From: Desulfuromonas sp. CSMB_57
Lineage (GTDB): Bacteria > Desulfobacterota > Desulfuromonadia > Desulfuromonadales > Syntrophotaleaceae
Length of the DNA: 64,000 bases
Assembly: GCF_020194955.2 (NCBI RefSeq)
Contig: NZ_JAFCIY020000001.1
Span: forward strand, 124,001 to 188,000
Direction of reading: 5' to 3'
The translations under genes and the position numbers were made by a program. This document shows positions 1 to 64,000 of this stretch, piece after piece; within the stretch, counting starts at the first letter, position 1; every line of letters starts with the position of its first letter. The notes beneath the pieces were generated by a model. The model worked only from the letters and a program-made list of their open reading frames with translations. It had not been told where the DNA came from and made no database searches.

Positions 1-1
1 C

Positions 2-1585
2 CGGTACAACATCACCCTGCGGGACGACAAGACCTACCTGTCCCTGCGCCTCGATCCGGCCGAGGAATTTCCGACCCTGCAACTGGTCCGCAAGGTCGTG
101 CGGGACGGTGCCCGCTATTTCGGTCCCTATTCCTCTGCCGCCGCGGTGCGGGCCACATTGAAGGAAATCTTCCGGATTTTCCCCTTGCGCCGCCATCCGT
201 TGGAAGCCTGCCGGCGTCGCAGCCGTCCCTGTCTGTATTTTCAGCTTGGTCAGTGCAGCGGTCCCTGCCATGGTGCCATCAGCCCTGAAGACTATGGGCA
301 GATGGTGGCCGGCGCCCTGGCGCTGCTGTCCGGCCGGGAAAGCGAGGTAATGACCCTGCTGCGGCAGCGCATGGCGGAAGCGGCCGGACGCCTGGCCTAT
401 GAGGAGGCCGCTCGCTGCCGGGATCAGATTCGCGCCATCGAGCAGACCATTGAACGGCAGAAGGTGGTGGAGGCCGGGGCCGGTGATCAGGACGTGGTGG
501 GATTGTTCCGGCAGGGCGGGGAGGTGGAGGTGGCTTTGTTGTGCGTGCGCGAGGGCAAGCTCATCGATCGGCGCAGTTTCGTTCTGGAATGGCGCCTGGC
601 CGAGGAGGAACTATTGTCCTCCTTTTTGCAGCAGTTCTATGGTCGGGAGGTGTTCATTCCCGATCGTCTGCTGTTGCCCCTGCTGCCGGAGGATGCCCCT
701 GCCCTGGCGGAATGGCTGACGGAGTCGAAGGGCAGAAAGGTCGAGATCCTGGCCCCGCGGCGCGGTGTGCGGCGGTCGCTGGTCGAGATGGCGGCCCGCA
801 ATGCAGAAGAAAGTTTCCGCGAACGCGGCTCCCGCCAGGAGGCGCGGGAAGGGGTGTTGCGGGATATTTCCGAACGCCTGCAGCTGCATCGTCTGCCCCG
901 GCGCATGGAGTGTTTCGATATTTCCAACGTCCAGGGGCGTTTCAGTGTCGGAAGCATGGCGGTGCTGATCGACGGCGAGGCGGACAAGAGCGCCTATCGG
1001 CATTACCGTATCCGCACCGTGTCCGGCAGCGATGATTATGCCGCTCTTTATGAAGTTTTGCGCCGCCGACTGCGACGCGGGCTGCAGGAGCAATCGCTGC
1101 CCGATTTCATTCTCATCGACGGCGGCAAGGGACAGCTCGGTGTACTGCAGGCGGTTCTTGAGGAACTGCGGCTGGCGGACCGCATCGACGCGGCCGGTAT
1201 TGCCAAGAGCCGGGTGGTGGCCAATGTGCGGGGCAAGGCGGTGGAGCGCAGCGAGGAGCGTTTTTTCCTGCCCGGCCGCAAAAACCCGGTGATTCTGCCC
1301 CAGGGGTCGCCGGCTCTGTTCATGCTCCAGGGCCTCAGGGACGAGGCCCATCGTTTTGCCATCACCCGGCACCGCAAACTGCGCCGTCGCAGCACCCTGA
1401 CCTCCGTGCTGGAGGAGATTCCGGGGATCGGGCCGCGTCGCCGCCAGGCACTTCTGCGGCACTTCGGCAGTGTCAAACAGATTCAGGCTGCCGGGTTGGA
1501 AGACTTGCGGGCCATGCCGGGTTTGCCGGCCGAACTGGCAGAGCGTATTTTTTACGCCCTGCATGGTTCCCAGACCTCGGAATGA
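2..1585 (+). CDS. uvrC: UvrC, excinuclease ABC subunit C (5' truncated by window edge)
   Basis: This is the incision subunit of UvrABC nucleotide excision repair, which cuts the damaged strand on both sides of a lesion. The reading frame is open from base 2, so the gene starts before the window. What remains (about 527 residues) begins at the end of the GIY-YIG domain (YNITLRDDKTY, then ARYFGPY). It continues through a Cys-rich stretch (CRRRSRPCLYFQLGQCSGPC), the UVR motif (EEAARCRDQIRAIE) and the RNase H-like nuclease domain (FDISNVQG, ILIDGGKGQL), and ends in paired helix-hairpin-helix motifs (EEIPGIGPRRRQALL). About 75 N-terminal residues should be missing. The stop lies 9 bases before a palindromic CTAG-bounded element. 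The identification is secure. Confidence 0.97.
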   Translation, partial: RYNITLRDDKTYLSLRLDPAEEFPTLQLVRKVVRDGARYFGPYSSAAAVRATLKEIFRIFPLRRHPLEACRRRSRPCLYFQLGQCSGPCHGAISPEDYGQMVAGALALLSGRESEVMTLLRQRMAEAAGRLAYEEAARCRDQIRAIEQTIERQKVVEAGAGDQDVVGLFRQGGEVEVALLCVREGKLIDRRSFVLEWRLAEEELLSSFLQQFYGREVFIPDRLLLPLLPEDAPALAEWLTESKGRKVEILAPRRGVRRSLVEMAARNAEESFRERGSRQEAREGVLRDISERLQLHRLPRRMECFDISNVQGRFSVGSMAVLIDGEADKSAYRHYRIRTVSGSDDYAALYEVLRRRLRRGLQEQSLPDFILIDGGKGQLGVLQAVLEELRLADRIDAAGIAKSRVVANVRGKAVERSEERFFLPGRKNPVILPQGSPALFMLQGLRDEAHRFAITRHRKLRRRSTLTSVLEEIPGIGPRRRQALLRHFGSVKQIQAAGLEDLRAMPGLPAELAERIFYALHGSQTSE

Positions 1586-1594
1586 GGTATTTCC

Positions 1595-1759
1595 CTAGTG
1601 TCCCGTGCGGTTAGTCCTGTCTTCAAATTCCGGCCCTTTTGGGCGCCGGCTGCGTTCCGCCTTCTCGGCTTAACTCTGGCTAGGCCTGCGTCGGCGCGCC
1701 TTGCCGGCAACCAAAAGCTCTCAGAATTTCTTGACACGGCTAACCGCACGGGACACTAG
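1595..1759. repeat. 165-bp palindromic MITE-like element, family 1, copy A
   Basis: The element begins CTAGTGTCCCGTGCGGTTAG and ends with its exact reverse complement, a perfect 20-bp terminal inverted repeat that includes CTAG at both ends. Pairing continues inward with mismatches (AAATTC/GAATTT, then CTTTTGG/CCAAAAG and GCCGGC/GCCGGC), so each arm folds back over at least 55 bases. A near-identical copy lies at 3536-3700 and a decayed one at 30628-30790. No transposase is encoded. It sits between convergent uvrC and malQ and could act as a bidirectional terminator. Its last CTAG supplies the malQ stop codon. Confidence 0.85.
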
Positions 1760-3285
1760 CCGGGGGTTTTCCCCGGGCCGCGGCCGTAACGCCAGGTGAG
1801 ATCGGCCAGTTGGCTTTGCAGGTCGAGGGTCAGGGCCTCCTCGGCCAGCCGCCAGCTCCAGTTGGCCGAGGGGCGCCCGGGAACGTTCATGCGCGCGCTG
1901 CTGCCGAGGCCGAGCAGATCCTGCAGGGGCAGCACCGCCAAACGGGCTACGCTGGCCTGGGCCATGCGGATCAGATCCCAGGGCATTTCCGGTGGATTTT
2001 TACCCAGGTAGGCGGCGACTTCGGCGCGGCGAGCCGACGGCAGGGAACTCCACCATCCGAGGGTGGTGTCGTTGTCGTGGGTGCCGGTGTAGATCACGCA
2101 GTTGGTGTTCAGATTGTGAGGCAGGTACGGATTGTCGGGTCCGGAGTCGAAGGCGAATTGCAGAATTTTCATGCCGGGCAGCCCGAAGTCATCGCGCAAT
2201 TCTTCAACTTCCGCAGTGATGATGCCGAGGTCCTCGGCGATGAAGGGCAGATCCCCGAACTCACGTTGCAAGGCTTCGAACAGTTCCGCGCCCGGACTCG
2301 GCCACCACTGGCCGCTGACGGCCGTCGGTTCATGGGCGGGGATGGCCCAACAAGCCACGAAACCGCGGAAGTGATCGATGCGCAGCAGGTCGCACTGGGA
2401 GAGGTTCCAGGCTACCCTTCGTCGCCACCAGGCGAAGTCTTCCTGGCGATGCTCATCCCAATGGTAGAGGGGGTTGCCCCAGCGTTGGCCGGTGGCGCTG
2501 AAATAGTCGGGAGGAACGCCGGCCACCGCAACCGGTTGCCGTCCTTCGTCCAGGCAGAACAACTCCGGCCGGGCCCAGACATCGGCGGAATCCAGGGCCA
2601 CGAAGATGGGCAGGTCGCCGAGCATGCGCACTCCGCGATCATGGGCGTAATGGCGCAAACGCTGCCACTGCTCAAAAAAAACGAACTGGGTGTAGCGCCG
2701 CAGGTGCAACTCTTCATCCAGCCCCTCCCGCCACTGGGCCAATGCCTGGGCCTGACGGGTACGCAGTTCCTCGGGCCAACGCTGCCAGGGTCGGCCGTTG
2801 CAATGCTGGTGCAGGGCGTCGAACAGGGCATAGTCTTCCAGCCAATCGGCCTGTTCCCGGCAGAACAGATCGAAGGCCTGTTGTCGCTGTGGTTCTCCGC
2901 CGGCCCGGAAACGTCGCGCGGCTTTGGCCAGCAACCGCTCCTTGAAGGCTGCAACGGCAGGAAAATCGATGGATTGATCCGTCGCCGGGGCCAGATTGGC
3001 CAGGTCTTCCTCTTCCAGGTCATCAGTCTCCACCAGCAACTCCGGACAGATGAGCAGCGGGTTGCCGGCAAATGCGGAGCGGGTGCTGTAGGGGGAGTGG
3101 CCGTAGCCCGTTGGTCCCAGGGGCAGAATCTGCCAGATCTGCTGACCGGCGTCGGCCAGAAAGTCGACAAAACGGATGGCTTCGGCACCGAGGTCGCCGA
3201 TACCGTGACGGCCGGGCAGGCAGGTCGGATGAAGCAGCACGCCGCTGGCCCGGCCCTGCGGCCAGCCTTTCGATAAGTGTTCCAT
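1756..3285 (-). CDS. malQ: 4-alpha-glucanotransferase (amylomaltase, GH77)
   Basis: Transfers alpha-1,4-glucan segments between oligosaccharides in cytoplasmic glycogen or maltodextrin metabolism. The protein (509 aa, normal for bacterial MalQ) opens with GVLLHPTCLPGRHGIGDLG. It carries the GH77 catalytic signatures: nucleophile Asp in LRIDHFRG, acid/base Glu in FIAEDLG, and the third Asp in THDNDT. The start at 3285 follows AAAGGG at good spacing and gives the family N-terminus; the open frame upstream is only intergenic sequence and repeat copy B. The stop codon TAG is formed by the terminal CTAG of repeat copy A, so the element inserted exactly at the gene end or the gene ended in CTAG and served as target. 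Confidence 0.95.
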   Translation of the reverse strand: MEHLSKGWPQGRASGVLLHPTCLPGRHGIGDLGAEAIRFVDFLADAGQQIWQILPLGPTGYGHSPYSTRSAFAGNPLLICPELLVETDDLEEEDLANLAPATDQSIDFPAVAAFKERLLAKAARRFRAGGEPQRQQAFDLFCREQADWLEDYALFDALHQHCNGRPWQRWPEELRTRQAQALAQWREGLDEELHLRRYTQFVFFEQWQRLRHYAHDRGVRMLGDLPIFVALDSADVWARPELFCLDEGRQPVAVAGVPPDYFSATGQRWGNPLYHWDEHRQEDFAWWRRRVAWNLSQCDLLRIDHFRGFVACWAIPAHEPTAVSGQWWPSPGAELFEALQREFGDLPFIAEDLGIITAEVEELRDDFGLPGMKILQFAFDSGPDNPYLPHNLNTNCVIYTGTHDNDTTLGWWSSLPSARRAEVAAYLGKNPPEMPWDLIRMAQASVARLAVLPLQDLLGLGSSARMNVPGRPSANWSWRLAEEALTLDLQSQLADLTWRYGRGPGKTPG

Positions 3286-3535
3286 GGGAGCAACCCTTTC
3301 TTTTCCGGGGTTTTGGATTTTTATCAAAGGTACGTTTTCGCCCCGTCTCTGTTTGCTGCTTTGACTGCCTGACGCAAAGAGTATGGCATGCCGGGCCGGG
3401 AATTCCAATCGGATGTTCCAATGATCCTGCCTGCGGCCGTCGGCACGGCCCGAATGTTTTTGGCTTGAAAGAGTACAGGGGAACCGTTGAACTGCACCTG
3501 CCATGCAGGATGCTATAATTTTCAACATGTTCCAG

Positions 3536-3700
3536 CTAGTGTCCCGTGCGGTTAGTCCTGTCTTCAAATTCCGGCCCTTTTGGTCGCTGGCTGCGTTCCG
3601 CCTGCTCGGCTTAACTCTGGCTAGGCCTGCGTCGGCGCGCCTTGCCAGCAACCAAAATCTCTCAGAATTTCTTGACACGACTAACCGCACGGGACACTAG
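3536..3700. repeat. 165-bp palindromic MITE-like element, family 1, copy B
   Basis: Nearly identical to the element at 1595-1759, with the same length and the same perfect 20-bp terminal inverted repeats ending in CTAG. Differences are a few substitutions in the middle. Its right-hand CTAG (3697-3700) is shared with the left end of a second, unrelated palindromic element. It lies upstream of malQ and, together with the second element, fills the region upstream of the cytochrome gene. Confidence 0.85.
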
Positions 3701-3865
3701 GAGGTTGTCGGACTATCCATGCGCTGGCTGCAAATTCGGCTCTTTGGCCCATATTTCAGCTCCTTTTCGGCCCATAGCTACGGCTATGAACCTTCAAACG
3801 AGCTAAAATCTGTGCTCAAACATCCAAATTTTCGCTTCAACCCGGATAGTCCGACAGCCTCCTAG
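3697..3865. repeat. 169-bp palindromic MITE-like element, family 2
   Basis: A second, unrelated long palindrome. The left end CTAGGAGGTTGTCGGACTAT and the right end match as inverted repeats with a single mismatch over about 23 bases including CTAG. Pairing continues through both arms (AGCTC/GAGCT, AAATT/AATTT) to a central hairpin CATAGC-TACG-GCTATG. Length and CTAG boundaries match family 1 although the sequences differ. It ends 20 bases before the start codon of the cytochrome gene, so any promoter for that gene lies within or before these elements. Confidence 0.8.
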
Positions 3866-3885
3866 CAACCGGAAAGGGGGGCCAA

Positions 3886-4299
3886 ATGGTTCGGAGGATC
3901 GGATTGACTCTGGTGGGATTGTTCTGCGCTGGGTTTCTGCTTCTGAACGGCTGTGACAGGATGCGGTCCGGCGACAATGCGACGGACAGAACAGAAAATG
4001 GCGAGGCAGGGGGCCAACGTCCGGAAATCACCCCCGGCCGGGATGCAGGCCGGAACCATGCCGAAGGCGCGGCTTTATTCGACCGGCACTGCGCCGGTTG
4101 TCATCCGCAGGGCGGCAATACCATCAATAGCCAAAAGACTCTGGACAGTCGCAGTCTGGCTGCCGGCGGTATCACGACCAGGGCTCATATCGTAGACAAA
4201 ATGCGCCGGCCGGGGCCGGGCATGCCGCGCTTCGATAAGGACCGGCTTTCGGATGCGGAGGCGGAAAAAATCGCCGCCCATATTCAAGCCAGTTTCTGA
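3886..4299 (+). CDS. Class I c-type cytochrome, lipoprotein
   Basis: A small monohaem cytochrome c (137 aa) with a lipoprotein signal (hydrophobic stretch then LLNGC, Cys23), so probably anchored to a membrane on its outer face. After a charged linker, the haem motif CAGCH is at about residues 69-73. The distal Met is probably in the sequence GPGMPRF near residue 115, as in cytochrome c6/c553-like electron carriers. A strong ribosome site (GGAAAGGGGG) precedes the ATG. The region upstream consists of two palindromic elements. Partner and pathway are unknown; a general periplasmic electron-transfer role is inferred. Confidence 0.88.
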   Translation: MVRRIGLTLVGLFCAGFLLLNGCDRMRSGDNATDRTENGEAGGQRPEITPGRDAGRNHAEGAALFDRHCAGCHPQGGNTINSQKTLDSRSLAAGGITTRAHIVDKMRRPGPGMPRFDKDRLSDAEAEKIAAHIQASF

Positions 4300-4369
4300 A
4301 CGGACCTCGAAGTACCGGTCCCGCCGAAAAAAAGCCGGTGCAGCGAACCCCTTTCAGGAGCCGTGACGG

Positions 4370-4585
4370 TCAGGGGGCCTTGCGGGGCGGCCGCCGACCG
4401 GCCAGGAGGGCGGCCAGTACGCCGAGGGCCACGCCGAGAAGCAGGGTGGCCAGCAGCATGATGGCCAGGGGCGGGGCCACGGTCCACAGCAGCAGGCGGA
4501 TTTCCGCCGGGCCGGTGTTCTGGGCGATGAGCAGCACCGCCAGGAGGATGAGCAGGGTGGTGAGGTAAAGCTTCAGTCTGGTCAT
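4370..4585 (-). CDS. LapA-domain (DUF1049) small membrane protein
   Basis: A 71-residue protein with two hydrophobic helices (LYLTTLLILLAVLLIAQN and LAIMLLATLLLGVALGVLAALL) joined by a short stretch, and a basic tail RRPPRKAP. This is the layout of the LapA/DUF1049 family (formerly YciS), where E. coli LapA helps control LPS assembly. The conserved QN after the first helix is present. It is the last gene of a minus-strand series after the NAD(P)HX repair enzyme. Function here is inferred only from the family. Confidence 0.75.
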   Translation of the reverse strand: MTRLKLYLTTLLILLAVLLIAQNTGPAEIRLLLWTVAPPLAIMLLATLLLGVALGVLAALLAGRRPPRKAP

Positions 4586-4624
4586 AATGGCAACTCCGGT
4601 TCGGTCCAGGTGGGCGGCTCGTCT

Positions 4625-6202
4625 TCAGAAGATCAATTCCGGTCCGGCATAGCGTCGCGCGAGGTGGGGCGGCAGGCCGGCCCGCTCGGCACGCAGGGCC
4701 GGCGGCAGGTGATCCAGTAGGTCCTGGGCGGTCATGCCGTCCTCCCCCCGGGATGCGGCGGCCAGGTCACCGGCCAGACCATGCAGCAGGACGCCTTTGC
4801 AGACCGCTTCCGGCAAGGGCAGGCCCAGGCAGAACGCGGCGGCAATGGTGCCGGTCAGCACATCACCGGAACCGGCCGAGGCCAGGCCGCTGTTGCCGCT
4901 GAGATTGATGAAGACCCGGCCGTCGGGGCAGCCGATGAGGCTGTGGGCTCCTTTGAGCACCACGATGGCATTGAGGTCGCGGGCCCCCCGGCGCACTGCA
5001 GCCACCCGGTCGGATTCGATGGCGCCGATGCTCAATCCAGTCAGGCGCGCCATTTCCCCGGGATGGGGGGTGAGCACGGTTGGCGCCCGCCGTTGCTGCA
5101 GCAGTTCCGGCCTGGCGGACACCGCCGTCAGGCCGTCGCCATCGATGAGCAGCGGCCGCTGGGTGGCGGTCAGTTCCCGGGCCAGTTGCTGGGTTTCTTC
5201 GTCCAGGGACAGGCCCGGTCCCAGGACCACGAAATCCTGACCGGCAGCCGTGGCCAGCAGGGCTTCGCGATTCGCCAGGGCCAAACTACCGCCGGCCGTT
5301 TCCCCCTGCGGCAGAAAGACGATTTCACTGCCCTTCATGGCTATAAAGGGGGTGATGCCGGCCGGGGCCGCCAGGCGGCTGTAGCCGCCGCCGGCCTTGA
5401 GAAAGGACAATGCCGCGAAACAGGGTGCCCCCAGGTATCCGGCAGCGCCGGCGATGAACAGCGCCTGGCCGAAACTGCCCTTGTGACCGGTGGCCGATCG
5501 GGACGGCAGGGGCGGCGGCAGGTTGACGGCCAGTTGCAAGGTCGCATTTTCCAACAACGCACGGGGCATGCCGATATGGGCCACATGCAGTTGGCCGCCG
5601 CAGGCAAAGCCCGGATACAGCAGGTTGCCCGCCTTGGGCAGGCCGAAGGTGACCGTATGACTGGCCTGCACCGCGCAGCCGAGGATCTGGCCGGTGTCGC
5701 CCTGCACTCCGGAGGGGATGTCGAGGCTCAGGACCGGCCGGCCGCTGGCATTGATGGCATCGATGACCGCTTGATGCAGACCGTCGACTTCACGACTGAG
5801 GCCGGTGCCGAACAGAGCGTCGACCAGCACCTCGCCTGCCGCCAGTCGCTCGGCCAGGCCCTCGGCGCCGGACAACCGCTGGACCGGCACAGGCAACCGC
5901 TCCAGCATGGCCATCTGACGTCGGGCGGCCCCCTTGAAACGTTCCGGATCGCCGAGCAGCAGCACCTCAACCTGTCCGCCATGGCTGTGGATGTGGCGGG
6001 CCACGACCAGCCCGTCACCGCCGTTGTTGCCCAAACCGCACACCACCACGAAGGATCGTCCGAAGACCGGCCCCATGCGGGTTGCCAGAACGGCGAAGGC
6101 AGCGTGTCCGGCGTTTTCCATCAATAGATCTTCGGCGATGCCGAAGCGGTCGATGGCGGTGGCATCCATTTCGCGCATCTGGGCAACGGTGCTGATTTTC
6201 AT
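4625..6202 (-). CDS. nnr: Bifunctional NAD(P)HX epimerase / ADP-dependent dehydratase
   Basis: Repairs hydrated NADH and NADPH. The N-terminal YjeF_N epimerase interconverts R and S NAD(P)HX, and the C-terminal ribokinase-like dehydratase restores NAD(P)H using ADP. The 525-residue length is typical of the fused bacterial enzyme. The N domain shows CGLGNNGGDGLV and LSLDIPSGV; the C domain shows GHKGSFGQALFIAG, PTVLTPHPGEMARL and the catalytic GNSGLASAGSGDVLTG. The start ATG follows GGAAGG by four bases. It lies 21 bases downstream of a HAD phosphatase gene and upstream of the LapA gene, in line with an operon. Confidence 0.95.
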   Translation of the reverse strand: MKISTVAQMREMDATAIDRFGIAEDLLMENAGHAAFAVLATRMGPVFGRSFVVVCGLGNNGGDGLVVARHIHSHGGQVEVLLLGDPERFKGAARRQMAMLERLPVPVQRLSGAEGLAERLAAGEVLVDALFGTGLSREVDGLHQAVIDAINASGRPVLSLDIPSGVQGDTGQILGCAVQASHTVTFGLPKAGNLLYPGFACGGQLHVAHIGMPRALLENATLQLAVNLPPPLPSRSATGHKGSFGQALFIAGAAGYLGAPCFAALSFLKAGGGYSRLAAPAGITPFIAMKGSEIVFLPQGETAGGSLALANREALLATAAGQDFVVLGPGLSLDEETQQLARELTATQRPLLIDGDGLTAVSARPELLQQRRAPTVLTPHPGEMARLTGLSIGAIESDRVAAVRRGARDLNAIVVLKGAHSLIGCPDGRVFINLSGNSGLASAGSGDVLTGTIAAAFCLGLPLPEAVCKGVLLHGLAGDLAAASRGEDGMTAQDLLDHLPPALRAERAGLPPHLARRYAGPELIF

Positions 6203-6223
6203 GGCGCCTTCCCGGGCAAGGTG

Positions 6224-6907
6224 TTACGGGGTTGGATGAGCCGACTCCGGCCAGGCCATCAGATCCGGTTCGGCAAGCAGGAAATCGGTGACCGCATCGA
6301 GGTCCGGCAATACCCGCCAGGCCCCCGGAAACTCCTTTTCCGGCGCCAGGCTGCTGGGTACCACAATACAACGAAGGCCGGCACAAAGGGCAGATTGCAG
6401 GCCGCGAACCGTATCCTCGATGACCAGGCATTCCCCGGCGGACAGGCCGGAACGGCCCAGGGCCTTGAGGTAGGGTTCCGGGTGCGGCTTGGTCAAGACA
6501 AAGTCCTCACGGGTCAGAATGAAGTCGAACAGGTCAAGCAACCCGTTGCGGCGGTGGATGAGTTCAAAATGATGACGTTGGGAGCTGGTGACCACGGCCA
6601 TGCGCACCTTGGTGTGCAGTTCCGTCAGGGCCCGGCGCACTCCCGGGCGCGGCGCGATGCCGGAGGCCAGCAACTGCGCATAACGCTGGTCCTTGCGTTC
6701 CCGCAGAATGGCTATGGTTGCCGCGTCCAGGCCGCGTTGTGCGGCCAGTTCCAGGCAGCTCTTGCCCGCGTCGAGGGTAGTCCGGATGAATTCCGCCAAG
6801 GACAGATCGATGCCCACTTCCCCCAAGGTTTCCTGCATGGCCTGGAAATAGAACTGTTCCGTCTCCACCAGGATGCCGTCATTATCCCAAAAAATGGCTT
6901 TGATCAC
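6224..6907 (-). CDS. HAD-superfamily phosphatase/phosphoglucomutase-like hydrolase
   Basis: Predicted small-molecule phosphatase of HAD subfamily IA (227 aa). Motif I is FWDNDGILVET, with nucleophile Asp8 and general acid Asp10. Motif II Ser/Thr is in VVTSSQRHHF, the motif III Lys in LTKPHPEPYLKAL, and the motif IV acidic residues in VIEDTVRGLQSA. A helical cap follows motif I. The GTG start at 6907 is preferred because AAGGA lies seven bases upstream and the core fold begins there; the open frame upstream overlaps the neighbouring gene. Substrate cannot be told from sequence; beta-phosphoglucomutase-like and sugar-phosphatase relatives both fit. Confidence 0.85.
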   Translation of the reverse strand: MIKAIFWDNDGILVETEQFYFQAMQETLGEVGIDLSLAEFIRTTLDAGKSCLELAAQRGLDAATIAILRERKDQRYAQLLASGIAPRPGVRRALTELHTKVRMAVVTSSQRHHFELIHRRNGLLDLFDFILTREDFVLTKPHPEPYLKALGRSGLSAGECLVIEDTVRGLQSALCAGLRCIVVPSSLAPEKEFPGAWRVLPDLDAVTDFLLAEPDLMAWPESAHPTP

Positions 6908-6947
6908 GCTGCTTTCCTTGTGTTGTCCGGGCGGATTGAAGGCGCCC

Positions 6948-7340
6948 TCAGGGGATCGTTGCAGGCAGCAACGTGAATTCTTCCAGGACTCCGGAGAAGT
7001 TGGCGGCCCGGGGGCTGGAACAGCGATAGGAGAGGGCATCCAACTGCAGGATGCCTTTGCCCTTGGCTTCATTGAAACGCAACCGCATGCGTCCCTCGGC
7101 CACGGTATTTTCTGATGAAATGGCAAAATGCCGGTAGGGGTCCTTGGGACTGAGGGTGAACTGGCTGAGGGGTTGCGAGTCTTTCATGAGGCGAACATTG
7201 ACCGTCCGCCCCGGTCCGCTTTGCCATTCCAGGTTCATGCAGGCGAAACGTTGCGCACCTTGGCTTTGTTCCATCTCGCCGGCCAGGGCCGAACCGCTCA
7301 GGATTAGCAGGCTGCAGAACAGGATGATTGCGGGTTTCAT
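6948..7340 (-). CDS. Secreted protein of unknown function
   Basis: I do not recognise a family. The 130-residue product has a clear signal peptide (KPAIILFCSLLILSGSALA, cleavage after ALA). The mature part, of about 110 residues, contains two cysteines (FACMNLEW and SYRCSS) that could form a disulfide, with alternating hydrophobic positions suggestive of a beta-sandwich. The start at 7340 is set by GGAGG eight bases upstream. It lies 40 bases upstream of the HAD gene on the same strand. A periplasmic location is likely; nothing indicates an enzymatic role. Confidence 0.7.
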   Translation of the reverse strand: MKPAIILFCSLLILSGSALAGEMEQSQGAQRFACMNLEWQSGPGRTVNVRLMKDSQPLSQFTLSPKDPYRHFAISSENTVAEGRMRLRFNEAKGKGILQLDALSYRCSSPRAANFSGVLEEFTLLPATIP

Positions 7341-7497
7341 GTCTTTTGCCTCCATCAACGACCGAAATGATATGCCCCCGAAGGCAGCCGATGAAGCTCC
7401 CGCCGAAGGGCTGGGGAAAAAATTCCCTCATTCTCAATTCTTTGTAACCCGGACACCCGCCAAGGGTCAAGAATCCTCCCGGCAACTCCAGGCTGGT

Positions 7498-8031
7498 TCA
7501 GCCGGTTAGGTCCGCCGCCTCTCCGCGCAGTGCCTGGATAGGGTTGTGCTGCAACAGACGATCCTTGACCGCCAGAGTGGTGACCGGAGCATGGGAGTGG
7601 CGGGCGAACAGCAGGTCGTGTCCCAGACAGAGTCCCATGGCGATATTCAGGTCGGTGCCGGCAGCCTGCAGGGCCAGGGCCTGGCCGATCGGATTGCAGG
7701 AAACACCTCGATCCCCCGGTACCAGCGCCTCTGCCGGCAAGCGGCAGAGCTTGCAGTCGACCCGGACAACCTCGAAACTTTCTGCCAGCAGGGCTTCAAG
7801 TCGACAAGCCTCAGCCCGGAGGGCCACGCAGTGGGCAAGGCCCAGGCGCCGCCAGCCGGCGGCATCGGCGAAGCGTATCAGTTCTTCAAGGCGATTCAGG
7901 CCACGGCCCTTGGCCGCGGAGGCCAGAGCCATGAGTTGCAGATCGTCGTCCCGGTAGGCCGCCAGGCAGGCGTGTTGCTCCTCGCTGAGGGTGACGGAGC
8001 TTTGGGCGGGGGTGAGCATGTTCGTCTCCAT
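7498..8031 (-). CDS. DUF1847 protein, putative metal-binding
   Basis: A 177-residue cytosolic protein matching the DUF1847 family by its C-terminal signature MGLCLGHDLLFARHSHAPVT followed by VKDRLLQHNPIQAL. Conserved Cys and His residues (AHCVALRAEAC, CKLC, SCNP, GLCLGHD, RHSHAP) suggest a bound metal or Fe-S centre, as the family name proposes; the chemistry is unknown. The start may be Met1 or Met5 (MLTPAQSS). It sits between the SIMPL gene and the secreted protein on the minus strand. Confidence 0.8.
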   Translation of the reverse strand: METNMLTPAQSSVTLSEEQHACLAAYRDDDLQLMALASAAKGRGLNRLEELIRFADAAGWRRLGLAHCVALRAEACRLEALLAESFEVVRVDCKLCRLPAEALVPGDRGVSCNPIGQALALQAAGTDLNIAMGLCLGHDLLFARHSHAPVTTLAVKDRLLQHNPIQALRGEAADLTG

Positions 8032-8090
8032 GATGCGGGTGGCCGGCCAAGCGGGCCGCGCGGCCGGTGCCGGCGATCCAGGTCGGCAGG

Positions 8091-8807
8091 TTAGTTGTTC
8101 AGATAGAATTCCACCGTGGATACTACCCGGACGGTTTTTTCCATTTGATTTTCTTCCATGAAGCCCGGCGCCTGATCCCGCGGCAGGATGACGAAGACCC
8201 CCTGGCTGGCGCGGCGAATGGCGCCCAGGCGGCTGGCGGAATCCTGGGCGAACTGCTGGGCGGCTTGGCGGGCATTGGCTGTGGCTTCGGCGATCATCTC
8301 CGGTTTCAAATCGTTGAGCCGGGTAAAGAGGTAGGTGGGACCACCGCTGGCGGCGAGCACCACGCCCGCGGCAACCAGATCTCCCACGTCCTGGCTGGCC
8401 TGGCGAATCCGCTCCGGCTCGGTGCTGCGCACCATCAGGGTCTGGGCAATGATGTAGCGGCTTTCGACCGGGCCGCTGCGATAGGGATCGGCGAGCCGAT
8501 CGGTCACCTCCAGGGCCTGGAGTTCGGCCGACGCGGCCGGCAGACCATGGCTTTCCAGAAAGGCCAGGACCTTGGCGCGACTGTCCCGGATGGCTGTTTG
8601 GGCCCGGTTCAGGTCATCATCGGTGGCCACGAAGCGCAGCGGCCAGAAAGCCGTATCGGCAGTGACGCTGCGCTCGGCGACCCCCTTGACGGTCACGAAG
8701 CGCTCGACGGAACGGCCCCGGTAAAATCCGTGTCCGACTAGCCAGCCGCCGGCGGTCAGACCCAGGGCCAGAAGCAGGGCGGCAATGATGCGGGAAGGTT
8801 GTTCCAT
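8091..8807 (-). CDS. SIMPL-domain (DUF541) periplasmic protein
   Basis: A 238-residue protein with one N-terminal hydrophobic segment (IIAALLLALGLTAGGWLVG) followed by the SIMPL domain, recognisable by VTVKGVAERSVTADTAFWPLRF and its C-terminal beta strands (KTVRVVSTVEFYL). Relatives include Brucella BP26 and IRAK-interacting SIMPL; bacterial members are periplasmic or surface proteins of poorly known function. The start at 8807 is set by AAAGGAG eight bases upstream. It follows the DUF2339 gene by 26 bases and is probably co-transcribed with it. Confidence 0.85.
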   Translation of the reverse strand: MEQPSRIIAALLLALGLTAGGWLVGHGFYRGRSVERFVTVKGVAERSVTADTAFWPLRFVATDDDLNRAQTAIRDSRAKVLAFLESHGLPAASAELQALEVTDRLADPYRSGPVESRYIIAQTLMVRSTEPERIRQASQDVGDLVAAGVVLAASGGPTYLFTRLNDLKPEMIAEATANARQAAQQFAQDSASRLGAIRRASQGVFVILPRDQAPGFMEENQMEKTVRVVSTVEFYLNN

Positions 8808-8833
8808 GGCTCCATCTCCTTTGTGCGGTATGG

Positions 8834-10474
8834 TCAGTCGATGTGTTGCAGAATGACGAACCTGCGGTACAGCCAGCCTCCGGCATAGAAGGTGATGCCG
8901 ACCACCACCAGGCAACCGATGCGCATCAGCGGGGCGGCCCGGTCAAGATCGAAGAACACCAGCTTGACGGCAGAAAGGGCAAATACCAGCAGGGAAGATT
9001 GGCCCAGAAGACGATCCCGCCGGATGCCGGCCAGGGCCAGGCAGGCCAGGGCCAAAACACCCCATGCCAGGGATATGGCCAAACGACTGTCAAAGATCTG
9101 GCTGGCGGCGGCCATGGCCGCCAGGTGCCCGAGGCTGAGCAGGGCGATGCCAAGGTGCGGCAACCTGGATTGCCGCTGACGGGCAAACAGGTATCCGGCG
9201 TATAGCGTCACGGTAAAGGCCGAGGTCAACAGGGGGCGTGCGGGGACCACCGGCAGGTGGCGGTTGGCAATGGCTGCCAGAAAATTGACCGACCAGACCG
9301 ATCCCAAGCCCGCCAGCAGCGGCCAGTCTCCGCTTTTGCTGTGGTGTGGCCAGCGCAGCCAACAGGCCGCCAGCGGCACGGCCAGCAAGGCGGCCCACGG
9401 CTGCCAGCGGGTCGGCAGCAGTACCAGGTAGCCGGAATGAAACAGGGCCATGGCGGCGTAAAAGCTGACCAACAGCCTGCCGCCGGGCAAAGGTACGCGC
9501 AGCGCCAGGCGCGGCACCAGGAACAGGATCCAGAAGGGCAGGATGCTTGCCAGGGCCAGCCATGCGGTCAGCCGCGGCAGGTGGCTGCCAAGGACACTGA
9601 ACTGAAACAGGTAGAAAAGGGCTACCGCCGGCAGGTGGAACAGAGCTGCAGGAATATCCAGAGGACGTCGGTGGCGGAGAGTGAAGGCGGCGGTCCAGGT
9701 TGCGAACAGGGTTGCCTGACCGGCCTGCACCAGGCCAAGGGTCCGCCAATGCAAGGGGGCAACGATGTACCAGAGCAACTGAAATCCGAGCAGGCCCAGG
9801 TAGAGGGCCGCCAGGTAATAGCGACGTCGGCCGGTCCAGAGGGAAAACAGTCCGAAGCCGATGCCCCAGGCGCCGTAGAACAGGGCGATGCGCCCCAGAT
9901 CGCGGGACCCGGAATGGAGCAGAAAGGGCGCGGAGTAGGAGCCCAGCACCGCAAACAAGGCATAGAGGTCGCTGGCAAATAAACGGCACAGCAGCAGGGA
10001 GCCGACGCAGACCACCAGAATGCCGGCACCCGTCGGCAACGGTCCGATGAGGTGGTAGTGCAGATGGGCAGCATATAGGGTCAGAAACAAAATGACCATG
10101 CCGGCGGCCGGCAGCAGGCCGGCGTAACCGCGGTCGTTTCGGCGCAGTGCCAAACCGGTGGCGATGAGGGAACCGGCACCCAGCACCGCCAGGGCGAGTT
10201 GCCGTAGGGGCGTCAACCAGCCCGTATCCACCGCCAGCTTGATCAGGTAGGCCGCGGCCAGCACCAGCAGCATGGCGCCGCACCAGCCCAGCAGCCCGGT
10301 GACGGGATTGCCGCGGTGCTTCGGTGAAGCATCCGGTGTCTCCGGTGTCGCCGGCGGGCTGAAGGTAAACCGGGGTTCCTCGGCCGGCGGCGGCAGGCAG
10401 GTCATGCCCAAATGGTCTTCTATCTGCTGAAGTCGCTTCTCCAGGGTGTCCAGCCGTTTATGTACATCGTCCAT
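8834..10474 (-). CDS. DUF2339 polytopic membrane protein
   Basis: A 546-residue integral membrane protein. The N-terminus is a short coiled coil (VHKRLDTLEKRLQQIEDHLG) and a Pro-rich linker. About 14 hydrophobic helices follow, rich in Leu and Ala, with the family-typical stretches LLGWCGAMLLVLAAAYLIKLAVDTGWL and LYAAHLHYHLIGPLPTG near the first helices. DUF2339 proteins are predicted membrane proteins of unknown function. The start at 10474 follows GGAGGG by five bases. This is the first gene of the minus-strand run that continues to the LapA gene. Confidence 0.85.
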   Translation of the reverse strand: MDDVHKRLDTLEKRLQQIEDHLGMTCLPPPAEEPRFTFSPPATPETPDASPKHRGNPVTGLLGWCGAMLLVLAAAYLIKLAVDTGWLTPLRQLALAVLGAGSLIATGLALRRNDRGYAGLLPAAGMVILFLTLYAAHLHYHLIGPLPTGAGILVVCVGSLLLCRLFASDLYALFAVLGSYSAPFLLHSGSRDLGRIALFYGAWGIGFGLFSLWTGRRRYYLAALYLGLLGFQLLWYIVAPLHWRTLGLVQAGQATLFATWTAAFTLRHRRPLDIPAALFHLPAVALFYLFQFSVLGSHLPRLTAWLALASILPFWILFLVPRLALRVPLPGGRLLVSFYAAMALFHSGYLVLLPTRWQPWAALLAVPLAACWLRWPHHSKSGDWPLLAGLGSVWSVNFLAAIANRHLPVVPARPLLTSAFTVTLYAGYLFARQRQSRLPHLGIALLSLGHLAAMAAASQIFDSRLAISLAWGVLALACLALAGIRRDRLLGQSSLLVFALSAVKLVFFDLDRAAPLMRIGCLVVVGITFYAGGWLYRRFVILQHID

Positions 10475-10868
10475 CAAATCCCTCCGGGAAGATTGACTGG
10501 CGCCCGAAACTGACGCCGATACCGGCGTCTGCGCCGCATAAAACAACGCCCGTGGGTGTTTCAAGCAGCAATTGGCGGGCCGGCCGGGCAAGGGACCATT
10601 TTCCACCCTGACTCCCTGTATAGTCAAGCCGGCCCGGTCGAATTTTTGAATATTTTTCAGCTGCTCAGTCCGGTATCGCGTTGGTAACGCAAAGAACATG
10701 CCTGCCAGACCGGCAGTCGGGCCCGCCGGCCGGCAGGGGCAGGCTGGCCTGGATTTCGCATGGAGTCAAGGGCGCCATTTTGTTCGTCCGGTTAGTGGCC
10801 AAAAAGGTTTTCGGCGCGCCTTCGGGGATGTGGCGGACGGGAATTTTTCGCAGGGAGAGCAGACTGAT
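10475..10868. other. Intergenic region between divergent DUF2339 and cheX
   Basis: About 390 bases with no convincing gene. It must hold promoters for both divergent genes. A small hairpin (CTGCC-AGACC-GGCAG) and a GC-rich run around 10720 are visible, but no clear operator or riboswitch. Open frames crossing it are upstream extensions of the flanking genes without ribosome sites. Confidence 0.5.
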
Positions 10869-11321
10869 ATGGATTTTGCCAGCAATATCGAAGAGGCCGT
10901 CAGGGAAATTTTCGAAACCATGGTCGGGTTGGATATTCATGGCCTGACCGAGGCCGATCCACCGCAGAGTTCGGCCGCTTCCCTGACCGGCATGATCGGC
11001 CTGGCCGGAGAGCTGCAGGCGACCTTGCTCATCCATCTGCCCGAGCCGGTGGCGGTGGCGGTCACCAATGCCTTTCTCGGGCTCGACCTGCAGGCAGTGG
11101 ACGAGGACGTTAAGGATGCAGTGGGCGAACTGGCCAATATGGTGGCCGGCGGCATCAAGTTCCGCTGCCCCGAGCAGGGCAAGGAGATCGAACTGTCGAT
11201 TCCCTCGGTGGTATGGGGCAAAGGCTACAGTTGCGAGGCCACGGGTCGCTTCGAGTGCACGGCGCGAACTTTCGGCCTTGAGGCGGGCCCCTTGGTGGTT
11301 GAACTTCAGGTCAGAGTCTGA
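10869..11321 (+). CDS. cheX: CheX-like chemotaxis phosphatase (CheC/CheX family)
   Basis: A 150-residue protein of the CheC-FliY-CheX family, which dephosphorylates CheY-P. It carries the phosphatase signature ExxNxxxG in VGELANMVAGGIKF, and the CheX-type N-terminus (MDFASNIEEAVREIFETM). No other chemotaxis gene is in the window, so it is an orphan here. It may act on a stand-alone response regulator or on a chemosensory cluster elsewhere. The ATG at 10869 starts the recognisable domain; a weak purine-rich site (CAGGGAGAG) lies upstream. A 13-bp hairpin terminator follows directly. Confidence 0.85.
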   Translation: MDFASNIEEAVREIFETMVGLDIHGLTEADPPQSSAASLTGMIGLAGELQATLLIHLPEPVAVAVTNAFLGLDLQAVDEDVKDAVGELANMVAGGIKFRCPEQGKEIELSIPSVVWGKGYSCEATGRFECTARTFGLEAGPLVVELQVRV

Positions 11322-11325
11322 AATC

Positions 11326-11355
11326 AAGACGCCGTTCCCGGCGGAACGGCGTCTT
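11326..11355. terminator. Hairpin terminator between convergent cheX and OmpA-family gene
   Basis: A perfect 13-bp stem (AAGACGCCGTTCC paired with GGAACGGCGTCTT) around a 4-base loop, placed 4 bases after the cheX stop and 37 bases from the stop of the minus-strand OmpA gene. Only a weak T run follows on either strand, so it may serve both directions with modest strength. Confidence 0.75.
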
Positions 11356-11392
11356 GGGGTGCCGCGGTGTTACCATGTCTTCACTTGGTCGG

Positions 11393-12418
11393 TCAACGGG
11401 TGCGGGGCGGAATTGCACCCGTTTCGTCGGAGATGATGATTTCCACGCGCCGGTTCAGTTGGCGTCCGGCGGCGGTCGCGTTGGTGGCAACCGGGAAGGC
11501 CTTGCCGTAGCCGCGTATCTCGATGCGCTCGGCTTCTATGCCACGTGCCATGAGGGCTTCCCGAACCGCGTTGGCGCGCCGTTCGGACAGGCGCAGGTTA
11601 TACTGGTCCGACCCGACGCTGTCGGTGAACCCTTCGACCATGACCCGGCGTTCCGGATACTTTTTCATGAAGGCCGCCAGTTTGTCGACGGCTACCAGTC
11701 CGGCCGGTTTCAGGTTGGCTTTGTCGAAATCAAAAACCACCGCACCCAGGGTGACGACCATGCCGCGTTCTGCCTTGACGGCCTCCATTTCGGCCAGTTC
11801 GCGGGCCAGTTGGTCGGCTTTTTCCTGGGCCGTTCTGGCTTCCAGCATGGCCTGTTCCGCAGCCAATCGCTGAGCTTCGGCTTCCTGGCCGGCCAGCAGG
11901 GCCGCCTGGCGTTGCGCTTCCAGTTCCTCCATGGCCTGCATGGCCGCCGCTCTCTGGGCTTCCGCTTCCTCCATGGCTTTCATGGCCGCGGCTCTTTCGG
12001 CTTCGGCCTGTTGCCGGGCCAGGGTGGCTTCGGCGGCCCGGGCTTCAAGCAGCACCCGGTTGCGTTCCTCACTGGCCTGGGCGATGGCGGCCTCGGCCAT
12101 TTTCTGATTGCCGATCTCCTGGGCGATGGCCGCATGCTGCTTGGCGAGGTAGGCGTGGTGTTCCACGGCCGCCAATTCGCCTTTCTGCTGGAACAACTCG
12201 TCGGCCTTGCTCAGCTGCATTTCCGCTTTTTTCAGCTCCAGGGGTGCCGAGCGTACGACAGTGGGGTTGGCCTGGGCGGCCTGGAAGGCGGCGCGGGCTT
12301 CGTCCAGGGCCGGATTGGTGGTCGCCGTCGGGGCACAGGCGGCGAGGCTCAGGCCAAAGGCCAGCAGAAGCAGTGCCGACAGCCGAGCCGGGAATTTTTT
12401 CTGTATGTTCATGGACAT
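11393..12418 (-). CDS. OmpA-family lipoprotein with DUF4398 and coiled coil
   Basis: A 341-residue outer-membrane lipoprotein that probably ties the envelope to peptidoglycan. It has a signal with lipobox LAAC, then a DUF4398 segment (SAPLELKKAEMQLSKADEL). A long Ala/Glu/Gln-rich coiled coil of about residues 80-215 follows, with repeats of the type MEEAEAQRAAAM and AGQEAEAQRLAAEQ. The C-terminal OmpA-like domain contains VFDFDKANLKPAG and the peptidoglycan-binding signature VEGFTDSVGSDQYNLRLSER. The preceding gene encodes a shorter DUF4398 lipoprotein, and the two are probably co-transcribed. Confidence 0.92.
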   Translation of the reverse strand: MSMNIQKKFPARLSALLLLAFGLSLAACAPTATTNPALDEARAAFQAAQANPTVVRSAPLELKKAEMQLSKADELFQQKGELAAVEHHAYLAKQHAAIAQEIGNQKMAEAAIAQASEERNRVLLEARAAEATLARQQAEAERAAAMKAMEEAEAQRAAAMQAMEELEAQRQAALLAGQEAEAQRLAAEQAMLEARTAQEKADQLARELAEMEAVKAERGMVVTLGAVVFDFDKANLKPAGLVAVDKLAAFMKKYPERRVMVEGFTDSVGSDQYNLRLSERRANAVREALMARGIEAERIEIRGYGKAFPVATNATAAGRQLNRRVEIIISDETGAIPPRTR

Positions 12419-12445
12419 GATGACCTCCTGGAAAGTCGATGGCGG

Positions 12446-12823
12446 TTATTGGGGGCGACTGCGCCGGATTTCTTCCCGCATCACTTCGATGCTCTTCTGC
12501 AGTTCATCCACGGCCTTTTGCGACTTGGCGGTGGCCGATTTGGATTCCGCCAGCTTGGCATCCAGTTCCGCCTGTTCCAGCAGGCGCTGGGCGCCGGTGT
12601 AGTCGCGGGCCTGCAGAGCCGCCTTGGACTGTTCGATCTTGTCCCGGGCCAGTTTCAGTTCCAGCGGCGCGTATTCATAGGCGCCGGCGCCGGAGGCCCT
12701 CTCAACCGCCGAACTGGCCAGGGCCATTTCGCTGGTTGGCGGCTGCATGGTTGGTGCGCAGGCTGTTACAGCCAATAGCCCCAAAGCCGGGAAAAGCACT
12801 CCTCGGAATACTCTCTTGTTCAT
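12446..12823 (-). CDS. DUF4398 lipoprotein
   Basis: A 125-residue lipoprotein (signal then VTAC lipobox) with a DUF4398 helical domain (YAPLELKLARDKIEQSKAALQ) and a helical, Lys/Glu-rich tail. It resembles the N-terminal half of the OmpA-family gene 27 bases downstream, which suggests a tandem duplication where one copy gained or kept OmpA. The start at 12823 is fixed by GGAGG five bases upstream. A structural role at the outer membrane is inferred. Confidence 0.85.
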   Translation of the reverse strand: MNKRVFRGVLFPALGLLAVTACAPTMQPPTSEMALASSAVERASGAGAYEYAPLELKLARDKIEQSKAALQARDYTGAQRLLEQAELDAKLAESKSATAKSQKAVDELQKSIEVMREEIRRSRPQ

Positions 12824-13057
12824 GTTTGCCTCCGTCTGACAATGTTTGTGATTTCCCGGGATGGTGAGTGGCCGAACTTCCCCTTCCTTTACGACAAACA
12901 TTCTGGCCAATCCCCGGAGTCTCCACGAAACTGCTGCATACCTTGTAAGGCTAGCACGAAAACTCGGTTTTTCAATACGGCACGATGATGAATTTCCAAC
13001 CTTGAGAATGCAGAACAGGGTCAGAACTTCCTGTCATTTCAAGAGAGAAGGCGGTAG

Positions 13058-13996
13058 TTATTCCTTCTCAACTCCTTCGGTTAAAGTATTAGGACTGTTG
13101 GCCTGGTTCTGCCACTGCAGAAAAAAGGGTTTGCTGGCTTCACCGAAATACAGGGAGCGATGGGGAAAGGGGATCTCGATGCCGTGTTCGTCAAAGGCCA
13201 TTTTGACCCGGCGCAGGAACTCGCGGCCCACCATCCACTGGCGGATGGGTTTGGTCTTGATGCGACCCTTGATGACTACGGCCGAATCGGCGAACTGGTT
13301 GACGCCCATGATTTCCGGCGGCGCGATGATCAAGGGGCCGAAGTCCGGGTCCGCCTGCATGCGGTCCAGAACCTCCTGCAGCACCCCTATCACCCGGTCG
13401 GTATTTTCCTTGTAGGCCACGCCGATATCGAACACGTAGGCCGACCATTCCTGGGTCATGTTGCTCAAGGTGGTGATGGTGCCATTGGGAAAGACATGCA
13501 CCACCCCCGCCTGATCGCGCAGCACCAGGGTCCGGAAGTTGACCTTTTCCACCATTCCGCCGGTACCGTTGATGATGGCGACGTCGCCGACCCGGACCTG
13601 GTTTTCCAGGATCATGAAAAATCCGGCTATGACGTCACGAACCAGGTTCTGGGCGCCAAAGCCGATGGCCAGACCGAGAATCCCGGCACCGGCCAGGATC
13701 GGTCCGATTTCCACCCCGATTTCCTTGAGGATGATGAGGCTGATGATGGCCCAGAGGGTCAGGCCGATGCCCTGCCGGATCAGCCGGACCAGGGTTTCCA
13801 CGCGCTTGGCGGATTCCGTCGGCGGTTCGCCTTCGGCTTGACCTTTGCTGATCAGGCGGCGTTCCATTCTTTTCAGGACCTGGGTGGAGATGCGTGCTGC
13901 CAACCAGCCGAAAGCGAGGATGATCAAGATGCGAAAACCGGTGAAGATAAGGGTTTCCCAGCGGATGTTGGTGGCGAATTCTTGGAACAGGTTCAT
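13058..13996 (-). CDS. Small-conductance mechanosensitive channel (MscS family)
   Basis: A 312-residue inner-membrane channel that would open on membrane tension to relieve hypo-osmotic stress. Three N-terminal hydrophobic helices are followed by the pore-lining segment (GPILAGAGILGLAIGFGAQNLVRDVIAGF) and the MscS beta domain (DQVRVGD-type region with VGDVAIINGTGGMVEKVNFRTL). The C-terminal domain contains GREFLRRVKMAFDEHGIEIPFP. An AAAGGAG site lies upstream of the ATG. A second, larger MscS homologue lies at 40767-42023. Confidence 0.93.
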   Translation of the reverse strand: MNLFQEFATNIRWETLIFTGFRILIILAFGWLAARISTQVLKRMERRLISKGQAEGEPPTESAKRVETLVRLIRQGIGLTLWAIISLIILKEIGVEIGPILAGAGILGLAIGFGAQNLVRDVIAGFFMILENQVRVGDVAIINGTGGMVEKVNFRTLVLRDQAGVVHVFPNGTITTLSNMTQEWSAYVFDIGVAYKENTDRVIGVLQEVLDRMQADPDFGPLIIAPPEIMGVNQFADSAVVIKGRIKTKPIRQWMVGREFLRRVKMAFDEHGIEIPFPHRSLYFGEASKPFFLQWQNQANSPNTLTEGVEKE

Positions 13997-14069
13997 GGTG
14001 GCTTTTGTCTCCTTTCATCAACGTTGCATTGTGGGACCCGAACCTTTGCTCCCCTCCGGACGGCATGGT

Positions 14070-15125
14070 TCAGTAGCTGTACTGCAAGCCCATGGTGAGA
14101 TCGAAGTCGGTTCGCTTGATACCCGTCTTGGGATGACTGTCATGTTCGATAATGCTGGCCAGGCGCAAGGCCCAACCGTAGGACAGGGGGGTTTTGACGG
14201 CGGCTTCATTGCGCAGGGTGAACTGTCCCAGACGGGCCAGGCTCGGATAGATCAGCAATTGTTCGGAAAAACTCAGGTTGTTGCTGAAAGCATAACGGAA
14301 ATGTCCGGCCAGTCGGCCGGACGCCCAGGACTGATCCGGGCCGCTCTGATGTTTTTCATGGAAAAATGCCACGCCTGTCTCCACGGCCAGAGCGCTGCGG
14401 GGCGTATCCCAGAACTGATAGCCGGTGCCGGGGCCGATGGCCGAGCGCAGTTCCAGGTTCTTGAAGGTATCGTAGAGCAGTTCGGCGCTCAGATAGGGAT
14501 AGAAGCGGGGCGTGAGAAAGTAGTCGTAACGCAGGTTGGCATAGGCATTGCGGGTGGTCACCTGACCTTCGGTCTCGGCGTACTTGCCGACCAGGCCCAG
14601 GACGAAACGGTGCGGCAGATCCCGGCGACTGGCATTGATGCCGGCGGAAAAACCGATTTTATCGGAATTGCCGCCCTTCAGGCTGGCGCCGAAGGTCAAA
14701 TCGCCGGCCCAGACCTTGGCCGGAACGGGTTCGGGGTTGATGGCGCGGATCATGGCCAGGTCAAATCGCCGCTCCTCATGGCTGGACAGATGCGCGGCGG
14801 GGGTGCGTTCGGCACTGATCGGGCCGTTGTGTTCGGCGCCGTTGGTCAGGCGGATCAGCAAAGGCGTTTCGGAGGTCAGACTTTGGATATGTCCACGCGG
14901 GATGGTCAGGCGGCCGGCCAGTTCGCTGTCGAAAACCAGTTGTTCCTGATCGAGGCGAACGATGGTTCCGGTCAGTTGGTCGCCGTTCACCAACCGGATC
15001 TGAGCGGCGTGCACCGCCGGCAGGATGGCCAGCAGCCATAGGGCAAGCACCAGGGTGATCCGGGCTGCGCCGGAAGCAGGGAGGCCAAGGCCGGTGCGGA
15101 AGCGGGGCAGAGGAAAACAGGACAT
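14070..15125 (-). CDS. DUF481 outer-membrane beta-barrel protein
   Basis: A 351-residue protein with a signal peptide (ITLVLALWLLAILPAVHA). An N-terminal beta-rich domain resembles SH3/LSm-like folds (IRLVNGDQLTGTIVRLDQEQLVFDS), and a C-terminal DUF481 barrel has alternating aromatic strands and ends in Tyr-Ser-Tyr (MGLQYSY). DUF481 proteins are salt-induced outer-membrane proteins of unknown function. The start at 15125 gives the signal peptide; its ribosome site is weak (GAG). Confidence 0.82.
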   Translation of the reverse strand: MSCFPLPRFRTGLGLPASGAARITLVLALWLLAILPAVHAAQIRLVNGDQLTGTIVRLDQEQLVFDSELAGRLTIPRGHIQSLTSETPLLIRLTNGAEHNGPISAERTPAAHLSSHEERRFDLAMIRAINPEPVPAKVWAGDLTFGASLKGGNSDKIGFSAGINASRRDLPHRFVLGLVGKYAETEGQVTTRNAYANLRYDYFLTPRFYPYLSAELLYDTFKNLELRSAIGPGTGYQFWDTPRSALAVETGVAFFHEKHQSGPDQSWASGRLAGHFRYAFSNNLSFSEQLLIYPSLARLGQFTLRNEAAVKTPLSYGWALRLASIIEHDSHPKTGIKRTDFDLTMGLQYSY

Positions 15126-15237
15126 GATAACTCGGCAGCAATGCAGGGCATGGATGAAGTTCGGAGATAATCCGGAACAACTATAACGAAAAAAGTCTCG
15201 GATGTAAAAATGTCGCCGGGCTGCCACGAAGGGCCGT

Positions 15238-16899
15238 TCAGGCCGCTCCGGCGAATTTCTGCAGCAACCCGGGAATGGCCGCCGGGGAGACCGGGCGGCT
15301 GAACAGGTAGCCCTGGCCAATCTGGCATTTGAGGCGGGTCAGAAAGGACAGTTGTTTTTCCGTTTCGATGCCTTCGGCGACGGTTTTCAACCCGAAACTT
15401 CCGGCCAGGGCCAGAATCGAGGTGACCAGCTTGACATCGCCGGTATTGAAGGGCAGTTCGCGGACAAAGGAACGATCGATCTTGAGTTTGCTCAAGGGCA
15501 GGTTGCGCAGGTACTTGAGGGAAGAATAGCCGATACCGAAATCATCCAGGGCGAATTGTATCCCCAGTTGCTTCAGTCGATGCATGGTGGCGATGGCCCG
15601 GTCGACGTTTTCCATGATGGCGCTTTCGGTGATTTCCAGTTCCAGGTTGATCGGATCGAGTCCGGAGCTCTGCAGGATGTGGATGACCCGATCGGCAAAG
15701 TCCGCCTGAGCGAATTGCCGGGCGGAGATATTGACGGCGATCTGCAGGTTGGGCCCGCCCTGCTGGTGCCATCTGACACCCTGTTCGCAGGCCTCCTTCA
15801 GAATCCATTCGCCCAGAGGGACGATCAACCCGCTCTCTTCCGCGCGTTGAATGAACATTCCGGGTGGCACGCAGGTTGTGGACTCCCCCCAGCGGACCAG
15901 GGATTCCAGGCCGATGAGCCGTTGCGTACGCAGATCGATCTGGGGTTGGAATTCCAGGAAAAATTCATTGCGATCGAGTCCCCGGCGCAGCAGTTCCTCG
16001 AGAAAAAAGGCCTGATCGACCTGGTGTTTCATGCTGCGGCAGTATATCTGGAATTGATTGCCGCCGCGCCGTTTGGCTTCGTACATGGCGATGTCCGCCT
16101 GGCGCAGCAGTTCGTTGCCGTCTTCGCCGCCGATGAAGGATTGGGCGACGCCGATGCTCGACGAAAGGTGCATGGTGTGACCGATGGCCTGGAAGGGGTC
16201 ACGGAAGATGGCCAGCAATTTTTCCGCCAGATGGCCGGCATCGTCGAATTTCTTCAGTTCCTCGCAGATGATGACAAATTCATCGCCGCTCAAGCGGCTG
16301 ACCGTATCGGTTTCCCGCAGCACCCCCTGAAGCCGCTGGGCGACCTGGCAGAGAATCATGTCGCCTACTTCATGCCCTAGGGAATCATTGATTTTCTTGA
16401 ACCGGTCCAGGTCCAAAAACAATATCGCAAGACCCCGTTTGAAGCGACGGGCCTTGCTGATGGCCTGCTCCAGGCGGTCCATCAGCAACGCCCGGTTGGG
16501 CAGCCCGGTAAGGGTGTCGTGATGGGCCAGTTTCTGCAGTCGCTGCTCAGCCTGTTTGACGGCCGTCAGGTCCCGGACCCGCAGCGCGACGCGCACGGGC
16601 ATGGAATTGTTTTTTGTCAGGGGGAAGGCTTGGAGTTCCAGGTGCCCGAAGAGTGGGTGGGCGATTTCCCGGATTGCTGCCCGATGATGGAGCAGCACTT
16701 CCTGGAACAGGCAGTCCTGACCGGGACAGGCGGTGCCGGAGCAGAAGGTTTGACAGAAAGGAACGGTCTGCAGGGCAGGTTCGGCCAAGTTCCGGCCGAT
16801 GCCTTGAAAATTGGCGTGAACGACTTTCCCGGTTTCGTCGAGAATGGCACAAAAATCGGGGATGGTGTCGAAAAACAGCTGAAAAATTTCCGAAGGCAC
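15238..16899 (-). CDS. PAS-GGDEF-EAL cyclic-di-GMP protein with variant motifs
   Basis: A 553-residue cytoplasmic protein with an N-terminal PAS-like sensor (residues about 1-115, containing a Cys cluster CQTFCSGTACPGQDC that may bind metal or sense redox). A GGDEF domain (about 125-285) and an EAL domain (about 305-550) follow. The cyclase motif reads SGDEF, which may still be active. The phosphodiesterase motif reads ESL in GLESLVRW with the metal site LELEITES and DDFGIGYSSL intact. The start is GTG at 16899 with a weak ribosome site. It could make or degrade c-di-GMP; the sequence alone does not decide. Confidence 0.9.
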   Translation of the reverse strand: MPSEIFQLFFDTIPDFCAILDETGKVVHANFQGIGRNLAEPALQTVPFCQTFCSGTACPGQDCLFQEVLLHHRAAIREIAHPLFGHLELQAFPLTKNNSMPVRVALRVRDLTAVKQAEQRLQKLAHHDTLTGLPNRALLMDRLEQAISKARRFKRGLAILFLDLDRFKKINDSLGHEVGDMILCQVAQRLQGVLRETDTVSRLSGDEFVIICEELKKFDDAGHLAEKLLAIFRDPFQAIGHTMHLSSSIGVAQSFIGGEDGNELLRQADIAMYEAKRRGGNQFQIYCRSMKHQVDQAFFLEELLRRGLDRNEFFLEFQPQIDLRTQRLIGLESLVRWGESTTCVPPGMFIQRAEESGLIVPLGEWILKEACEQGVRWHQQGGPNLQIAVNISARQFAQADFADRVIHILQSSGLDPINLELEITESAIMENVDRAIATMHRLKQLGIQFALDDFGIGYSSLKYLRNLPLSKLKIDRSFVRELPFNTGDVKLVTSILALAGSFGLKTVAEGIETEKQLSFLTRLKCQIGQGYLFSRPVSPAAIPGLLQKFAGAA

Positions 16900-17276
16900 G
16901 ATGGGGGCACCTGATTTGAGGTCCGTCTGTGGTTTTTGAAACAGCTTCGGGAACCGTTACTCGGATCCTGCGAACGGGGTGGCGGCGAAGGGACCCAAAA
17001 CAGTCCGCAACAACATAACAGATCGCGGTGATGGACCGCAATGGCAAGCTCGTTGCCAGCCGGCAAATTATGATCGAATCGCCCACATTTTCGGCGCCGG
17101 AAACGGAGCCAATGCGGCTCAAGGAATAGGAATAGTCCTAAACGCCTGACCGCAAAGCCGTTGCCAAGCAGGGGCAAATAGTCTATTTAATATCCATCGT
17201 GGGCATTCCCATTGTTTAGAATTTCCCACTTTTGGTCTTTTTCCGGTACCAACGGCTCAGTAAAGAGGTGATGAAC
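16900..17276. other. Intergenic region between divergent GGDEF-EAL and M20 peptidase genes
   Basis: About 375 bases without a gene. It shows short hairpins (TGGGCATTCCCA near 17210) and a direct repeat of AATAGTC on either side of a CGCAAAGCCG sequence at about 17151. The latter recalls part of a c-di-GMP-I riboswitch but the remaining conserved elements are absent, so no riboswitch is called. Confidence 0.4.
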
Positions 17277-18413
17277 ATGATCGACAGTACGCGCCTGGCC
17301 GCAGAATTCGCCCGTCTGGCCGCCATTGCCAGCCCATCCTGGCGGGAGGGCCGGATTGCCCGTTATCTCATGGAACGGCTGCAGAGACTGGGTTTCACGG
17401 TGCGGGAGGACGATGCCGGTGGCCGAGCCGGGGGGGAAAGCGGCAACCTGATCGCCACCCTGCCGGCCCGGGGTCGGGAATGTGCCTCGCTGCTGCTGTC
17501 CGCGCATATGGATACGGTTGAACCGGCCGACGGGGTGCAACCGGTGTTGCGGGACGGGGTGTTTACCAGCGCCGGGGACACCATCCTGGGTGCGGATGAC
17601 AAGGCCGGACTGGCGGAGATCATCGAAGCCCTGGAAGTGGTGCGTGAGCAGGGTATCGCCCATGGGCCCCTCGAGGTGGTCATTACCATCTGCGAGGAGC
17701 AGGGATTGCTCGGCGCCAAATTGCTCGATTACGGTCAGTTGCAGTCCCGTCGGGGACTGGCGTTGGATACCTCGGGAACGGACCGGCTGATCAACACCGC
17801 CCCGGGCGCCAACAAAATGCGTTTCACCATCACCGGCCGCGAGTCCCATGCGGGCATCTCGCCGGAAGCCGGCATATCGGCGATCCAGGTTGCCGCCCGG
17901 GCCGTGGCCGTCATGCGCCTGGGTCGTATCGACCATGAGACTACGGCCAATATCGGTACCATTCACGGCGGCCAGGCGACCAATATCATTCCCCGCCAAG
18001 TGGTGTTGGAAGGGGAGGCCCGCAGCCATGATCCGGCCAAGCTGGCCGCCCAGACCGAGCACATGATCGCCTGTTTTGCCGAGGCGGCCGCGGCGGCGAG
18101 CCGGGACATCGACGGCGAGCCGGTCGAAGTCCGGGTCGATCAGCAGGTTGTAAGCGACTATCCGCGCATGGCTGTCGGCCGGGATTCGGCCATCGTCACC
18201 CTGGTGCAGCAGGCAGCCGGGCGCCTGGGGCGCGATATGGAGCTGTGCGACGGTGGCGGCGGCAGCGATGCCAACATCTTCAATGCTTATGGCATCGAAA
18301 CCGTCATCCTCGGTACCGGCATGAACCGGGTTCATTCCGTCGACGAATGGGTGCGGGTCAGCGATATGGAACGGGTCGCCGAACTGCTGGTCGAGGTTAT
18401 CCGCTCGGCCTGA
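17277..18413 (+). CDS. M20/M25/M40 family metallopeptidase, PepT-like
   Basis: A 378-residue cytoplasmic di-zinc aminopeptidase resembling peptidase T and related tripeptidases. Metal ligands are visible in order: SAHMDTV, GADDKAG, CEEQGLLG, ALDTSG and the final His in GMNRVHSVDEW. The dimerisation domain is inserted at about residues 185-290 (ESHAGISPEAGISAIQVAARA). The ATG at 17277 is chosen because GAGG lies eight bases upstream; an ATG two codons before it has no room for a ribosome site. It is followed after 22 bases by hrpB. Confidence 0.9.
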   Translation: MIDSTRLAAEFARLAAIASPSWREGRIARYLMERLQRLGFTVREDDAGGRAGGESGNLIATLPARGRECASLLLSAHMDTVEPADGVQPVLRDGVFTSAGDTILGADDKAGLAEIIEALEVVREQGIAHGPLEVVITICEEQGLLGAKLLDYGQLQSRRGLALDTSGTDRLINTAPGANKMRFTITGRESHAGISPEAGISAIQVAARAVAVMRLGRIDHETTANIGTIHGGQATNIIPRQVVLEGEARSHDPAKLAAQTEHMIACFAEAAAAASRDIDGEPVEVRVDQQVVSDYPRMAVGRDSAIVTLVQQAAGRLGRDMELCDGGGGSDANIFNAYGIETVILGTGMNRVHSVDEWVRVSDMERVAELLVEVIRSA

Positions 18414-18435
18414 GGTCCAGCGTTTTTTCCAACGG

Positions 18436-20982
18436 ATGCCCATGCCGACCAAGACGCCCGCCTGCGGTTGGGGAGAACCCCGACCCATCGACAGCCTGCT
18501 GCCGGAACTGCGCCGCTGCCTGGCCGGGGGGCCGGCAGCGGTATTGCAGGCGGCCCCCGGTGCCGGCAAGACCACCCGGGTGCCCCTGGCCTTGCTCCAT
18601 GAGCCCTGGCTGGCCGGGCAGCGCATCGTCATGCTCGAACCGCGGCGCCTGGCGGCCAGCAACGCGGCGCGCTACATGGCGGCCTGCCTCGGCGAAGAGG
18701 TCGGTGGCACCGTCGGTTATGCCATCCGCTTTGAACGGCGCATTTCCGCCGCGACGCGCATCGAGGTGCTGACCGAGGGGTTGCTGACCCGCCGCCTGCA
18801 GGAGGACCCGGCATTGAGCGGTGTCGGCCTGGTGATCTTCGATGAATTCCACGAGCGCAACCTGCATTCGGACCTGGCCCTGGCCCTGTGCCGCGATGCT
18901 CAGCTCGGGCTGCGCGAGGATCTGCGGCTGCTGGTCATGTCCGCCACCCTGGACGGCGAACCGGTGGCCCGTCTGCTGGGGGATGCCCCTTTGCTCAGCT
19001 GCCCGGGGCGCAGCCATCCGGTGGAGATCTCCTATTTTCCCCAGGAGCCGCGCGGTCCGCTGTCCGAGGTGACGGCCAGGGCGGTACGCCGGGCGCTGGC
19101 CGAGACGGAGGGTGACATCCTCGTGTTCCTGCCGGGCGTGGCGGAAATTCGCGCCTGCCAGGAGTTGCTGACGACCGAGCCGGGACCCGGACAGCCGTTG
19201 CTTTGTCCCCTGTATGGCGATTTACCCTTCGCCGCCCAGGAACAGGCCCTGTTGCCGGGCCGGCAACGCAAGGTGGTGCTGGCCACCAACATCGCCGAGA
19301 CCAGTCTGACCATCGAAGGGGTCCGAGTGGTGGTGGACAGCGGTTTCATGCGCCGCATGCGCTTTGAGCCGGCCACCGGATTGCCGCGGCTGGCCACCGT
19401 CCGCATTACGGCGGCCAATGCCGCCCAGCGGGCCGGTCGGGCCGGGCGTCTCGGCCCGGGGCGGTGCTACCGTTTGTGGACGGAGGCGGCACAGGGCAGC
19501 TTACGGCCCTTCGATACGCCCCAGATCCGCACCGCCGATCTGGCGCCCCTGGCCTTGGAACTGGCCCGCTGGGGCGTCCGTCAGGCGGACTCCCTGGCCT
19601 GGCTGGATGCGCCGCCCGATGGTGCCCTGGCCGGGGCCCGTACCCTGTTGCGGCAACTCGGGGCTCTGGATGACCAAAACCGGCTCACCAACTCCGGCGC
19701 CGCCATGGCGGATTGGCCGGCGCATCCGCGCCTGGCCGCACTGCTGGCTGCCGCCGACAAAGAGGATAAAGCACTGGCCTGCGATCTGACGGCGCTGCTG
19801 GAGGAGCGGGATATTTCCCGCCATGCAGGCGGCCCGCCGTCGACCACGGACAGCGATGTGCTGGAGCGGTTGGCCGCCCTGGTCTCCTGGCGCCGAACCG
19901 GACGGGCGCCGACCGGGACCGATCCCGGTGCCCTGCGGGCCGTGGCACGGGCCGCCGGACAATGGCGGCGACGTTTACGGGTTCCCGTCGGGGCCGAACC
20001 GCAATTGGACGCGCCGACCATCGGCCGCCTGCTGTTGGCCGCCTATCCCGATCGCCTGGCCCGCGAACGGATGCCGGGCAGCGGCCGCTACCTGATGGCC
20101 GGCGGCCAGGGGGGCCGGCTCAGTCCGCGCAGCGGGGTGCGCGGCGCGCCTTTATTGGTGGCGGTGGGTTTCAGCGGCGGCCGGGAGGCCGACGGCAACA
20201 TCTACCTGGCCAGTGCCGTAAGTCGGGAACTGGTCGAGGAACTGTTTGCCCATCGCCTGGCCTGGCAGCGTCAGGTGGTTTGGGACGGCAGCCAGGAGCG
20301 GGTGGTGGCCAGGGAGGTGCGATGCCTCGGCACCTTGCTCCTGGCCGAACGGCCCGCCGTGGCCGGAGCCGATGAAGTCACGGCGGCCCTGCTGGACGGT
20401 ATCCGGCAGTTGGGATTGGAGGCGTTGCCCTGGAACGATGCGGCTATCCAACTGTGCCGACGGGTGAATCTGCTGGCCCGACTCTTTCCGGATGAGGGTT
20501 GGCCGGAGTGTTCCTTTGCGGGACTGCTGGCGGAGATGGACTGCTGGCTGCCGCCGGGGCTGACGGGATTGCGCAGCCGCGCCGACCTGGCCCGCATCGA
20601 CCTGGCGGAATTGTTGACGGCGCGTCTGGATGGGCGCCAGCGCCACCGCCTCGGGCAACTGGCTCCTACCCACCTGCCGGTGCCGAGCGGCCACCGGGTG
20701 GCCATCGATTATCAGGAGGAAGGACACCCGGTGCTGGCCGTAAAGTTGCAGGAGCTGTTCGGGTTGGCGGCAACGCCCCGTATCGCCGAGGACCGTGTCC
20801 CCCTGCAGGTGCATCTGCTGTCTCCGGCCCGGCGGCCCATCGCCGTGACCCAGGACCTGGCCAGTTTCTGGAACCATGGTTATCCCGAGGTGCGGCGGGA
20901 ACTGCGCGGCCGCTATCCCAAACACCCCTGGCCCGAAGACCCCTGGCGTGCCGTCCCGACCCGGGCGTCGCGCCCTCGCTAG
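18436..20982 (+). CDS. hrpB: ATP-dependent helicase HrpB (DEAH/DExH)
   Basis: An 848-residue superfamily 2 helicase, normal length for HrpB. Walker A is APGAGKTTRVPL, the DExH box is FDEFHERNLHSD, motif III is SATLDG, motif V includes ATNIAETSLTIEGV and motif VI is QRAGRAGRLGPGRCYRLW. The C-terminal third is the HrpB-specific region. The role of HrpB in most bacteria is not settled. It lies between the peptidase gene and an MFS transporter on the same strand with short gaps. Confidence 0.95.
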   Translation: MPMPTKTPACGWGEPRPIDSLLPELRRCLAGGPAAVLQAAPGAGKTTRVPLALLHEPWLAGQRIVMLEPRRLAASNAARYMAACLGEEVGGTVGYAIRFERRISAATRIEVLTEGLLTRRLQEDPALSGVGLVIFDEFHERNLHSDLALALCRDAQLGLREDLRLLVMSATLDGEPVARLLGDAPLLSCPGRSHPVEISYFPQEPRGPLSEVTARAVRRALAETEGDILVFLPGVAEIRACQELLTTEPGPGQPLLCPLYGDLPFAAQEQALLPGRQRKVVLATNIAETSLTIEGVRVVVDSGFMRRMRFEPATGLPRLATVRITAANAAQRAGRAGRLGPGRCYRLWTEAAQGSLRPFDTPQIRTADLAPLALELARWGVRQADSLAWLDAPPDGALAGARTLLRQLGALDDQNRLTNSGAAMADWPAHPRLAALLAAADKEDKALACDLTALLEERDISRHAGGPPSTTDSDVLERLAALVSWRRTGRAPTGTDPGALRAVARAAGQWRRRLRVPVGAEPQLDAPTIGRLLLAAYPDRLARERMPGSGRYLMAGGQGGRLSPRSGVRGAPLLVAVGFSGGREADGNIYLASAVSRELVEELFAHRLAWQRQVVWDGSQERVVAREVRCLGTLLLAERPAVAGADEVTAALLDGIRQLGLEALPWNDAAIQLCRRVNLLARLFPDEGWPECSFAGLLAEMDCWLPPGLTGLRSRADLARIDLAELLTARLDGRQRHRLGQLAPTHLPVPSGHRVAIDYQEEGHPVLAVKLQELFGLAATPRIAEDRVPLQVHLLSPARRPIAVTQDLASFWNHGYPEVRRELRGRYPKHPWPEDPWRAVPTRASRPR

Positions 20983-21004
20983 CTGCCGAAACCCCGGAGC
21001 CTCC

Positions 21005-22171
21005 ATGTCCCAGCAGTCCCTGTATACCCGCTCCTTCTGTGCCATGGCTTTGGCCAACTTTGCCACCACGGCCAGTTTCGGCGCCTTTTTCCTGTTTCCC
21101 ATATTCATCGCCCACCGGGGCGGATCCCGGGCCGACATCGGCATCATCATGGGGGTGTTTACCCTGGCCGCCACCCTGTGCCGGCCCTGGGTGGCGGAAC
21201 TCATCGACCGCATCGGGCGCCGGCGCAGTTACACCCTCGGCTCCCTGCTCATGGTGGTCATGCCGTTCAGTTATCTGCTGCTGGCAGGCCCTTTGACCGC
21301 CCTGTCCCTGCCGCTCCTCGGCCTGCGCATCGTCCACGGCGTCGGCCTGGCTCTGTGCTTTACCGCCGCCTTTACCTACGTGGCCGACATCGTGCCTGCC
21401 GAGCGGCTCAATGAAGGCATCGGCCTGTTCGGGATTTCCGGCCTCATCGGTCTGGCGGTCGGTCCCGCCGTCGCCGAGATGGCCCTTGCCCTGCGCGGGT
21501 TCACGGCGTTTTTCTTAGCGGCCGCAGGTCTGGCTTTCATCGGCCTGCTGGCTCATCTGCCCCTGCGTGAAACCTTGCCCGATGGCGGGGAACAGGGCGC
21601 CAGGCTGTCCTTTTACCGTGTTTTGCGCCGGCGCAAGATTTTGTTGGTGGGAATTCTGGCGGTGTTGTTCGGTTTCGGCCAGGCCGGGGCCGGCAGTTTC
21701 GTCGCCCCCCTGGCGGAAGAACGGCATATCCATCTGGTTTCCATGTTTTTTCTCGCCTATTCCCTGGCCGCCATCGTGGTACGTCTGGCAGGCGGGCGTC
21801 TGGCCGACCGGGTCGGCGAACGGCGCATCATTCCCTATGCCCTGGTGATTACCGGCGGCGGCTTGTTGTCCGTAGCCCTGGCCCATGGGACCTGGCCGCT
21901 GGCCTGTGCCGGAGCCGTTGCCGGGACCGGACACGGTTTGCTGTTTCCGGCCCTCAACTCCCTTGCGGTGCGGGATGAACCGGCCGCCATTCGCGGCAAG
22001 ATTACCGGAATCTACACCGGGGCTCTGGATGGCGGTAATTTCGCCGGGTCGGTAGTGCTCGGCTTTATCGGTCAGTGGGCCGGTCTGCCCGCTCTGTTTC
22101 TGGCCGCCGGCCTGGCCCTGCTGCTGGGTCTGCCGGTGCTGGCCTGGGAGCGTTCCAGTCGGACCGGATAA
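21005..22171 (+). CDS. MFS transporter
   Basis: A 388-residue major facilitator with 12 predicted membrane helices. The loop 2-3 signature is RPWVAELIDRIGRRRS, and the equivalent second-half motif is GRLADRVGERRI. The family resembles drug or metabolite efflux permeases; substrate is unknown. The ATG at 21005 is preceded by GGAG five bases upstream. The open frame extending further upstream overlaps the end of hrpB and is not expected to be translated. Confidence 0.88.
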   Translation: MSQQSLYTRSFCAMALANFATTASFGAFFLFPIFIAHRGGSRADIGIIMGVFTLAATLCRPWVAELIDRIGRRRSYTLGSLLMVVMPFSYLLLAGPLTALSLPLLGLRIVHGVGLALCFTAAFTYVADIVPAERLNEGIGLFGISGLIGLAVGPAVAEMALALRGFTAFFLAAAGLAFIGLLAHLPLRETLPDGGEQGARLSFYRVLRRRKILLVGILAVLFGFGQAGAGSFVAPLAEERHIHLVSMFFLAYSLAAIVVRLAGGRLADRVGERRIIPYALVITGGGLLSVALAHGTWPLACAGAVAGTGHGLLFPALNSLAVRDEPAAIRGKITGIYTGALDGGNFAGSVVLGFIGQWAGLPALFLAAGLALLLGLPVLAWERSSRTG

Positions 22172-22175
22172 TTGC

Positions 22176-22203
22176 TTGACATTCGGGCATCCGTACCTAT
22201 CAT
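22176..22203 (+). promoter_or_regulatory. Predicted sigma-70 promoter of folD
   Basis: TTGACA at 22176-22181 and TATCAT at 22198-22203 are separated by 16 bases, placing transcription start about 50 bases before the folD ATG. Confidence 0.6.
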
Positions 22204-22264
22204 GAGCCTGTTCCCTTTCGCTCCATCCATACCCTGTTCGTGACAGAACAACCAAGGAGTTAAA

Positions 22265-23119
22265 ATGTCCGCCAAACTGCTTGAAGGAAAGGCGGTGGCC
22301 GATGCCGTGCTGCAGGACGTAGCCCGGCGTGTCGCCGTTTTGAAGGAAAAGGGCGTCACCCCCGGTCTCGGCACCATTCTGGTCGGTGATGACGGACCCA
22401 GTATCAGCTACGTCAACAAAAAGCACGAGGCCTGCAAATCCGTCGGCATCGCCTCCTTTCACATCGAGATCCCGGCCAGCGCCGGTCAGGCCGATCTGCT
22501 GGCGGCGGTGCGGGATTTCAATGACAGTCCCGAGGTGGATGCCTATATCATCCAGCATCCGCTGCCCAAAGGTTTCGATTTCAATCAAGCCCTGGCCATG
22601 ATGGATCCACGCAAGGATGCCGACGGTCTGCATCCGGTCAATCTCGGCAAACTGGTGCTGCAGGAAAAAGGTCCGGTGCCCTGTACGCCGGCCGGCATCC
22701 GCGCCATGCTCAAGCATTACGACATCGCCATCGAAGGGCGCGAGGTGGTGGTGGTCGGCCGCGGGCCGACCCTCGGGCGTCCTCTGGCCCTGCTGCTGAC
22801 CCTCAAACAGCCCTATGCCAATGCCGCCGTGACCGTGGTCCATTCCGGCATCAAGGATCTCGGCGCTTACACCCGGCGGGCCGATATCGTCATTGCCGCC
22901 GCCGGCGTTCCGGGCATCGTTACGCCCGACATGGTGCGGCCCGGCGCGGTGGTCATCAGCGGCGGCCTGTCCTGGGAAGGACGCAAACTGCTGCCCGATG
23001 TCGATGAAGCCGTCGGTGACGTGGCCGGCTGGATCACTCCGCGCCTTGGCGGCGTCGGTCCGACCACCGTCGCCATGCTGCTGCAGAACACCGTCGAGGC
23101 CGCGGAGCACCGCGGCTGA
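22265..23119 (+). CDS. folD: Methylenetetrahydrofolate dehydrogenase / methenyl-THF cyclohydrolase FolD
   Basis: A 284-residue bifunctional one-carbon enzyme that interconverts 5,10-methylene-, methenyl- and 10-formyl-tetrahydrofolate with NADP(H). Signatures include YVNKKHEACKSVGI (the catalytic Lys region), IQHPLPKGFD, KDADGLHPVNLGKL and the Rossmann motif VVVGRGPTLGRPLALLL. The cyclohydrolase/dehydrogenase Lys in the YVxxK motif is present. AAGGAG precedes the ATG by seven bases. A rho-independent terminator follows 24 bases after the stop, so folD is a single transcription unit. Confidence 0.97.
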   Translation: MSAKLLEGKAVADAVLQDVARRVAVLKEKGVTPGLGTILVGDDGPSISYVNKKHEACKSVGIASFHIEIPASAGQADLLAAVRDFNDSPEVDAYIIQHPLPKGFDFNQALAMMDPRKDADGLHPVNLGKLVLQEKGPVPCTPAGIRAMLKHYDIAIEGREVVVVGRGPTLGRPLALLLTLKQPYANAAVTVVHSGIKDLGAYTRRADIVIAAAGVPGIVTPDMVRPGAVVISGGLSWEGRKLLPDVDEAVGDVAGWITPRLGGVGPTTVAMLLQNTVEAAEHRG

Positions 23120-23143
23120 GGGGGATTTGGGCTTCGTTTGAAT

Positions 23144-23184
23144 AAAAGGCGCCCCATCGCATAGGCAGTGGGGTGCCTTTTTTT
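23144..23184 (+). terminator. Rho-independent terminator of folD
   Basis: Stem AAAGGC-CCCCA paired with TGGGG-GCCTTT with one offset base, followed by a run of seven T residues. Confidence 0.85.
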
Positions 23185-23846
23185 ATGCAGCACAGGTCGT
23201 CGTCGGTACCTTGGACGAGGTGCTCTGGGGCCCGGAGGAACTCCGGTGCGGACGCAGTGGGCCCCAATGAAATATCCATGCAGTCCACGCTGTCCCTCAT
23301 GTCCACCTGGCCTATTTGATAGCATTCATGTGGATCTACAGGAACACCGTTTATATTTTCTGAGAGGTTCTTTCCTCCTGGTTAGCGGCAGCCCATGGCG
23401 GCTTGCGGTTTCTTTGAGGTGGCCAAGGCATGTCGAGAAAAGGGTCGGTACGGAATGAGCGCATTAATTTTTGTCGGATTGGCAGTATAAAAGTCTAAAA
23501 GGCACCAATCTGTGAACGTTTGGCGAATTTGAAACAGCTTATTTGGTGTGAATATATTAAAAAACAGGACGAAAATCGCCCCAAAATATTATTCAATGCT
23601 AAAAATGGCTCGGATTTGCTCTGTTGTAGAAGTAGAACTTGTTAATTTAAAGTTTTATTTAATTATAAATAAAATTTTAAAATTTAATTTATGAAAAATT
23701 GACTATTTTATTGAATTTTGCTCATTTGCGGCAGATCACGACCTTGGAAAGTGATTATTTTCGCGATGTCTAATGATGAAGAACTTTGATTTCTTTGGAC
23801 CAGGCCTCCTGAAAGAGGCCGTTGAATTCAACCTTCGGGAGTAGTG
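23185..23846. other. Long intergenic region with AT-rich stretch
   Basis: About 660 bases without a supported gene. The first part holds a possible structured RNA (23227-23265). From about 23600 to 23720 the sequence is almost entirely A and T, in sharp contrast to the GC-rich surroundings. Close to the next gene are a 6-bp hairpin (GGCCTC/GAGGCC at 23803-23820) and a perfect 12-bp palindrome GTTGAATTCAAC (23821-23832), which could be a leader hairpin or operator. Confidence 0.5.
23227..23265 (+). ncRNA. Possible structured RNA, three-way junction
   Basis: GGGGCCC at 23227 pairs perfectly with GGGCCCC at 23259. Between them a GGAG-GAA-CTCC hairpin and a TGC-GGAC-GCA hairpin fit as two side arms. 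I recognise no known RNA family. The strand is arbitrary, since the pairing works on either. Confidence 0.25.
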
Positions 23847-25232
23847 ATGAGCTTTATATATAAATATACACTGGCCTGTCTCTTGGTCGGCATCCTGTCA
23901 GGCTGCACCAAGGTACCGCTACCGGAACGATTCGATGCCGTACCGATTCGCGAGCAAACGGAAGATTTGGCCCTGGACATCGCCGACGTCCGAAACCTGC
24001 CGCAGGACCTTACCGCCTACCTGGATCCGGCCAAGGCCGACACGCCGCTGCTGAATGCCGCGACCCAGCAGCTTTTCGCTGCCAAAGTGGTGGAAAATCT
24101 GCTGGCCCCCTGGCGCGATTCCTGGCGTCCCAGGCCGGCGTCGGAAGCTTTTGTGATGTTGACCACCCTACAGAAGAAGAAATTCTATGGCAGCAACCGG
24201 CGGCCCATAACCGTTGAAGAGGTCGCGGATCTGCAGCGACTCTGCGATGTGGAGGGGTATCCGAGCCTGGATGTGCGGGCCATAACCCTGCAGCCTGCGG
24301 AAATGCGGGGGCTGCCGACCCGGCGGCCGGCGTTTTACGATTTTCGGATCGCCGGACAGGGTTTTCCCTTCGATCATCTGCAGTTTTCCACCTTGCCGGG
24401 CAATACCCCGGTTCGGGTCATCCATCGCTCGACGGATGGTCTGTGGCTGTTTGTCGAAGGCCCCGATTTTGACGGTTGGCTGCCTGCGGAAACGGTAGCG
24501 CCGGTTGACCGGGAGTTGATGGCAACTTTTCGTCACAGCGCCTGGCGCGTGGTGCTTGAGGATGGGGTCGCCGTCATGGATGCCGGCGGTCGGGTTTTGA
24601 CCCGCACTGCTATCGGCAATCTCTGGCCCCGCGCCGAGGGGGACAAGGTCTGGCTGGCGGTGCGCGGCATCCATGGGCGGGCTGCGCTGCAAGCCGTGCC
24701 GTTGTCCCCGTCCGTGGCCAAGCCCTTTCCAGTGCCACTGACCTCCCGGAACCTGGCCGAGTTGGGCAATCGCATGCTGGGGCATCCCTATGGTTGGGGC
24801 GGCTTGTTTGGCGATCGGGATTGTTCCGCCACCCTTCAGGACCTGTATTTGCCTTTCGGGTTGCCCATCGGTCGAAACTCTACACAGCAGTCCCGAGCCG
24901 GAAAAATTGTGTCCCTAAAAGGATTGTCGCCGGCCGAGCGGGAACGCCGGTTGCTGGAAAAGGGGCGACCGTGGCTGACCCTGGTCTGGATGCAGGGTCA
25001 CGTCATGCTATACTTGGGACCCTACCAGGGACGGGCGGCCCTGATGCATACCCTGTGGGCGGTGCGCACCAGGGATGCCCAAGGGCAGGAGGGGCGCCAT
25101 TTTGTGGGACGGACGGTAGTAACGACCTTGCAACCCGGGCGGGAATTGCCCGAGATAGCCGTGCCGGAAGGAGATTTGAGAACCAGGATGAAGCGCCTCG
25201 TCATGTTGGGAACGATGCCGGAAAAACCATAA
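23847..25232 (+). CDS. NlpC/P60-family lipoprotein with SH3 domains
   Basis: A 461-residue predicted cell-wall hydrolase (gamma-D-glutamyl-diamino acid endopeptidase type). It has a lipoprotein signal (ACLLVGILSGC). A long N-terminal region and a pair of SH3-like domains (residues about 150-300) match the NLPC_P60 stabilising domains. The catalytic domain has Cys in GDRDCSATLQDLY and His in MQGHVMLYLG. The ATG at 23847 follows GGGAG by five bases; an in-frame GTG directly before it is less likely. It is transcribed alone downstream of an AT-rich region. Confidence 0.88.
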   Translation: MSFIYKYTLACLLVGILSGCTKVPLPERFDAVPIREQTEDLALDIADVRNLPQDLTAYLDPAKADTPLLNAATQQLFAAKVVENLLAPWRDSWRPRPASEAFVMLTTLQKKKFYGSNRRPITVEEVADLQRLCDVEGYPSLDVRAITLQPAEMRGLPTRRPAFYDFRIAGQGFPFDHLQFSTLPGNTPVRVIHRSTDGLWLFVEGPDFDGWLPAETVAPVDRELMATFRHSAWRVVLEDGVAVMDAGGRVLTRTAIGNLWPRAEGDKVWLAVRGIHGRAALQAVPLSPSVAKPFPVPLTSRNLAELGNRMLGHPYGWGGLFGDRDCSATLQDLYLPFGLPIGRNSTQQSRAGKIVSLKGLSPAERERRLLEKGRPWLTLVWMQGHVMLYLGPYQGRAALMHTLWAVRTRDAQGQEGRHFVGRTVVTTLQPGRELPEIAVPEGDLRTRMKRLVMLGTMPEKP

Positions 25233-25470
25233 TCCGCGTTTGGGGTTTGGGTGAAATCGGGCTGCTTTCGGGTCCGTAGGGGGCCTTTGCCCGGTCGGTA
25301 ATGGGCTTGCCCTGGGAGCGTCCTGTGCCTGCTCTTGTTCTGCCCCGGTGCGGAGTGTTCCTTTTTGGCGCACCCCGGGCGGCAGGGAGCTTGGTTGGAT
25401 AATTTTATAAATTTTTCAAGTATCTGAAATTAAACGTAAATTCTTAGAAATGAAAAACTTTTCCGAAAAC

Positions 25471-25486
25471 TGGCAGCCCCTTTGCA
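25471..25486 (+). promoter_or_regulatory. Predicted sigma-54 promoter for the small RHH protein
   Basis: TGGCAGCCCCTTTGCA matches the -24/-12 consensus (TGGCACG-N4-TTGCW), with GG at 25472-25473 and GC at 25484-25485 at exactly the required spacing. Transcription would begin near 25497, about 80 bases before the ATG. The AT-rich run at 25400-25465 could hold an IHF or activator site. Confidence 0.65.
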
Positions 25487-25575
25487 AGCTGTATACGAAG
25501 ATGATTTCATATCGGTTCCGCTAGGGACATTCCAATAGCTATGGTGTCGTTGCCAGTTCCAAAGGAGAAGAGACA

Positions 25576-25734
25576 ATGGGCAAGAGCGTTGAAAATCCGA
25601 AAAAGTTCATCATTTCCTGCCGTATCAATGATTCTGAAATGCAGATCTTACAGGATCTGGCCAGAAAGGCCGGGATCAACATCTCCGACCTGATGCGGCA
25701 GAGCCTCATCAGTCTGGCCCAGGGACAGGCATGA
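25576..25734 (+). CDS. Small ribbon-helix-helix DNA-binding protein
   Basis: A 52-residue protein with a ribbon-helix-helix layout: a beta strand KFIISCRI, a helix NDSEMQILQDLARKAG, the turn INIS and a second helix DLMRQSLISLAQ. This matches CopG/Arc-type DNA-binding proteins. A strong AAAGGAG ribosome site precedes the ATG. There is no adjacent toxin gene, so it is not an obvious antitoxin. The upstream region contains a well-formed sigma-54 promoter, so expression probably depends on an enhancer-binding protein. Its regulatory target is unknown. Confidence 0.75.
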   Translation: MGKSVENPKKFIISCRINDSEMQILQDLARKAGINISDLMRQSLISLAQGQA

Positions 25735-25765
25735 GGAGCCCCGTTCTATTGACTTCCCTTGATTG

Positions 25766-25801
25766 AACTTTGGGCCGGTTGCCAGTGCGCCGGCCCAAGT
25801 T
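25766..25801 (+). terminator. Strong hairpin after the RHH gene
   Basis: AACTT-T-GGGCCGG pairs with CCGGCCC-AAGTT, a 12-bp stem with one bulged base and an 11-base loop, starting 31 bases after the RHH stop codon. There is no T run, so termination may be partial. Confidence 0.5.
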
Positions 25802-25902
25802 GTATGAGCAACCAGTCTCTTTGCTGTTTGTCTCCCTTCGGTCCGTTCCTTCCAAGCTCCTCCGTCATCCCTGGTTCGTCCACCTGAAAACCCTGTTTTT
25901 CC

Positions 25903-25930
25903 TTGACTTGAACAGCTGTTTTGCTAACGT
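25903..25930 (+). promoter_or_regulatory. Possible ileS promoter
   Basis: TTGACT (25903-25908) and TAACGT (25925-25930) with a 16-base spacer give a leader of about 95 bases before the ileS ATG. Confidence 0.4.
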
Positions 25931-25985
25931 AGCAGACTTGATTTTTTTCGGCACCTTTTCATTCAAAAGCCCGGATGGAAAGGAC

Positions 25986-26005
25986 GAGTTTCCGGAAGGA
26001 AACTC
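25986..26005 (+). promoter_or_regulatory. Hairpin in the ileS leader
   Basis: GAGTTTCC-GGAA-GGAAACTC is a perfect 8-bp stem with a four-base loop. Its 3' strand overlaps an alternative CTCCA/TGGAG pairing that approaches the ribosome site GGGAGG, so two mutually exclusive folds are possible. No T-box consensus is present. Confidence 0.45.
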
Positions 26006-26032
26006 CATAGCAGCTGGAGCGGGAGGAACGGA

Positions 26033-28813
26033 ATGGATTACAAAGCGACCCTGAATCTGCCTGTCACGGATTTTCCCATGCGCGGCAACCTGCCGCAACG
26101 GGAGCCGGAAATCCTGGAACGCTGGCAGAACCTGGGCCTTTACCGGAAATTGGAAGAACTCGGCCGGGAATTGCCCAACTTTACCCTGCATGACGGCCCG
26201 CCCTATGCCAACGGCCATACCCATATCGGTCACGCCCTCAACAAGATTCTCAAGGATATCGTACTGAAAAGCCGCCGCATGGCCGGCTTTCATGCTCCCT
26301 ACGTGCCCGGCTGGGACTGTCACGGGCTGCCCATCGAGTTAATGGTCGATAAGCAGTTGGGCGATCGCAAACGCTCCATGGACAAGGCGGAAATCCGTCA
26401 GGAATGCCGCAGCTACGCCAGCAAGTGGGTCGCCATCCAGAGCGGCGAATTCGAACGTCTCGGGGTGCTGGGAGAGTGGGACCGGCCCTATCTGACCATG
26501 TCTCACCACTATGAAGCAGCCACTGCCCGGGAATTGGCCCGCTTTGCCGAACGCGGCGGCCTGTACAAGGGGAAAAAGCCGATCCATTGGTGCAGTTGCT
26601 GCGTCACCGCCCTGGCCGAGGCCGAGGTCGAATATGCCGACCACAGTTCGCCGTCCATCTACGTGAAGTTCCCCTTTGCCGACGAGCTGCCGGCAGAACT
26701 GGCGGAACTCGGCGGGCGGCCCCTGTCCTTCGTCATCTGGACCACCACACCCTGGACCATCCCGGCCAATCTGGCGGTCTGTCTCAACCCGAACCTGCCC
26801 TATGCCGTGGTCGAGGTCGGCGCAGAGTTGCTGGTGCTGGCCGAAGGCCTGGTGCCGGCGGTGATGAAGGAGATCGGACAATCGGAATACCGGGTCGTGA
26901 CCACTTTTTCCGCTTCCATCTTCGAGGGCAAGGACTGCCGGCACCCTCTCTATGAACGGGCGTCGCGGCTGATCCTGGGCGATCACGTCACCCTCGAGGC
27001 CGGGACCGGTTGCGTTCATACCGCTCCGGGGCACGGGCAGGAGGACTATGCCGTCGGGCTCAGCTACGGGCTGGAGGTCTACAATCCGGTGGACGATCAC
27101 GGCCGCTTTTACCCGGATGTGGAGTTTTTCGGCGGGCTGAAAATCGGTGAGGCCAACGGCGCCGTCAACGCCAAGTTGCGCGAGGTCGGGGCATTGCTGA
27201 AGGAAGGCACTGTCAGCCACAGTTATCCCCATTGCTGGCGCTGCAAAAAACCCGTTATCTTCCGCGCCACGGAGCAGTGGTTCATCTCCATGGAGGCCAA
27301 CGACCTGCGCGCCAAGGCCCTGGCGCATATCAACGATGTGCAGTGGATTCCGCGCTGGGGCCGGGACCGGATCTACGGCATGGTCGAGAACCGTCCCGAC
27401 TGGTGCATCAGCCGCCAGCGCAGCTGGGGGGTGCCCATCACGACCTTCTACTGCGTCCGCTGCGGGGAAGCCCTGGCCGATGCCCGGGTCATGCACCATG
27501 TGGCCGATCTGTTCGAAGCGGGCGGCAGCGATATCTGGTTCACCCGCGAGGCCCGGGAGCTGATGCCTGACGGCGTGACCTGCCCCGCCTGCGGCAGCGA
27601 TGATTTCCGCAAGGAAATGGACATCCTCGATGTCTGGTTCGATTCCGGCGTGTCCCATGCGGCGGTGCTGGAGCGACGCGACTATCTCAAATGGCCGGCG
27701 GATCTGTATCTCGAAGGCAGCGACCAGCATCGCGGCTGGTTCCATTCCAGCCTGCTGGCTTCCGTCGGCACCCGCGATGCCACCCCCTATCGGGCGGTGC
27801 TGACCCATGGCTTCGTGGTGGACGGGCAGGGCAAGAAGATGTCCAAGTCCGTCGGCAATGTGGTCGCCCCGGAAGAAGTCATCAAGCAGTTTGGAGCGGA
27901 AATCCTGCGACTCTGGGTTGCCGCCCAGGACTATCGGGATGATATCCGCATCAGCAAGGAGATCCTGCAGCGCCTCACCGATGCCTATCGACGCATTCGC
28001 AACACGGCGCGCTACATCCTCGGCAATCTGAGCGATTTCGATCCCGAGCGGGACATGGTGGCGGATGAGGACCTGTTGGAAATCGACCGATGGGCCCTGG
28101 CCAAGCTGGAGGAACTCATTGGGCGGGTGGAACGCTCCTACCAGGAATACGAGTTCCATGTGCTCTATCACGCCGTACACAACTTCTGTAGCGTCGAGAT
28201 GAGCGCCTTCTATCTCGACGTCCTCAAGGACCGACTCTACGCTTCGGCGGCGGGCAGCCGGCTGCGTTGCAGCGCCCAGACCGCCATGTATCGCATTCTC
28301 GAGGCCCTGACCCGGCTTATCGCCCCGGTATTGTCCTTCACCGCCGAGGAGATCTGGAGCCATCTGCCCGGTCGGCGCGAGGAAAGCGTGCATCTGGCGC
28401 GGTTTCCCGAGTTTGTCGGCAGTTATCGCGATGCTGAACTGGAAGAGCGCTTCGAGGAGTTGCTGACGGTTCGGTCGGACGTGGCCAAGGCATTGGAGTT
28501 GGCCCGCAACGACAAGATCATCGGCCATTCCCTGGATGCGAGGGTGTTGTTGGCGGTGCCGGAGGGACCCTGGCGGATCTTGCTGGACCGCTACCGCGAG
28601 GACCTGGCGGCCATGTTCATCGTTTCCCAGGTGGACCTGGTGGCGGCAGTAGACGGCGGCAGGTCTGCCGAAAACGTGCCGGGGATGCAAGTCGGGGTGG
28701 AGAAGGCCCAGGGTGACAAGTGCGAACGATGCTGGAACTATTCGACGACGGTCGGCGACAGTGTCGATCATCCCACGGTCTGCGCCCGTTGCCGCGGCGT
28801 ATTGGAGGTTTGA
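26033..28813 (+). CDS. ileS: Isoleucyl-tRNA synthetase
   Basis: Charges tRNA-Ile. The 926-residue length is normal for bacterial IleS. HIGH-type motif: [26 protein letters not shown] motif: [10 protein letters not shown]. The editing domain (CP1) contains [13 protein letters not shown] and [14 protein letters not shown]. The C-terminal zinc finger is CERCWNY with a second pair CARC. The ribosome site GGGAGG precedes the ATG. The stop codon overlaps the lspA start (TGATG), as often in this gene pair. Confidence 0.98.
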
Positions 28814-29301
28814 TGCGCCGGGTTTCCTACCGCCTGCTGGTGCTGGTGTCCGCAGCCGTGTTGCTGCTCGATCAGCTCACCAAGGAGATCATCATCCGGA
28901 ATCTGGAGCTGTACGAGGCTCTGCCGATACTGCCGAACTTTTTCCACATCACCCATGTGCGCAACCAGGGGGCGGCCTTCGGCATCCTGGCCAACCACGC
29001 CCTGCGCCTGCCGGTGCTGCTCGGCGCCTCGCTGCTGGCGGTGGTCGGTATCTGCTGGTATTACCGGCAGTTTCCACCGGAACGGAGTTGGCTGCGGTGG
29101 GGCCTCAGTTTGATCCTGGGGGGCGCCGTGGGCAATATGATCGACCGGTTGCGCTTCGGCGCGGTCATTGATTTTCTGGATGTGCACTGGTATCAGTATC
29201 ATTGGCCGGCCTTCAATGTCGCCGACAGCGCCATAACCATCGGGGTGGTGCTGTTGCTGGTGGATTGCTGGCGGCCGGGCCACCAAGGCACGGCATCCTG
29301 A
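28813..29301 (+). CDS. lspA: Lipoprotein signal peptidase (signal peptidase II)
   Basis: A 162-residue inner-membrane aspartyl protease that removes signal peptides from prolipoproteins; this window encodes several. Four hydrophobic helices are present. The catalytic Asp residues are in GNMIDRLRFGAVIDFLDVHW and FNVADSAI, and the conserved NQGAAFGIL is present. The start ATG overlaps the ileS stop as TGATG with GGAGG five bases upstream, implying translational coupling. A strong terminator follows. Confidence 0.97.
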   Translation: MRRVSYRLLVLVSAAVLLLDQLTKEIIIRNLELYEALPILPNFFHITHVRNQGAAFGILANHALRLPVLLGASLLAVVGICWYYRQFPPERSWLRWGLSLILGGAVGNMIDRLRFGAVIDFLDVHWYQYHWPAFNVADSAITIGVVLLLVDCWRPGHQGTAS

Positions 29302-29317
29302 AGCCTATAACAAGGCG

Positions 29318-29351
29318 AGGCGGCCGGTACCTGGGTACCGGCCGCCTTTTT
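29318..29351 (+). terminator. Rho-independent terminator of ileS-lspA
   Basis: A perfect 14-bp stem (AGGCGGCCGGTACC and its complement) with a two-base gap between the arms, followed by TTTT. It also lies at the stop of the convergent rhomboid gene. Confidence 0.88.
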
Positions 29352-30342
29352 AATGGCTGGTCAGGGCGGCGTACCAGGCCAGGATCACGAGCAACAGGCT
29401 GGTGAGTCCCAATAGACGGCCGAGCAGGGGGTTGGGCAAGGTGTGTGCAAGTCTTGGCGCCGCCATGGCGCCGAGCAGCAAGCCGGCCAAAAAGCCGCAC
29501 AGATGGGCACCCAGGTCGGTCTGCTCACCGGAGGTACCCAGCAGCCCCAACAGGGCCAGGCCGGACAGCAGCGGCAGGAGCCAGGTGCGGCCGCTGCTCT
29601 GCTTCATTTCCGGCAACCGCAGTGCCGCCAGGATGCCTACTGTAGCGAACACGGCAGTAGACGCCCCGACGGAACTATGGTGCAGGGGTTGCAGCAGGCT
29701 GTTGCCGGCATTGCCCAGCGTACCGCCGACCAGGATCAGCAGCCAGGCCGGTCCGTTGCCGAGGCGCCGACAGAGGCAGAACGCGAACACTCCGCCGATG
29801 AGCAGATTGCCCGCCAGATGCTGGCCGTCGCTGTGCAGGGTCAGGGCCGTGAGCAGCCGCCACCATTGGCCGTCGCGAATGGCGGCGACGGAGGCGGCCC
29901 CCTGTCGCAGCCAGATCCAGGGTGCGCCGGGCAGAACGAAGAGATCGAGACGGATCAGGTTGTGAAACAGGGCCAGGGCCGCCAGCACCGTGGCGGTGGG
30001 CCAGGCATCGGCCGCTGCCGAAGGGATGGCGGATACCGGCGGCCAGTCGCGGTTTTCCACCTCGAATAATTGCAGTTCCAACAAGGCCGAATCATAATCC
30101 GGCTCGCGGACAAAGAGCCGCCAGCCCCTGGCCAGGGGTGTGAATTGGCTGGACAGCCCGCGGGCCTGCAGGGTCAGTTGCCAGGCCCGGGCCCGCTCCG
30201 CGGACAGGGGGCGACGCAGTTCCGCCCTGACCCGGTGTGGGTCAATCTCGACCCAGTCCGACATCTCTGCATCTGGCCCATCTGGAAGATCGACGCTGTA
30301 TTCTGCGTCGATGGCGGCCCGCCGGTAACTATCCTCATTCAT
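29350..30342 (-). CDS. Rhomboid-family intramembrane serine protease
   Basis: A polytopic protease (330 aa from the chosen start). After a soluble N-terminal domain of about 130 residues, a set of membrane helices contains the catalytic Ser in SSVGASTAVFATVG and the catalytic His in LGAHLCGFLAGLLLG; the TLHSDGQHLAGNLLIGG segment carries the conserved His-Asn region. The ATG at 30342 has GGAAG five bases upstream; an alternative ATG four codons earlier (30354) lacks a good site. Substrates are unknown. It is divergent from the DUF4911 gene. Confidence 0.88.
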   Translation of the reverse strand: MNEDSYRRAAIDAEYSVDLPDGPDAEMSDWVEIDPHRVRAELRRPLSAERARAWQLTLQARGLSSQFTPLARGWRLFVREPDYDSALLELQLFEVENRDWPPVSAIPSAAADAWPTATVLAALALFHNLIRLDLFVLPGAPWIWLRQGAASVAAIRDGQWWRLLTALTLHSDGQHLAGNLLIGGVFAFCLCRRLGNGPAWLLILVGGTLGNAGNSLLQPLHHSSVGASTAVFATVGILAALRLPEMKQSSGRTWLLPLLSGLALLGLLGTSGEQTDLGAHLCGFLAGLLLGAMAAPRLAHTLPNPLLGRLLGLTSLLLVILAWYAALTSH

Positions 30343-30382
30343 ATCCGCTTCCATCGCCCGGAATGCCTGAAAGGAAGCCCAT

Positions 30383-30631
30383 ATGGGCGAAAAACTTGAG
30401 AAACGCTACTTCATTTGCCCTCGCCGCGATATCTCCTATCTGCGATTCCTCCTCGAAGCCTATGACGGGTTGGCGTTTTTTCGCACCCTTGAGCCTGCTA
30501 CCGGTCTGGTGGAGGTCATCTATCCCGGGTCCCGCCATCGCGATGCCGAGGATTTGCTGAGGGCCTTGGAAAAAGAACTGCAGCTGCGTCCCTGCGCTCC
30601 CCCCGCCGCATATTTGCTGCCCCCCATCTAG
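30383..30631 (+). CDS. DUF4911 protein
   Basis: An 82-residue protein matching the DUF4911 type: RYFICPRRDISYLRFLLEAYDGLAFFRTL followed by VIYPGSRHRDAEDLL. The family is small, cytoplasmic and uncharacterised. AAAGGA lies upstream of the ATG. The stop codon TAG is the TAG of the CTAG that begins the decayed repeat copy C, the same arrangement as at the malQ end. Confidence 0.75.
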   Translation: MGEKLEKRYFICPRRDISYLRFLLEAYDGLAFFRTLEPATGLVEVIYPGSRHRDAEDLLRALEKELQLRPCAPPAAYLLPPI

Positions 30632-30790
30632 AGCCCCGTGCGATGAGTCCTGCCTTCAAATCCCGCCCTTTTGGTTGTTGGCTGCGTTCCGTCTTCTCGG
30701 CTCAACTCTGGCTAGGCCTGGGGCGCCGCGTCTTGCCGGCAACCAAACTCTCTCAGAATTTCCGGAGACGACTAACCGTGTGGGATCCTA
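30628..30790. repeat. Decayed family 1 palindromic element, copy C
   Basis: Aligns along its whole length with copies A and B (shared runs include TTCAAAT, GGCTGCGTTCCGTCTTCTCG and CTAACCGTG) but with many substitutions. The outer inverted repeats are broken, so this is an older insertion. The left CTAG overlaps the DUF4911 stop codon; the right end has decayed to CTAT. Confidence 0.75.
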
Positions 30791-30846
30791 TCCTGACCTG
30801 ACCTGCCGGCTGTCGCCGATAGGTCTTGCGGAAAGGAGTTTTTTGA

Positions 30847-31863
30847 TCAATCGGTATTGTGCAATGCGATGGACCAGGTCTCCGGCCGGGCCAGGTTTTT
30901 CATAAAAAGGGTGAAGGGGAGCTCCTGCCCAGGCTCTACTTGTCGACTCTCGGTTCTGAACAGCCGGTTCTTCCAATGAGTGGAGGTCTCCATGGGAAGG
31001 GTATCGATAGCGATTTCGTCATCGAAGACAATGCGGAAATATAGGCAAAGACCATCCATTCTGCCTCTTCGGACGATTTTTTTCGTTTGGGTCAAGGAGG
31101 TCGGAAAATCAGCCTGAAAGTCTTCTGCATTCATGTCAAAGGCCAGTATTGGTTCAGGGTTGGCGAGCAGGGCATTGATTGAGTGAGGTGGAATATTAGT
31201 GAAGCCATAGTCCTTCAGTTTGTACGGCTGGATGATAGGATCGTTTTTGAGCCGTCTAAAATCAATTCCGTGAAGATGCTGTTCCCAGATAAAAGGCACA
31301 CGATAGGTTTCTTTCAATGAAACAGGTTCAATATAAAGTTCGAATTTTCCAGGTAGAATGATTCCATCCTTCTTTAAAATCCTTTCTTTCAAATCAAGTA
31401 TATTTTCCAGCATATCCTCTTCGAAAAGATCATCACCAACCTGTTCGTGCAGGATGACGTCAACATTTTCAATGGGATTAAAAGAGAAACTGCTTTCTTT
31501 AATAAATTCGATTTTGTCAATATTGTTGAGGATGGCAATTTTTTTCGCAACTTCGATGAATTCCGAATGGTCAATGGCATATATTTTTTCTGGATTCTGC
31601 TGCGCGGCAAACAAGGACAAGATACCTGTTCCGGTGCCAAGGTCGAGCACGATGTCCCCAGGTTTTACATAACGTTTGATCGCTTGATGATAGCTGTCGA
31701 CCCGGATAGTGTCGGCTACCATGATTTCATGTTCCTGAAGATCGCTGAAGTCTTTGGCGTTTTGGAGGGAATAGAGGGTTTTGGCAATCCATTTTCGCGA
31801 TTTCAGGAATTGAATGCCCAAGAGTAGAAAGCGCCGGAAAAATCTCTTGCAAGTTGTTAACAT
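30847..31863 (-). CDS. Protein arginine methyltransferase-like SAM-dependent methyltransferase
   Basis: A 338-residue enzyme with the hallmarks of type I protein arginine methyltransferases, unusual in bacteria. A helix at about 51-62 reads DTIRVDSYHQAI. SAM motif I is VLDLGTGTGILSLFAA at 72-87. The double-E loop HEQVGDDLFEEDML has Glu140 and Glu149 at the nine-residue spacing of PRMT1. The THW loop is STHWKNRLF at 294-302. A beta-barrel-like C-terminal half follows. The gene is visibly AT-rich and Lys/Ile-rich compared with its neighbours and lies beside a decayed repeat, which suggests horizontal transfer. The start ATG has GGAG nine bases upstream. Substrate is unknown. Confidence 0.82.
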   Translation of the reverse strand: MLTTCKRFFRRFLLLGIQFLKSRKWIAKTLYSLQNAKDFSDLQEHEIMVADTIRVDSYHQAIKRYVKPGDIVLDLGTGTGILSLFAAQQNPEKIYAIDHSEFIEVAKKIAILNNIDKIEFIKESSFSFNPIENVDVILHEQVGDDLFEEDMLENILDLKERILKKDGIILPGKFELYIEPVSLKETYRVPFIWEQHLHGIDFRRLKNDPIIQPYKLKDYGFTNIPPHSINALLANPEPILAFDMNAEDFQADFPTSLTQTKKIVRRGRMDGLCLYFRIVFDDEIAIDTLPMETSTHWKNRLFRTESRQVEPGQELPFTLFMKNLARPETWSIALHNTD

Positions 31864-32084
31864 GTAAGGGATCTCCGTATTTGGGGGATGAAATCGAAAT
31901 TGGAGCTTCGACCATGAAACATGGTTGCGGACCTAATCAAGATTATACATAAATTTACCTGGGGTGCATTTCAGAAAGGCTTGCATCGCCTGATGGTTAC
32001 GGTAGGCTTGTTGTCGTATGGAAGAATTTTAGCCTATGACTATGAACAGTCTGCCAGTCGCGTCATGCGGGAAAGGAACAACAA

Positions 32085-32717
32085 ATGGCCAAGGTACTGT
32101 GCATCATCGCCAGCCCTCGAGATGAATCCTGGTCAAGTCGGCTAGCCGATGGTTTTTTGACGACCTATCGCCAACTCCACCCCCAGGACAGCATTGAAAT
32201 GCTGGATCTGTTCTCTGCCGACATACCGCCCTTTACGGCGCCCCAGGCGGCAGCCAAATATGCTGTTCTGGGCGGTCAGGAACCCCGGGATCGGGCCCAG
32301 GCCGCCTGGGTCGAAGTGATACGCACTATCGAGCATTTCAAAAGTTTCGACAAGTATGTTCTGGCCTCGCCCATGTGGAACTTCAGCATCCCTTATCGGC
32401 TCAAACAGTATCTCGATGTCATCGTACAGCCCGGCCTGACGTTCAAATTTGTTCCGGAGCAGGGTTATGTCGGACTGGTCACGGGGCGTCCCCTGCTGTT
32501 GCTCCTGGCGCGGGGAGGCACCTATGGTGCCGGCAATCCCTGTGAAACCATGGATTTCCAGGAGAGCTATCTGCGGGCCATCGCCGGCTTCATCGGCATC
32601 ACCGACATCCATGCCGTGCGGGTGGAAAACACTTTAATGGAAACTCCCGAACAGGTTGAAGAAAGGCTGCAGGCAGCAATTCGAGAGGCCGGGCGGTTGG
32701 CCGAAAAGTTTGCCTGA
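32085..32717 (+). CDS. azoR: FMN-dependent NADH-azoreductase
   Basis: A 210-residue flavodoxin-like quinone/azo reductase. The FMN-binding N-terminus is ASPRDESWSSRLADGF, the second flavin loop is ASPMWNFSIPYRLKQYLDVI, and the C-terminal loop is LARGGTYGAG. AzoR enzymes reduce quinones and azo compounds with two electrons, giving protection from thiol and quinone stress. The sequence just upstream is relatively AT-rich and holds the shared promoter region with the divergent methyltransferase gene. Confidence 0.93.
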   Translation: MAKVLCIIASPRDESWSSRLADGFLTTYRQLHPQDSIEMLDLFSADIPPFTAPQAAAKYAVLGGQEPRDRAQAAWVEVIRTIEHFKSFDKYVLASPMWNFSIPYRLKQYLDVIVQPGLTFKFVPEQGYVGLVTGRPLLLLLARGGTYGAGNPCETMDFQESYLRAIAGFIGITDIHAVRVENTLMETPEQVEERLQAAIREAGRLAEKFA

Positions 32718-32758
32718 TGCCGTCCCGGTGACCAAGGATCCGGTTTGCTGCCTCAAGG

Positions 32759-33943
32759 TTACCAGGATCTTGGTCCCGGTCGGCCGCGCTGGCCCGGTTG
32801 CCGCCTGTCTTCCTGACTGGAGCGGCCATCATAGCTTGGCCGATTCTGCTGCTGAGGGCGATGCTCCGGTTGGCGCTGCATCTGGCGGTTATCGCCTCCC
32901 GTCTGCTGGCGCCAGTTCTGTTGCTGGAAGCTTTGGTCCTGTTGGGGGGCCGCCGGTTGACGGGGATGCCCATCCTGCTGTGGCTGGTTCTGCTGAATGG
33001 GCTGTTCCTGTCGGCGGAACCTCTGCTGGTCACCTCGTCCATCCTGTTGCGGCCAAGTTTGCTGCCGGAAGGGATCCTCCTGGCGGTTTCCGGGATTTTG
33101 CGTGCCGCGGCCGTCCGGTCGCGGACGCTCAAGCTGCCGCGGCGGGCCGTCCTGGCGATGGGGGCCGATATGGCGGATACGATCATCCCGGCGCCAACGA
33201 GTGTCGGTCGCCGGACGCGGTTGGGTCGCCGGACGGCTTGGCGTCGGGCGTAGAACGCGGATCTCGTTGTGGCGGTGAGTCCGGGGGTGCCAGGATGGCG
33301 GTTGGTACCGATACGGCGGCCGGACGATGACCCGCTCCCGCAGCGCCCGCGGATGGCGACGGTAAAAGGTCCGTCCATCCAGATAATGGGTCCCGTAATA
33401 ACGGTGGCCGCTACGATGGATATAGCTGAAGCTGAGGTAGATGTTGTACGGGTAATAGGGAGTATACAAACCGGCCGGGAAGTAGTAGTAACGCTCCGGA
33501 TAATACCCCGGATAATAGTAATACTGATCGAGGTAGGCCTGCACCGGAGGCGCCGCAGGGTAGGTTTCTGCTTGTGGTACCGCCAAGTCTTCATCCAGAT
33601 CATCGCTCACGATCTGCCAGGAACCGTCCGGTTGCCTGCAAGCCGTACCGTATCCCTGCTCTTCCCGCCCGCCGATGATGATGGTGGTGACGAATTCGCG
33701 ACAAGGTTGACCCTGGTCGTCATCATAGGTGGCGATGGGCATGACCACCCCCGAGCGCCCGGTGTCGGGATTGACCCAGTCAGAAGCCTGGTTGCTCGGA
33801 TTGTTTTCCAGGGCATATTGGAAGGTATCGTACATGGCCTGTTGTTCCGGCGCATCCAGGCCGTTATATGGCTGCGCCAGGCTGCCGGTTGTACCGGCCA
33901 GGATGACAGTCAGAACCGTCAATATGGAAATCATCCCTTTCAT
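32759..33943 (-). CDS. Secreted surface-antigen-like protein with Tyr-rich and Gln/Arg-rich tail
   Basis: A 394-residue secreted protein. After a signal peptide (ISILTVLTVILAGTTGSLA) comes a domain resembling rickettsial 17-kDa/RT0821-type surface antigens: WVNPDTGRSGVVMPI, then CREFVTTIIIGG and YGTACRQPDGSWQIV. The middle (about 125-200) is very rich in Tyr and Pro (YYYYPGYYPERYYYFP). The C-terminal half is low-complexity Gln/Arg/Pro/Asp. The start at 33943 follows GAGGAG. The tail could bind polymers, mineral surfaces or nucleic acid; this is speculative. Confidence 0.78.
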   Translation of the reverse strand: MKGMISILTVLTVILAGTTGSLAQPYNGLDAPEQQAMYDTFQYALENNPSNQASDWVNPDTGRSGVVMPIATYDDDQGQPCREFVTTIIIGGREEQGYGTACRQPDGSWQIVSDDLDEDLAVPQAETYPAAPPVQAYLDQYYYYPGYYPERYYYFPAGLYTPYYPYNIYLSFSYIHRSGHRYYGTHYLDGRTFYRRHPRALRERVIVRPPYRYQPPSWHPRTHRHNEIRVLRPTPSRPATQPRPATDTRWRRDDRIRHIGPHRQDGPPRQLERPRPDGRGTQNPGNRQEDPFRQQTWPQQDGRGDQQRFRRQEQPIQQNQPQQDGHPRQPAAPQQDQSFQQQNWRQQTGGDNRQMQRQPEHRPQQQNRPSYDGRSSQEDRRQPGQRGRPGPRSW

Positions 33944-34171
33944 TTTCGCTCTCCTCGTCGCCAGATGAACCTGCCCGCCGCCCCGCCGGACATCCTGCTC
34001 CATGGCCGGTTCGGCGTGGGGCCATTGGCACAGGCCGGTTGTTTTTCGGATTGCCTGTCATGCCTGTATTTTTGGTTTTTCGACGAATATCCCACCCAAA
34101 GGGTTTACCGAATCTTGGCTAAAATTCGGTCAGGGGAAAAAAGAGCGAAGTTTGACAAAACTTGCCGTGTT

Positions 34172-35473
34172 TCAGCCCAAGGCCTTGATCGCTTGCATCA
34201 ACTCGGCGAGGGTCAGTTTCCGCTGGAGGGGTTTGCCGAATCCATCATCATCGCGGCGGTAAAGATCGAAGAGAGCTTCTTTGGCGGCACTACCTTTTCG
34301 TACGCCGATGATGCCGCAATGGGCCAGTTGCGGCTGCGAACAGCTGTTGGGACAGCCGGCGACGGCCCAATCCAGTGAACGCCCCTGTTCCCCAAGGATT
34401 TTGGCAAGCTGCCTGGCCACGTCGCGGGTCGGCACCAGGCCCTTCGGGCAGGCATGGCTGCCCGGGCAGACCCGGCAGTTCAGTGCCGAACCATCCAGCG
34501 GCACTCCGGCGGCCTGCAGAGCCTGTTTCAGGGGGCGGGGGTCCAACTCGGCCGCCAGGGAGATCAACAGGTTCTGCTCGGGGCTGATGGCCAGGAAGCC
34601 GTCCCCAAGGCGTCGAACCAAACCGGCAACTTGACGCAAATCGGCGGACGGGAGCTGCCCGGCAAACACCGGCAGTTCGATCCAGCCGCCGGCACCGGGC
34701 GCCGTGGACGCATCCAGCACCTCGTCCAGGGGGCCGATGACGGGGCAAGGTTGACTGCCACGGGTTTCCCGGGCCAACAGGGCGCGGAATTCCCGTTCGC
34801 CGATGTCGGCGAGGAGATGTTTGAGGCGTTTGCCGGGTGGTGCATGGTGCAGGTAAACCTTGATTACCCCCTCGATGAGAGGCAGCAGGCGCTCAAAAGG
34901 CACCCGACCCGCCAACAGAAACCCTTCCCGCGGTTGTGCCCCAAGCCCACCGGCCACCCAAACATCGCACAGATCGCGCCCATCTTCGCGGTCCAAATAC
35001 ACCATGGCCAGGTCCTGGGCCAGGTGGCGAGCCCCTTGATAGCCGTCTTCAATGCCTATCTTGAACTTCTTCGGCAGTCCTTCAAAATGGGGATTGCCTG
35101 AAAAGTGCTGGTGCAGGCGCCGGACCAGGGCCTGGATGCGGGTATACCGTTCCCCCTCCGATGGGGCGCAGGCGATGCTGCGGACCGCACCTCCGCAGGC
35201 GCCGCGGGTGGTCAGTCCGACGGTTTGCAGACGCCGGAAGACGGGCGACAAGGACTCGCCGCGCAGACCATGCAATTCCAGGCTGCCGCGGCAGGTCAGA
35301 TGCAGGATGCCTGTTGAATAACTGTCCGACAGATCGCAGATCACTTCGGCCTGCAGCGCCGACAGCAGGCCGCCCGGCAGCTTGAGGCGCAGCATCAGAT
35401 CCCCGTTCGTGTTCTGTTGATAGATGCCGTCGAGCTTGAGGGTCCGGTAGTCGGGGCTTTGGGTGTCGCTCAT
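34172..35473 (-). CDS. Siroheme/[4Fe-4S] nitrite/sulfite reductase-family protein
   Basis: A 433-residue ferredoxin-type nitrite/sulfite reductase homologue. Two half-domains are present. The cluster-siroheme motif is CPGSHAC (Cys-x5-Cys) followed by GCPNSCSQPQLAHCG (Cys-x3-Cys). Placement behind cysH-cysD-cysN on the same strand indicates assimilatory sulfite reduction to sulfide as the last step of the pathway. It is somewhat shorter than plant-type sulfite reductase and could also be a nitrite reductase or CobG-like protein, but context favours sulfite. Confidence 0.82.
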   Translation of the reverse strand: MSDTQSPDYRTLKLDGIYQQNTNGDLMLRLKLPGGLLSALQAEVICDLSDSYSTGILHLTCRGSLELHGLRGESLSPVFRRLQTVGLTTRGACGGAVRSIACAPSEGERYTRIQALVRRLHQHFSGNPHFEGLPKKFKIGIEDGYQGARHLAQDLAMVYLDREDGRDLCDVWVAGGLGAQPREGFLLAGRVPFERLLPLIEGVIKVYLHHAPPGKRLKHLLADIGEREFRALLARETRGSQPCPVIGPLDEVLDASTAPGAGGWIELPVFAGQLPSADLRQVAGLVRRLGDGFLAISPEQNLLISLAAELDPRPLKQALQAAGVPLDGSALNCRVCPGSHACPKGLVPTRDVARQLAKILGEQGRSLDWAVAGCPNSCSQPQLAHCGIIGVRKGSAAKEALFDLYRRDDDGFGKPLQRKLTLAELMQAIKALG

Positions 35474-35579
35474 GGGGCCAAGTCCTTGTTCAGGGAATGA
35501 AATAAAAGTATGCCATCGGGGTCAGGATGGCCGGCGCCGTGCGCCGGCCGCTTTTCGAGCCGATCATCCTCCTGCGTGC

Positions 35580-37367
35580 TTAGACATATACCTTCTCCAC
35601 CAGGGATTCAATGAGTTTTTCCGCATCGAGTTCAGGGTCGGCCGTCATTCTGGACGGATGGCTGACGGCATCGCCGCTGCCGGTTGCACCGTCGGTGATT
35701 TCAAGCCATTCCTTCCCATCCCAGGGTAAATCCGTAATCTGCCGTGACGGCAGCGGCCCGGCATTGGCGACCAGCACGATGAGTCCGGCATCCGCCAACA
35801 CCCTGGCCGTGTGTGCCACATGCGGTGCCGCTGACGGCCGCTCGATGGCGTCATCCGCCCATCGGCCAGGGAGGGCCGAACCGTCCAACAGGTAGGTGTG
35901 CAGGCCAAGGCTGTGAAGTTTTTTCTCCAGAAGTTCGGGAATATTTTTCTGCCTCTGGGCCGTCAGCTCCCGGAACCAGAGGACTTTGGGGTGCTGGCCT
36001 TTGAGCGCGGCGCGGGCGGTCTGGTCGACCACCGTGGTCTGCCAGGCCTTGCTGGAGGTCTCCGCCAGAGGCTGGTCGATCATGCCGGCGGCCACCGTGG
36101 CATGGGTCAGACGATCGATGAGGATGAAACTGCCCGTTCCGCGATGGTCCCGGTAGGAATCGAAGGCGATGGCTTTATGGGCCGCAATCTGGCAGACGCC
36201 GATCTCGTTGAGGGCCAGTCCGTCGGCCTCCTCCTGCTGCAAAAGGTTAACGTTGATTTTGTGTTTCACTCTCCGTACCTGGGCCGGCGCGCTTCCGGCC
36301 GCGGTCTTGAGCAGATAGCCGCGACCGGGGTCCAGGGGCTGCTCGTGCAGCCAGACCAGCCTGGCCTCGAACTGATCGCTGTGGTGCGGGCGGCTTTCCG
36401 CCCCCGCCAGCAGATCGCCGCGGCTGATATCGATCTCGTCGGTCAGGGTCAGGGTCACCGCCTGGCCGGCGACGGCTTCGTCCAGATCGCCGTTCATGGT
36501 AACGATACGGGCCACGCGACTGGTCCGGCCGGACCCTGTGACCACCACTTCATCGCCGGGGCGAACCTTGCCGGCGGCGATGGTGCCGCAAAAGCCGCGA
36601 AAATCGAGGTTGGGGCGATTCACCCACTGTACCGGCAGGCGGAATGGCCGGCTGTCGGCCGCATCCGCGATCTGCACGGTCTCCAGATGCTCCATGAGGG
36701 AGGGGCCGTCATACCAGGGGGTGCGGTTGCCGGCCGTCAGGACATTGTCCCCTTCGAGAGCCGAGATGGGGATGGCGGTGATGTCCTCGAAGCCGAGCCC
36801 CGCAGCAAAAAGCTGGTACTCGCGCCGCAGGGCGTCAAACCGACTGGCGCTGTAATCCACCAGATCCATCTTGTTGATGGCCAACACCACGTGGCGGATG
36901 CCGACCAAAGAGACCAGGTAGCTGTGGCGCCGGGTCTGGGTCAACAGGCCCTTGCGGGCGTCGACGAGGATCACGGCGACCTGCGCCGTGGACGCGCCGG
37001 TGACCATGTTGCGCGTATACTGCTCGTGACCGGGGGTGTCGGCGACGATGAATTTGCGTTTGTCGGTGGAGAAGTAGCGATACGCGACATCGATGGTGAT
37101 GCCCTGTTCCCGTTCGGCCTGCAGCCCGTCGAGGAGCAGGGCGTAGTCGATGTTCTCCCCCTGGGTGCCGACCCGTTTACTGTCGGCAGCCAGGGCGGCG
37201 AGCTGATCCTCGAAGATCATCTTGGAATCCCACAGCAGACGACCGATCAGGGTGCTCTTGCCGTCGTCGACGCTGCCGCAGGTAATGAACCGCAGCAGGC
37301 TTTTGACCTGCTGGCTTTTCAGGTAGGCGTGAATATCCTCTGTGATGAGTTCGGATTGATGCGCCAT
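35580..37367 (-). CDS. cysN: Sulfate adenylyltransferase subunit 1 (CysN) with degenerate APS-kinase-like C-terminus
   Basis: The GTPase subunit that drives ATP sulfurylase (CysDN). The N-terminal GTPase has GSVDDGKSTLIGRLLWDS, DTPGHEQY and NKMD, followed by EF-Tu-like beta barrels to about residue 440. The extra 150 residues align with CysC APS kinase (LEKKLHSLGLHTYLLDGSALPG). However, the position expected for the Walker A GLSGSGKST reads RELTAQRQKN, so kinase activity should be lost. This fits the APS-type reductase encoded upstream, which needs no PAPS. The start overlaps the cysD stop (TGATG). Confidence 0.92.
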   Translation of the reverse strand: MAHQSELITEDIHAYLKSQQVKSLLRFITCGSVDDGKSTLIGRLLWDSKMIFEDQLAALAADSKRVGTQGENIDYALLLDGLQAEREQGITIDVAYRYFSTDKRKFIVADTPGHEQYTRNMVTGASTAQVAVILVDARKGLLTQTRRHSYLVSLVGIRHVVLAINKMDLVDYSASRFDALRREYQLFAAGLGFEDITAIPISALEGDNVLTAGNRTPWYDGPSLMEHLETVQIADAADSRPFRLPVQWVNRPNLDFRGFCGTIAAGKVRPGDEVVVTGSGRTSRVARIVTMNGDLDEAVAGQAVTLTLTDEIDISRGDLLAGAESRPHHSDQFEARLVWLHEQPLDPGRGYLLKTAAGSAPAQVRRVKHKINVNLLQQEEADGLALNEIGVCQIAAHKAIAFDSYRDHRGTGSFILIDRLTHATVAAGMIDQPLAETSSKAWQTTVVDQTARAALKGQHPKVLWFRELTAQRQKNIPELLEKKLHSLGLHTYLLDGSALPGRWADDAIERPSAAPHVAHTARVLADAGLIVLVANAGPLPSRQITDLPWDGKEWLEITDGATGSGDAVSHPSRMTADPELDAEKLIESLVEKVYV

Positions 37368-38260
37368 CAGAAATAGCCCTCCTGTTTCTTCTTTTCCATG
37401 GAACCGCTCTGGTCGTGGTCGATCAAACGGCCCTGTCGTTCCGAGGACCGGGTCAGGAGCATTTCCTGGATGATTTCCGGCAAGGATGCGGCCGTGGATT
37501 CCACCGCACCGGTCAGGGGATAGCAGCCCAAGGTACGAAAGCGTACCGACCTGTACTGCACCTGTTCGCCCGGTTGCAGTTGCAGCCGGTCATCGTCGAC
37601 CAATATCAGCATCCCGTCCCGTTCCACCACCGGACGCTCCTTGGCAAAGTAAAGGGGCACGATGGGGATGTCCTCGAGGTAGATGTACTGCCACACATCC
37701 AGTTCGGTCCAGTTGGACAGGGGGAAGGCCCGAATGCTTTCGCCCGGCTGGACCTTGGCATTGTAGATGTTCCACAGTTCGGGGCGCTGGTTCCTGGGGT
37801 CCCAGCGGTGGCTCGCGGAGCGAAAGGAGAAGATGCGCTCCTTGGCCCGCGATTTTTCCTCATCGCGCCGGGCGCCGCCAAAAGCGGCATCGAACCGGTA
37901 CTTGTTCAGAGCCTGCTTCAGGGCCTCGGTTTTCATGACGTCGGTGTGGACCGCCGAGCCGTGAATGAAGGGATTGATTCCCTGCCGAACCCCTTCTTCA
38001 TTGATATGCACCAGCAGGTCGAAGCCGCATTCGGCCGCCATGCGGTCGCGAAACAGGATCATTTCGCGAAACTTCCAGGTGGTATCGACATGCAGTAAAG
38101 GAAAGGGCGGCCGGGCGGGGTAGAAGGCCTTGCGGGCCAGATGCAGCATGACCGCCGAATCCTTGCCGATGGAATAGAGCATCACCGGGTTTTCAAACTC
38201 GGCGGCGACCTCCCGAAGAATATGTATGCTTTCCGCTTCCAGCTGTTCCAGATGAGTCAT
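37367..38260 (-). CDS. cysD: Sulfate adenylyltransferase subunit 2 (CysD)
   Basis: Catalytic ATP sulfurylase subunit that activates sulfate to adenosine 5'-phosphosulfate together with CysN. The 297-residue protein has the PP-loop motif [33 protein letters not shown], and the C-terminal [12 protein letters not shown] and [14 protein letters not shown]. The ATG at 38260 ([11 protein letters not shown]) has GGAG six bases upstream; an ATG four codons earlier has no such site. It is 25 bases downstream of cysH and overlaps cysN by one base. Confidence 0.96.
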
Positions 38261-38285
38261 GATGTTCTCCATCGGATGTTTCGGT

Positions 38286-38999
38286 TCAACGATGCAGGCC
38301 GCATTCCTTGTGTTCCGGGTTTTCCCACCACCAGCGTCCGGCGCGCAGTTCCTCCCCGGACTCGATGGCGCGTGTGCAGGGGGCGCAGCCGATGGAGGGA
38401 TATCCCATGCGGTGCAGGCGGTTTATGGGCAGAGCATGCTGCTCGGCGTATTCCCAGACCTGTCCTTCGCTCCAGTCGGCCAAAGGGGAGATCTTGACGA
38501 TACCGCCATGGGCCTGATCGATTTCCAGGGGCTGCAGGGCGGCCCGGGTCACGCTCTGTTCCCGGCGCAGGCCGACCACCCAGCCGGCCAGATCCGCCAA
38601 GGCCCGGCCCAGGGGTTCAACCTTGCGGATGCGGCAACATTCGTGACGGTTTTCCAGGGATTCCCGAAAGGAAAAGAGTCCTTTTTCCCGCTCCAGACGT
38701 TCCACTGCCTCGCGTTGCGGAAAATACCAGTCGATGGCCAGGCCGTAGCGAGCCCTGACCGATTCGGCAATCTGGTAGGTTTCCTCGTTGAGGCGGCCGG
38801 TATCGATGGCGAAGATCCGCACCTGCGGCGCGACCTGGTGCAGCAGGTCGATGACCACGACATCCTCGATGCTGAAGGAGCTGGCCATGGCGATCCGGCC
38901 GCCGGCCGCCTCGACGCCGGCCAGAATGATCTGCCGGGGGTCCTTGGCGTCGATGGCCGGCAATTTGTTTGCTGTCCTAGGTTGGTTGTCCTGCGACAT
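38286..38999 (-). CDS. cysH: Adenylyl-sulfate (APS) reductase, assimilatory CysH type
   Basis: Reduces APS to sulfite with thioredoxin electrons. The 237-residue protein has the PP-loop-derived [16 protein letters not shown], the two Cys pairs HECCRIRK and GCAPCTRAI that ligate a [4Fe-4S] cluster, and the C-terminal catalytic Cys in HKECGLH. The Cys pairs mark it as the APS-reducing type and not the PAPS-reducing type. GGAGG precedes the ATG. First gene of a cysH-cysD-cysN operon with the siroheme reductase 106 bases further on. Confidence 0.95.
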
Positions 39000-39420
39000 G
39001 CTGACCTCCGCAATTTTGAATCAAGTTGGGTTCGCCCCGGGTAGCGTGGAGCAAAAGCATACTATATCGGTTAAGTTCACGTTCAGATTTTTATCTTTTT
39101 AGTCAACAATAGTCAACCCCAAAATGGCCATATAAACACAATAAGAAGTGTGTTTAGGGTCTTTTGTGTAATAAATGTGTGTAAAACTATATATTTATGA
39201 AGTTTTTACCGAAGTGGCGTTGATAAAAAAATCATCCTGGGTGCCGGATTTATTCCACATTCATTTGGTGTGAATCAGTGACAGGCTTTTAAGGAGGGGG
39301 CTAAACGGAACCTCAGAGGCACGAGAGCAGTCAAGGCGACGACCAACCTTACGGGACGCAAAGGAAAGGCGACACAGGGATTTGCTGCCGAACCGATTGG
39401 CGTTCCAGGTTTTTGATCCA
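39000..39420. other. Regulatory region upstream of the cys operon
   Basis: About 420 bases without a gene between the stop of the TauE gene and the start of cysH. The part from 39060 to 39260 is AT-rich and contains the tandem TAGTCAAC repeat at 39100-39117 and an ATATAGT sequence (minus strand) closer to cysH that may be its -10. The remaining GC-richer part (39290-39420) contains a GGGACGCAAAG sequence without the rest of a riboswitch. Confidence 0.5.
39100..39120 (-). promoter_or_regulatory. Tandem TTGACTA repeat, candidate operator of the cys operon
   Basis: Read on the minus strand, GTTGACTATTGTTGACTA contains GTTGACTA twice at a 10-base period, one helical turn, about 100 bases before the cysH ATG. 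A regulator of sulfur assimilation, for example of the Rrf2 type, could bind both copies on one face of the DNA. The regulator is not in the window. Confidence 0.4.
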
Positions 39421-40215
39421 TTACAGCAGTTCCAGCAGCAATTTCGTCGCCACCAGCAGCAAAAAAAATGCAAATGCCCTTTTCAGTCGTTTGACGGGCA
39501 GGCGATGGGCCAGTCTGGCACCGAGGGGCGCGGTACAGATGCTGGCCAGGGTGACGCCGGCCAGGGCCGGCAGATAGACGAAGCCCAAGCTGCCGGGAGG
39601 CAGGCCGGCGGTGGCCAGGCCGTTAAGGATGTAGCCGATGGTACCGGCCAGGGCGATGGGGAAGCCGATGGCTGCCGAAGTGCCGATGGCATGATGGATG
39701 GGCAGGTTGCACCATACCAGAAACGGCACCGACAGACTGCCGCCGCCGATGCCGACCAGGCCGGAAAGGCCGCCGATGAGCGTACCGGCCCCCAGCAGGC
39801 CGGCGCGGCCGGGCAGGCTGCGGCTTGCTTTGGGACGCATGTCGAGCAGCATCTGCAGAGCAACAAAGCCCAGGAAGGCAACGAAAAACCCCTTCAGAAA
39901 TTGGCCGCTTAACCGGGCTGCCAGGGTCGAGCCGAGCAGGCTGCCGGCGAGGATGCCGATGGTCAGGCCTCTTACAACCGGCCAGTGGACGGCGCCGCGC
40001 CAGTGGTGCGCCCGCAGACTGGCCAAGGAGGTGAACAGGATGCTGGCCAATGAGGTGCCGAGGGCGAGATGCAGGATATGCACGTCCGGCAACTGCTCGG
40101 TGGCGAACAGCCAGCTTAATAGAGGAATGGTGAGCAGCGCCCCGCCGATGCCGAGCAGGCCGGCCAGGATTCCCGCTGCGGCACCGGTAGCGAGATAGAG
40201 CAGCAGACTGGTCAA
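39421..40215 (-). CDS. TauE/SafE (DUF81) family sulfite exporter-like permease
   Basis: A 264-residue membrane protein with eight predicted helices in two repeated halves, each with the family signature: GILAGLLGIGGALLTIPLL in the first, LIGGLSGLVGIGGGSLSVPFL in the second. Family members export sulfite, sulfoacetate or related anions; placement next to the cys operon supports a sulfur anion. The start appears to be TTG at 40215 with GAGGG eight bases upstream. Confidence 0.88.
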   Translation of the reverse strand: MTSLLLYLATGAAAGILAGLLGIGGALLTIPLLSWLFATEQLPDVHILHLALGTSLASILFTSLASLRAHHWRGAVHWPVVRGLTIGILAGSLLGSTLAARLSGQFLKGFFVAFLGFVALQMLLDMRPKASRSLPGRAGLLGAGTLIGGLSGLVGIGGGSLSVPFLVWCNLPIHHAIGTSAAIGFPIALAGTIGYILNGLATAGLPPGSLGFVYLPALAGVTLASICTAPLGARLAHRLPVKRLKRAFAFFLLLVATKLLLELL

Positions 40216-40386
40216 TGTTCAGGCCCTCGAGGGTAAGCAGGGATCGGTCTTCATTTATACCCGAGAAGAGTGCTGGATTCCAGTTCCAAGGACTGCTAGT
40301 ATTAAAAAGTTATGGATCAACATTCAACGTAGGCCGCTTTCCGGGCGCATGGTATGCGTCCGGGAAGGACCAATCATAGGAGTCCC

Positions 40387-40713
40387 ATGAGCAACACACT
40401 CTATGTCAAGAACCTTTCCCTGCAGGCGACGGAAGATGACCTGCACAAACTGTTTTCCCTGATGGGAAAGGTGGTGCGTATTCATCTGGTCAAGGATGCC
40501 CAAAGCGGCCATTTCGTCGGCGCCGGCTATGTCACCATGGCCACCGAGGCGGCGGCCCGTTCCGCCCGCATCGATCTGGATGGAACCCGGCTCATCGACC
40601 GAAACATCGTCGTCACCGAGGCGCGCCAACGTACCGCTCCGGCTCGAACTCCAGGCCCCGGCAGCGGGCGGCCCGGATCCCGCTCCGGGGGCTCAGGTCC
40701 CCGCAGGGGCTAA
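40387..40713 (+). CDS. RRM-type RNA-binding protein
   Basis: A 108-residue protein with one RNA-recognition motif. RNP-2 is LYVKNL, RNP-1 is represented by GHFVGAGYVTM, and the last strand includes IDRNIVVTEAR. The tail is Arg/Gly/Ser-rich. Bacterial RRM proteins of this kind (cold-induced Rbp in cyanobacteria and many Proteobacteria) bind RNA. AGGAG precedes the ATG by four bases. A short GC hairpin (40723-40738) follows the stop. Confidence 0.9.
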   Translation: MSNTLYVKNLSLQATEDDLHKLFSLMGKVVRIHLVKDAQSGHFVGAGYVTMATEAAARSARIDLDGTRLIDRNIVVTEARQRTAPARTPGPGSGRPGSRSGGSGPRRG

Positions 40714-40766
40714 ACCCTTCATCGCCCCCTCGGGGGCGTATGGAGCATCAAAAGGAAATTTTGCAC

Positions 40767-42023
40767 ATGTCTCACCAGGACGTCGCTCAACTGCTGTCCC
40801 TCGCCCTGTTGTTCGGCGGCGCCATCGCTGCCTACTTTATCGCCCGCTTGCTGGTGGTGCCTCTGCTGCGCAAGGCCGCTGTCCGCAGTCCCGTGAAATG
40901 GGACGATCTGCTGATGGAATGCCGCGTCATGGATCGGGCCGCGCACCTGTTGCCGGCCGTGGTGTTGGCCTTTGCCGCGCCGCTGGTCCTGGATGCGGAC
41001 GCCCGGCTGTTCGGACTCCTGACGCGTCTCAACAATGTCTACTTCATATTGGTCGGCTTCTGGACCTTCGATGCCCTGCTCAACGCCGGCATGGCCATTT
41101 ACCAGCACAGTCCCGGCCGGGAACATGTTCCCATCCGCGGCATCGTGCAGGCCGTCAAACTGGTGGCTCTGCTGTTCTGCCTGATTCTGACCCTCTCCCA
41201 ACTGGCCAACCGCAGCCCACTGTTTTTCATTTCCGGGCTCGGTGCCCTGACCGCCATCCTGCTGCTGATTTTCAAGGACTCCATTCTCGGCCTGGTGGCC
41301 GGGGTCCAGATCACCACCATGGACCTGGTGCGTCGCGGCGACTGGATCGAAATGCCCAAACACGGCGCTGACGGCGACGTCATCGATGTCTCCCTCACCA
41401 CCGTACGGGTGCAGAACTGGGACAAGACCATCACCACCATCCCGGCCTATGAACTGGTGGCCTCCTCCTTTCGCAACTGGCGGGGGATGAGCGAAAGCGG
41501 CGGCCGCCGCATCTGCCGCGCCATCCCCATCGATCTCAACAGTATTCGCTTCGTCGATGCGGAACTGCTGCGGCACCTGTACGGCATCCGGTTGCTGCGG
41601 CCCTACCTCGAACAGAAGGTGCGGGAAATCGAAGAGCACAACCGCGAGCATATCAGCAGTGAGGAGATCAAAGTGCTGGCCAACGGCCGTCGGCTGACCA
41701 ACATCGGCACCTTTCGGGCCTATTGCATTGCTTATCTGCGCAACCATCCCGCCATCCACCAGGACATGACCTTTCTGGTACGCCAGATGGAGCCGACGGC
41801 GGAAGGTCTGCCATTGCAAATCTATGTGTTTGTCAAGGATACCCGCTGGGCGGTTTATGAAGCCATTCAGGCGGATATTTTCGATCATCTGCTGGCGGTC
41901 CTGCCCGAATTCGATCTGCACTCCTTCCAACTTCCCGCCGGGCGGGATTTGCGGGGGCTGGACCGGACGCCGGCCATGGCGGAAAAATTGGGCCGGCAAT
42001 GGCCGGCAACCGGATCCCCGTGA
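40767..42023 (+). CDS. MscS-family mechanosensitive channel, YbdG/MscM-like
   Basis: A 418-residue membrane protein with five N-terminal helices and the MscS domain. Pore region: FFISGLGALTAILLLIFKDSILGLVAGVQ; beta domain: DLVRRGDWIEMPKHGADGDV and TVRVQNWDKTITTIPAYELV. The inserted region in the beta domain and the total length match E. coli YbdG (MscM) more than MscS. The ATG at 40767 has AAGGA about 10 bases upstream; a start nine codons earlier (40740) is possible. It is followed by the DUF4197 gene after 21 bases. Confidence 0.9.
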   Translation: MSHQDVAQLLSLALLFGGAIAAYFIARLLVVPLLRKAAVRSPVKWDDLLMECRVMDRAAHLLPAVVLAFAAPLVLDADARLFGLLTRLNNVYFILVGFWTFDALLNAGMAIYQHSPGREHVPIRGIVQAVKLVALLFCLILTLSQLANRSPLFFISGLGALTAILLLIFKDSILGLVAGVQITTMDLVRRGDWIEMPKHGADGDVIDVSLTTVRVQNWDKTITTIPAYELVASSFRNWRGMSESGGRRICRAIPIDLNSIRFVDAELLRHLYGIRLLRPYLEQKVREIEEHNREHISSEEIKVLANGRRLTNIGTFRAYCIAYLRNHPAIHQDMTFLVRQMEPTAEGLPLQIYVFVKDTRWAVYEAIQADIFDHLLAVLPEFDLHSFQLPAGRDLRGLDRTPAMAEKLGRQWPATGSP

Positions 42024-42044
42024 TCCAGAACAGGAGCTTTTGTC

Positions 42045-42785
42045 ATGCGGAACTGCAACAGCAAAATCGTGCCCGGTCTGCTTCTGATTGCCTTGGTGGC
42101 CGCACCGCGGCCGGCCGCGGCGGCTTTTGAAAACATCTTCCAGGGGATTCGCAGCGTCTTCACCGGTTCCTCGGCCCTGACCGAAGGGGAAGTGGCCAAT
42201 GGCCTCAAGGAAGCCCTGCGACTGGGAACCGGCAACGCCGTGGCCGCCGTCGGCCAGGAAGGCGGGTATTTGAACAATCCCTTCATCCGCATCCCGTTGC
42301 CGGGCGCTCTGCAGAAATCCGAATCCTTCCTGCGCCTGGCCGGATATGGGCCGCAACTGGACGCCTTTTCCGAAAGCATGAACCGGGCGGCCGAGAAAGC
42401 CGCCCCACAGGCCAGGGAAATATTCGTGCAGGCCATTCGCGACATGACCATTAACGATGCCAGGCAGATTCTGGGCGGCGGTGACACCGCCGCAACCTCC
42501 TACTTCAAGGGCAAAACCCAGGACCGATTGCGGGAAATGTTCCTCCCGGTGGTGCATGAATCTCTGGCGGAAGTCGGCGCCACCCGTCATTTCCAGGAAT
42601 TGGATCGGTCGGTAAAGAGTCTGCCCTTTGGCGGAGCCCTGGCTTTTGACCTGGACCGCTACGTAACCGACGGAGCCCTGCACGGCCTGTTTCATGTGCT
42701 GGGGGAGGAGGAACGCAAAATTCGCCAGAATCCGGCCGCCCGTACCTCGGAACTGCTGCGCAAGGTATTTGGCAGCGTCGATTGA
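42045..42785 (+). CDS. DUF4197 secreted protein
   Basis: A 246-residue protein with a signal peptide (VPGLLLIALVAAPRPAAA) and a predominantly helical DUF4197 domain, recognised by GLKEALRLGTGNAVAAVGQEGGYLNNPFIRIPLP and by the segment GLFHVLGEEERKIRQNPAARTSELLRKVFG. The family is periplasmic and uncharacterised. It follows the MscS-like gene and is probably co-transcribed with it. Confidence 0.88.
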   Translation: MRNCNSKIVPGLLLIALVAAPRPAAAAFENIFQGIRSVFTGSSALTEGEVANGLKEALRLGTGNAVAAVGQEGGYLNNPFIRIPLPGALQKSESFLRLAGYGPQLDAFSESMNRAAEKAAPQAREIFVQAIRDMTINDARQILGGGDTAATSYFKGKTQDRLREMFLPVVHESLAEVGATRHFQELDRSVKSLPFGGALAFDLDRYVTDGALHGLFHVLGEEERKIRQNPAARTSELLRKVFGSVD

Positions 42786-43237
42786 TCTTCGTAGCCTGGT
42801 TATGCACCTTATCAAGTTTTGTGTTTGCGAAGACCCATCTTGGGTGTGGAAGCTCGCTACATTGTCAATGAAGCGGTAGCCGAACGATTGTCCTTGTCGT
42901 GATGGTAATCGTAGTCGATCCATTAAACGATTACGACAACGACAAAGAACTACCGCTACTGGAGTCAGGTGCATAGCCAGATTTTGAAAAATGCCCCCTC
43001 CACGACTTTGCCGAGGGACCTCCAGGTCACATGTTCTTCTTAGGCCGGTTGCATCAGGGGCCGATGCCGCCGCCCAAGGGAGATGGCCGGGTGCCAAAAA
43101 GGTTATAGCCATTTCCGGGCGCCTGGAAAAATGTCCACCCTCGCGCTGAAGACTCTACTCATGATACCCTCCGTTTAGGCATTTCAGGAACACTGTGGTG
43201 AAACAAACGACTTGCTTGTTGCTTTATCCTTCTTTGA
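42786..43237. other. Intergenic region before hicAB
   Basis: About 450 bases without a supported gene. It contains a long hairpin (42872-42957). The rest shows no gene; a long antisense frame runs through it but is a shadow of the two genes to the left. Confidence 0.5.
42872..42957. repeat. 86-base three-stem hairpin
   Basis: AGCGGTAG at 42872 pairs with CTACCGCT at 42950, TCCTTGTCGT at 42891 pairs with ACGACAAAGA at 42939, and GTAATCGT at 42905 pairs with ACGATTAC at 42927. The stems are nested with small internal loops. The inner sequence has the ACGA/TTACGAC word style of simple repeats. It may be a small RNA, a terminator-like structure or a palindromic repeat. Confidence 0.5.
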
Positions 43238-43252
43238 TGTGTATTATACACA
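43219..43252 (+). promoter_or_regulatory. hicAB promoter with palindromic operator
   Basis: A -35 TTGCTT (43219-43224), 17-base spacer and -10 TATTAT (43242-43247) predict transcription start at about 43254-43255, the A of the hicA ATG. The -10 lies inside the perfect palindrome TGTGTATTATACACA (43238-43252), which is well placed as the HicB autoregulatory operator. No ribosome site precedes hicA, so a leaderless message is likely. Confidence 0.6.
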
Positions 43253-43254
43253 CT

Positions 43255-43449
43255 ATGGCGAGCCGGGAGATCATCAAACGTTTGGAATCGGAGGGTTGGC
43301 GCCTTCACCACTGCAAGGGGGATCATCGCCAATATAAGCACCCCACCAAATCCGGCAAAGTCACGGTGCCCCACCCTAAAAAGGATTTGCCTGCCGGAAC
43401 GCTTCGGAATATCTATCGGCAGGCCGGCTGGAACTGGAGCGAGAAATGA
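43255..43449 (+). CDS. hicA: HicA toxin, mRNA interferase
   Basis: A 64-residue toxin of the HicA/YcfA family with a dsRBD-like fold that degrades mRNA. It shows SREIIKRLESEGWRLHHCKGDHRQYKHP with the active-site His in GDHRQYKHP, then PHPKKDLPAGTLRNIYRQAG. The ATG at 43255 directly follows the operator-promoter with no ribosome site. It overlaps hicB by four bases (ATGA), typical of the pair. Confidence 0.93.
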   Translation: MASREIIKRLESEGWRLHHCKGDHRQYKHPTKSGKVTVPHPKKDLPAGTLRNIYRQAGWNWSEK

Positions 43450-43847
43450 AATACGCAATTGCCCTGCATAAAGACACCGGAACTGATTACGGCGTGACGT
43501 TTCCCGATCTCCCTGGCTGCTTCTCGGCCGGAGAGACCATCGAAGAAGCTATCAATAACGCTCGGGAAGCGGCTGAGTGCCATTTGGAGGGCCTGCTGCT
43601 CGACGGTGAGCCGATCCCCGCCCCGGTCCAAATTGAGCAACACCAGGCCAACCCCGATTATCGGGAAGCGGTCTGGGCGGTTGTTGACGTGGACGTGAGC
43701 CGCCTGTCGATCAAATCGAAGCGGGTTAACATCACCATGCCCGAACGGTTGCTGCAAGATGTCGATCAGTACGCCCGCCGCCATGGGGAAACCCGCTCCG
43801 GACTTTTGGCCCAGGCGGTAGCCGAATATATGGCTCATCACGCCTAA
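43446..43847 (+). CDS. hicB: HicB antitoxin
   Basis: A 133-residue antitoxin with the partial RNase H-like HicB domain (YGVTFPDLPGCFSAGETIEEAINNAREA) that masks HicA, and a C-terminal ribbon-helix-helix domain (KRVNITMPERLLQDVDQYARRHGETRSGLLAQAV) that should bind the palindrome upstream of hicA. Starts inside the end of hicA, giving translational coupling. A rho-independent terminator follows, so hicAB is a self-contained unit. Confidence 0.95.
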   Translation: MKYAIALHKDTGTDYGVTFPDLPGCFSAGETIEEAINNAREAAECHLEGLLLDGEPIPAPVQIEQHQANPDYREAVWAVVDVDVSRLSIKSKRVNITMPERLLQDVDQYARRHGETRSGLLAQAVAEYMAHHA

Positions 43848-43864
43848 CCGACCCCGCCCTTCTC

Positions 43865-43903
43865 AAAAAAAGGCCCCGGAGAGCAATTCCCAGGGGCCTT
43901 TTT
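43865..43903 (+). terminator. Rho-independent terminator of hicAB
   Basis: AAAAAGGCCCC pairs with GGGGCCTTTTT around a 15-base loop, with A and T runs on the two sides so that it can act in both directions. Confidence 0.88.
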
Positions 43904-44051
43904 ATTGAGTGCCGCCTCCCCCTTTTTTGTCATCATTGAATGGCATCCCGGATGCTCTTGAAAATCTGACTGCCGGAATCCTGGATGGTCGTTTTCCGCT
44001 CACCTAAAAAGCCTGCGGTTTGACCGAGGATGCTTGCTCTTCCCAGACTCC

Positions 44052-45668
44052 TCAGTCGGCAGCGACGAGGTTCTGTCCGGTGGTGCAGATTCGCCCTTGC
44101 AGAGAGACCCGCAGTCCGAAAGCCTCCGCGAGCAGGTCGCTGCGATCTTCGGCACAGTGCATTTCCACCGTCAGGACCTCGTGGGCGTCCAAGGTGATAT
44201 CCAGCCGGTTGTCGGTCAAGCGGCAGTCCATGGCCTGCACGGCCTGATTACGCCGTCGGTCCAGGCCGTCGGCCAGGCGCAGAATGGCGGCCAGTTGTTT
44301 GACCTGGGGCTGAATGGCCGTCGGCAGCAGGGCGAAGTTTTCGTGTTTCTTGCGCGGCGTCTTTTTCCGGTGGTAGCGGGCCAGGTTGGCGATGATCTCC
44401 CTTTCCAGGGGAGAAAAGCCGAACAGATTGGCGTGCCGGATCAGGTGGTAGGAATGCTGGTGGTGTTTTTCGTAATTGATGAAGTAGCCGACATCATGTA
44501 AAAAGGCGGCGGCTTCCAACAACTGCCGGCCGCGATGGGTCAAGCCGAAACGCGGAGCCAGGGTATCGAAGAGCAGCAGGGCCAGACGGGCAACCTGGCG
44601 GGCATGACGTTCGTTGACGTGGCAGTGGCGGGCGAAGGCCAGGACCGATGCCATGCTGTTTTGCGCAGCGGCTTGCGCCGCGCCCAGACCATGTTTCTCG
44701 AGGCTTTTCAGGATCAATCCCTGACGGATGCCGACGGCGTTGATTCGCAGCAGGTTGACGCCGAAATAGCGCATCACCTCATCGACCGTGGCCACTCCTG
44801 CCAGGATGATGTCCGCCCGATCGGCGCTCAGGCCTGGCAGAGACTTGCGTTCCTTGAGGGTTTTACGTCGCAGCATGGCCAACAGATGGACCACTTCCGA
44901 GCGCAGTACTTCATAACCGTGCAATGAACTGAACTGCTCATTGCGCATCGCCATGACCATGCCGGCGATGGTGGTCATGGTTCCGCCCGAACCGATCAGG
45001 CACTGGATGTCGAAATCCTCCTCGTCGAGATTCTTCTTCAAGGTAGCGTGCACGTGTTGCCGCAGGGCCTTCAGGTCTTTTTCCGACACCGGATCCCCGG
45101 CCGTAAAGCGTTCCGTCAGAACCAGAGCTCCCAGTTCCAGGGAGCAGATGTTTTCGATGAGACCATCCGCGGTGACGATGATTTCCAGGCTGCCGCCGCC
45201 GATATCCACCAGTCCGCAGCGCTGATTTTCCAGGACGAAATTGTTGCGGGCGCTCAATACCGCCAGTTCGGCCTCTTCTTCTCCGGAGATGACGTCGATG
45301 CGGATGCCCGTGGCCTTTGCCATGGCCGCGATGAAGGCCTGACCGTTGCGGGCCTTGCGCACCGCGCTGGTAGCCACGGCTTCAATGATTTCCGCCCCAT
45401 GGCCGGCGGCGATCATGCGCATGCGCTGCAGCGCGGCTTCGGCGCGCTGCCAGGCCTGAAGAGAAATTTCACCGCTGCCGGTCAGTCCTTCGCCCAGGCG
45501 AACGGTGGCTTTTTCGTCATCCAAAGTTTTGAATCTGCCCGCTTCGTCCACTTCCACCACGATGCAGCGGATGGAATTGGTTCCAATATCAATGGCGGCC
45601 AGGCGCTGTTGTGCAGGGGTCACGAGAGGCTCCGGGAGCTGGATGTTGCCGACAACCGAGTGTTCCAT
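44052..45668 (-). CDS. ppx: Exopolyphosphatase / pppGpp phosphohydrolase (Ppx/GppA) with HD-like C-terminus
   Basis: A 538-residue ASKHA-fold phosphatase that removes terminal phosphate from polyphosphate or pppGpp. The N-terminal half has AAIDIGTNSIRCIVVEV, catalytic Glu in EAVATSAVRKARNG, SGEEEAELAVLSA and LVDIGGGSLEI. The C-terminal half is an HD-like domain (LEAAAFLHDVGYFINYEKHHQHS). It is divergent from a set of polyphosphate genes, which favours polyphosphate as substrate. The first 20 residues precede the core, so the true start could be slightly downstream. Confidence 0.93.
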   Translation of the reverse strand: MEHSVVGNIQLPEPLVTPAQQRLAAIDIGTNSIRCIVVEVDEAGRFKTLDDEKATVRLGEGLTGSGEISLQAWQRAEAALQRMRMIAAGHGAEIIEAVATSAVRKARNGQAFIAAMAKATGIRIDVISGEEEAELAVLSARNNFVLENQRCGLVDIGGGSLEIIVTADGLIENICSLELGALVLTERFTAGDPVSEKDLKALRQHVHATLKKNLDEEDFDIQCLIGSGGTMTTIAGMVMAMRNEQFSSLHGYEVLRSEVVHLLAMLRRKTLKERKSLPGLSADRADIILAGVATVDEVMRYFGVNLLRINAVGIRQGLILKSLEKHGLGAAQAAAQNSMASVLAFARHCHVNERHARQVARLALLLFDTLAPRFGLTHRGRQLLEAAAFLHDVGYFINYEKHHQHSYHLIRHANLFGFSPLEREIIANLARYHRKKTPRKKHENFALLPTAIQPQVKQLAAILRLADGLDRRRNQAVQAMDCRLTDNRLDITLDAHEVLTVEMHCAEDRSDLLAEAFGLRVSLQGRICTTGQNLVAAD

Positions 45669-45703
45669 CCATTTGTTAGCGGACTATTGCGGCCGGCCTT
45701 GCT

Positions 45704-45731
45704 TTGCAAAGCCTGCTTGAGCAACTATACT
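45704..45731 (+). promoter_or_regulatory. Predicted promoter of the polyphosphate operon
   Basis: TTGCAA (45704-45709), 16-base spacer, TATACT (45726-45731). Transcription would begin near 45738, about 40 bases before the small zinc-ribbon gene. Confidence 0.55.
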
Positions 45732-45775
45732 AACCTGAACAGTCGGAAACAACTCAAGGATGATGAGGTTTTTTT

Positions 45776-45931
45776 ATGGGATCCTGTCTCAAGGGCAAGT
45801 CCGAGGTCAAAAAACATCCCGGTGCTTTCAAGTGTGAGAAATGCGGAGCGGTAAGCGACAAGAAAAAACATGTCTGCAAGCCTGCCAAGCTCAAAAAGAA
45901 GGATCTCGAAAAGGGGAAAAAGAAGAAATAA
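45776..45931 (+). CDS. Lys-rich small zinc-ribbon protein
   Basis: A 51-residue protein in which 19 residues are Lys. One CxxC pair (FKCEKCGAV) and a later Cys (HVC) with nearby His residues suggest a small zinc site. The tail LKKKDLEKGKKKK is strongly basic. GAGG lies seven bases before the ATG. Its stop codon overlaps the start of the CHAD gene (TAATG), so the two are translated together. CHAD proteins bind polyphosphate and Lys-rich tails bind polyanions, so a polyphosphate-binding or accessory role is inferred, not shown. Confidence 0.78.
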   Translation: MGSCLKGKSEVKKHPGAFKCEKCGAVSDKKKHVCKPAKLKKKDLEKGKKKK

Positions 45932-46968
45932 TGAAACAGCGGAAAACAGCCGGAAACCCACCAGATCAACCGATTCTGCATCTGGACGGCGGCATGCGGA
46001 CGGACGCTGCGGCGAAAATCATTCTTCGGCAGCAGTTCGAGATCCTGCAGGCCATGGAGGCGGGGACGATGGCGGGTCTGGATCCCGAGTGCCTGCACGA
46101 TTTTCGCGTTGCGGTGCGACGAATGCGCAGCGCCCTGGGGCAGATTCGCGGCATTTTTCCGCAACGCAAGCTGAACCGGTTCCGCAGCGGTTTTGCCTGG
46201 CTGGGTGAAGTCACCGGGCCGGCACGGGACATGGATGTCTACCTGCTGCGCTATGCGGACTACGCCGACCGTCTGCCGTTGACGGCTCAGTCGGACCTGG
46301 AACCGCTACGCACCTATTTGCAGAATCATCAGAGCCGGGAGCAGGCCGGGGTGGTAAAAGCCCTCAAATCGCATCGCTATCGGCAATTGCTGGGCGCTTG
46401 GGAAGGTTTTCTGGACGAATCCGTGCCCGTCAATACGGTGCTGCCCAATGCCATGCGCCCGGTCTTGACGGTGGCCGGAGAACAGATCGCCCGCGCCTAC
46501 CGACGTGTGGTCAAGCAGGGTCAGGCGATTCGCCGCTCGTCTCCGCCCGCCGACCTCCACCAGCTACGAAAAAGCTGCAAGAAGTTGCGTTACCTGCTGG
46601 AATTTTTCCAAGGTTTTTATCCGCCCAAAAAAATCGACCGGCTGATCAAAGCGTTGAAGTCGCTGCAGGACAACCTGGGGCTGTTTCAGGATCTGGAAGT
46701 GCACGGTAATGCCTTGCGCCAATTCGGCAATCAGATGGTTGAGGAACAGCAAGTCCTGCCCGCTACCCTGATGGCCATGGGCATGTTGGCGGCCGATCTT
46801 CAGCAGCAGCAACGACAGGTTAGAAAAGCTTTCCGGGAGACGTTTGCCGAATTCCAGCGAGCCAGGCAGCGCCAGTTGTTCGAGGAATTGTTTCCCGTCA
46901 GGGAGCGTCTCTCCCGTCCGTCCCAAAGCGCGGAACCGGTGGCCGATTCCTTCCCGGGGCAGGGGTGA
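45931..46968 (+). CDS. CHAD-domain protein, polyphosphate-binding
   Basis: A 345-residue helical protein covering one CHAD domain. Characteristic basic helices include CLHDFRVAVRRMRSALGQIR, DMDVYLLRY and LHQLRKSCKKLRYLLEFFQ. CHAD domains bind polyphosphate through these conserved His, Arg and Lys residues and localise to polyphosphate granules. Its place between the Lys-rich protein and the CYTH gene, upstream of PPK2-type and PPK1 kinases, fits granule association. The start overlaps the previous stop by one base. Confidence 0.93.
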   Translation: MKQRKTAGNPPDQPILHLDGGMRTDAAAKIILRQQFEILQAMEAGTMAGLDPECLHDFRVAVRRMRSALGQIRGIFPQRKLNRFRSGFAWLGEVTGPARDMDVYLLRYADYADRLPLTAQSDLEPLRTYLQNHQSREQAGVVKALKSHRYRQLLGAWEGFLDESVPVNTVLPNAMRPVLTVAGEQIARAYRRVVKQGQAIRRSSPPADLHQLRKSCKKLRYLLEFFQGFYPPKKIDRLIKALKSLQDNLGLFQDLEVHGNALRQFGNQMVEEQQVLPATLMAMGMLAADLQQQQRQVRKAFRETFAEFQRARQRQLFEELFPVRERLSRPSQSAEPVADSFPGQG

Positions 46969-46972
46969 CCAT

Positions 46973-47437
46973 ATGGCGATGGAAATCGAGCGGAAGTTTC
47001 TTGTGAAGGACGCAACCTGGAAAAACCATGCCTTGGGGGTTCTGTACCGCCAAGGTTATCTGCTCGCCGAAAAGGGTTGTACCATCCGGGTTCGGGTCGT
47101 GGACCAAGGGGGTTTTTTGACCATCAAGGGACGCACCTCCGGCCTTTCGCGTCCGGAGTATGAATATCCCATCCCGGTGCAGGATGCCAACGAGATGCTG
47201 GATCGCCTCTGCCTGAAACCGCTCATCGAAAAATACCGCTACCGCGTCGAACATGCCGGACTGGTCTGGGAAGTGGATGAATTCCTGGATGAAAACAGGG
47301 GCCTGATCCTGGCTGAAGTGGAACTGCAGGAAGAGGGACAGGCCATTGCGCTGCCGCCATGGATCGGTGAAGAAGTATCCCATGATCCGCGCTACTACAA
47401 TGCCAATCTGGTGCGTCATCCCTTCACGCGGTGGTAG
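46973..47437 (+). CDS. CYTH-domain triphosphate tunnel metalloenzyme
   Basis: A 154-residue protein of the CYTH/TTM superfamily. The EXEXK signature appears as MEIERKFLV, then RQGYLLAEKGCTIRVRVVDQGGFLTIKG and tunnel residues in YRYRVEHAGLVWEVDEFL and LAEVELQEE. Single-domain members of this size are mostly tripolyphosphatases. Four bases separate it from the CHAD stop. AGGGG precedes the ATG. A role in hydrolysing short polyphosphate is the best inference. Confidence 0.92.
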   Translation: MAMEIERKFLVKDATWKNHALGVLYRQGYLLAEKGCTIRVRVVDQGGFLTIKGRTSGLSRPEYEYPIPVQDANEMLDRLCLKPLIEKYRYRVEHAGLVWEVDEFLDENRGLILAEVELQEEGQAIALPPWIGEEVSHDPRYYNANLVRHPFTRW

Positions 47438-47452
47438 AAAGGGAATGCCGTC

Positions 47453-47950
47453 ATGAAAATTCTGACCCTGCTTCGCCACGCCAAATCCAAGGGCAAAAAT
47501 GGCCCCGTTGAGGACCGGGAACGGCCTTTGAGCAAGCGCGGCAAGGATGCGGCGCAACGCATGGCTCAGCGGTTGGCTGAAAAGGGATTTATGCCGGACG
47601 CAATCCTGACCAGTCCCGCCCGGCGAGCCGTCAAGACCGCGCAGTTGGTGGCTCGCGGTCTCGGCTATGCTGAAGCCCGGGTTGCGTTGGAGGAGGGGAT
47701 TTATGAAGCTTCCGCCGAGGAATTGCTGGATATTCTGCACGGCCTGGACGAGGCGTGCCGGCACGTCATGCTGGTCGGGCACAATCCCGGGTTTACCGAT
47801 CTGAGCAATGTTATCAACAGTTTTGCCATCGACCATATCCCCACCTGCGGCGTGGTCTGCAGCGAATTCGACATCGCCGCCTGGTCGGACCTTGCTCCGG
47901 GGCAGGGTTGCCTGATTTTTTTCGATTACCCGGACGGAACGCCACAATAG
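47453..47950 (+). CDS. sixA: SixA-type histidine phosphatase
   Basis: A 165-residue histidine phosphatase-fold enzyme. It carries the catalytic LRHAKSKGKNG, Arg in TSPARRAVKTA and the second His in MLVGHNPGF. E. coli SixA removes phosphate from phosphohistidine in phosphotransfer proteins. Here it sits inside the polyphosphate operon, so an alternative substrate linked to phosphate metabolism is possible. Confidence 0.93.
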   Translation: MKILTLLRHAKSKGKNGPVEDRERPLSKRGKDAAQRMAQRLAEKGFMPDAILTSPARRAVKTAQLVARGLGYAEARVALEEGIYEASAEELLDILHGLDEACRHVMLVGHNPGFTDLSNVINSFAIDHIPTCGVVCSEFDIAAWSDLAPGQGCLIFFDYPDGTPQ

Positions 47951-47968
47951 TCCCAAGGGGTGCGTGCC

Positions 47969-49447
47969 ATGTTCGAATCCGCGGAACTGGGTCATCACAT
48001 CGACAAGGATACCTACCGGCAACAGGTGCCCGGACTGCGGGAAGCCCTGCTGGATGCGCAATTCGATGTGCTTCAGAACCGGGAGTTTCCGGTCATTATC
48101 GTTATTACCGGTTTTGACGGCGCGGGCAAGGGGGAGACGGTCAACCTGCTCAACACCTGGATGGATCCCCGCCATATCGTCACCTGCGCCCCGGACAAGC
48201 CGGACGCCGAGGAACGGGATCGACCACCCATGTGGCGCTTCTGGCAGGCGCTGCCGCCCAAGGGCAAAACCGGGATTTTTATCGATGCCTGGTACATGTC
48301 GGCTATTTTCGACCGGGCCTACGGACGCATCGGCCTTGCGGAACTCGATCAGGCCATGGATCGCATCTGCCGTTTCGAAAGGATGCTCACGGATGAAGGC
48401 GCACTGCTGGTCAAGGTCTGGCTGCACCTTTCCAAGGAGCGCCAACGACAAAGATTCAAGGCCCTGGAGAAAAATCCGACGACCCGCTGGCGGGTCAGCG
48501 ATACCGACTGGGACCATTATCGTTATTACGATAAAATCCTGCGGGCCGCCGAGCATGCCTTGCGCCATACCAGTTCCGCCATCGCCCCCTGGATTGTGGT
48601 CGAGGGGGGCGATGCGGCTTATCGTTCCCTGACCGTGGGCCGATCCTTGTTGCAGGGACTGCAGCAACGCCTGGAGGCCAAACAGGAATCCGGCCCGCCA
48701 GAGACCTTGCCGCCCTTGCTGCCGGCCATCGATGACATACATGTCCTCAAAACCCTCGACTTATCCCGTTCCCTGATAAAGACCGATTACGAAAAACAAC
48801 TGGAAAAATATCAGGGAAGACTCAATCTGCTTTCACGGCAACCCGGATTCCGGGATCTGTCCGTAGTGGCGGTGTTCGAAGGCAACGATGCGGCCGGCAA
48901 AGGGGGCTGCATCCGGCGTGTCACCGGGGCATTGGACGCCCGCCATTACCGGGTGGTGCCTGTCGCCGCGCCCACGGACGAGGAACGGGCGCAGCCCTAC
49001 CTCTGGCGGTTCTGGCGGCACTTGCCGCGGCGTGGCCGTTTCGCCATTTTCGACCGGTCCTGGTATGGGCGGGTGCTGGTGGAAAGGGTGGAGGGCTTCT
49101 GCAGTCCCATGGACTGGATGCGAGCCTACGGAGAAATCAATGATTTTGAGGAGGAGCTGGTGCGGCATCGGATTCTGGTGGTCAAATTCTGGCTGGCCAT
49201 CAGCAAGGATGAGCAATTGATCCGTTTTGAGGAGCGGCAGACGGTGGAATTCAAGCGCTTCAAGATTACGGATGACGACTGGCGCAATCGCGAAAAATGG
49301 GACCTCTATGAACAGGCGGTCGGTGACATGATCGATCGGACCAGTTCTGTGGTGGCCCCCTGGACCCTGGTCGAGGCCAACGACAAGCGTTTCGCCCGCA
49401 TCAAGGTTCTGAAAACCCTCTGCAAGCAGATTGAAAAAGCCCTCTGA
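47969..49447 (+). CDS. pap: Polyphosphate:AMP phosphotransferase (tandem PPK2 domains)
   Basis: A 492-residue kinase made of two PPK2 domains. The Walker A sequences are ITGFDGAGKGETVNLL (N half) and FEGNDAAGKGGCIRRV (C half). Lid and Walker B regions are DAWYMSAIFDRAYG and IFDRSWYGRVLVERVEGF. This tandem form (PAP, PPK2 class II) phosphorylates AMP to ADP using polyphosphate. The ATG at 47969 follows AAGGGG by eight bases. It lies between sixA and ppk1. Confidence 0.94.
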   Translation: MFESAELGHHIDKDTYRQQVPGLREALLDAQFDVLQNREFPVIIVITGFDGAGKGETVNLLNTWMDPRHIVTCAPDKPDAEERDRPPMWRFWQALPPKGKTGIFIDAWYMSAIFDRAYGRIGLAELDQAMDRICRFERMLTDEGALLVKVWLHLSKERQRQRFKALEKNPTTRWRVSDTDWDHYRYYDKILRAAEHALRHTSSAIAPWIVVEGGDAAYRSLTVGRSLLQGLQQRLEAKQESGPPETLPPLLPAIDDIHVLKTLDLSRSLIKTDYEKQLEKYQGRLNLLSRQPGFRDLSVVAVFEGNDAAGKGGCIRRVTGALDARHYRVVPVAAPTDEERAQPYLWRFWRHLPRRGRFAIFDRSWYGRVLVERVEGFCSPMDWMRAYGEINDFEEELVRHRILVVKFWLAISKDEQLIRFEERQTVEFKRFKITDDDWRNREKWDLYEQAVGDMIDRTSSVVAPWTLVEANDKRFARIKVLKTLCKQIEKAL

Positions 49448-49604
49448 GGACTCATTCTTATCGGAAGTCTGCGGCGTTCGCCAACAATCGCCTAACATTT
49501 TCCGGTTACTATCAGGTTTTGGTCGGGGTCGAACCGCCTGAGATGAGGTGCCATGTTGCATGGTATCACAAGTTTTATTTAATCATGGGGGCATCGGGGT
49601 AATC

Positions 49605-51656
49605 GTGAGCAAATCCTATATCAACAAAGAGATCAGTTGGCTGCACTTCAATGGCCGGGTTTTGCAAGAGGCGGCCGATCCGGCCGTTCCCTTGGTGGAG
49701 AGGGTCAAGTTTTTGGGGATATTTTCCTCTAACCTCGATGAATTTTTTCGGGTTCGCGTCGCCACCTTGCGACGCCTGAGCAATCTCGGCCCGCGCGCCA
49801 AAAAAATCATCGGCGATAACCCCAACAAGGTTTTGAAAAAAATCCAGGAAATCGTTCTTGAACAAACCAATGATTTCGATCGGCTGTATCGCCAGATTCT
49901 CGATGAATTGCGGAAGGAAAATATTTTTCTGATCGACGAATCCTCTCTGGACTCCGAACAGGAAAATTATCTGCGGGAATTTTTTTATAGGAATATCCGG
50001 CCACATCTGGTTCTTTTGTTGATTGATCAGATAGAGCAGTTTCCGATTCTTAAAGATCATTCCATCTATCTGGCCGTGCAGATGAGTGAAAAGGGAAATG
50101 AAAAAATCCACCATTATGCGCTGATACACGTTCCGGATCAGAAAATTTCCCGATTCATTATTCTTCCGCAAAAAAACGACAAAAAATTCATTATTTTGCT
50201 GGAGGATATCATTCGGCTGTGTTTGCCGGATACCTTTTCGTTTTTTGACTATGATAACTTCAGTGCCTATACCATCAAAGTGACGAGGGACGCCGAATTG
50301 GATTTTGAGGATGAATTCTCGAAAACCTATGTGGAAAAGATCCAGGACAGCTTGCGCAAACGCAAAGTCGGCCGTCCGGTACGTTTCGTCTATGATCGGG
50401 ATATGCCGAAGCCATACCTGAAATACCTGGTCAACAAACTCGGTCTGGGCGAGGACGACAGCCTGATCCCGGGTGGCAAATATCACAATTTCAAAGATTT
50501 CATGAAGTTCCCCGCAGTCGGCGGGCAGCAGCTCTATTATCCGCCATTTACGCCTTGCGTGCATCCGGCGCTGCAGGGACAGACAAGTCTATTGGCCGCC
50601 ATCCGCAAGCAGGAGATCCTGCTTCATTTTCCCTATCAGACCTTCAGCAGCTTTGTCGACCTGTTGCGGGAAGCCGCCGTCGACCCGGCGGTCAAATCCA
50701 TCAAGCTGACCATCTATCGTCTGGCCCGGGACTCCCATATCGTCAATGCCCTGGTCAATGCCGCCAAAAACGGCAAGAAGGTGACCGTGGTCATGGAATT
50801 ACAGGCCCGCTTCGACGAGGCCGCCAACCTCGAGTGGGCCGACACCATGCGCGAAGAGGGGGTGCGGGTCATCTATGGGGTATCCGGTCTGAAAGTTCAT
50901 CCGAAGGTGTGCCTTATTACCCGGGAGGAGAAAAAGCGGCTGGTGCATTATTGCGGTCTGGGAACGGGGAATTTCAATGAAGATACCGCTTCGCTCTATA
51001 CCGATCACATGTTGCTGACCTGTGACCGCCGACTGACCGGCGATGTGGTGAAGCTGTATGATTTTTTTGAAAACAAGTATCGCATGGCGACCTTCCGCCA
51101 CCTTCTGGTGGCCCCGTTCCAGATGCGCGACAAGTTCAAGCGCTTGATTCGCGGAGAAATCAGGAACGCGTTGGCCGGCAAGCAGGCTTATGTCCTGCTC
51201 AAAATCAATAACCTGGCGGATCAGGAAATGATCCGGTTGCTCTACGAGGCGGGCCGCGCGGGGGTGGAGATTCGCCTGATCGTGCGCAGCATGTTTTCTT
51301 TGGTTCCGGCGGAGCAGGGGTTGAGCGATCACATCCAGGCCATCAGTATTGTCGACCGATTCCTGGAGCATACGCGCTTTTGCATTTTCGCCAACGGCGG
51401 TGAGGAGAAGGTGTTCATCGGTTCGGCCGACTGGATGGGTCGTAATTTCGATCGCCGGGCCGAGGTCATGTGTCCCATCTACAGTCCCCAACTGAAGCAG
51501 GAGTTGCGGGAATATTTTGAAATTCAATGGGTGGACAACGTCAAGGCCCGGCCCTGGTATGCGACTTCAGAGGGGGATCCACGCGATCTGGACCCTGCCG
51601 CGCCGGCGCATCGCTGCCAGCAGGTGCTGTTGCAAAAATTCGGCGCTCTGCCCTAG
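49605..51656 (+). CDS. ppk1: Polyphosphate kinase 1
   Basis: Reversibly polymerises the gamma-phosphate of ATP into polyphosphate. The 683-residue protein has the N domain (YINKEISWLHFNGRVLQEA, FLGIFSSNLDEFFRVRVA), the phospholipase-D-like catalytic domains with the HPKVCLITR His motif and HYCGLGTGNFNEDTA, and the C-terminal FIGSADWMGRNFDRRAEV. The GTG at 49605 is preferred (GGGG five bases upstream, family N-terminus). The N-terminal third is noticeably more AT-rich than the rest. It is the last gene of the polyphosphate block. Confidence 0.96.
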   Translation: MSKSYINKEISWLHFNGRVLQEAADPAVPLVERVKFLGIFSSNLDEFFRVRVATLRRLSNLGPRAKKIIGDNPNKVLKKIQEIVLEQTNDFDRLYRQILDELRKENIFLIDESSLDSEQENYLREFFYRNIRPHLVLLLIDQIEQFPILKDHSIYLAVQMSEKGNEKIHHYALIHVPDQKISRFIILPQKNDKKFIILLEDIIRLCLPDTFSFFDYDNFSAYTIKVTRDAELDFEDEFSKTYVEKIQDSLRKRKVGRPVRFVYDRDMPKPYLKYLVNKLGLGEDDSLIPGGKYHNFKDFMKFPAVGGQQLYYPPFTPCVHPALQGQTSLLAAIRKQEILLHFPYQTFSSFVDLLREAAVDPAVKSIKLTIYRLARDSHIVNALVNAAKNGKKVTVVMELQARFDEAANLEWADTMREEGVRVIYGVSGLKVHPKVCLITREEKKRLVHYCGLGTGNFNEDTASLYTDHMLLTCDRRLTGDVVKLYDFFENKYRMATFRHLLVAPFQMRDKFKRLIRGEIRNALAGKQAYVLLKINNLADQEMIRLLYEAGRAGVEIRLIVRSMFSLVPAEQGLSDHIQAISIVDRFLEHTRFCIFANGGEEKVFIGSADWMGRNFDRRAEVMCPIYSPQLKQELREYFEIQWVDNVKARPWYATSEGDPRDLDPAAPAHRCQQVLLQKFGALP

Positions 51657-51686
51657 CATCGCATGCGGGCCATGGACCAGCCTGGG

Positions 51687-52529
51687 CTATGGCTGTTCCA
51701 TATCCGTCCGGGCCTTGTCCCAACAGGTCAGGCCGAGACCGGCCAAGCCGATGCGCAGGTCCGTCAAGGCCGCTTTGACGGCAGCCTCAACGGTCCCCCG
51801 ATCCGCCCCCACGGCGGTCAGAATGATGTCGAGTTCCGCCATCTCGCCCGGTCGGGTCGCGAGGGATTTGATATAGACTCCGGGGTGGGCGGGCGCCACC
51901 CGGCTCAGCACCGGTTCCATGGTGGACTCATCATTACAACGGACACAGAGGGTGTGGGTGGCGGCCAGACCGCCGCGGAAGGTGGACTGCAGAAATGGTT
52001 GCAGTGAACTGCTGAAGATGCCTTTGAGCTCCGGCGGCACTCCCGGCAGGCTGATGATGGTCGTTGTCCCTGTTTCCAACAGCATGCAGGGGGCGGTGCC
52101 GACGGGGTTGGCCAGGGGCATGGCTCCAGCGGGCAACCAGGCCATTTTTTCCCGGGCCGGGGTCAGGCCCCCCTGGGCGAGGATGCCCCGCTGGTGCAGG
52201 CTATCGTAGCTGGCCTGGATCATCCGCAGGGCGATGTCGTTGCGTTGCAGTGGCCGACCGGTTCCCCGGGCCACCGCCGCCAGGGTCAGATCATCGGCCG
52301 TCGGCCCCAAGCCTCCGGCAGTGAAGATCACTGCTACCCCGCGGACCAGGGCGGCGTTCAGTTCCTCTGCGACGGCATCAAGGTCGTCGCGCAGCACGAT
52401 GGCGCGTTCAACCCGTCCTCCCAATTGATGAATTTCCCGACACAGCCAATGGGTGTTGGTGTCCTGGATTTCACCGGTCAGGATCTCATTGCCGATAATG
52501 AAGATTTCCACGGTCCCCGGGTCTGGCAT
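51687..52529 (-). CDS. CinA-like molybdopterin-binding (MoCF) domain protein
   Basis: A 280-residue protein matching the N-terminal MoCF/COG1058 part of CinA, without the C-terminal nicotinamide deamidase. It has EIFIIGNEILTGEIQDTNTHWL, FTAGGLGPTADDLTL and ISLPGVPPELKGIF. COG1058 domains act as ADP-ribose pyrophosphatases or bind molybdopterin-like compounds. It is convergent with ppk1, with 30 bases between them. Confidence 0.87.
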   Translation of the reverse strand: MPDPGTVEIFIIGNEILTGEIQDTNTHWLCREIHQLGGRVERAIVLRDDLDAVAEELNAALVRGVAVIFTAGGLGPTADDLTLAAVARGTGRPLQRNDIALRMIQASYDSLHQRGILAQGGLTPAREKMAWLPAGAMPLANPVGTAPCMLLETGTTTIISLPGVPPELKGIFSSSLQPFLQSTFRGGLAATHTLCVRCNDESTMEPVLSRVAPAHPGVYIKSLATRPGEMAELDIILTAVGADRGTVEAAVKAALTDLRIGLAGLGLTCWDKARTDMEQP

Positions 52530-52636
52530 GGTTTGCTCCCTGAGTATGCCTGATGTGGAAGGTTTGCGGGCTGCAGTCGATGCCCTGCTCCATTATACCC
52601 CATGACCATGGAAGGTGTTGAACGACTTTGGGTCCT

Positions 52637-53056
52637 TCAGTTTTGGCGGCCCGTTCGGTAGTTGAAATAGTTGCGCAGGACCGGCGCATCCGCCGCCGCC
52701 CAATCAAGAGTCAGCAAGTCTTTGGGCTCCACCCAGCGGATGGCCTTGTGTTCGGTCAGTCGGATGGTGTCGCCGTGCATGGAGCAGACGAAGGGATGCA
52801 GGGTGATGGCGAAGGTGGAATATTGCCAATTGGATGAGGGCAGGGCCGATTGGATGGTGACCTGGATGCCGAGTTCCTCGATCAACTCCCTTTTGAGGCA
52901 GTCGTCAGGGCTCTCGTCCGGTTCCAATTTGCCGCCGGGAAACTCCCATTTCAAGGGCAGGCTCATGGTTTCACTGCGCTGGGCCGCCAGCACCAGACCG
53001 TCCTTTTCGATAATGGCGCAGGCCACATCGATATTGATGATTTCGCGAACCGCCAC
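52637..53056 (-). CDS. NUDIX hydrolase, MutT-like
   Basis: A 139-residue (d)NTP pyrophosphohydrolase resembling 8-oxo-dGTPase MutT. The NUDIX box is GGKLEPDESPDDCLKRELIEEL, preceded by WEFPG. The start is GTG at 53056 with AAAGGA five bases upstream. It is 107 bases upstream of the CinA-like gene on the same strand. Oxidised nucleotide cleaning is the likely role, but related NUDIX activities are possible. Confidence 0.92.
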   Translation of the reverse strand: MAVREIINIDVACAIIEKDGLVLAAQRSETMSLPLKWEFPGGKLEPDESPDDCLKRELIEELGIQVTIQSALPSSNWQYSTFAITLHPFVCSMHGDTIRLTEHKAIRWVEPKDLLTLDWAAADAPVLRNYFNYRTGRQN

Positions 53057-53548
53057 AATGATCCTTTCGTTTCCGTCGAAAGCTCTGTCAGAAATAATGT
53101 TTCAACAAAGGGTTTTGGGGCGCCCGCGCCAAATGACCTGGTGCCCGTGGGACAGCATTCAGGACCCGAATAAGCGTTCATACGAACCTCATTCCGGGGG
53201 TGCGGGAAAGCCTTCTCCGCGGCTGATGAATTATTGCTGTCAAAATTTGTCCTTTGGAAAAGATTACATCTTAGCTTGTCTCAATGTCAATCTTTCTAAT
53301 GTTTTTGCGGTAAGGTAGGTCGCTGACAGTCAACAGCTTGACTCTCCCGGGAATCGGGTGACTCTGAATCCCTTGGGGGTCACGAACCATGATGCCAGCT
53401 TTTCGGTGGAAAAAAATCGGGGCCGGTTATCGTGCCGGCCAAAGCCGATGCGAGCCGGCCCCTGCTGCTCAGCCCTGAGGCCGGAGAAGAGGGCAGGGGG
53501 TACCCTCGTTCCGGCCTCAGGCCCTGCCTGCCGGGGAGGAAAGCCAGG
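53057..53548. other. Intergenic region, structured and partly AT-rich
   Basis: About 490 bases with no supported gene. Sequence from 53220 to 53330 is AT-rich and may contain the promoter of the NUDIX gene. From 53419 to 53463 GGGGCCGG pairs with CCGGCCCC, and from 53474 to 53521 another strong hairpin occurs, giving two adjacent long stems after the end of the next minus-strand gene. Confidence 0.45.
53474..53521 (-). terminator. Hairpin after the basic secreted protein gene
   Basis: CCTGAGGCCGGA pairs with TCCGGCCTCAGG over 12 bases with a 24-base loop, 28 bases beyond the stop. There is no T run, so termination by this hairpin is uncertain. Confidence 0.5.
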
Positions 53549-54037
53549 TTACTTGCGTTTGTTGCCGTGGCCCGGGCCTTTGCCGTTATGGCCCGGTTGC
53601 GGAGCGCCATGGCCCTTGTCCGGGCGAAAGGATTGGCCCCGGTAGTGCTGCCGATCCTTCCGGTAGCGGGCGTATTCGGCTTCGCGCATGCGGACGATCT
53701 CCGTATGGCGACGCTTGGCCAGGCCGGGGGGCAGATGCTTGGGACCCACGCCGCGCCAAGGGCCGTTATAGCTGGGAGCCATGAACCAACCGCCGCCTTG
53801 ATAGGCATAGTAGCGGCCGTCAATATAGACCATGTCGTAAGGAACGCCGACGGCGACATGGAAGCCGAGGGTGCTGGGCGCCAGAAATAGAGGCGGTTCC
53901 TGGATGACGATCGGGGTTCGAGGGCGACTGCCGATATGCAGATTGAGGTCAAAGCCGACATCCGACGCCTGGACCTGCTCAACAGCGGGAGCGGTCAGCA
54001 GGGTGACGGCCAGTAGCAAGGTGACCATACGAAGCAT
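53549..54037 (-). CDS. Basic secreted protein of unknown function
   Basis: A 162-residue protein with a signal peptide (VTLLLAVTLLTAPAVEQVQA). The central segment FHVAVGVPYDMVYIDGRYYAYQGGGWFMAPSYNGPW resembles YXWGXW/WNT repeat-type secreted proteins common in deltaproteobacteria. The tail is rich in Lys, Gly, His and Pro (KGHGAPQPGHNGKGPGHGNKRK is the C-terminal end). GGAGG precedes the ATG at 54037. Function is unknown; envelope or extracellular location is inferred. Confidence 0.75.
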   Translation of the reverse strand: MLRMVTLLLAVTLLTAPAVEQVQASDVGFDLNLHIGSRPRTPIVIQEPPLFLAPSTLGFHVAVGVPYDMVYIDGRYYAYQGGGWFMAPSYNGPWRGVGPKHLPPGLAKRRHTEIVRMREAEYARYRKDRQHYRGQSFRPDKGHGAPQPGHNGKGPGHGNKRK

Positions 54038-54288
54038 GAAAAACCCTCCTTCTTGATGTGGCACCGAAACAGTGACTGAGAAATGCACAAAAAATGCCAA
54101 GGTTGATATTTGCGTCTTTCGTACTTGCGTTCGGTTACCCAGACGGGGAAGGGAATAAAAGGTTTACCTGCTCATGACCTTAAAAGTCACCGACCGGGTC
54201 GGCAGGATGCCCCCGGTTGGCCGATCTGCAAGGCAGGAAATTGGCCGGGATGGAGGTGCGCCAGTACGGAATAGGGCACCGGTTGCGG

Positions 54289-55425
54289 CTAAGGCAACCT
54301 GGTTTTTTCCGGAGTTTCCGCGAAGAAACTGGAGGAGGCGCCGGTCGTCGGTTGCTCGGCGATGCGTTCCGCCAGTTGGGAAACGGCCAGGGCGAAGGCA
54401 ATGGAGCGATTCCAGCGCAACAGGGTGCGAAAATTGTCCGAGACCAGGAACGCCGGGCCCGTTGCGCCATCGGGCAGGAGCAGCGCCAAGCTTCGGTCGT
54501 CAGGCCCGCTTGCTTCTCGAATCCCCAGTTGCCGCCACTCCGAAGGGCTGCGGCGCTGGTCCAGGCCGGCCAGGGACGGGTCGAAACCGGCCGGCCGGCT
54601 GACTTCCATGCCCCAGTTCAGGCCCTTTTTCCAGCCCGCACGCACCAGGTAGTTGGCCGCCGAGGCGAGGATGTCGGCGGGCTCGTTCCAGATGTCGCGC
54701 TGGCCGTCGCCATTGAAATCCACGGCGTAGGCCAGGTAGGAAGACGGCAGAAACTGCACCTGGCCGGTGGCGCCGGCCCAGGAACCACGCAAATCCTCAC
54801 GCTGCAGGTGTTCTTGATCGAGAATGGTCAGGGCGGCCAGCAACTCTTTGCGAAAAAAACTCTGCCGGCGGCCCTGGTAAGCCTGGGTGGCCAAGGCGTC
54901 GACGATGGGATACCGCATCCGGCCCTGCCCGAAGTCGCTCTCGATGGCCCACAGGGCCAGGAGGACGGAGTGCGGAACCCCAAACTTCTCTTCGACTTCC
55001 TGCAACAGATTGGCATGGAGGTCCCGGTGGCGTCGACCTTCCCGGATGCGGTGTTCCGAAACCATGCGCCGCACGTATTCGCTGGTGGCCAGAACGAACT
55101 CGGCCTGTTGCCGGCTGTGGGTCACCACCTGCGGCAGCGGCTGCAGGCCCTGCAAGGCAGCCGCCAAGGTCGAGTCACGGATGCCCAGGGTCCGGGCTTC
55201 CCGGGCCAATTCCTCCAGCCAGGACTGAAAGGCCGGATCCTCCGGTGGTGCGGTTGCAGCCGGCTCAACCGCAATCAGGCGAGGCGACGCAGGCGGTGGT
55301 GGGTCTGCCGTGGTCTTGGCCGCAGGCGGGATGGTTTCCGGAAGGGGTTTGCAGGCACCGATAAGACCCAACAACAGGCCGGCAACCAAGAGAGATGAAA
55401 AACCTCGCGATGCAAAATGATGCAT
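54289..55425 (-). CDS. mltB: Lytic murein transglycosylase B (MltB)
   Basis: A 378-residue lipoprotein (signal then GLIGAC) that cleaves peptidoglycan glycan strands to anhydromuropeptides. The catalytic Glu is in LLALWAIESDFGQG, followed by RQSFFRKELLAAL and GSWAGATGQVQFLPSSYLAYAVDFNGDG. A C-terminal segment lacks the peptidoglycan-binding repeat. AAGGA lies eight bases before the ATG. It is a monocistronic minus-strand gene. Confidence 0.93.
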   Translation of the reverse strand: MHHFASRGFSSLLVAGLLLGLIGACKPLPETIPPAAKTTADPPPPASPRLIAVEPAATAPPEDPAFQSWLEELAREARTLGIRDSTLAAALQGLQPLPQVVTHSRQQAEFVLATSEYVRRMVSEHRIREGRRHRDLHANLLQEVEEKFGVPHSVLLALWAIESDFGQGRMRYPIVDALATQAYQGRRQSFFRKELLAALTILDQEHLQREDLRGSWAGATGQVQFLPSSYLAYAVDFNGDGQRDIWNEPADILASAANYLVRAGWKKGLNWGMEVSRPAGFDPSLAGLDQRRSPSEWRQLGIREASGPDDRSLALLLPDGATGPAFLVSDNFRTLLRWNRSIAFALAVSQLAERIAEQPTTGASSSFFAETPEKTRLP

Positions 55426-55659
55426 TTAATCGTTCCTTGTGATTCGGGGGCATGCAAATCAGCAGCTCTTTCAATGGAAACCGATGAAAAAGGCGGCGGT
55501 TTCCATTTATAAAGGAGCAAAAATCGGGAGTTCGATAAAACGTTGCAGTCCTTGGTCAACCTTGTTATAGTGCCCTCTAAGAATTGATGTGCTCCAAGTA
55601 TCCAACGTGCGGGGCAGTTGGGTATTTGTTGTTATGTGCGGGAGCAGGGAGCGCAGGTT

Positions 55660-56892
55660 ATGGTTCGGTTGAAAAGCCTTTTTCTGACGTTCGGGGATCG
55701 ACGACTTGAAGCCGCCTTTCAACGCTATTACTACGGCATCAGCCTGGCCCGCATCCGCTTCACTTTGCTGCTCGGCATGGTCCTCTATTCCGCCTTCGGG
55801 GTGCTGGATGTCCTGATTGTTCCGGAAATCAGGAGGTTTGCCTGGTCCATCCGGTATCTCGGGGTCTGTCCTCTGCTGGGCCTGCTTTATCTGCTTTCCT
55901 ACCACAAACGCTATTTCCGTATCAAGCGTCTGGCGCATATCCTCGGCTGTCTCGCCAGCGGAGCGGGAATCGTAGCCATGATTTCCCGGCTGCCCATGCC
56001 GGGCAATCTCATCTATTTCATCGGCCTGTTGCTGTGCGTCATGATCTTTTTTTCCTTTGTTCCCGACTTTATCGCCGCCAATGTTGCGGCGTGGGCGGTG
56101 TTTCTTCTCTACCAGTTGGTTCTGCTCAACGGCAGTGATCTGGCCGGCGCCATGGTTTTCAACAACACTTTCGTTCTGCTGACGTTCAATTTCTGCGGCA
56201 TGTTTATCTGCTACTCCCTGGAGCGGCAAATTCGCGCGGAGTTTCTGCAGCGCCGTACCATCGAACGGCAGGCCAGAGAATTGAGCCGGGCGCTGGTGGC
56301 CGTCGACAAGGCTCGTCAGGAAGCCGAGGAGTCCGCCTTGACAGATTCTTTGACCGGTCTGGCCAATCGGCGGCATTTTTTGATCATGACCCGGCAGGAA
56401 TTGGATCGCAAACAGCGGCACCTGCGGGATTTGGCCCTGATTCTACTGGATATCGATCATTTCAAGGAGATCAACGACGCCTACCGTCATCTGGTCGGCG
56501 ATCAGGCCTTGCGGCAGACCGCCGTTGCCATCCAGGCCCTGGTCCGCTCCGCGGATACCGCCTGCCGTTATGGCGGCGATGAATTTGCCGTGCTGTTGCC
56601 GGAAACCAATGCCGCCATGGCCGAGGAGGTCGGTTGGCGTCTGGTACGGGCCATGGCCAAAATGGCCCTGACCACGGATGTGGGGCCGGTGGCCATCAGC
56701 ATCAGTGTCGGCATTGCGGTACTGACGCCCGCTGAAGTCGTGGACGTGGAGACCTTTCTGGATCGGGCCGATGTGGCTTTGTACGCAGCCAAGCAGGAGG
56801 GCCGTAACCGGGTCAAGGTCTGGTCCGCGGACCTCGGCGATTTGGGCCCTGCCGGATCCAATCCTTTCAATCATTACCTGCTGAAGGATTGA
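55660..56892 (+). CDS. Membrane diguanylate cyclase (GGDEF)
   Basis: A 410-residue protein with six hydrophobic helices in the first 205 residues (7TM-like sensor part), a short coiled coil (RQARELSRALVAVDKARQEAEESAL) and a C-terminal GGDEF domain. The cyclase motif is intact (YGGDEFAVLLPET) and the nearby DSLTGLANRRHF and DIDHFKEIND are complete. The upstream RxxD inhibitory site is not obvious. The ATG at 55660 has GGGAG eight bases upstream. A terminator follows, separating it from the FIST operon. Confidence 0.92.
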   Translation: MVRLKSLFLTFGDRRLEAAFQRYYYGISLARIRFTLLLGMVLYSAFGVLDVLIVPEIRRFAWSIRYLGVCPLLGLLYLLSYHKRYFRIKRLAHILGCLASGAGIVAMISRLPMPGNLIYFIGLLLCVMIFFSFVPDFIAANVAAWAVFLLYQLVLLNGSDLAGAMVFNNTFVLLTFNFCGMFICYSLERQIRAEFLQRRTIERQARELSRALVAVDKARQEAEESALTDSLTGLANRRHFLIMTRQELDRKQRHLRDLALILLDIDHFKEINDAYRHLVGDQALRQTAVAIQALVRSADTACRYGGDEFAVLLPETNAAMAEEVGWRLVRAMAKMALTTDVGPVAISISVGIAVLTPAEVVDVETFLDRADVALYAAKQEGRNRVKVWSADLGDLGPAGSNPFNHYLLKD

Positions 56893-56930
56893 TGTCGGAT
56901 TTTAGATGCCTTTGTTCAGCGGCCCCAAGT

Positions 56931-56964
56931 GCCCGTCTTGCCCGGTCCGGAGACGGGCCTTTTT
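56931..56964 (+). terminator. Rho-independent terminator of the GGDEF gene
   Basis: GCCCGTCT pairs with AGACGGGC around a 12-base loop, followed by CTTTTT. Confidence 0.85.
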
Positions 56965-57207
56965 GTGTCAAAATCTTGCCCTTTGTGTCGATAGTGAACG
57001 TATTTCTGATATTGGGAAAGCGTTTTTGTCAAATTTTTGAAATTTTTAAAAAAGTGTTTGACATTACTTTTTAGATATGTAATTTCTTCAATTATGTATG
57101 AACTTATTTGCCGGTACTTAGTTCTTTGCTACTGCAAGACGGCTTGATCTTGCCGTTCTGGAACCAGGTTTTACGGTATCTGCCGAAGTTTGATAAGGAG
57201 GCCAGCT
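56965..57207. other. AT-rich leader region of the FIST operon
   Basis: About 240 bases with no gene. It is AT-rich from 56995 to 57100, contains the predicted promoter at 57058-57085 and runs into the ribosome site AAGGAGG of the FIST gene. Confidence 0.5.
57058..57085 (+). promoter_or_regulatory. Predicted promoter of the FIST-roadblock operon
   Basis: TTGACA (57058-57063), 16-base spacer and TAATTT (57080-57085). An A/T-rich run directly upstream of the -35 resembles an UP element. Transcription would start about 115 bases before the first gene. Confidence 0.5.
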
Positions 57208-58560
57208 GTGGCGGGAAAAATTCGGGAAATGATCGATACCATCATTCAGCAACGGGCCGGCGGCAATCCGATGCTGGAGCGCATCGTCAAGACCAAACTC
57301 ATCCTCAAAGGGATCAACCCGGCTCGTTTCACGCCACAGTCCGAGGATGATCCGACGGTTATGGCCTGTCTCGAGCAGTTTCTACAGGACTTACAGGGGG
57401 CGCCGGCGACCCAGGGTGCTCCCACCGCTGCTGTCGGCAGCGGTGCGGATGGCGAGTACTTTCATGTGGCCTGTTCCACCCAGACCGATTTGGCTGCCAG
57501 CGTAGCGGAAATAGCCGGACGGCTACAGCCCTGCAAGCCGGCCATGGTCCTGTTTTTTGCCGCCAGTCGTTTTGCGCCCGACGCCGTGGGCCGGCAGATG
57601 CAGGCGGCTTTTCCCGGTTCCCAGGTATTCGGCTGTTCCACTTCGGGAGAGTTGATGAGCGGCCGCATGCTTGATGGCGGCATGGTTGCCATGGCCTTTC
57701 ATCGACGGGCAGCGGGGGATGTTCGGGTGGAAGTGGTCGAAGGGCTGTCCAATGACCACGCCTTGCATAATGCCTTCGCTTCCTTTGCCAAACATTATCG
57801 AACCCCGGTAGCGGCCATGGATCCTGATGCCTACGTCGGACTGGTGTTGGTCGATGGCCTGCGCGGCGCCGAGGAACAGTTGATGGAAACCATCGGCGAT
57901 TTAACCGATGTCACGTTTGTCGGGGGCTCGGCCGGCGATGATCTGCAATTTTCCGCTACCCACGTTTATGCCAACGGCCGTTCCTATACCGATGCGGCGG
58001 TGTTGGCGCTGATGCGACCGGAGATCGGATTTTCCTTCATCAAGACCCAGAGCTTTCGGTCCTTGAATAAAACCTTGCGGGTCACCTGGGCGGATGAAGC
58101 CCGTCGCGAGGTGCTGGAGTTCGACGATCGGCCGGCCGCCGAAGCATACGCCGACGCCCTCGGTACCAGTGTCGAACAGGCCCCCGATTATTTCATGCGC
58201 AATCCGCTGGGGTTGATTGTTGAAGGCGAACCTTTCGTTCGCAGCCCGCAGCAGATCAAAGGCGGCACCATGTCCTTCTATTGCAGCATCCGGGAGGGCA
58301 TGGAACTCTCCCTGCTGGAATCGGGGAATATCGTCCAAGATACTAAAGTGGCGCTTGAAGAGGCCAAGCGGCGTATGGGAAGCATTTCCGCCGTGGTTAA
58401 TTTCAACTGCATTCTTCGAACCTTGGAACTGAAACAAAAACAGCTTACCGAAGACTATGGTGCCTTGTTTTCCGATATTCCCATGATCGGTTTCAGCACC
58501 TACGGGGAACAGTATATCGGGCATATCAATCAAACGGCCACCATGCTGGTTTTCAAGTAG
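57208..58560 (+). CDS. FIST-domain sensor protein
   Basis: A 450-residue cytoplasmic protein with FIST_N (about 90-280) and FIST_C (about 290-430) domains, which are predicted to bind small ligands such as amino acids. Signatures include VLFFAASRFAPDAVGRQMQAAFPGSQVFGCSTSGE, DVTFVGGSAGDDLQF and the C-terminal IPMIGFSTYGEQYIG. An additional N-terminal helical segment of about 65 residues (KIREMIDTIIQQRAGGNPML) precedes FIST_N. The GTG at 57208 follows AAGGAGG by seven bases. It is the first gene of a six-gene operon. No output domain (histidine kinase or GGDEF) is fused to it, so its signal must pass to partner proteins. Confidence 0.92.
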   Translation: MAGKIREMIDTIIQQRAGGNPMLERIVKTKLILKGINPARFTPQSEDDPTVMACLEQFLQDLQGAPATQGAPTAAVGSGADGEYFHVACSTQTDLAASVAEIAGRLQPCKPAMVLFFAASRFAPDAVGRQMQAAFPGSQVFGCSTSGELMSGRMLDGGMVAMAFHRRAAGDVRVEVVEGLSNDHALHNAFASFAKHYRTPVAAMDPDAYVGLVLVDGLRGAEEQLMETIGDLTDVTFVGGSAGDDLQFSATHVYANGRSYTDAAVLALMRPEIGFSFIKTQSFRSLNKTLRVTWADEARREVLEFDDRPAAEAYADALGTSVEQAPDYFMRNPLGLIVEGEPFVRSPQQIKGGTMSFYCSIREGMELSLLESGNIVQDTKVALEEAKRRMGSISAVVNFNCILRTLELKQKQLTEDYGALFSDIPMIGFSTYGEQYIGHINQTATMLVFK

Positions 58561-58631
58561 TCAATCCGCTTCAGGCGGCATGCACTGGCCTGCAGGTTTT
58601 CACCTTAGCCGGTTCTCGACAGGATTGATGT

Positions 58632-59408
58632 ATGAGCGATCAGTTTAAGCAGATACTGAGTTTGGAGCAGAAAGACGGCGGGCTGAAGGGGGATCTCTCA
58701 TCCACCAATATCGCCGACCTGCTGCAGTTTCTTTCCTCAAGCTCGAAGAAGGGTGTCATCAAGGTGGTGCGGCACCCCGACAAGGAGCAGGGACAAGTCT
58801 ATTTCGACGGCGGGGAGTTGGTATCCGCAACTTCCGGCAAGTTGACGGGGCTGACGGGATTCGCCGATCTGCTCGGCTGGCAGGAAGGTTCTTTTCGTTT
58901 TTTTCCGGGTGTTGATGCCCAGAACAGAACCGTCGGGCTGTCCGTTCAGCATGCCATTCTTGAGGCCATGGTGTCCATGGATCACGGAGCCGGTAATGTC
59001 AGGGAGCAGACTGCGGCCGTGATGGAAGAAAGGGGTAAGGATATGGAACAAGCCGTCAGGGGAGCAACCGAGGTCATGAATGATCTGCTGGAGGTCCCCG
59101 GAATCGATGCGGTGGTGATCGTCGGTCGGGATGGGTTCGTCATCGATTCCACCGGCAGCAGTCTGCGGGTGAACATCGACGTGCTCGGCGCTTCTCTGGC
59201 TCATGCGGTCAACGGCATCGAAGAAATGGGTTCGGAATTGAGTATCGATCACTTCCAGGACCTGTTCATCGAATATGGCCGTTCGGTCATCATGTGCAAA
59301 CCGGTGGGGGATGCCATTGCCGCGGTGGTGACGCCGGATGCCTCGAAGTTGGGCATTATCCGCCATAAAACCAAGAAACTGTTTCTTGAGTTGGGACAGT
59401 CCTTCTAG
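58632..59408 (+). CDS. DUF4388 (PATAN-like) + roadblock/LC7 protein
   Basis: A 258-residue protein with an N-terminal DUF4388 domain (LKGDLSSTNIADLLQFLSSSSKKGVIKVV, VYFDGGELVSA) of about 15-110 and a C-terminal roadblock/LC7 domain (about 140-255; LEVPGIDAVVIVGRDGFVIDST). In Myxococcus, roadblock proteins such as MglB act on the MglA GTPase, and DUF4388 occurs with response regulators and polarity proteins. No MglA gene is in the window. It follows the FIST gene and precedes the two V4R-like genes. Confidence 0.9.
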   Translation: MSDQFKQILSLEQKDGGLKGDLSSTNIADLLQFLSSSSKKGVIKVVRHPDKEQGQVYFDGGELVSATSGKLTGLTGFADLLGWQEGSFRFFPGVDAQNRTVGLSVQHAILEAMVSMDHGAGNVREQTAAVMEERGKDMEQAVRGATEVMNDLLEVPGIDAVVIVGRDGFVIDSTGSSLRVNIDVLGASLAHAVNGIEEMGSELSIDHFQDLFIEYGRSVIMCKPVGDAIAAVVTPDASKLGIIRHKTKKLFLELGQSF

Positions 59409-59420
59409 GAGGGTGAGCAA

Positions 59421-59936
59421 GTGTCTTTGGAATTGAATTTTTCTTTGGATGACAAGACCTTTCGGAATTTTTTGAACGGTCATCCGGTGGTGCGGCATTC
59501 TCACCATTACCTGTGCCTGATTACCAAGCTGGTGGAGGATTTGAGCGATATCGGCGGGCCGCAAATTTTGGCCGAAGTGGTGGAGGATTCCATTCGAACC
59601 GTGCTGGACGATTATTTCCAGCAACAGGGAACCCTGTCCGAAGACGAGCGGATGCGTATCGGTGAAGCCTATTTCGCCACCTTCGGCCTTGGCAAAATGG
59701 CGGCTTCCGGCGACCGTACGGGTGGCGAAGTGCGTTTACAGCGCTCCCATCTCGATGAAGGATGGCGCATGAAATGGGGGGAGCGGGACCGGCCGGTCAA
59801 TTACCTTGCCTGCGGTTTTGCGGCTGCCCTGTTCGGCGCGGCTTTCGGCCTGCCGGCCAGAAGTTTTGCGGTCACGGAACAGGAAGGGATGGTCATGGGA
59901 GCGCCGGAGAGTCGGTTCATCGTCCGGGCTGCTTGA
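59421..59936 (+). CDS. V4R-like domain protein, first copy
   Basis: A 171-residue protein. The C-terminal half resembles V4R (4-vinyl reductase-type) small-molecule-binding domains: FGLGKMAASGDRTGGEVRLQRSHLDEGW, then YLACGFAAALFGAAFGLPARSFAVTEQEG and MGAPESRFIV. An N-terminal His cluster (VVRHSHHYLCL) could bind metal. GTG start at 59421 with GGAGG eight bases upstream, twelve bases after the previous stop. Family assignment rests on motif spacing, so moderate confidence. Confidence 0.65.
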   Translation: MSLELNFSLDDKTFRNFLNGHPVVRHSHHYLCLITKLVEDLSDIGGPQILAEVVEDSIRTVLDDYFQQQGTLSEDERMRIGEAYFATFGLGKMAASGDRTGGEVRLQRSHLDEGWRMKWGERDRPVNYLACGFAAALFGAAFGLPARSFAVTEQEGMVMGAPESRFIVRAA

Positions 59937-59951
59937 GGAAGGAATGAAATA

Positions 59952-60533
59952 ATGACGGTAATGCGCGACACCGTGGTGAAGAGCCTGGCCAAGGTAACGG
60001 TCCAGGGGGATGAAAACGGCCTGATTCCCGAATATGAAGTGTTGGTCAATCTGCTGCCGGTTGCCTTGCTGAACAGCTTTGCCGAACGGATTATGGCCGC
60101 GGCGCCGCCGGAGCGTAAAGCCGAGGTTGAGGCCGGACTGGTGCGGGCGGCCTATGAATGCGGTTATCATACGGGCTGCGGCATCATTACCTCCGAATCT
60201 TTTAATGAAGCGGTCATGCCCATGGTCACCGAAGGGGCCAAGGACATTCTGCGCGGCGCCTATGCGGCCTTTACCGCCTGGGGCTGGGCCAAAGCCGGCA
60301 TCGTACAGCTCAAGGAAGGTGAGCGGATGGTTATCCGAGCCTTTGATTATTACGAGGCGGACAGCGGCGGGGAAGGGTTGCGAGCCTACATGTTTCGGGG
60401 GTTGAGTCAGGCCTTTTTCGACCTGGCTTATGCCGATCCCTACCCGGACGGCATGGATACCTATGTCTGTCAGCAGACCAAGGGGCTTGAAGTCGGAGAT
60501 CCCTATGGCGAGTTCATCGTCACCAAAAAATAG
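59952..60533 (+). CDS. V4R-like domain protein, second copy
   Basis: A 193-residue protein with the same C-terminal layout as the preceding gene (AFTAWGWAKAGIVQLKEGERMVIRAFDYYEA, then YMFRGLSQAFFDLAYA and CQQTKGLEVGDPYGEFIV). It has an extra N-terminal region and two Cys residues in YECGYHTGCGI. V4R domains bind hydrocarbons, haem-like or other small ligands and often act as sensors. The two copies are adjacent paralogues that could heterodimerise. The ATG follows GAAGGA. Confidence 0.65.
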   Translation: MTVMRDTVVKSLAKVTVQGDENGLIPEYEVLVNLLPVALLNSFAERIMAAAPPERKAEVEAGLVRAAYECGYHTGCGIITSESFNEAVMPMVTEGAKDILRGAYAAFTAWGWAKAGIVQLKEGERMVIRAFDYYEADSGGEGLRAYMFRGLSQAFFDLAYADPYPDGMDTYVCQQTKGLEVGDPYGEFIVTKK

Positions 60534-60634
60534 CGCCTATCCTGCCAAGGATTTCTCCGGGATTAGCGCAGATAACGGGTGACGGCAGTCGCAAGGCGGC
60601 ACTTCCGTCGTCATATCCGGAAGCGGAGCAAAAG

Positions 60635-61450
60635 ATGTCCAACGTTATTTCCATTGTGAGTTCAAAAGGCGGAGCGGGCAAGACGACCGTGGCTCTCAAC
60701 CTGGCGGTGGCGCTGGCCGAGAGTCGGGAGCCGACTCTGCTCATCGACGTGGACCCTCTGGGTGGTATCGGTTTTTCCCTGGCCCGCAGCGATACGGAGT
60801 GGAAAGGGTTGGCGGAATGCCTGGTGCAGGAAGCAGCCATCGGCGAAGTGGTCATGCCGACCAAACTGCCCGGTCTCTCCATCTTGCCGCGCGGGCGTCT
60901 GGACCCTCTGGATGTGGCCGCCTATGAACAGGCGCTTCACTCATCATCGGTTCTGGAGGACGTGCTCGCCGCCGTTGCCGGCGACTATCGCTACATAATC
61001 ATCGACACTCCGTCGGGGCTAGGTCAGATTACCCGTATGGCTCTGTCCGTCAGCGACTTTGCTCTGCTGCCCCTGCAGGCCGAGCCCATGGCGCTGCGGG
61101 CCATTACCCAGACCCTGCGGGTCCTGCAACATGTGCGTGAAGAGGAAAACCCCGATTTGCACCTGCTCGGCATCCTCGCCGTGATGGTGGAGTTGAGCCG
61201 GGATGTTTCTTTTTCCATCATGAATACGGCCTGGTCCTCCCTCAGCGGGGTGCTGGAAACCTACATACCCCGTGCGGAAGTGTTCAGCATGGCCAGTGAG
61301 AAGGGGTTGCCGGTGGCCTTTCTGCCAGGGAAATATCCACCCGAAGCGGCGCGCTTCGATATTCTGGCCAATGAGGTGAAAGGCCTGATTCACAGCCTGG
61401 GTGGCGAGACAGGAGACGACCATGAAAGACCGCAACGTGAACTCGTATGA
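60635..61450 (+). CDS. ParA/MinD-family ATPase
   Basis: A 271-residue deviant Walker ATPase. Deviant Walker A is SSKGGAGKTTVALNLA (signature Lys11, catalytic Lys16). Walker A' is LIDVDPLGG, and the third motif is YIIIDTPSGLGQITRMAL. There is no ParB or chromosome-partition partner in the window. MinD-like C-terminal amphipathic helix is not evident. In this operon it could position the roadblock/V4R/FIST proteins in the cell. It overlaps the next gene by 29 bases. Confidence 0.9.
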   Translation: MSNVISIVSSKGGAGKTTVALNLAVALAESREPTLLIDVDPLGGIGFSLARSDTEWKGLAECLVQEAAIGEVVMPTKLPGLSILPRGRLDPLDVAAYEQALHSSSVLEDVLAAVAGDYRYIIIDTPSGLGQITRMALSVSDFALLPLQAEPMALRAITQTLRVLQHVREEENPDLHLLGILAVMVELSRDVSFSIMNTAWSSLSGVLETYIPRAEVFSMASEKGLPVAFLPGKYPPEAARFDILANEVKGLIHSLGGETGDDHERPQRELV

Positions 61451-62015
61451 CCTGAAGCAGGCGCAGCAGATCCTCAGTGCCCTGGCTCCGGCTGCCGTGA
61501 CCGTTGCCCGCAAGAAGGCCGCCATTCAGGCACAGGCCGCTTTTCTGAAGTTTCCCCAGCGGCCGATGCAGGCCCTCTCCGGTTCCGTCTCGGTGGCCTG
61601 CCCGACGACCGCCGCCGGCCAAGCCGAGCAGCTTGCGCCGCCGGAGACTATCAGAACATGGGATGACTGCATTCGCTGGTGCCTGGAAGCAACCCGGTCC
61701 CATGCTGCTTTTGTGGTGGATTCCCAGGGATTTATCATCGCCAGTCAGGGGCTGATTCCCGAGGCCGGCTTCGAATGCACCGGGGCCGAAATGATCTGCT
61801 CCCTGGAGCAGTTGGAGCGTATCGATCCGGAAGCCGGAAAGTTGCTCTGGATCGATCTGGACTACGGCCAACGGCGCATTGCCGGCCTGGTAACGCCTTC
61901 GAATACGGCCGAGTATTTTATCGTTGGCCTGGTATCGCCGGATTCATTCCGGTTTTTTGCCCACAAGGCCCTCATCACCAGCAAGATCCTGGAAAACCTG
62001 CCCCATATCGATTAG
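61422..62015 (+). CDS. Roadblock/LC7-like protein
   Basis: A 197-residue protein with a predicted disordered, Ala/Pro-rich N-terminus (about 1-80) and a C-terminal roadblock-like domain (WDDCIRWCLEATRSHAAFVVDSQGFIIASQGL, then RRIAGLVTPSNTAEYFIVGLV). The core beta-helix pattern fits roadblock/LC7 although sequence similarity is weak. The ATG at 61422 follows AGGAG by six bases within the end of the ParA-like gene, so the two are translationally coupled. It is the last gene of the operon. Confidence 0.75.
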   Translation: MKDRNVNSYDLKQAQQILSALAPAAVTVARKKAAIQAQAAFLKFPQRPMQALSGSVSVACPTTAAGQAEQLAPPETIRTWDDCIRWCLEATRSHAAFVVDSQGFIIASQGLIPEAGFECTGAEMICSLEQLERIDPEAGKLLWIDLDYGQRRIAGLVTPSNTAEYFIVGLVSPDSFRFFAHKALITSKILENLPHID

Positions 62016-62037
62016 TCGCTAAAAAAAGGAAATGCAG

Positions 62038-62068
62038 GCAGGCTGTCGCGCGACAGCCTGCTTTCTTT
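62038..62068. terminator. Bidirectional terminator between operon end and GGDEF-EAL gene
   Basis: A perfect 24-base palindrome (GCAGGCTGTCGC and its complement) at 62038-62061, followed by TTTCTTTC on the plus side. The facing gene stops at 62092. Confidence 0.85.
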
Positions 62069-62091
62069 CATTTAGGTGTGCTTGCCCCACT

Positions 62092-63999
62092 TCAGGGGCA
62101 GTGTAACGATGCTTGAGCGCCGTCGGTACTCTGCATCGGCCATGAACGGCAAAGGAAATCGGCCATTTGCGCTGCCGGCATCGGTTTTGCGAAATGGAAG
62201 CCCTGCATGATGTGGCAGCCGCATTCCCGCAGAAATTGCATCTGCTCAGGCATTTCCACCCCCTCCGCGACCAGCTCCAGCCCCAGTCGTGTCGCCATGG
62301 CGATGATGGCATCCACAATGGCCATGTCCTCCGGATCCGCAGGGATGTCACGCACAAAGGTTTGGGCGATTTTGATGCGATCGATGGGAAAGTTTTTCAG
62401 GTAGCTGAGGGATGAGTAGCCGGTGCCAAAGTCATCGATGGCAATCTGAATGCCGCGCGTCTTCAGATCCACCAGGACTTCGATGGCGTCCGCCATGTTT
62501 TCCAGAAAGGCGCTCTCGGTAATCTCAAGTTCGAGCAGGTGAGCCGGAAATCCGGTCTCCTGCAGCACGGATTCGATTTCCGCCAGCATGTCGGTCTGGC
62601 GGAATTGCTGGGTGGAGAAGTTGACCGCCAGTCGCAGGGAGGGCCTGCCGGCATTCCACCAGGACATGGCCTCGCGACAGGCGGTGCGTAAAATCCATTT
62701 GCCCAGAGGCCGAATCAGACCGCTCTCTTCGGCCAAAGGAATGAACTGCGCCGGCGATATCAGACCCAGTTGCGGGTGCATCCAGCGGACCAGGGCCTCG
62801 ATGCCCACCGGACGGCCGGTGCGCAGATCCATCTGCGGTTGGTAGGCCAGGAAAAATTCTTCCTGGCGCAATGCCCGCCGCAGGTTGACGTCCATTTGAT
62901 GCAGGGCAACGATTTTCTGCTGGAGGGGCTCTGAAAAGAACTGATAGACGTTGCCGCCGTGCTTTTTGGCTTCATAGAGGGCGGTTTCCGCATGCTTCAG
63001 AAGCGTTTCCTGTTCCTCGCCGTCGCGGGGGAACAGCGCGATGCCCATGCTGGCCGAGGTGAACACTTCACTCCCATCCAGTTCAAAGGGGTGTTCGCTG
63101 ACCGAATCCAGAATCCGGCGGGCCTCCCGGGCGATGGCCGCCTCATCCTGATACCCGGTAAGCAGCAGGACAAACTCATCGCCGCCCCAGCGCACAAGAG
63201 TGTCGCCCTGACCGATGGTTTTGCCCAGACGAGTGGCAAGCTGACGCAGGATCGCATCCCCCTTGGCATGTCCCAGGGACTCGTTGATCTGTTTGAAGTT
63301 GTCCAGATCCAGGGTGAACAGGATGACGCTTTCGCCGAGGCGGGCGGCGTGGCCAAGTGCCAGGTTCATGCGATCCTGCAGCATGATGCGATTGGGCAGA
63401 TCCGTCAGGGAATCGTAATAGGCCAGCTTTCGCAACTTCTGTTCGACCTTGCGCCGCTCCGTCGGATCGGTGAAGTGAGCCGTGAACCCCAGTGGTTTTC
63501 CATCGTGACCGGGAAGGGGGTGGGCATGGACTTCAATCTGGAACCGACTGCCGTCATGGTGCGTGGCCGCGATTTCCGCCTGCCAGGCCCGGTTTTTTTT
63601 CAATGCCTGCATGCCGGCAATGACTTCCACGGGATCCAAAAAAAAGTCGACCAGGGCTTTGTCCTGCATATCGCCTGCCTGCCCATAGCCCCAGAGCGTG
63701 ATTAAGGCTTGGTTGGCAAAGGTCAGTCGGCCATGCAGGTCAACCATGCCCATGGCGACGGGGGCTGCATCGAGAGCCCGTCGGGTCAGGTCCAGTTGCT
63801 GCTGAATATGGGCGGCAACGGGTTGTTTCGGAGCAAGTCTCTTTTTGATGATAAAGAGCAGTACCTGCAAAGCAGTTGTGCCCATAATGACGTAAATCAG
63901 GATGTGAGCGCTGGGTGGCATGGGCGACGGAGCTCCCTCTTTCCACGGTTCCGGCTGAAAAATGGTCAGCCCAAAAGCGTCGAAAACAAAAAAACCCAT
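62092..63999 (-). CDS. PAS-GGDEF-EAL protein with membrane anchor (5' partial)
   Basis: At least 635 residues; the open frame reaches the window edge. From the visible start: a short segment FGLTIFQPEPWKE that looks like the end of a larger periplasmic domain, one membrane helix (ILIYVIMGTTALQVLLFII), a PAS domain (about 70-180), GGDEF with intact WGGDEF (about 190-355), and EAL with intact GIEALVRW, LELEITES and DDFGTGYSSL. It probably both makes and breaks c-di-GMP in response to a periplasmic or PAS signal. Placed convergent to the roadblock/ParA operon. Confidence 0.9.
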   Translation of the reverse strand: MGFFVFDAFGLTIFQPEPWKEGAPSPMPPSAHILIYVIMGTTALQVLLFIIKKRLAPKQPVAAHIQQQLDLTRRALDAAPVAMGMVDLHGRLTFANQALITLWGYGQAGDMQDKALVDFFLDPVEVIAGMQALKKNRAWQAEIAATHHDGSRFQIEVHAHPLPGHDGKPLGFTAHFTDPTERRKVEQKLRKLAYYDSLTDLPNRIMLQDRMNLALGHAARLGESVILFTLDLDNFKQINESLGHAKGDAILRQLATRLGKTIGQGDTLVRWGGDEFVLLLTGYQDEAAIAREARRILDSVSEHPFELDGSEVFTSASMGIALFPRDGEEQETLLKHAETALYEAKKHGGNVYQFFSEPLQQKIVALHQMDVNLRRALRQEEFFLAYQPQMDLRTGRPVGIEALVRWMHPQLGLISPAQFIPLAEESGLIRPLGKWILRTACREAMSWWNAGRPSLRLAVNFSTQQFRQTDMLAEIESVLQETGFPAHLLELEITESAFLENMADAIEVLVDLKTRGIQIAIDDFGTGYSSLSYLKNFPIDRIKIAQTFVRDIPADPEDMAIVDAIIAMATRLGLELVAEGVEMPEQMQFLRECGCHIMQGFHFAKPMPAAQMADFLCRSWPMQSTDGAQASLHCP

Positions 64000-64000
64000 C

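Follow-up and report, generated by a model that had tools for sequence, protein, structure and literature searches.

A conserved gene cluster combining V4R-like and roadblock proteins with an orphan ParA-type ATPase: a candidate ligand-sensing and positioning system

Roadblock proteins are known chiefly as regulators of Ras-like GTPases. They belong to the MglA/MglB/MglC polarity module and to the conservons of Streptomyces, multi-gene sets that also comprise a kinase-like protein, a DUF742 protein and a GTPase. Among sensory proteins, those closest to the present case are NosP, which functions with NosK/NahK in nitric-oxide/heme signalling, and the V4R sensors of the MopR and PoxR type. Finally, in the ParA/MinD systems for cargo positioning (McdAB, ParC/ParP, PpfA, ParABS) a deviant Walker A ATPase acts with partner proteins that are described as working through disordered, positively charged N-termini (PMC10241942).

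The cluster described here was found in a Geobacter-like bacterium, within a window (the whole stretch of DNA that was analysed) of 64,000 nucleotides. As the initial annotation had it, six adjacent co-oriented genes occupy 57208-62015, all on the + strand (Table 1). Like the positioning systems, the cluster sets a deviant Walker A ATPase beside a protein of peptide-linker-domain build, but the putative partner has a roadblock domain and sensors belong to the gene set. Like the conservons, it is a conserved multi-gene set with roadblock proteins; unlike them, none of its six proteins matches the kinase-like protein, DUF742 or the GTPase. The 12 and 15 nt given for the spacing ahead of V4Ra and V4Rb are correct, and the last gene (RB2) does begin within the ATPase gene. 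The statement that most genes join tightly was slightly generous, the FIST/DUF4388 and V4Rb/ParA gaps being 71 and 101 nt. No GTPase, ParB, kinase or receiver was matched by Pfam in the six proteins or the two flanking ones, in agreement with the first inspection. Elsewhere the genome encodes a ParA together with ParB, and a roadblock protein paired with a Ras-like GTPase.

Table 1. Genes of the cluster, with positions in the window and basis of assignment
Feature	Position	Strand	Length	Basis
FIST/NosP-like sensor protein	57208..58560	+	450 aa	Pfam FIST and FIST_C
DUF4388 (PATAN) and roadblock/LC7 protein	58632..59408	+	258 aa	Pfam, both over cut-off
V4Ra, V4R-like	59421..59936	+	171 aa	Distant orthologues over Pfam V4R cut-off; alignment, cysteine tracking
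V4Rb, V4R-like, most conserved member	59952..60533	+	193 aa	Alignments; distant orthologues match V4R
Orphan ParA-type ATPase	60635..61450	+	271 aa	Pfam AAA_31
Second roadblock protein, RB2 (predicted)	61422..62015	+	197 aa	Predicted structure

The order FIST, DUF4388-roadblock, V4Ra, V4Rb, seventh gene (where present), ParA, RB2 is kept, as far as the contigs reach, in 22 loci, which is more than chance; the loci represent three families within a single class. Thus the gene set is conserved outside the strain and the idea of a coherent system holds. These loci come from the 23 V4Rb-positive genomes of the class, G196 being excluded since the V4Rb gene there runs off its contig; among the 22, L055 and L015 are truncated by contig ends. 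The single exception to the order is G003, a 44-kb MAG contig where ParA stops after about 35 codons and RB2 is absent, the other genes being kept. Since the loci were picked by V4Rb, their conservation with V4Rb is partly by construction, and a separate search for RB2 over 277 class genomes served as the independent check of co-occurrence. RB2 was found in 21 genomes, 20 of which are among the 23 V4Rb-positive ones. The set was considered undescribed, and no paper on it was found among the matches listed in the open library. A plasmid origin was rejected, no V4Rb match being present in 72,556 plasmid records, as was a defence system, for which PADLOC gave only two weak matches to the ATPase (E 0.0033 and 0.011).

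The reading that we favour, tentatively and at somewhat less than an even chance, is that the cluster forms one cytoplasmic signalling-and-positioning machine in which a ligand-sensing V4R pair has been rewired from a kinase to roadblock/ParA. V4Ra and V4Rb would form a heteromer that binds a small ligand, while a second input, possibly heme-linked, may come from the FIST protein. The DUF4388-roadblock protein, with the seventh protein where there is one, would receive the V4R/FIST signal and pair with RB2 through the roadblock domains. RB2 would be the partner of ParA, its N-terminal peptide engaging the ParA dimer at the end of a flexible linker and stimulating ATP hydrolysis, and ParA would thereby place or disperse the sensor/adaptor complex or a client. 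Such a machine could have originated when an older V4R pair, until then feeding histidine kinases, acquired roadblock proteins and ParA as its output. In favour of this reading are the conservation of the genes, the pairing of the V4R genes and their change of genomic partners, the cysteine loss, and the predicted fold and build of RB2; the truncated ParA and absent RB2 of G003 and the altered signature lysine of the L016 ParA count against it. A more far-reaching version, which we place on the unlikely side, is that this is ligand-gated positioning, the first with a roadblock partner of ParA: the V4R pair would have come off kinases, lost its cysteine (probably metal) site and been connected to ParA by PATAN-roadblock adaptors, so that where or whether a cargo is placed would depend on a small molecule, which may be a tetrapyrrole or corrinoid. 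If true, the roadblock-ParA tie would define a new class of ParA partners and connect the sensing of small molecules directly with cell organisation.

The ATPase is a member of the ParA/MinD family, with a Pfam AAA_31 match of 108.2 bits and the deviant Walker A motif KGGAGKTT; the signature lysine is kept in 14/15 aligned cluster ParA rows, L016 having N. It is not a chromosome-partition ParA, as it is 33% identical to that of the same genome, which lies downstream of MnmG/GidA with its ParB adjacent. By Pfam, the six proteins of the cluster include no ParB, the neighbour that characterises ParABS chromosome partition. Neither of the contrary findings named in the initial annotation was thus obtained, since the cluster is conserved and its ATPase is distinct from the chromosomal ParA.

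The ATPase could alternatively be a switch of the FlhG/BcsQ type that gates an enzyme or a regulator on the V4R/FIST signal, the roadblock proteins forming a scaffold with no spatial pattern; the target might in some genomes be a c-di-GMP enzyme. We regard this as unlikely. The top NCBIfam match of the ATPase is indeed BcsQ (TIGR03371), though at 89.4 bits it is under the cut-off of 157.85. Where the genome's chromosomal ParA has SRGAE, the ATPase reads PPEA, which counts for the switch and against our favoured reading, DNA binding being no more than putative. Nor is a cargo gene common to the three families in the available flanks. Apart from a generic receiver-domain group, no flanking family that occurs in at least three loci spans all three families, several flanks being short; this also counts in favour of the one-machine reading. 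Against the switch, the nearest solved structures are those of chromosomal ParA/Soj-type proteins (best 8ray, E 1.3e-30), and RB2 appears to have the peptide-linker-domain build of a positioning partner.

The upstream genes also bear on this switch. The upstream flank is 1 kb or longer in 18 loci (L015, L021, L023 and L055, with less than 400 nt, fall outside this count). Of these 18, a same-strand GGDEF-bearing gene lies 0.3-0.6 kb upstream in four, namely the window, L061, L063 and L064, the last three from family f25; the other 14 are without it. The gene of L061 and L063 encodes a receiver-PAS-GGDEF-EAL protein unlike that of the window. Three further loci have GGDEF genes 2.8-3.7 kb downstream. 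The initial annotation, sound as regards a coherent conserved system and a non-chromosomal ParA, is therefore weak where it proposed the neighbouring GGDEF and GGDEF-EAL proteins as the output. As a general function a c-di-GMP output was rejected, given the small number of loci and their differing architectures; it is at most occasional, and there may be a c-di-GMP link in the part of the family represented by these four loci.

The start of RB2 is most likely ATG 61422, because a methionine is found there in all 19 rows (the window and 18 relatives). The alignment rows were trimmed to this conserved methionine and, counted from it, ParA and RB2 overlap by 29 nt in 19/19 loci. RB2 appears to be built of an N-terminal peptide (residues 1-20), a variable linker and a roadblock domain (about 75-197), with conservation of 0.74 for residues 1-20, 0.35 for the linker (21-75) and 0.72 for residues 76-197. 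No Pfam family was matched, RB2 remaining under the Robl_LC7 cut-off, and a relative matched LAMTOR5 alone (E 0.2); PDB sequences gave no usable match (best E 1). The roadblock fold is predicted from the structural model, where ten-residue pLDDT means are 67-93 over the domain. The best Foldseek match is MglB (E 7.8e-6; VIA Z 12.3, rmsd 2.8, 114 aligned), bacteriophytochrome chains giving Z 9.3-9.9, and hhalign relates RB2 to the DUF4388-roadblock family with a probability of 59.7%. This peptide-linker-domain build would resemble that of ParA partner proteins; the charge of the peptide, mixed and not clearly basic, weighs against the partner reading.

The likeness of RB2 to MglB raises another possibility, that the roadblock proteins act on the genome's MglA-like Ras-like GTPase, which would make the cluster part of the MglA polarity network, as a branch in which ParA is accessory. 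The nearest folds of the RB2 model are those of MglB, and the roadblock/Ras-like GTPase pair lies on the same contig. The MglA-like protein has, however, no match in any of the 22 loci (tblastn E <= 1e-3), where a ParA is found instead, unlike in the MglA/MglB/MglC module. We judge this branch quite improbable.

Neither V4R protein of the window matches Pfam V4R, nor does the L087 pair. Their V4R identity follows from distant orthologues (V4Ra at 32.6 and 40.3 bits, cut-off 31) and from a weak match of the V4Ra profile to solved V4R structures (MJ1460 2osd, E 7e-4; MopR, 0.21; phenol regulator 5fru, 0.48). The V4Rb profile reaches MopR alone (E 0.21), and V4Rb of L091 and L093 score 25.9 and 25.8 bits, under the cut-off of 31. 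Direct hhalign comparison of V4Ra and V4Rb is weak (4.9% and 8.4%). That they are paralogues is deduced from the match of both to Pfam V4R in distant loci and from the wider V4Rb profile, which also picks up the adjoining V4Ra in four genomes (G458, G348, G386, G389). The predicted structure of V4Rb (11 close rows) has a mean pLDDT of 46.3; the folds matched by it (Z 5.3 over 76 aligned at best; H-NOX chains Z 3.2-3.8), with no V4R chain among the best 50 listed, were set aside.

In 11/11 distant genomes of the phylum V4Ra is directly 5' of V4Rb, and in 8/11 a PAS histidine kinase, identified by Pfam in all eight, abuts or overlaps the end of V4Rb. The same gene pair thus occurs with different genomic partners. 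A cluster of three conserved cysteines is given as a V4R feature (PMC5847659). These cysteines, chosen according to our reading of the V4R motif, are present in all eight kinase-linked rows of V4Ra and of V4Rb, whereas the ParA-cluster rows lack them in either protein (18 rows for V4Ra and 17 for V4Rb, out of 22 loci). Where the kinase-linked forms read C/C/C, the ParA clusters have N/(S,G,A)/(S,G) in their V4Ra and (A,G)/G/G in their V4Rb; V4Ra retains the HxHHY motif. The cluster pair therefore differs from V4R sensors and from kinase loci both by this loss and by the lack of an adjoining kinase. The presence of a kinase does not by itself account for the cysteines, which counts against our favoured reading, since the L131 pair, beside a cysteine-desulfurase-like gene, matches V4R (35.0 and 37.1 bits, cut-off 31) and keeps the cysteines by eye with no called kinase. 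In L086 a receiver-DUF4388-roadblock protein, V4Ra, V4Rb and a roadblock protein are found together. We infer that the V4R pair is older than the ParA cluster. The two forms of the pair, one linked to kinases and the other to ParA, would constitute, along with a locus that looks intermediate, a natural experiment in the change of output of a sensory module.

Very improbably, FIST-DUF4388RB-V4Ra-V4Rb (sensor) and seventh gene-ParA-RB2 are two separate neighbouring operons co-inherited by linkage. In its favour, most of the larger gaps, some starts being mechanical, fall between FIST and DUF4388RB (up to 399 nt) or between V4Rb and the gene that follows (up to 204 nt), and L086 and G003 have V4R and roadblock genes but no intact ParA. 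Against it, 20 genomes of the class, from three families, hold both halves, and RB2 without V4Rb is seen solely in G012, on a 7.7-kb contig with the seventh gene and ParA.

The FIST protein matches Pfam FIST (143.6 bits) and FIST_C (90.8 bits), and no PDB sequence. Like NosP, it matches the NosP profile (NCBIfam NF041558) almost end to end, but its score of 265.9 bits, as those of two relatives (284.7 and 272.2), is far under the cut-off of 450, which weighs against our favoured reading; the window's cluster also has no kinase, unlike NosP-NosK/NahK. The gene starts at GTG 57208, relatives beginning with MAGKI or similar, and residues 1 to about 63 form a small fused domain. This domain is fused in 11 loci and a separate gene in 10; a stand-alone 63-aa relative (L019) matched no Pfam family.

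The DUF4388-roadblock protein, present in 22/22 loci, scores 69.6 bits for DUF4388 and 41.4 bits for Robl_LC7, over the cut-off of 23. The seventh gene lies between V4Rb and ParA in 13/22 loci. Its labels "roadblock-like" and "PATAN-like" were given by eye and from one sub-threshold DUF4388 match (L054 copy, 19.5 bits, cut-off 25), Pfam giving nothing for the L018 copy; this weakness weighs against the one-machine reading. By hhalign, the seventh gene matches the DUF4388-roadblock family weakly (9.3%) and RB2 not at all (1.2%). A sigma-54-like motif occurs in the 320 nt upstream of the cluster in 2/20 loci examined, at differing places.

The six genes of the initial annotation, encoding FIST, DUF4388-roadblock, V4Ra, V4Rb, ParA and the second roadblock protein RB2, are all present as described, and they follow one another in the same order in 22 loci, the window included, up to the contig limits, which truncate the cluster in loci L055 and L015. 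A single-sequence search located V4Rb in 11 of 98 genomes related to this one (own genome counted), all of the window's family; V4Rb is present in 11 of the 14 searched members of this family, the three misses being genomes 67-86% complete. A profile search detected it in 23 of 277 class genomes, belonging to three families. Sixteen contig records carry V4Rb; all are MAGs, with Geobacter, Geobacteraceae, Pelobacter, Desulfuromonadales, Desulfuromonadaceae or Deltaproteobacteria in their titles. RB2, searched for on its own, occurs in 21 of the 277 class genomes, and 20 of these belong to the V4Rb-positive set of 23. V4Rb is found without RB2 in genomes G003, G195 and G196, and RB2 without V4Rb in G012; the genes of G195, G196 and G012 lie on contigs of only 3.5-7.7 kb, and the ParA/RB2 defect of G003 (locus L017, see table) is either a genuine loss or a MAG misjoin.

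The flanking-gene families found in at least three loci are each restricted to one bacterial family, the generic receiver-domain group excepted. In a tree of the six concatenated proteins (1457 columns, midpoint rooting) the window's family stays together, and L060 (genome G186, family f24) is nested, with high support, within family f25. The entire six-gene unit has therefore likely been transferred at least once.

The reading that we judge most likely, and hold tentatively, is that the cluster holds a module that senses a ligand and drives a roadblock/ParA positioning machine. The ParA of the cluster is only 33% identical to the chromosomal ParA of the same genome, whose gene lies between MnmG/GidA and ParB. 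Its closest solved sequence is 8ray (E 1.3e-30), which is presumably M. xanthus ParA, given that PMC12462528 contains this code. The main rival, rather unlikely in our view, would make ParA a switch with no spatial role. In L016, a relative's locus, ParA has N in place of the signature lysine of its deviant Walker A motif (SSNGG), and this ATPase may be defective through the change.

RB2 has no Pfam match. Its predicted model is folded like a roadblock protein, and the fold closest to it is that of MglB (Foldseek E 7.8e-6): superposed on MglB (VIA) it gives Z 12.3 and rmsd 2.8 over 114 aligned residues, and bacteriophytochrome chains come next (Z 9.3-9.9). That the cluster is a branch of the MglA network appears improbable to us. 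The roadblock/Ras-Arf-like GTPase pair of L098, on the window's own contig, is presumably MglB-MglA-like. Residues 1-20 and the domain of RB2 are conserved (mean majority-residue fractions 0.74 and 0.72), and the linker is not (0.35). According to PMC10241942, the partners of ParA/MinD ATPases have been shown, or suggested, to work through disordered, positively charged N-termini. The N-terminal peptide of RB2 is conserved, yet its charge is mixed; RB2 would thus resemble these partners as a fit of build, not as proof.

The last gene starts inside the ATPase gene, as first annotated: from ATG 61422, RB2 shares 29 nt with the ParA gene. This ATG is most plausibly the start of RB2, because a methionine stands there in 19 of 19 rows (the window and 18 relatives); the rows of the RB2 alignment were trimmed to it. 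Counted from this methionine, the overlap is 29 nt in all 19 loci where both genes are complete. Between V4Rb and ParA, 13 of the 22 loci contain a seventh gene (290-312 aa) that looks like a diverged DUF4388-plus-roadblock protein, with only one sub-threshold DUF4388 match behind this. Two linked but separate operons would be the least probable arrangement. GTG 57208 is the start codon of the FIST gene, with AAGGAGG ahead of it. In 10 loci the N-terminal ~63 residues of the window's FIST protein have a small gene of their own, and in 11 they are fused to FIST, L055 being cut before that region; the small protein is tied to FIST on the evidence of this fusion, and its stand-alone form (one tested) has no Pfam match.

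As to what the favoured ligand-sensing module might sense, NosP-type FIST proteins bind heme, sense NO and are frequently encoded with kinases (PMC12570481). Heme/NO is only a lead for the cluster's FIST, because the score of the window's protein is far under the NosP cut-off.

Judged from profile searches, the V4R pair probably predates the cluster, or at any rate has a wider distribution. The V4Rb profile matches 12 of 395 phylum genomes, own genome counted, and V4Ra is directly upstream in all 11 others; a wider profile matches 17 of 395, the five extra being one clear match (G389, E 4.9e-31) and four weak ones. In 8 of the 11 distant genomes a PAS-containing histidine kinase, Pfam-confirmed in all eight, directly adjoins the end of V4Rb or overlaps it, followed in three (L088, L089, L090) by a confirmed LuxR-type response regulator. 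In 4 of the 11 (L088, L089, L090, L092), all distant and kinase-linked, V4Ra is closely preceded by a confirmed ATP:corrinoid adenosyltransferase gene, a hint that the ligand may be a corrinoid or tetrapyrrole. In three loci from three families (L086, L087, L131) the pair has other downstream genes (see table). L086 also encodes a receiver-DUF4388-roadblock protein just upstream of the pair and a roadblock protein just downstream, and looks like a transitional form between the kinase-linked and the ParA-linked loci. The L131 protein preceding V4Ra is possibly V4R-like, by eye only.

Coordinates of features at the compared loci
Locus	Position	Strand	Feature
L086	7249-8786		V4R pair, then class-V aminotransferase (cysteine-desulfurase-like) and unannotated ~100-aa gene
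L087	2170-3647		V4R pair, then class-V aminotransferase (cysteine-desulfurase-like) and unannotated ~100-aa gene
L131	6459-7981		V4R pair, then class-V aminotransferase (cysteine-desulfurase-like) and unannotated ~100-aa gene
L131 (G389)	4744-5250		Unannotated 168-aa protein directly before V4Ra
L098 (own genome)	3650-4688		Roadblock match, then Ras/Arf-like GTPase gene
L017 (G003)	near 9569-9700		ParA match ending after about 35 codons, mid-contig (44-kb contig); RB2 absent
L061	11440-13755	-	Receiver-PAS-GGDEF-EAL gene, cluster's strand, 416 nt upstream
L063	2150-4414	+	Receiver-PAS-GGDEF-EAL gene, cluster's strand, 601 nt upstream

The three cysteines of V4R probably hold zinc. In PMC5847659, three conserved cysteines are described as a feature in common with V4R phenol sensors. 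With the kinase-linked L093 pair as reference we tracked residues 132, 161 and 169 of V4Ra and 150, 183 and 191 of V4Rb, which we read, from motif position, as this set. All three are cysteines in 8 of 8 kinase-linked rows for V4Ra and for V4Rb alike, and also in V4Ra of L096, a locus truncated by a contig end; none is kept in any ParA-cluster row (18 V4Ra, 17 V4Rb), nor in L086 and L087. We take the cysteine loss to mark the group of the ParA-linked loci with L086 and L087, not kinase absence as such, because both L131 proteins, outside the alignment, exceed the V4R cut-off and by eye keep cysteines. V4Ra retains its HxHHY stretch nearly everywhere, H26 and H28 being invariant in 29 rows. Identity to the window among aligned cluster rows is 81-91% for V4Rb, 64-76% for ParA, 50-60% for V4Ra and 36-50% for RB2; the unusually high conservation of V4Rb would fit a protein that has several partners.

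The individual parts of the cluster are all known domains. What appears new is the six-gene combination, the pairing of roadblock and ParA genes, and the replacement of a kinase by ParA next to the V4R pair: in the open PMC literature, titles and abstract starts of the matches listed gave no description of the six-gene set, in agreement with the initial annotation.

The output had been proposed to pass through the flanking GGDEF proteins. Among 18 loci with at least 1 kb ahead of the cluster, a same-strand GGDEF-bearing gene lies 0.3-0.6 kb upstream in four (the window and L061, L063 and L064, all three of f25) and is missing from the other 14. Thus some genomes may use c-di-GMP as an output, but it does not belong to the unit everywhere. 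The window's upstream gene has a long region without Pfam match, then a GGDEF domain; the frame called in L064 is a GGDEF domain. Downstream, GGDEF genes occur 2.8-3.7 kb from the cluster in L024, L054 and L059.
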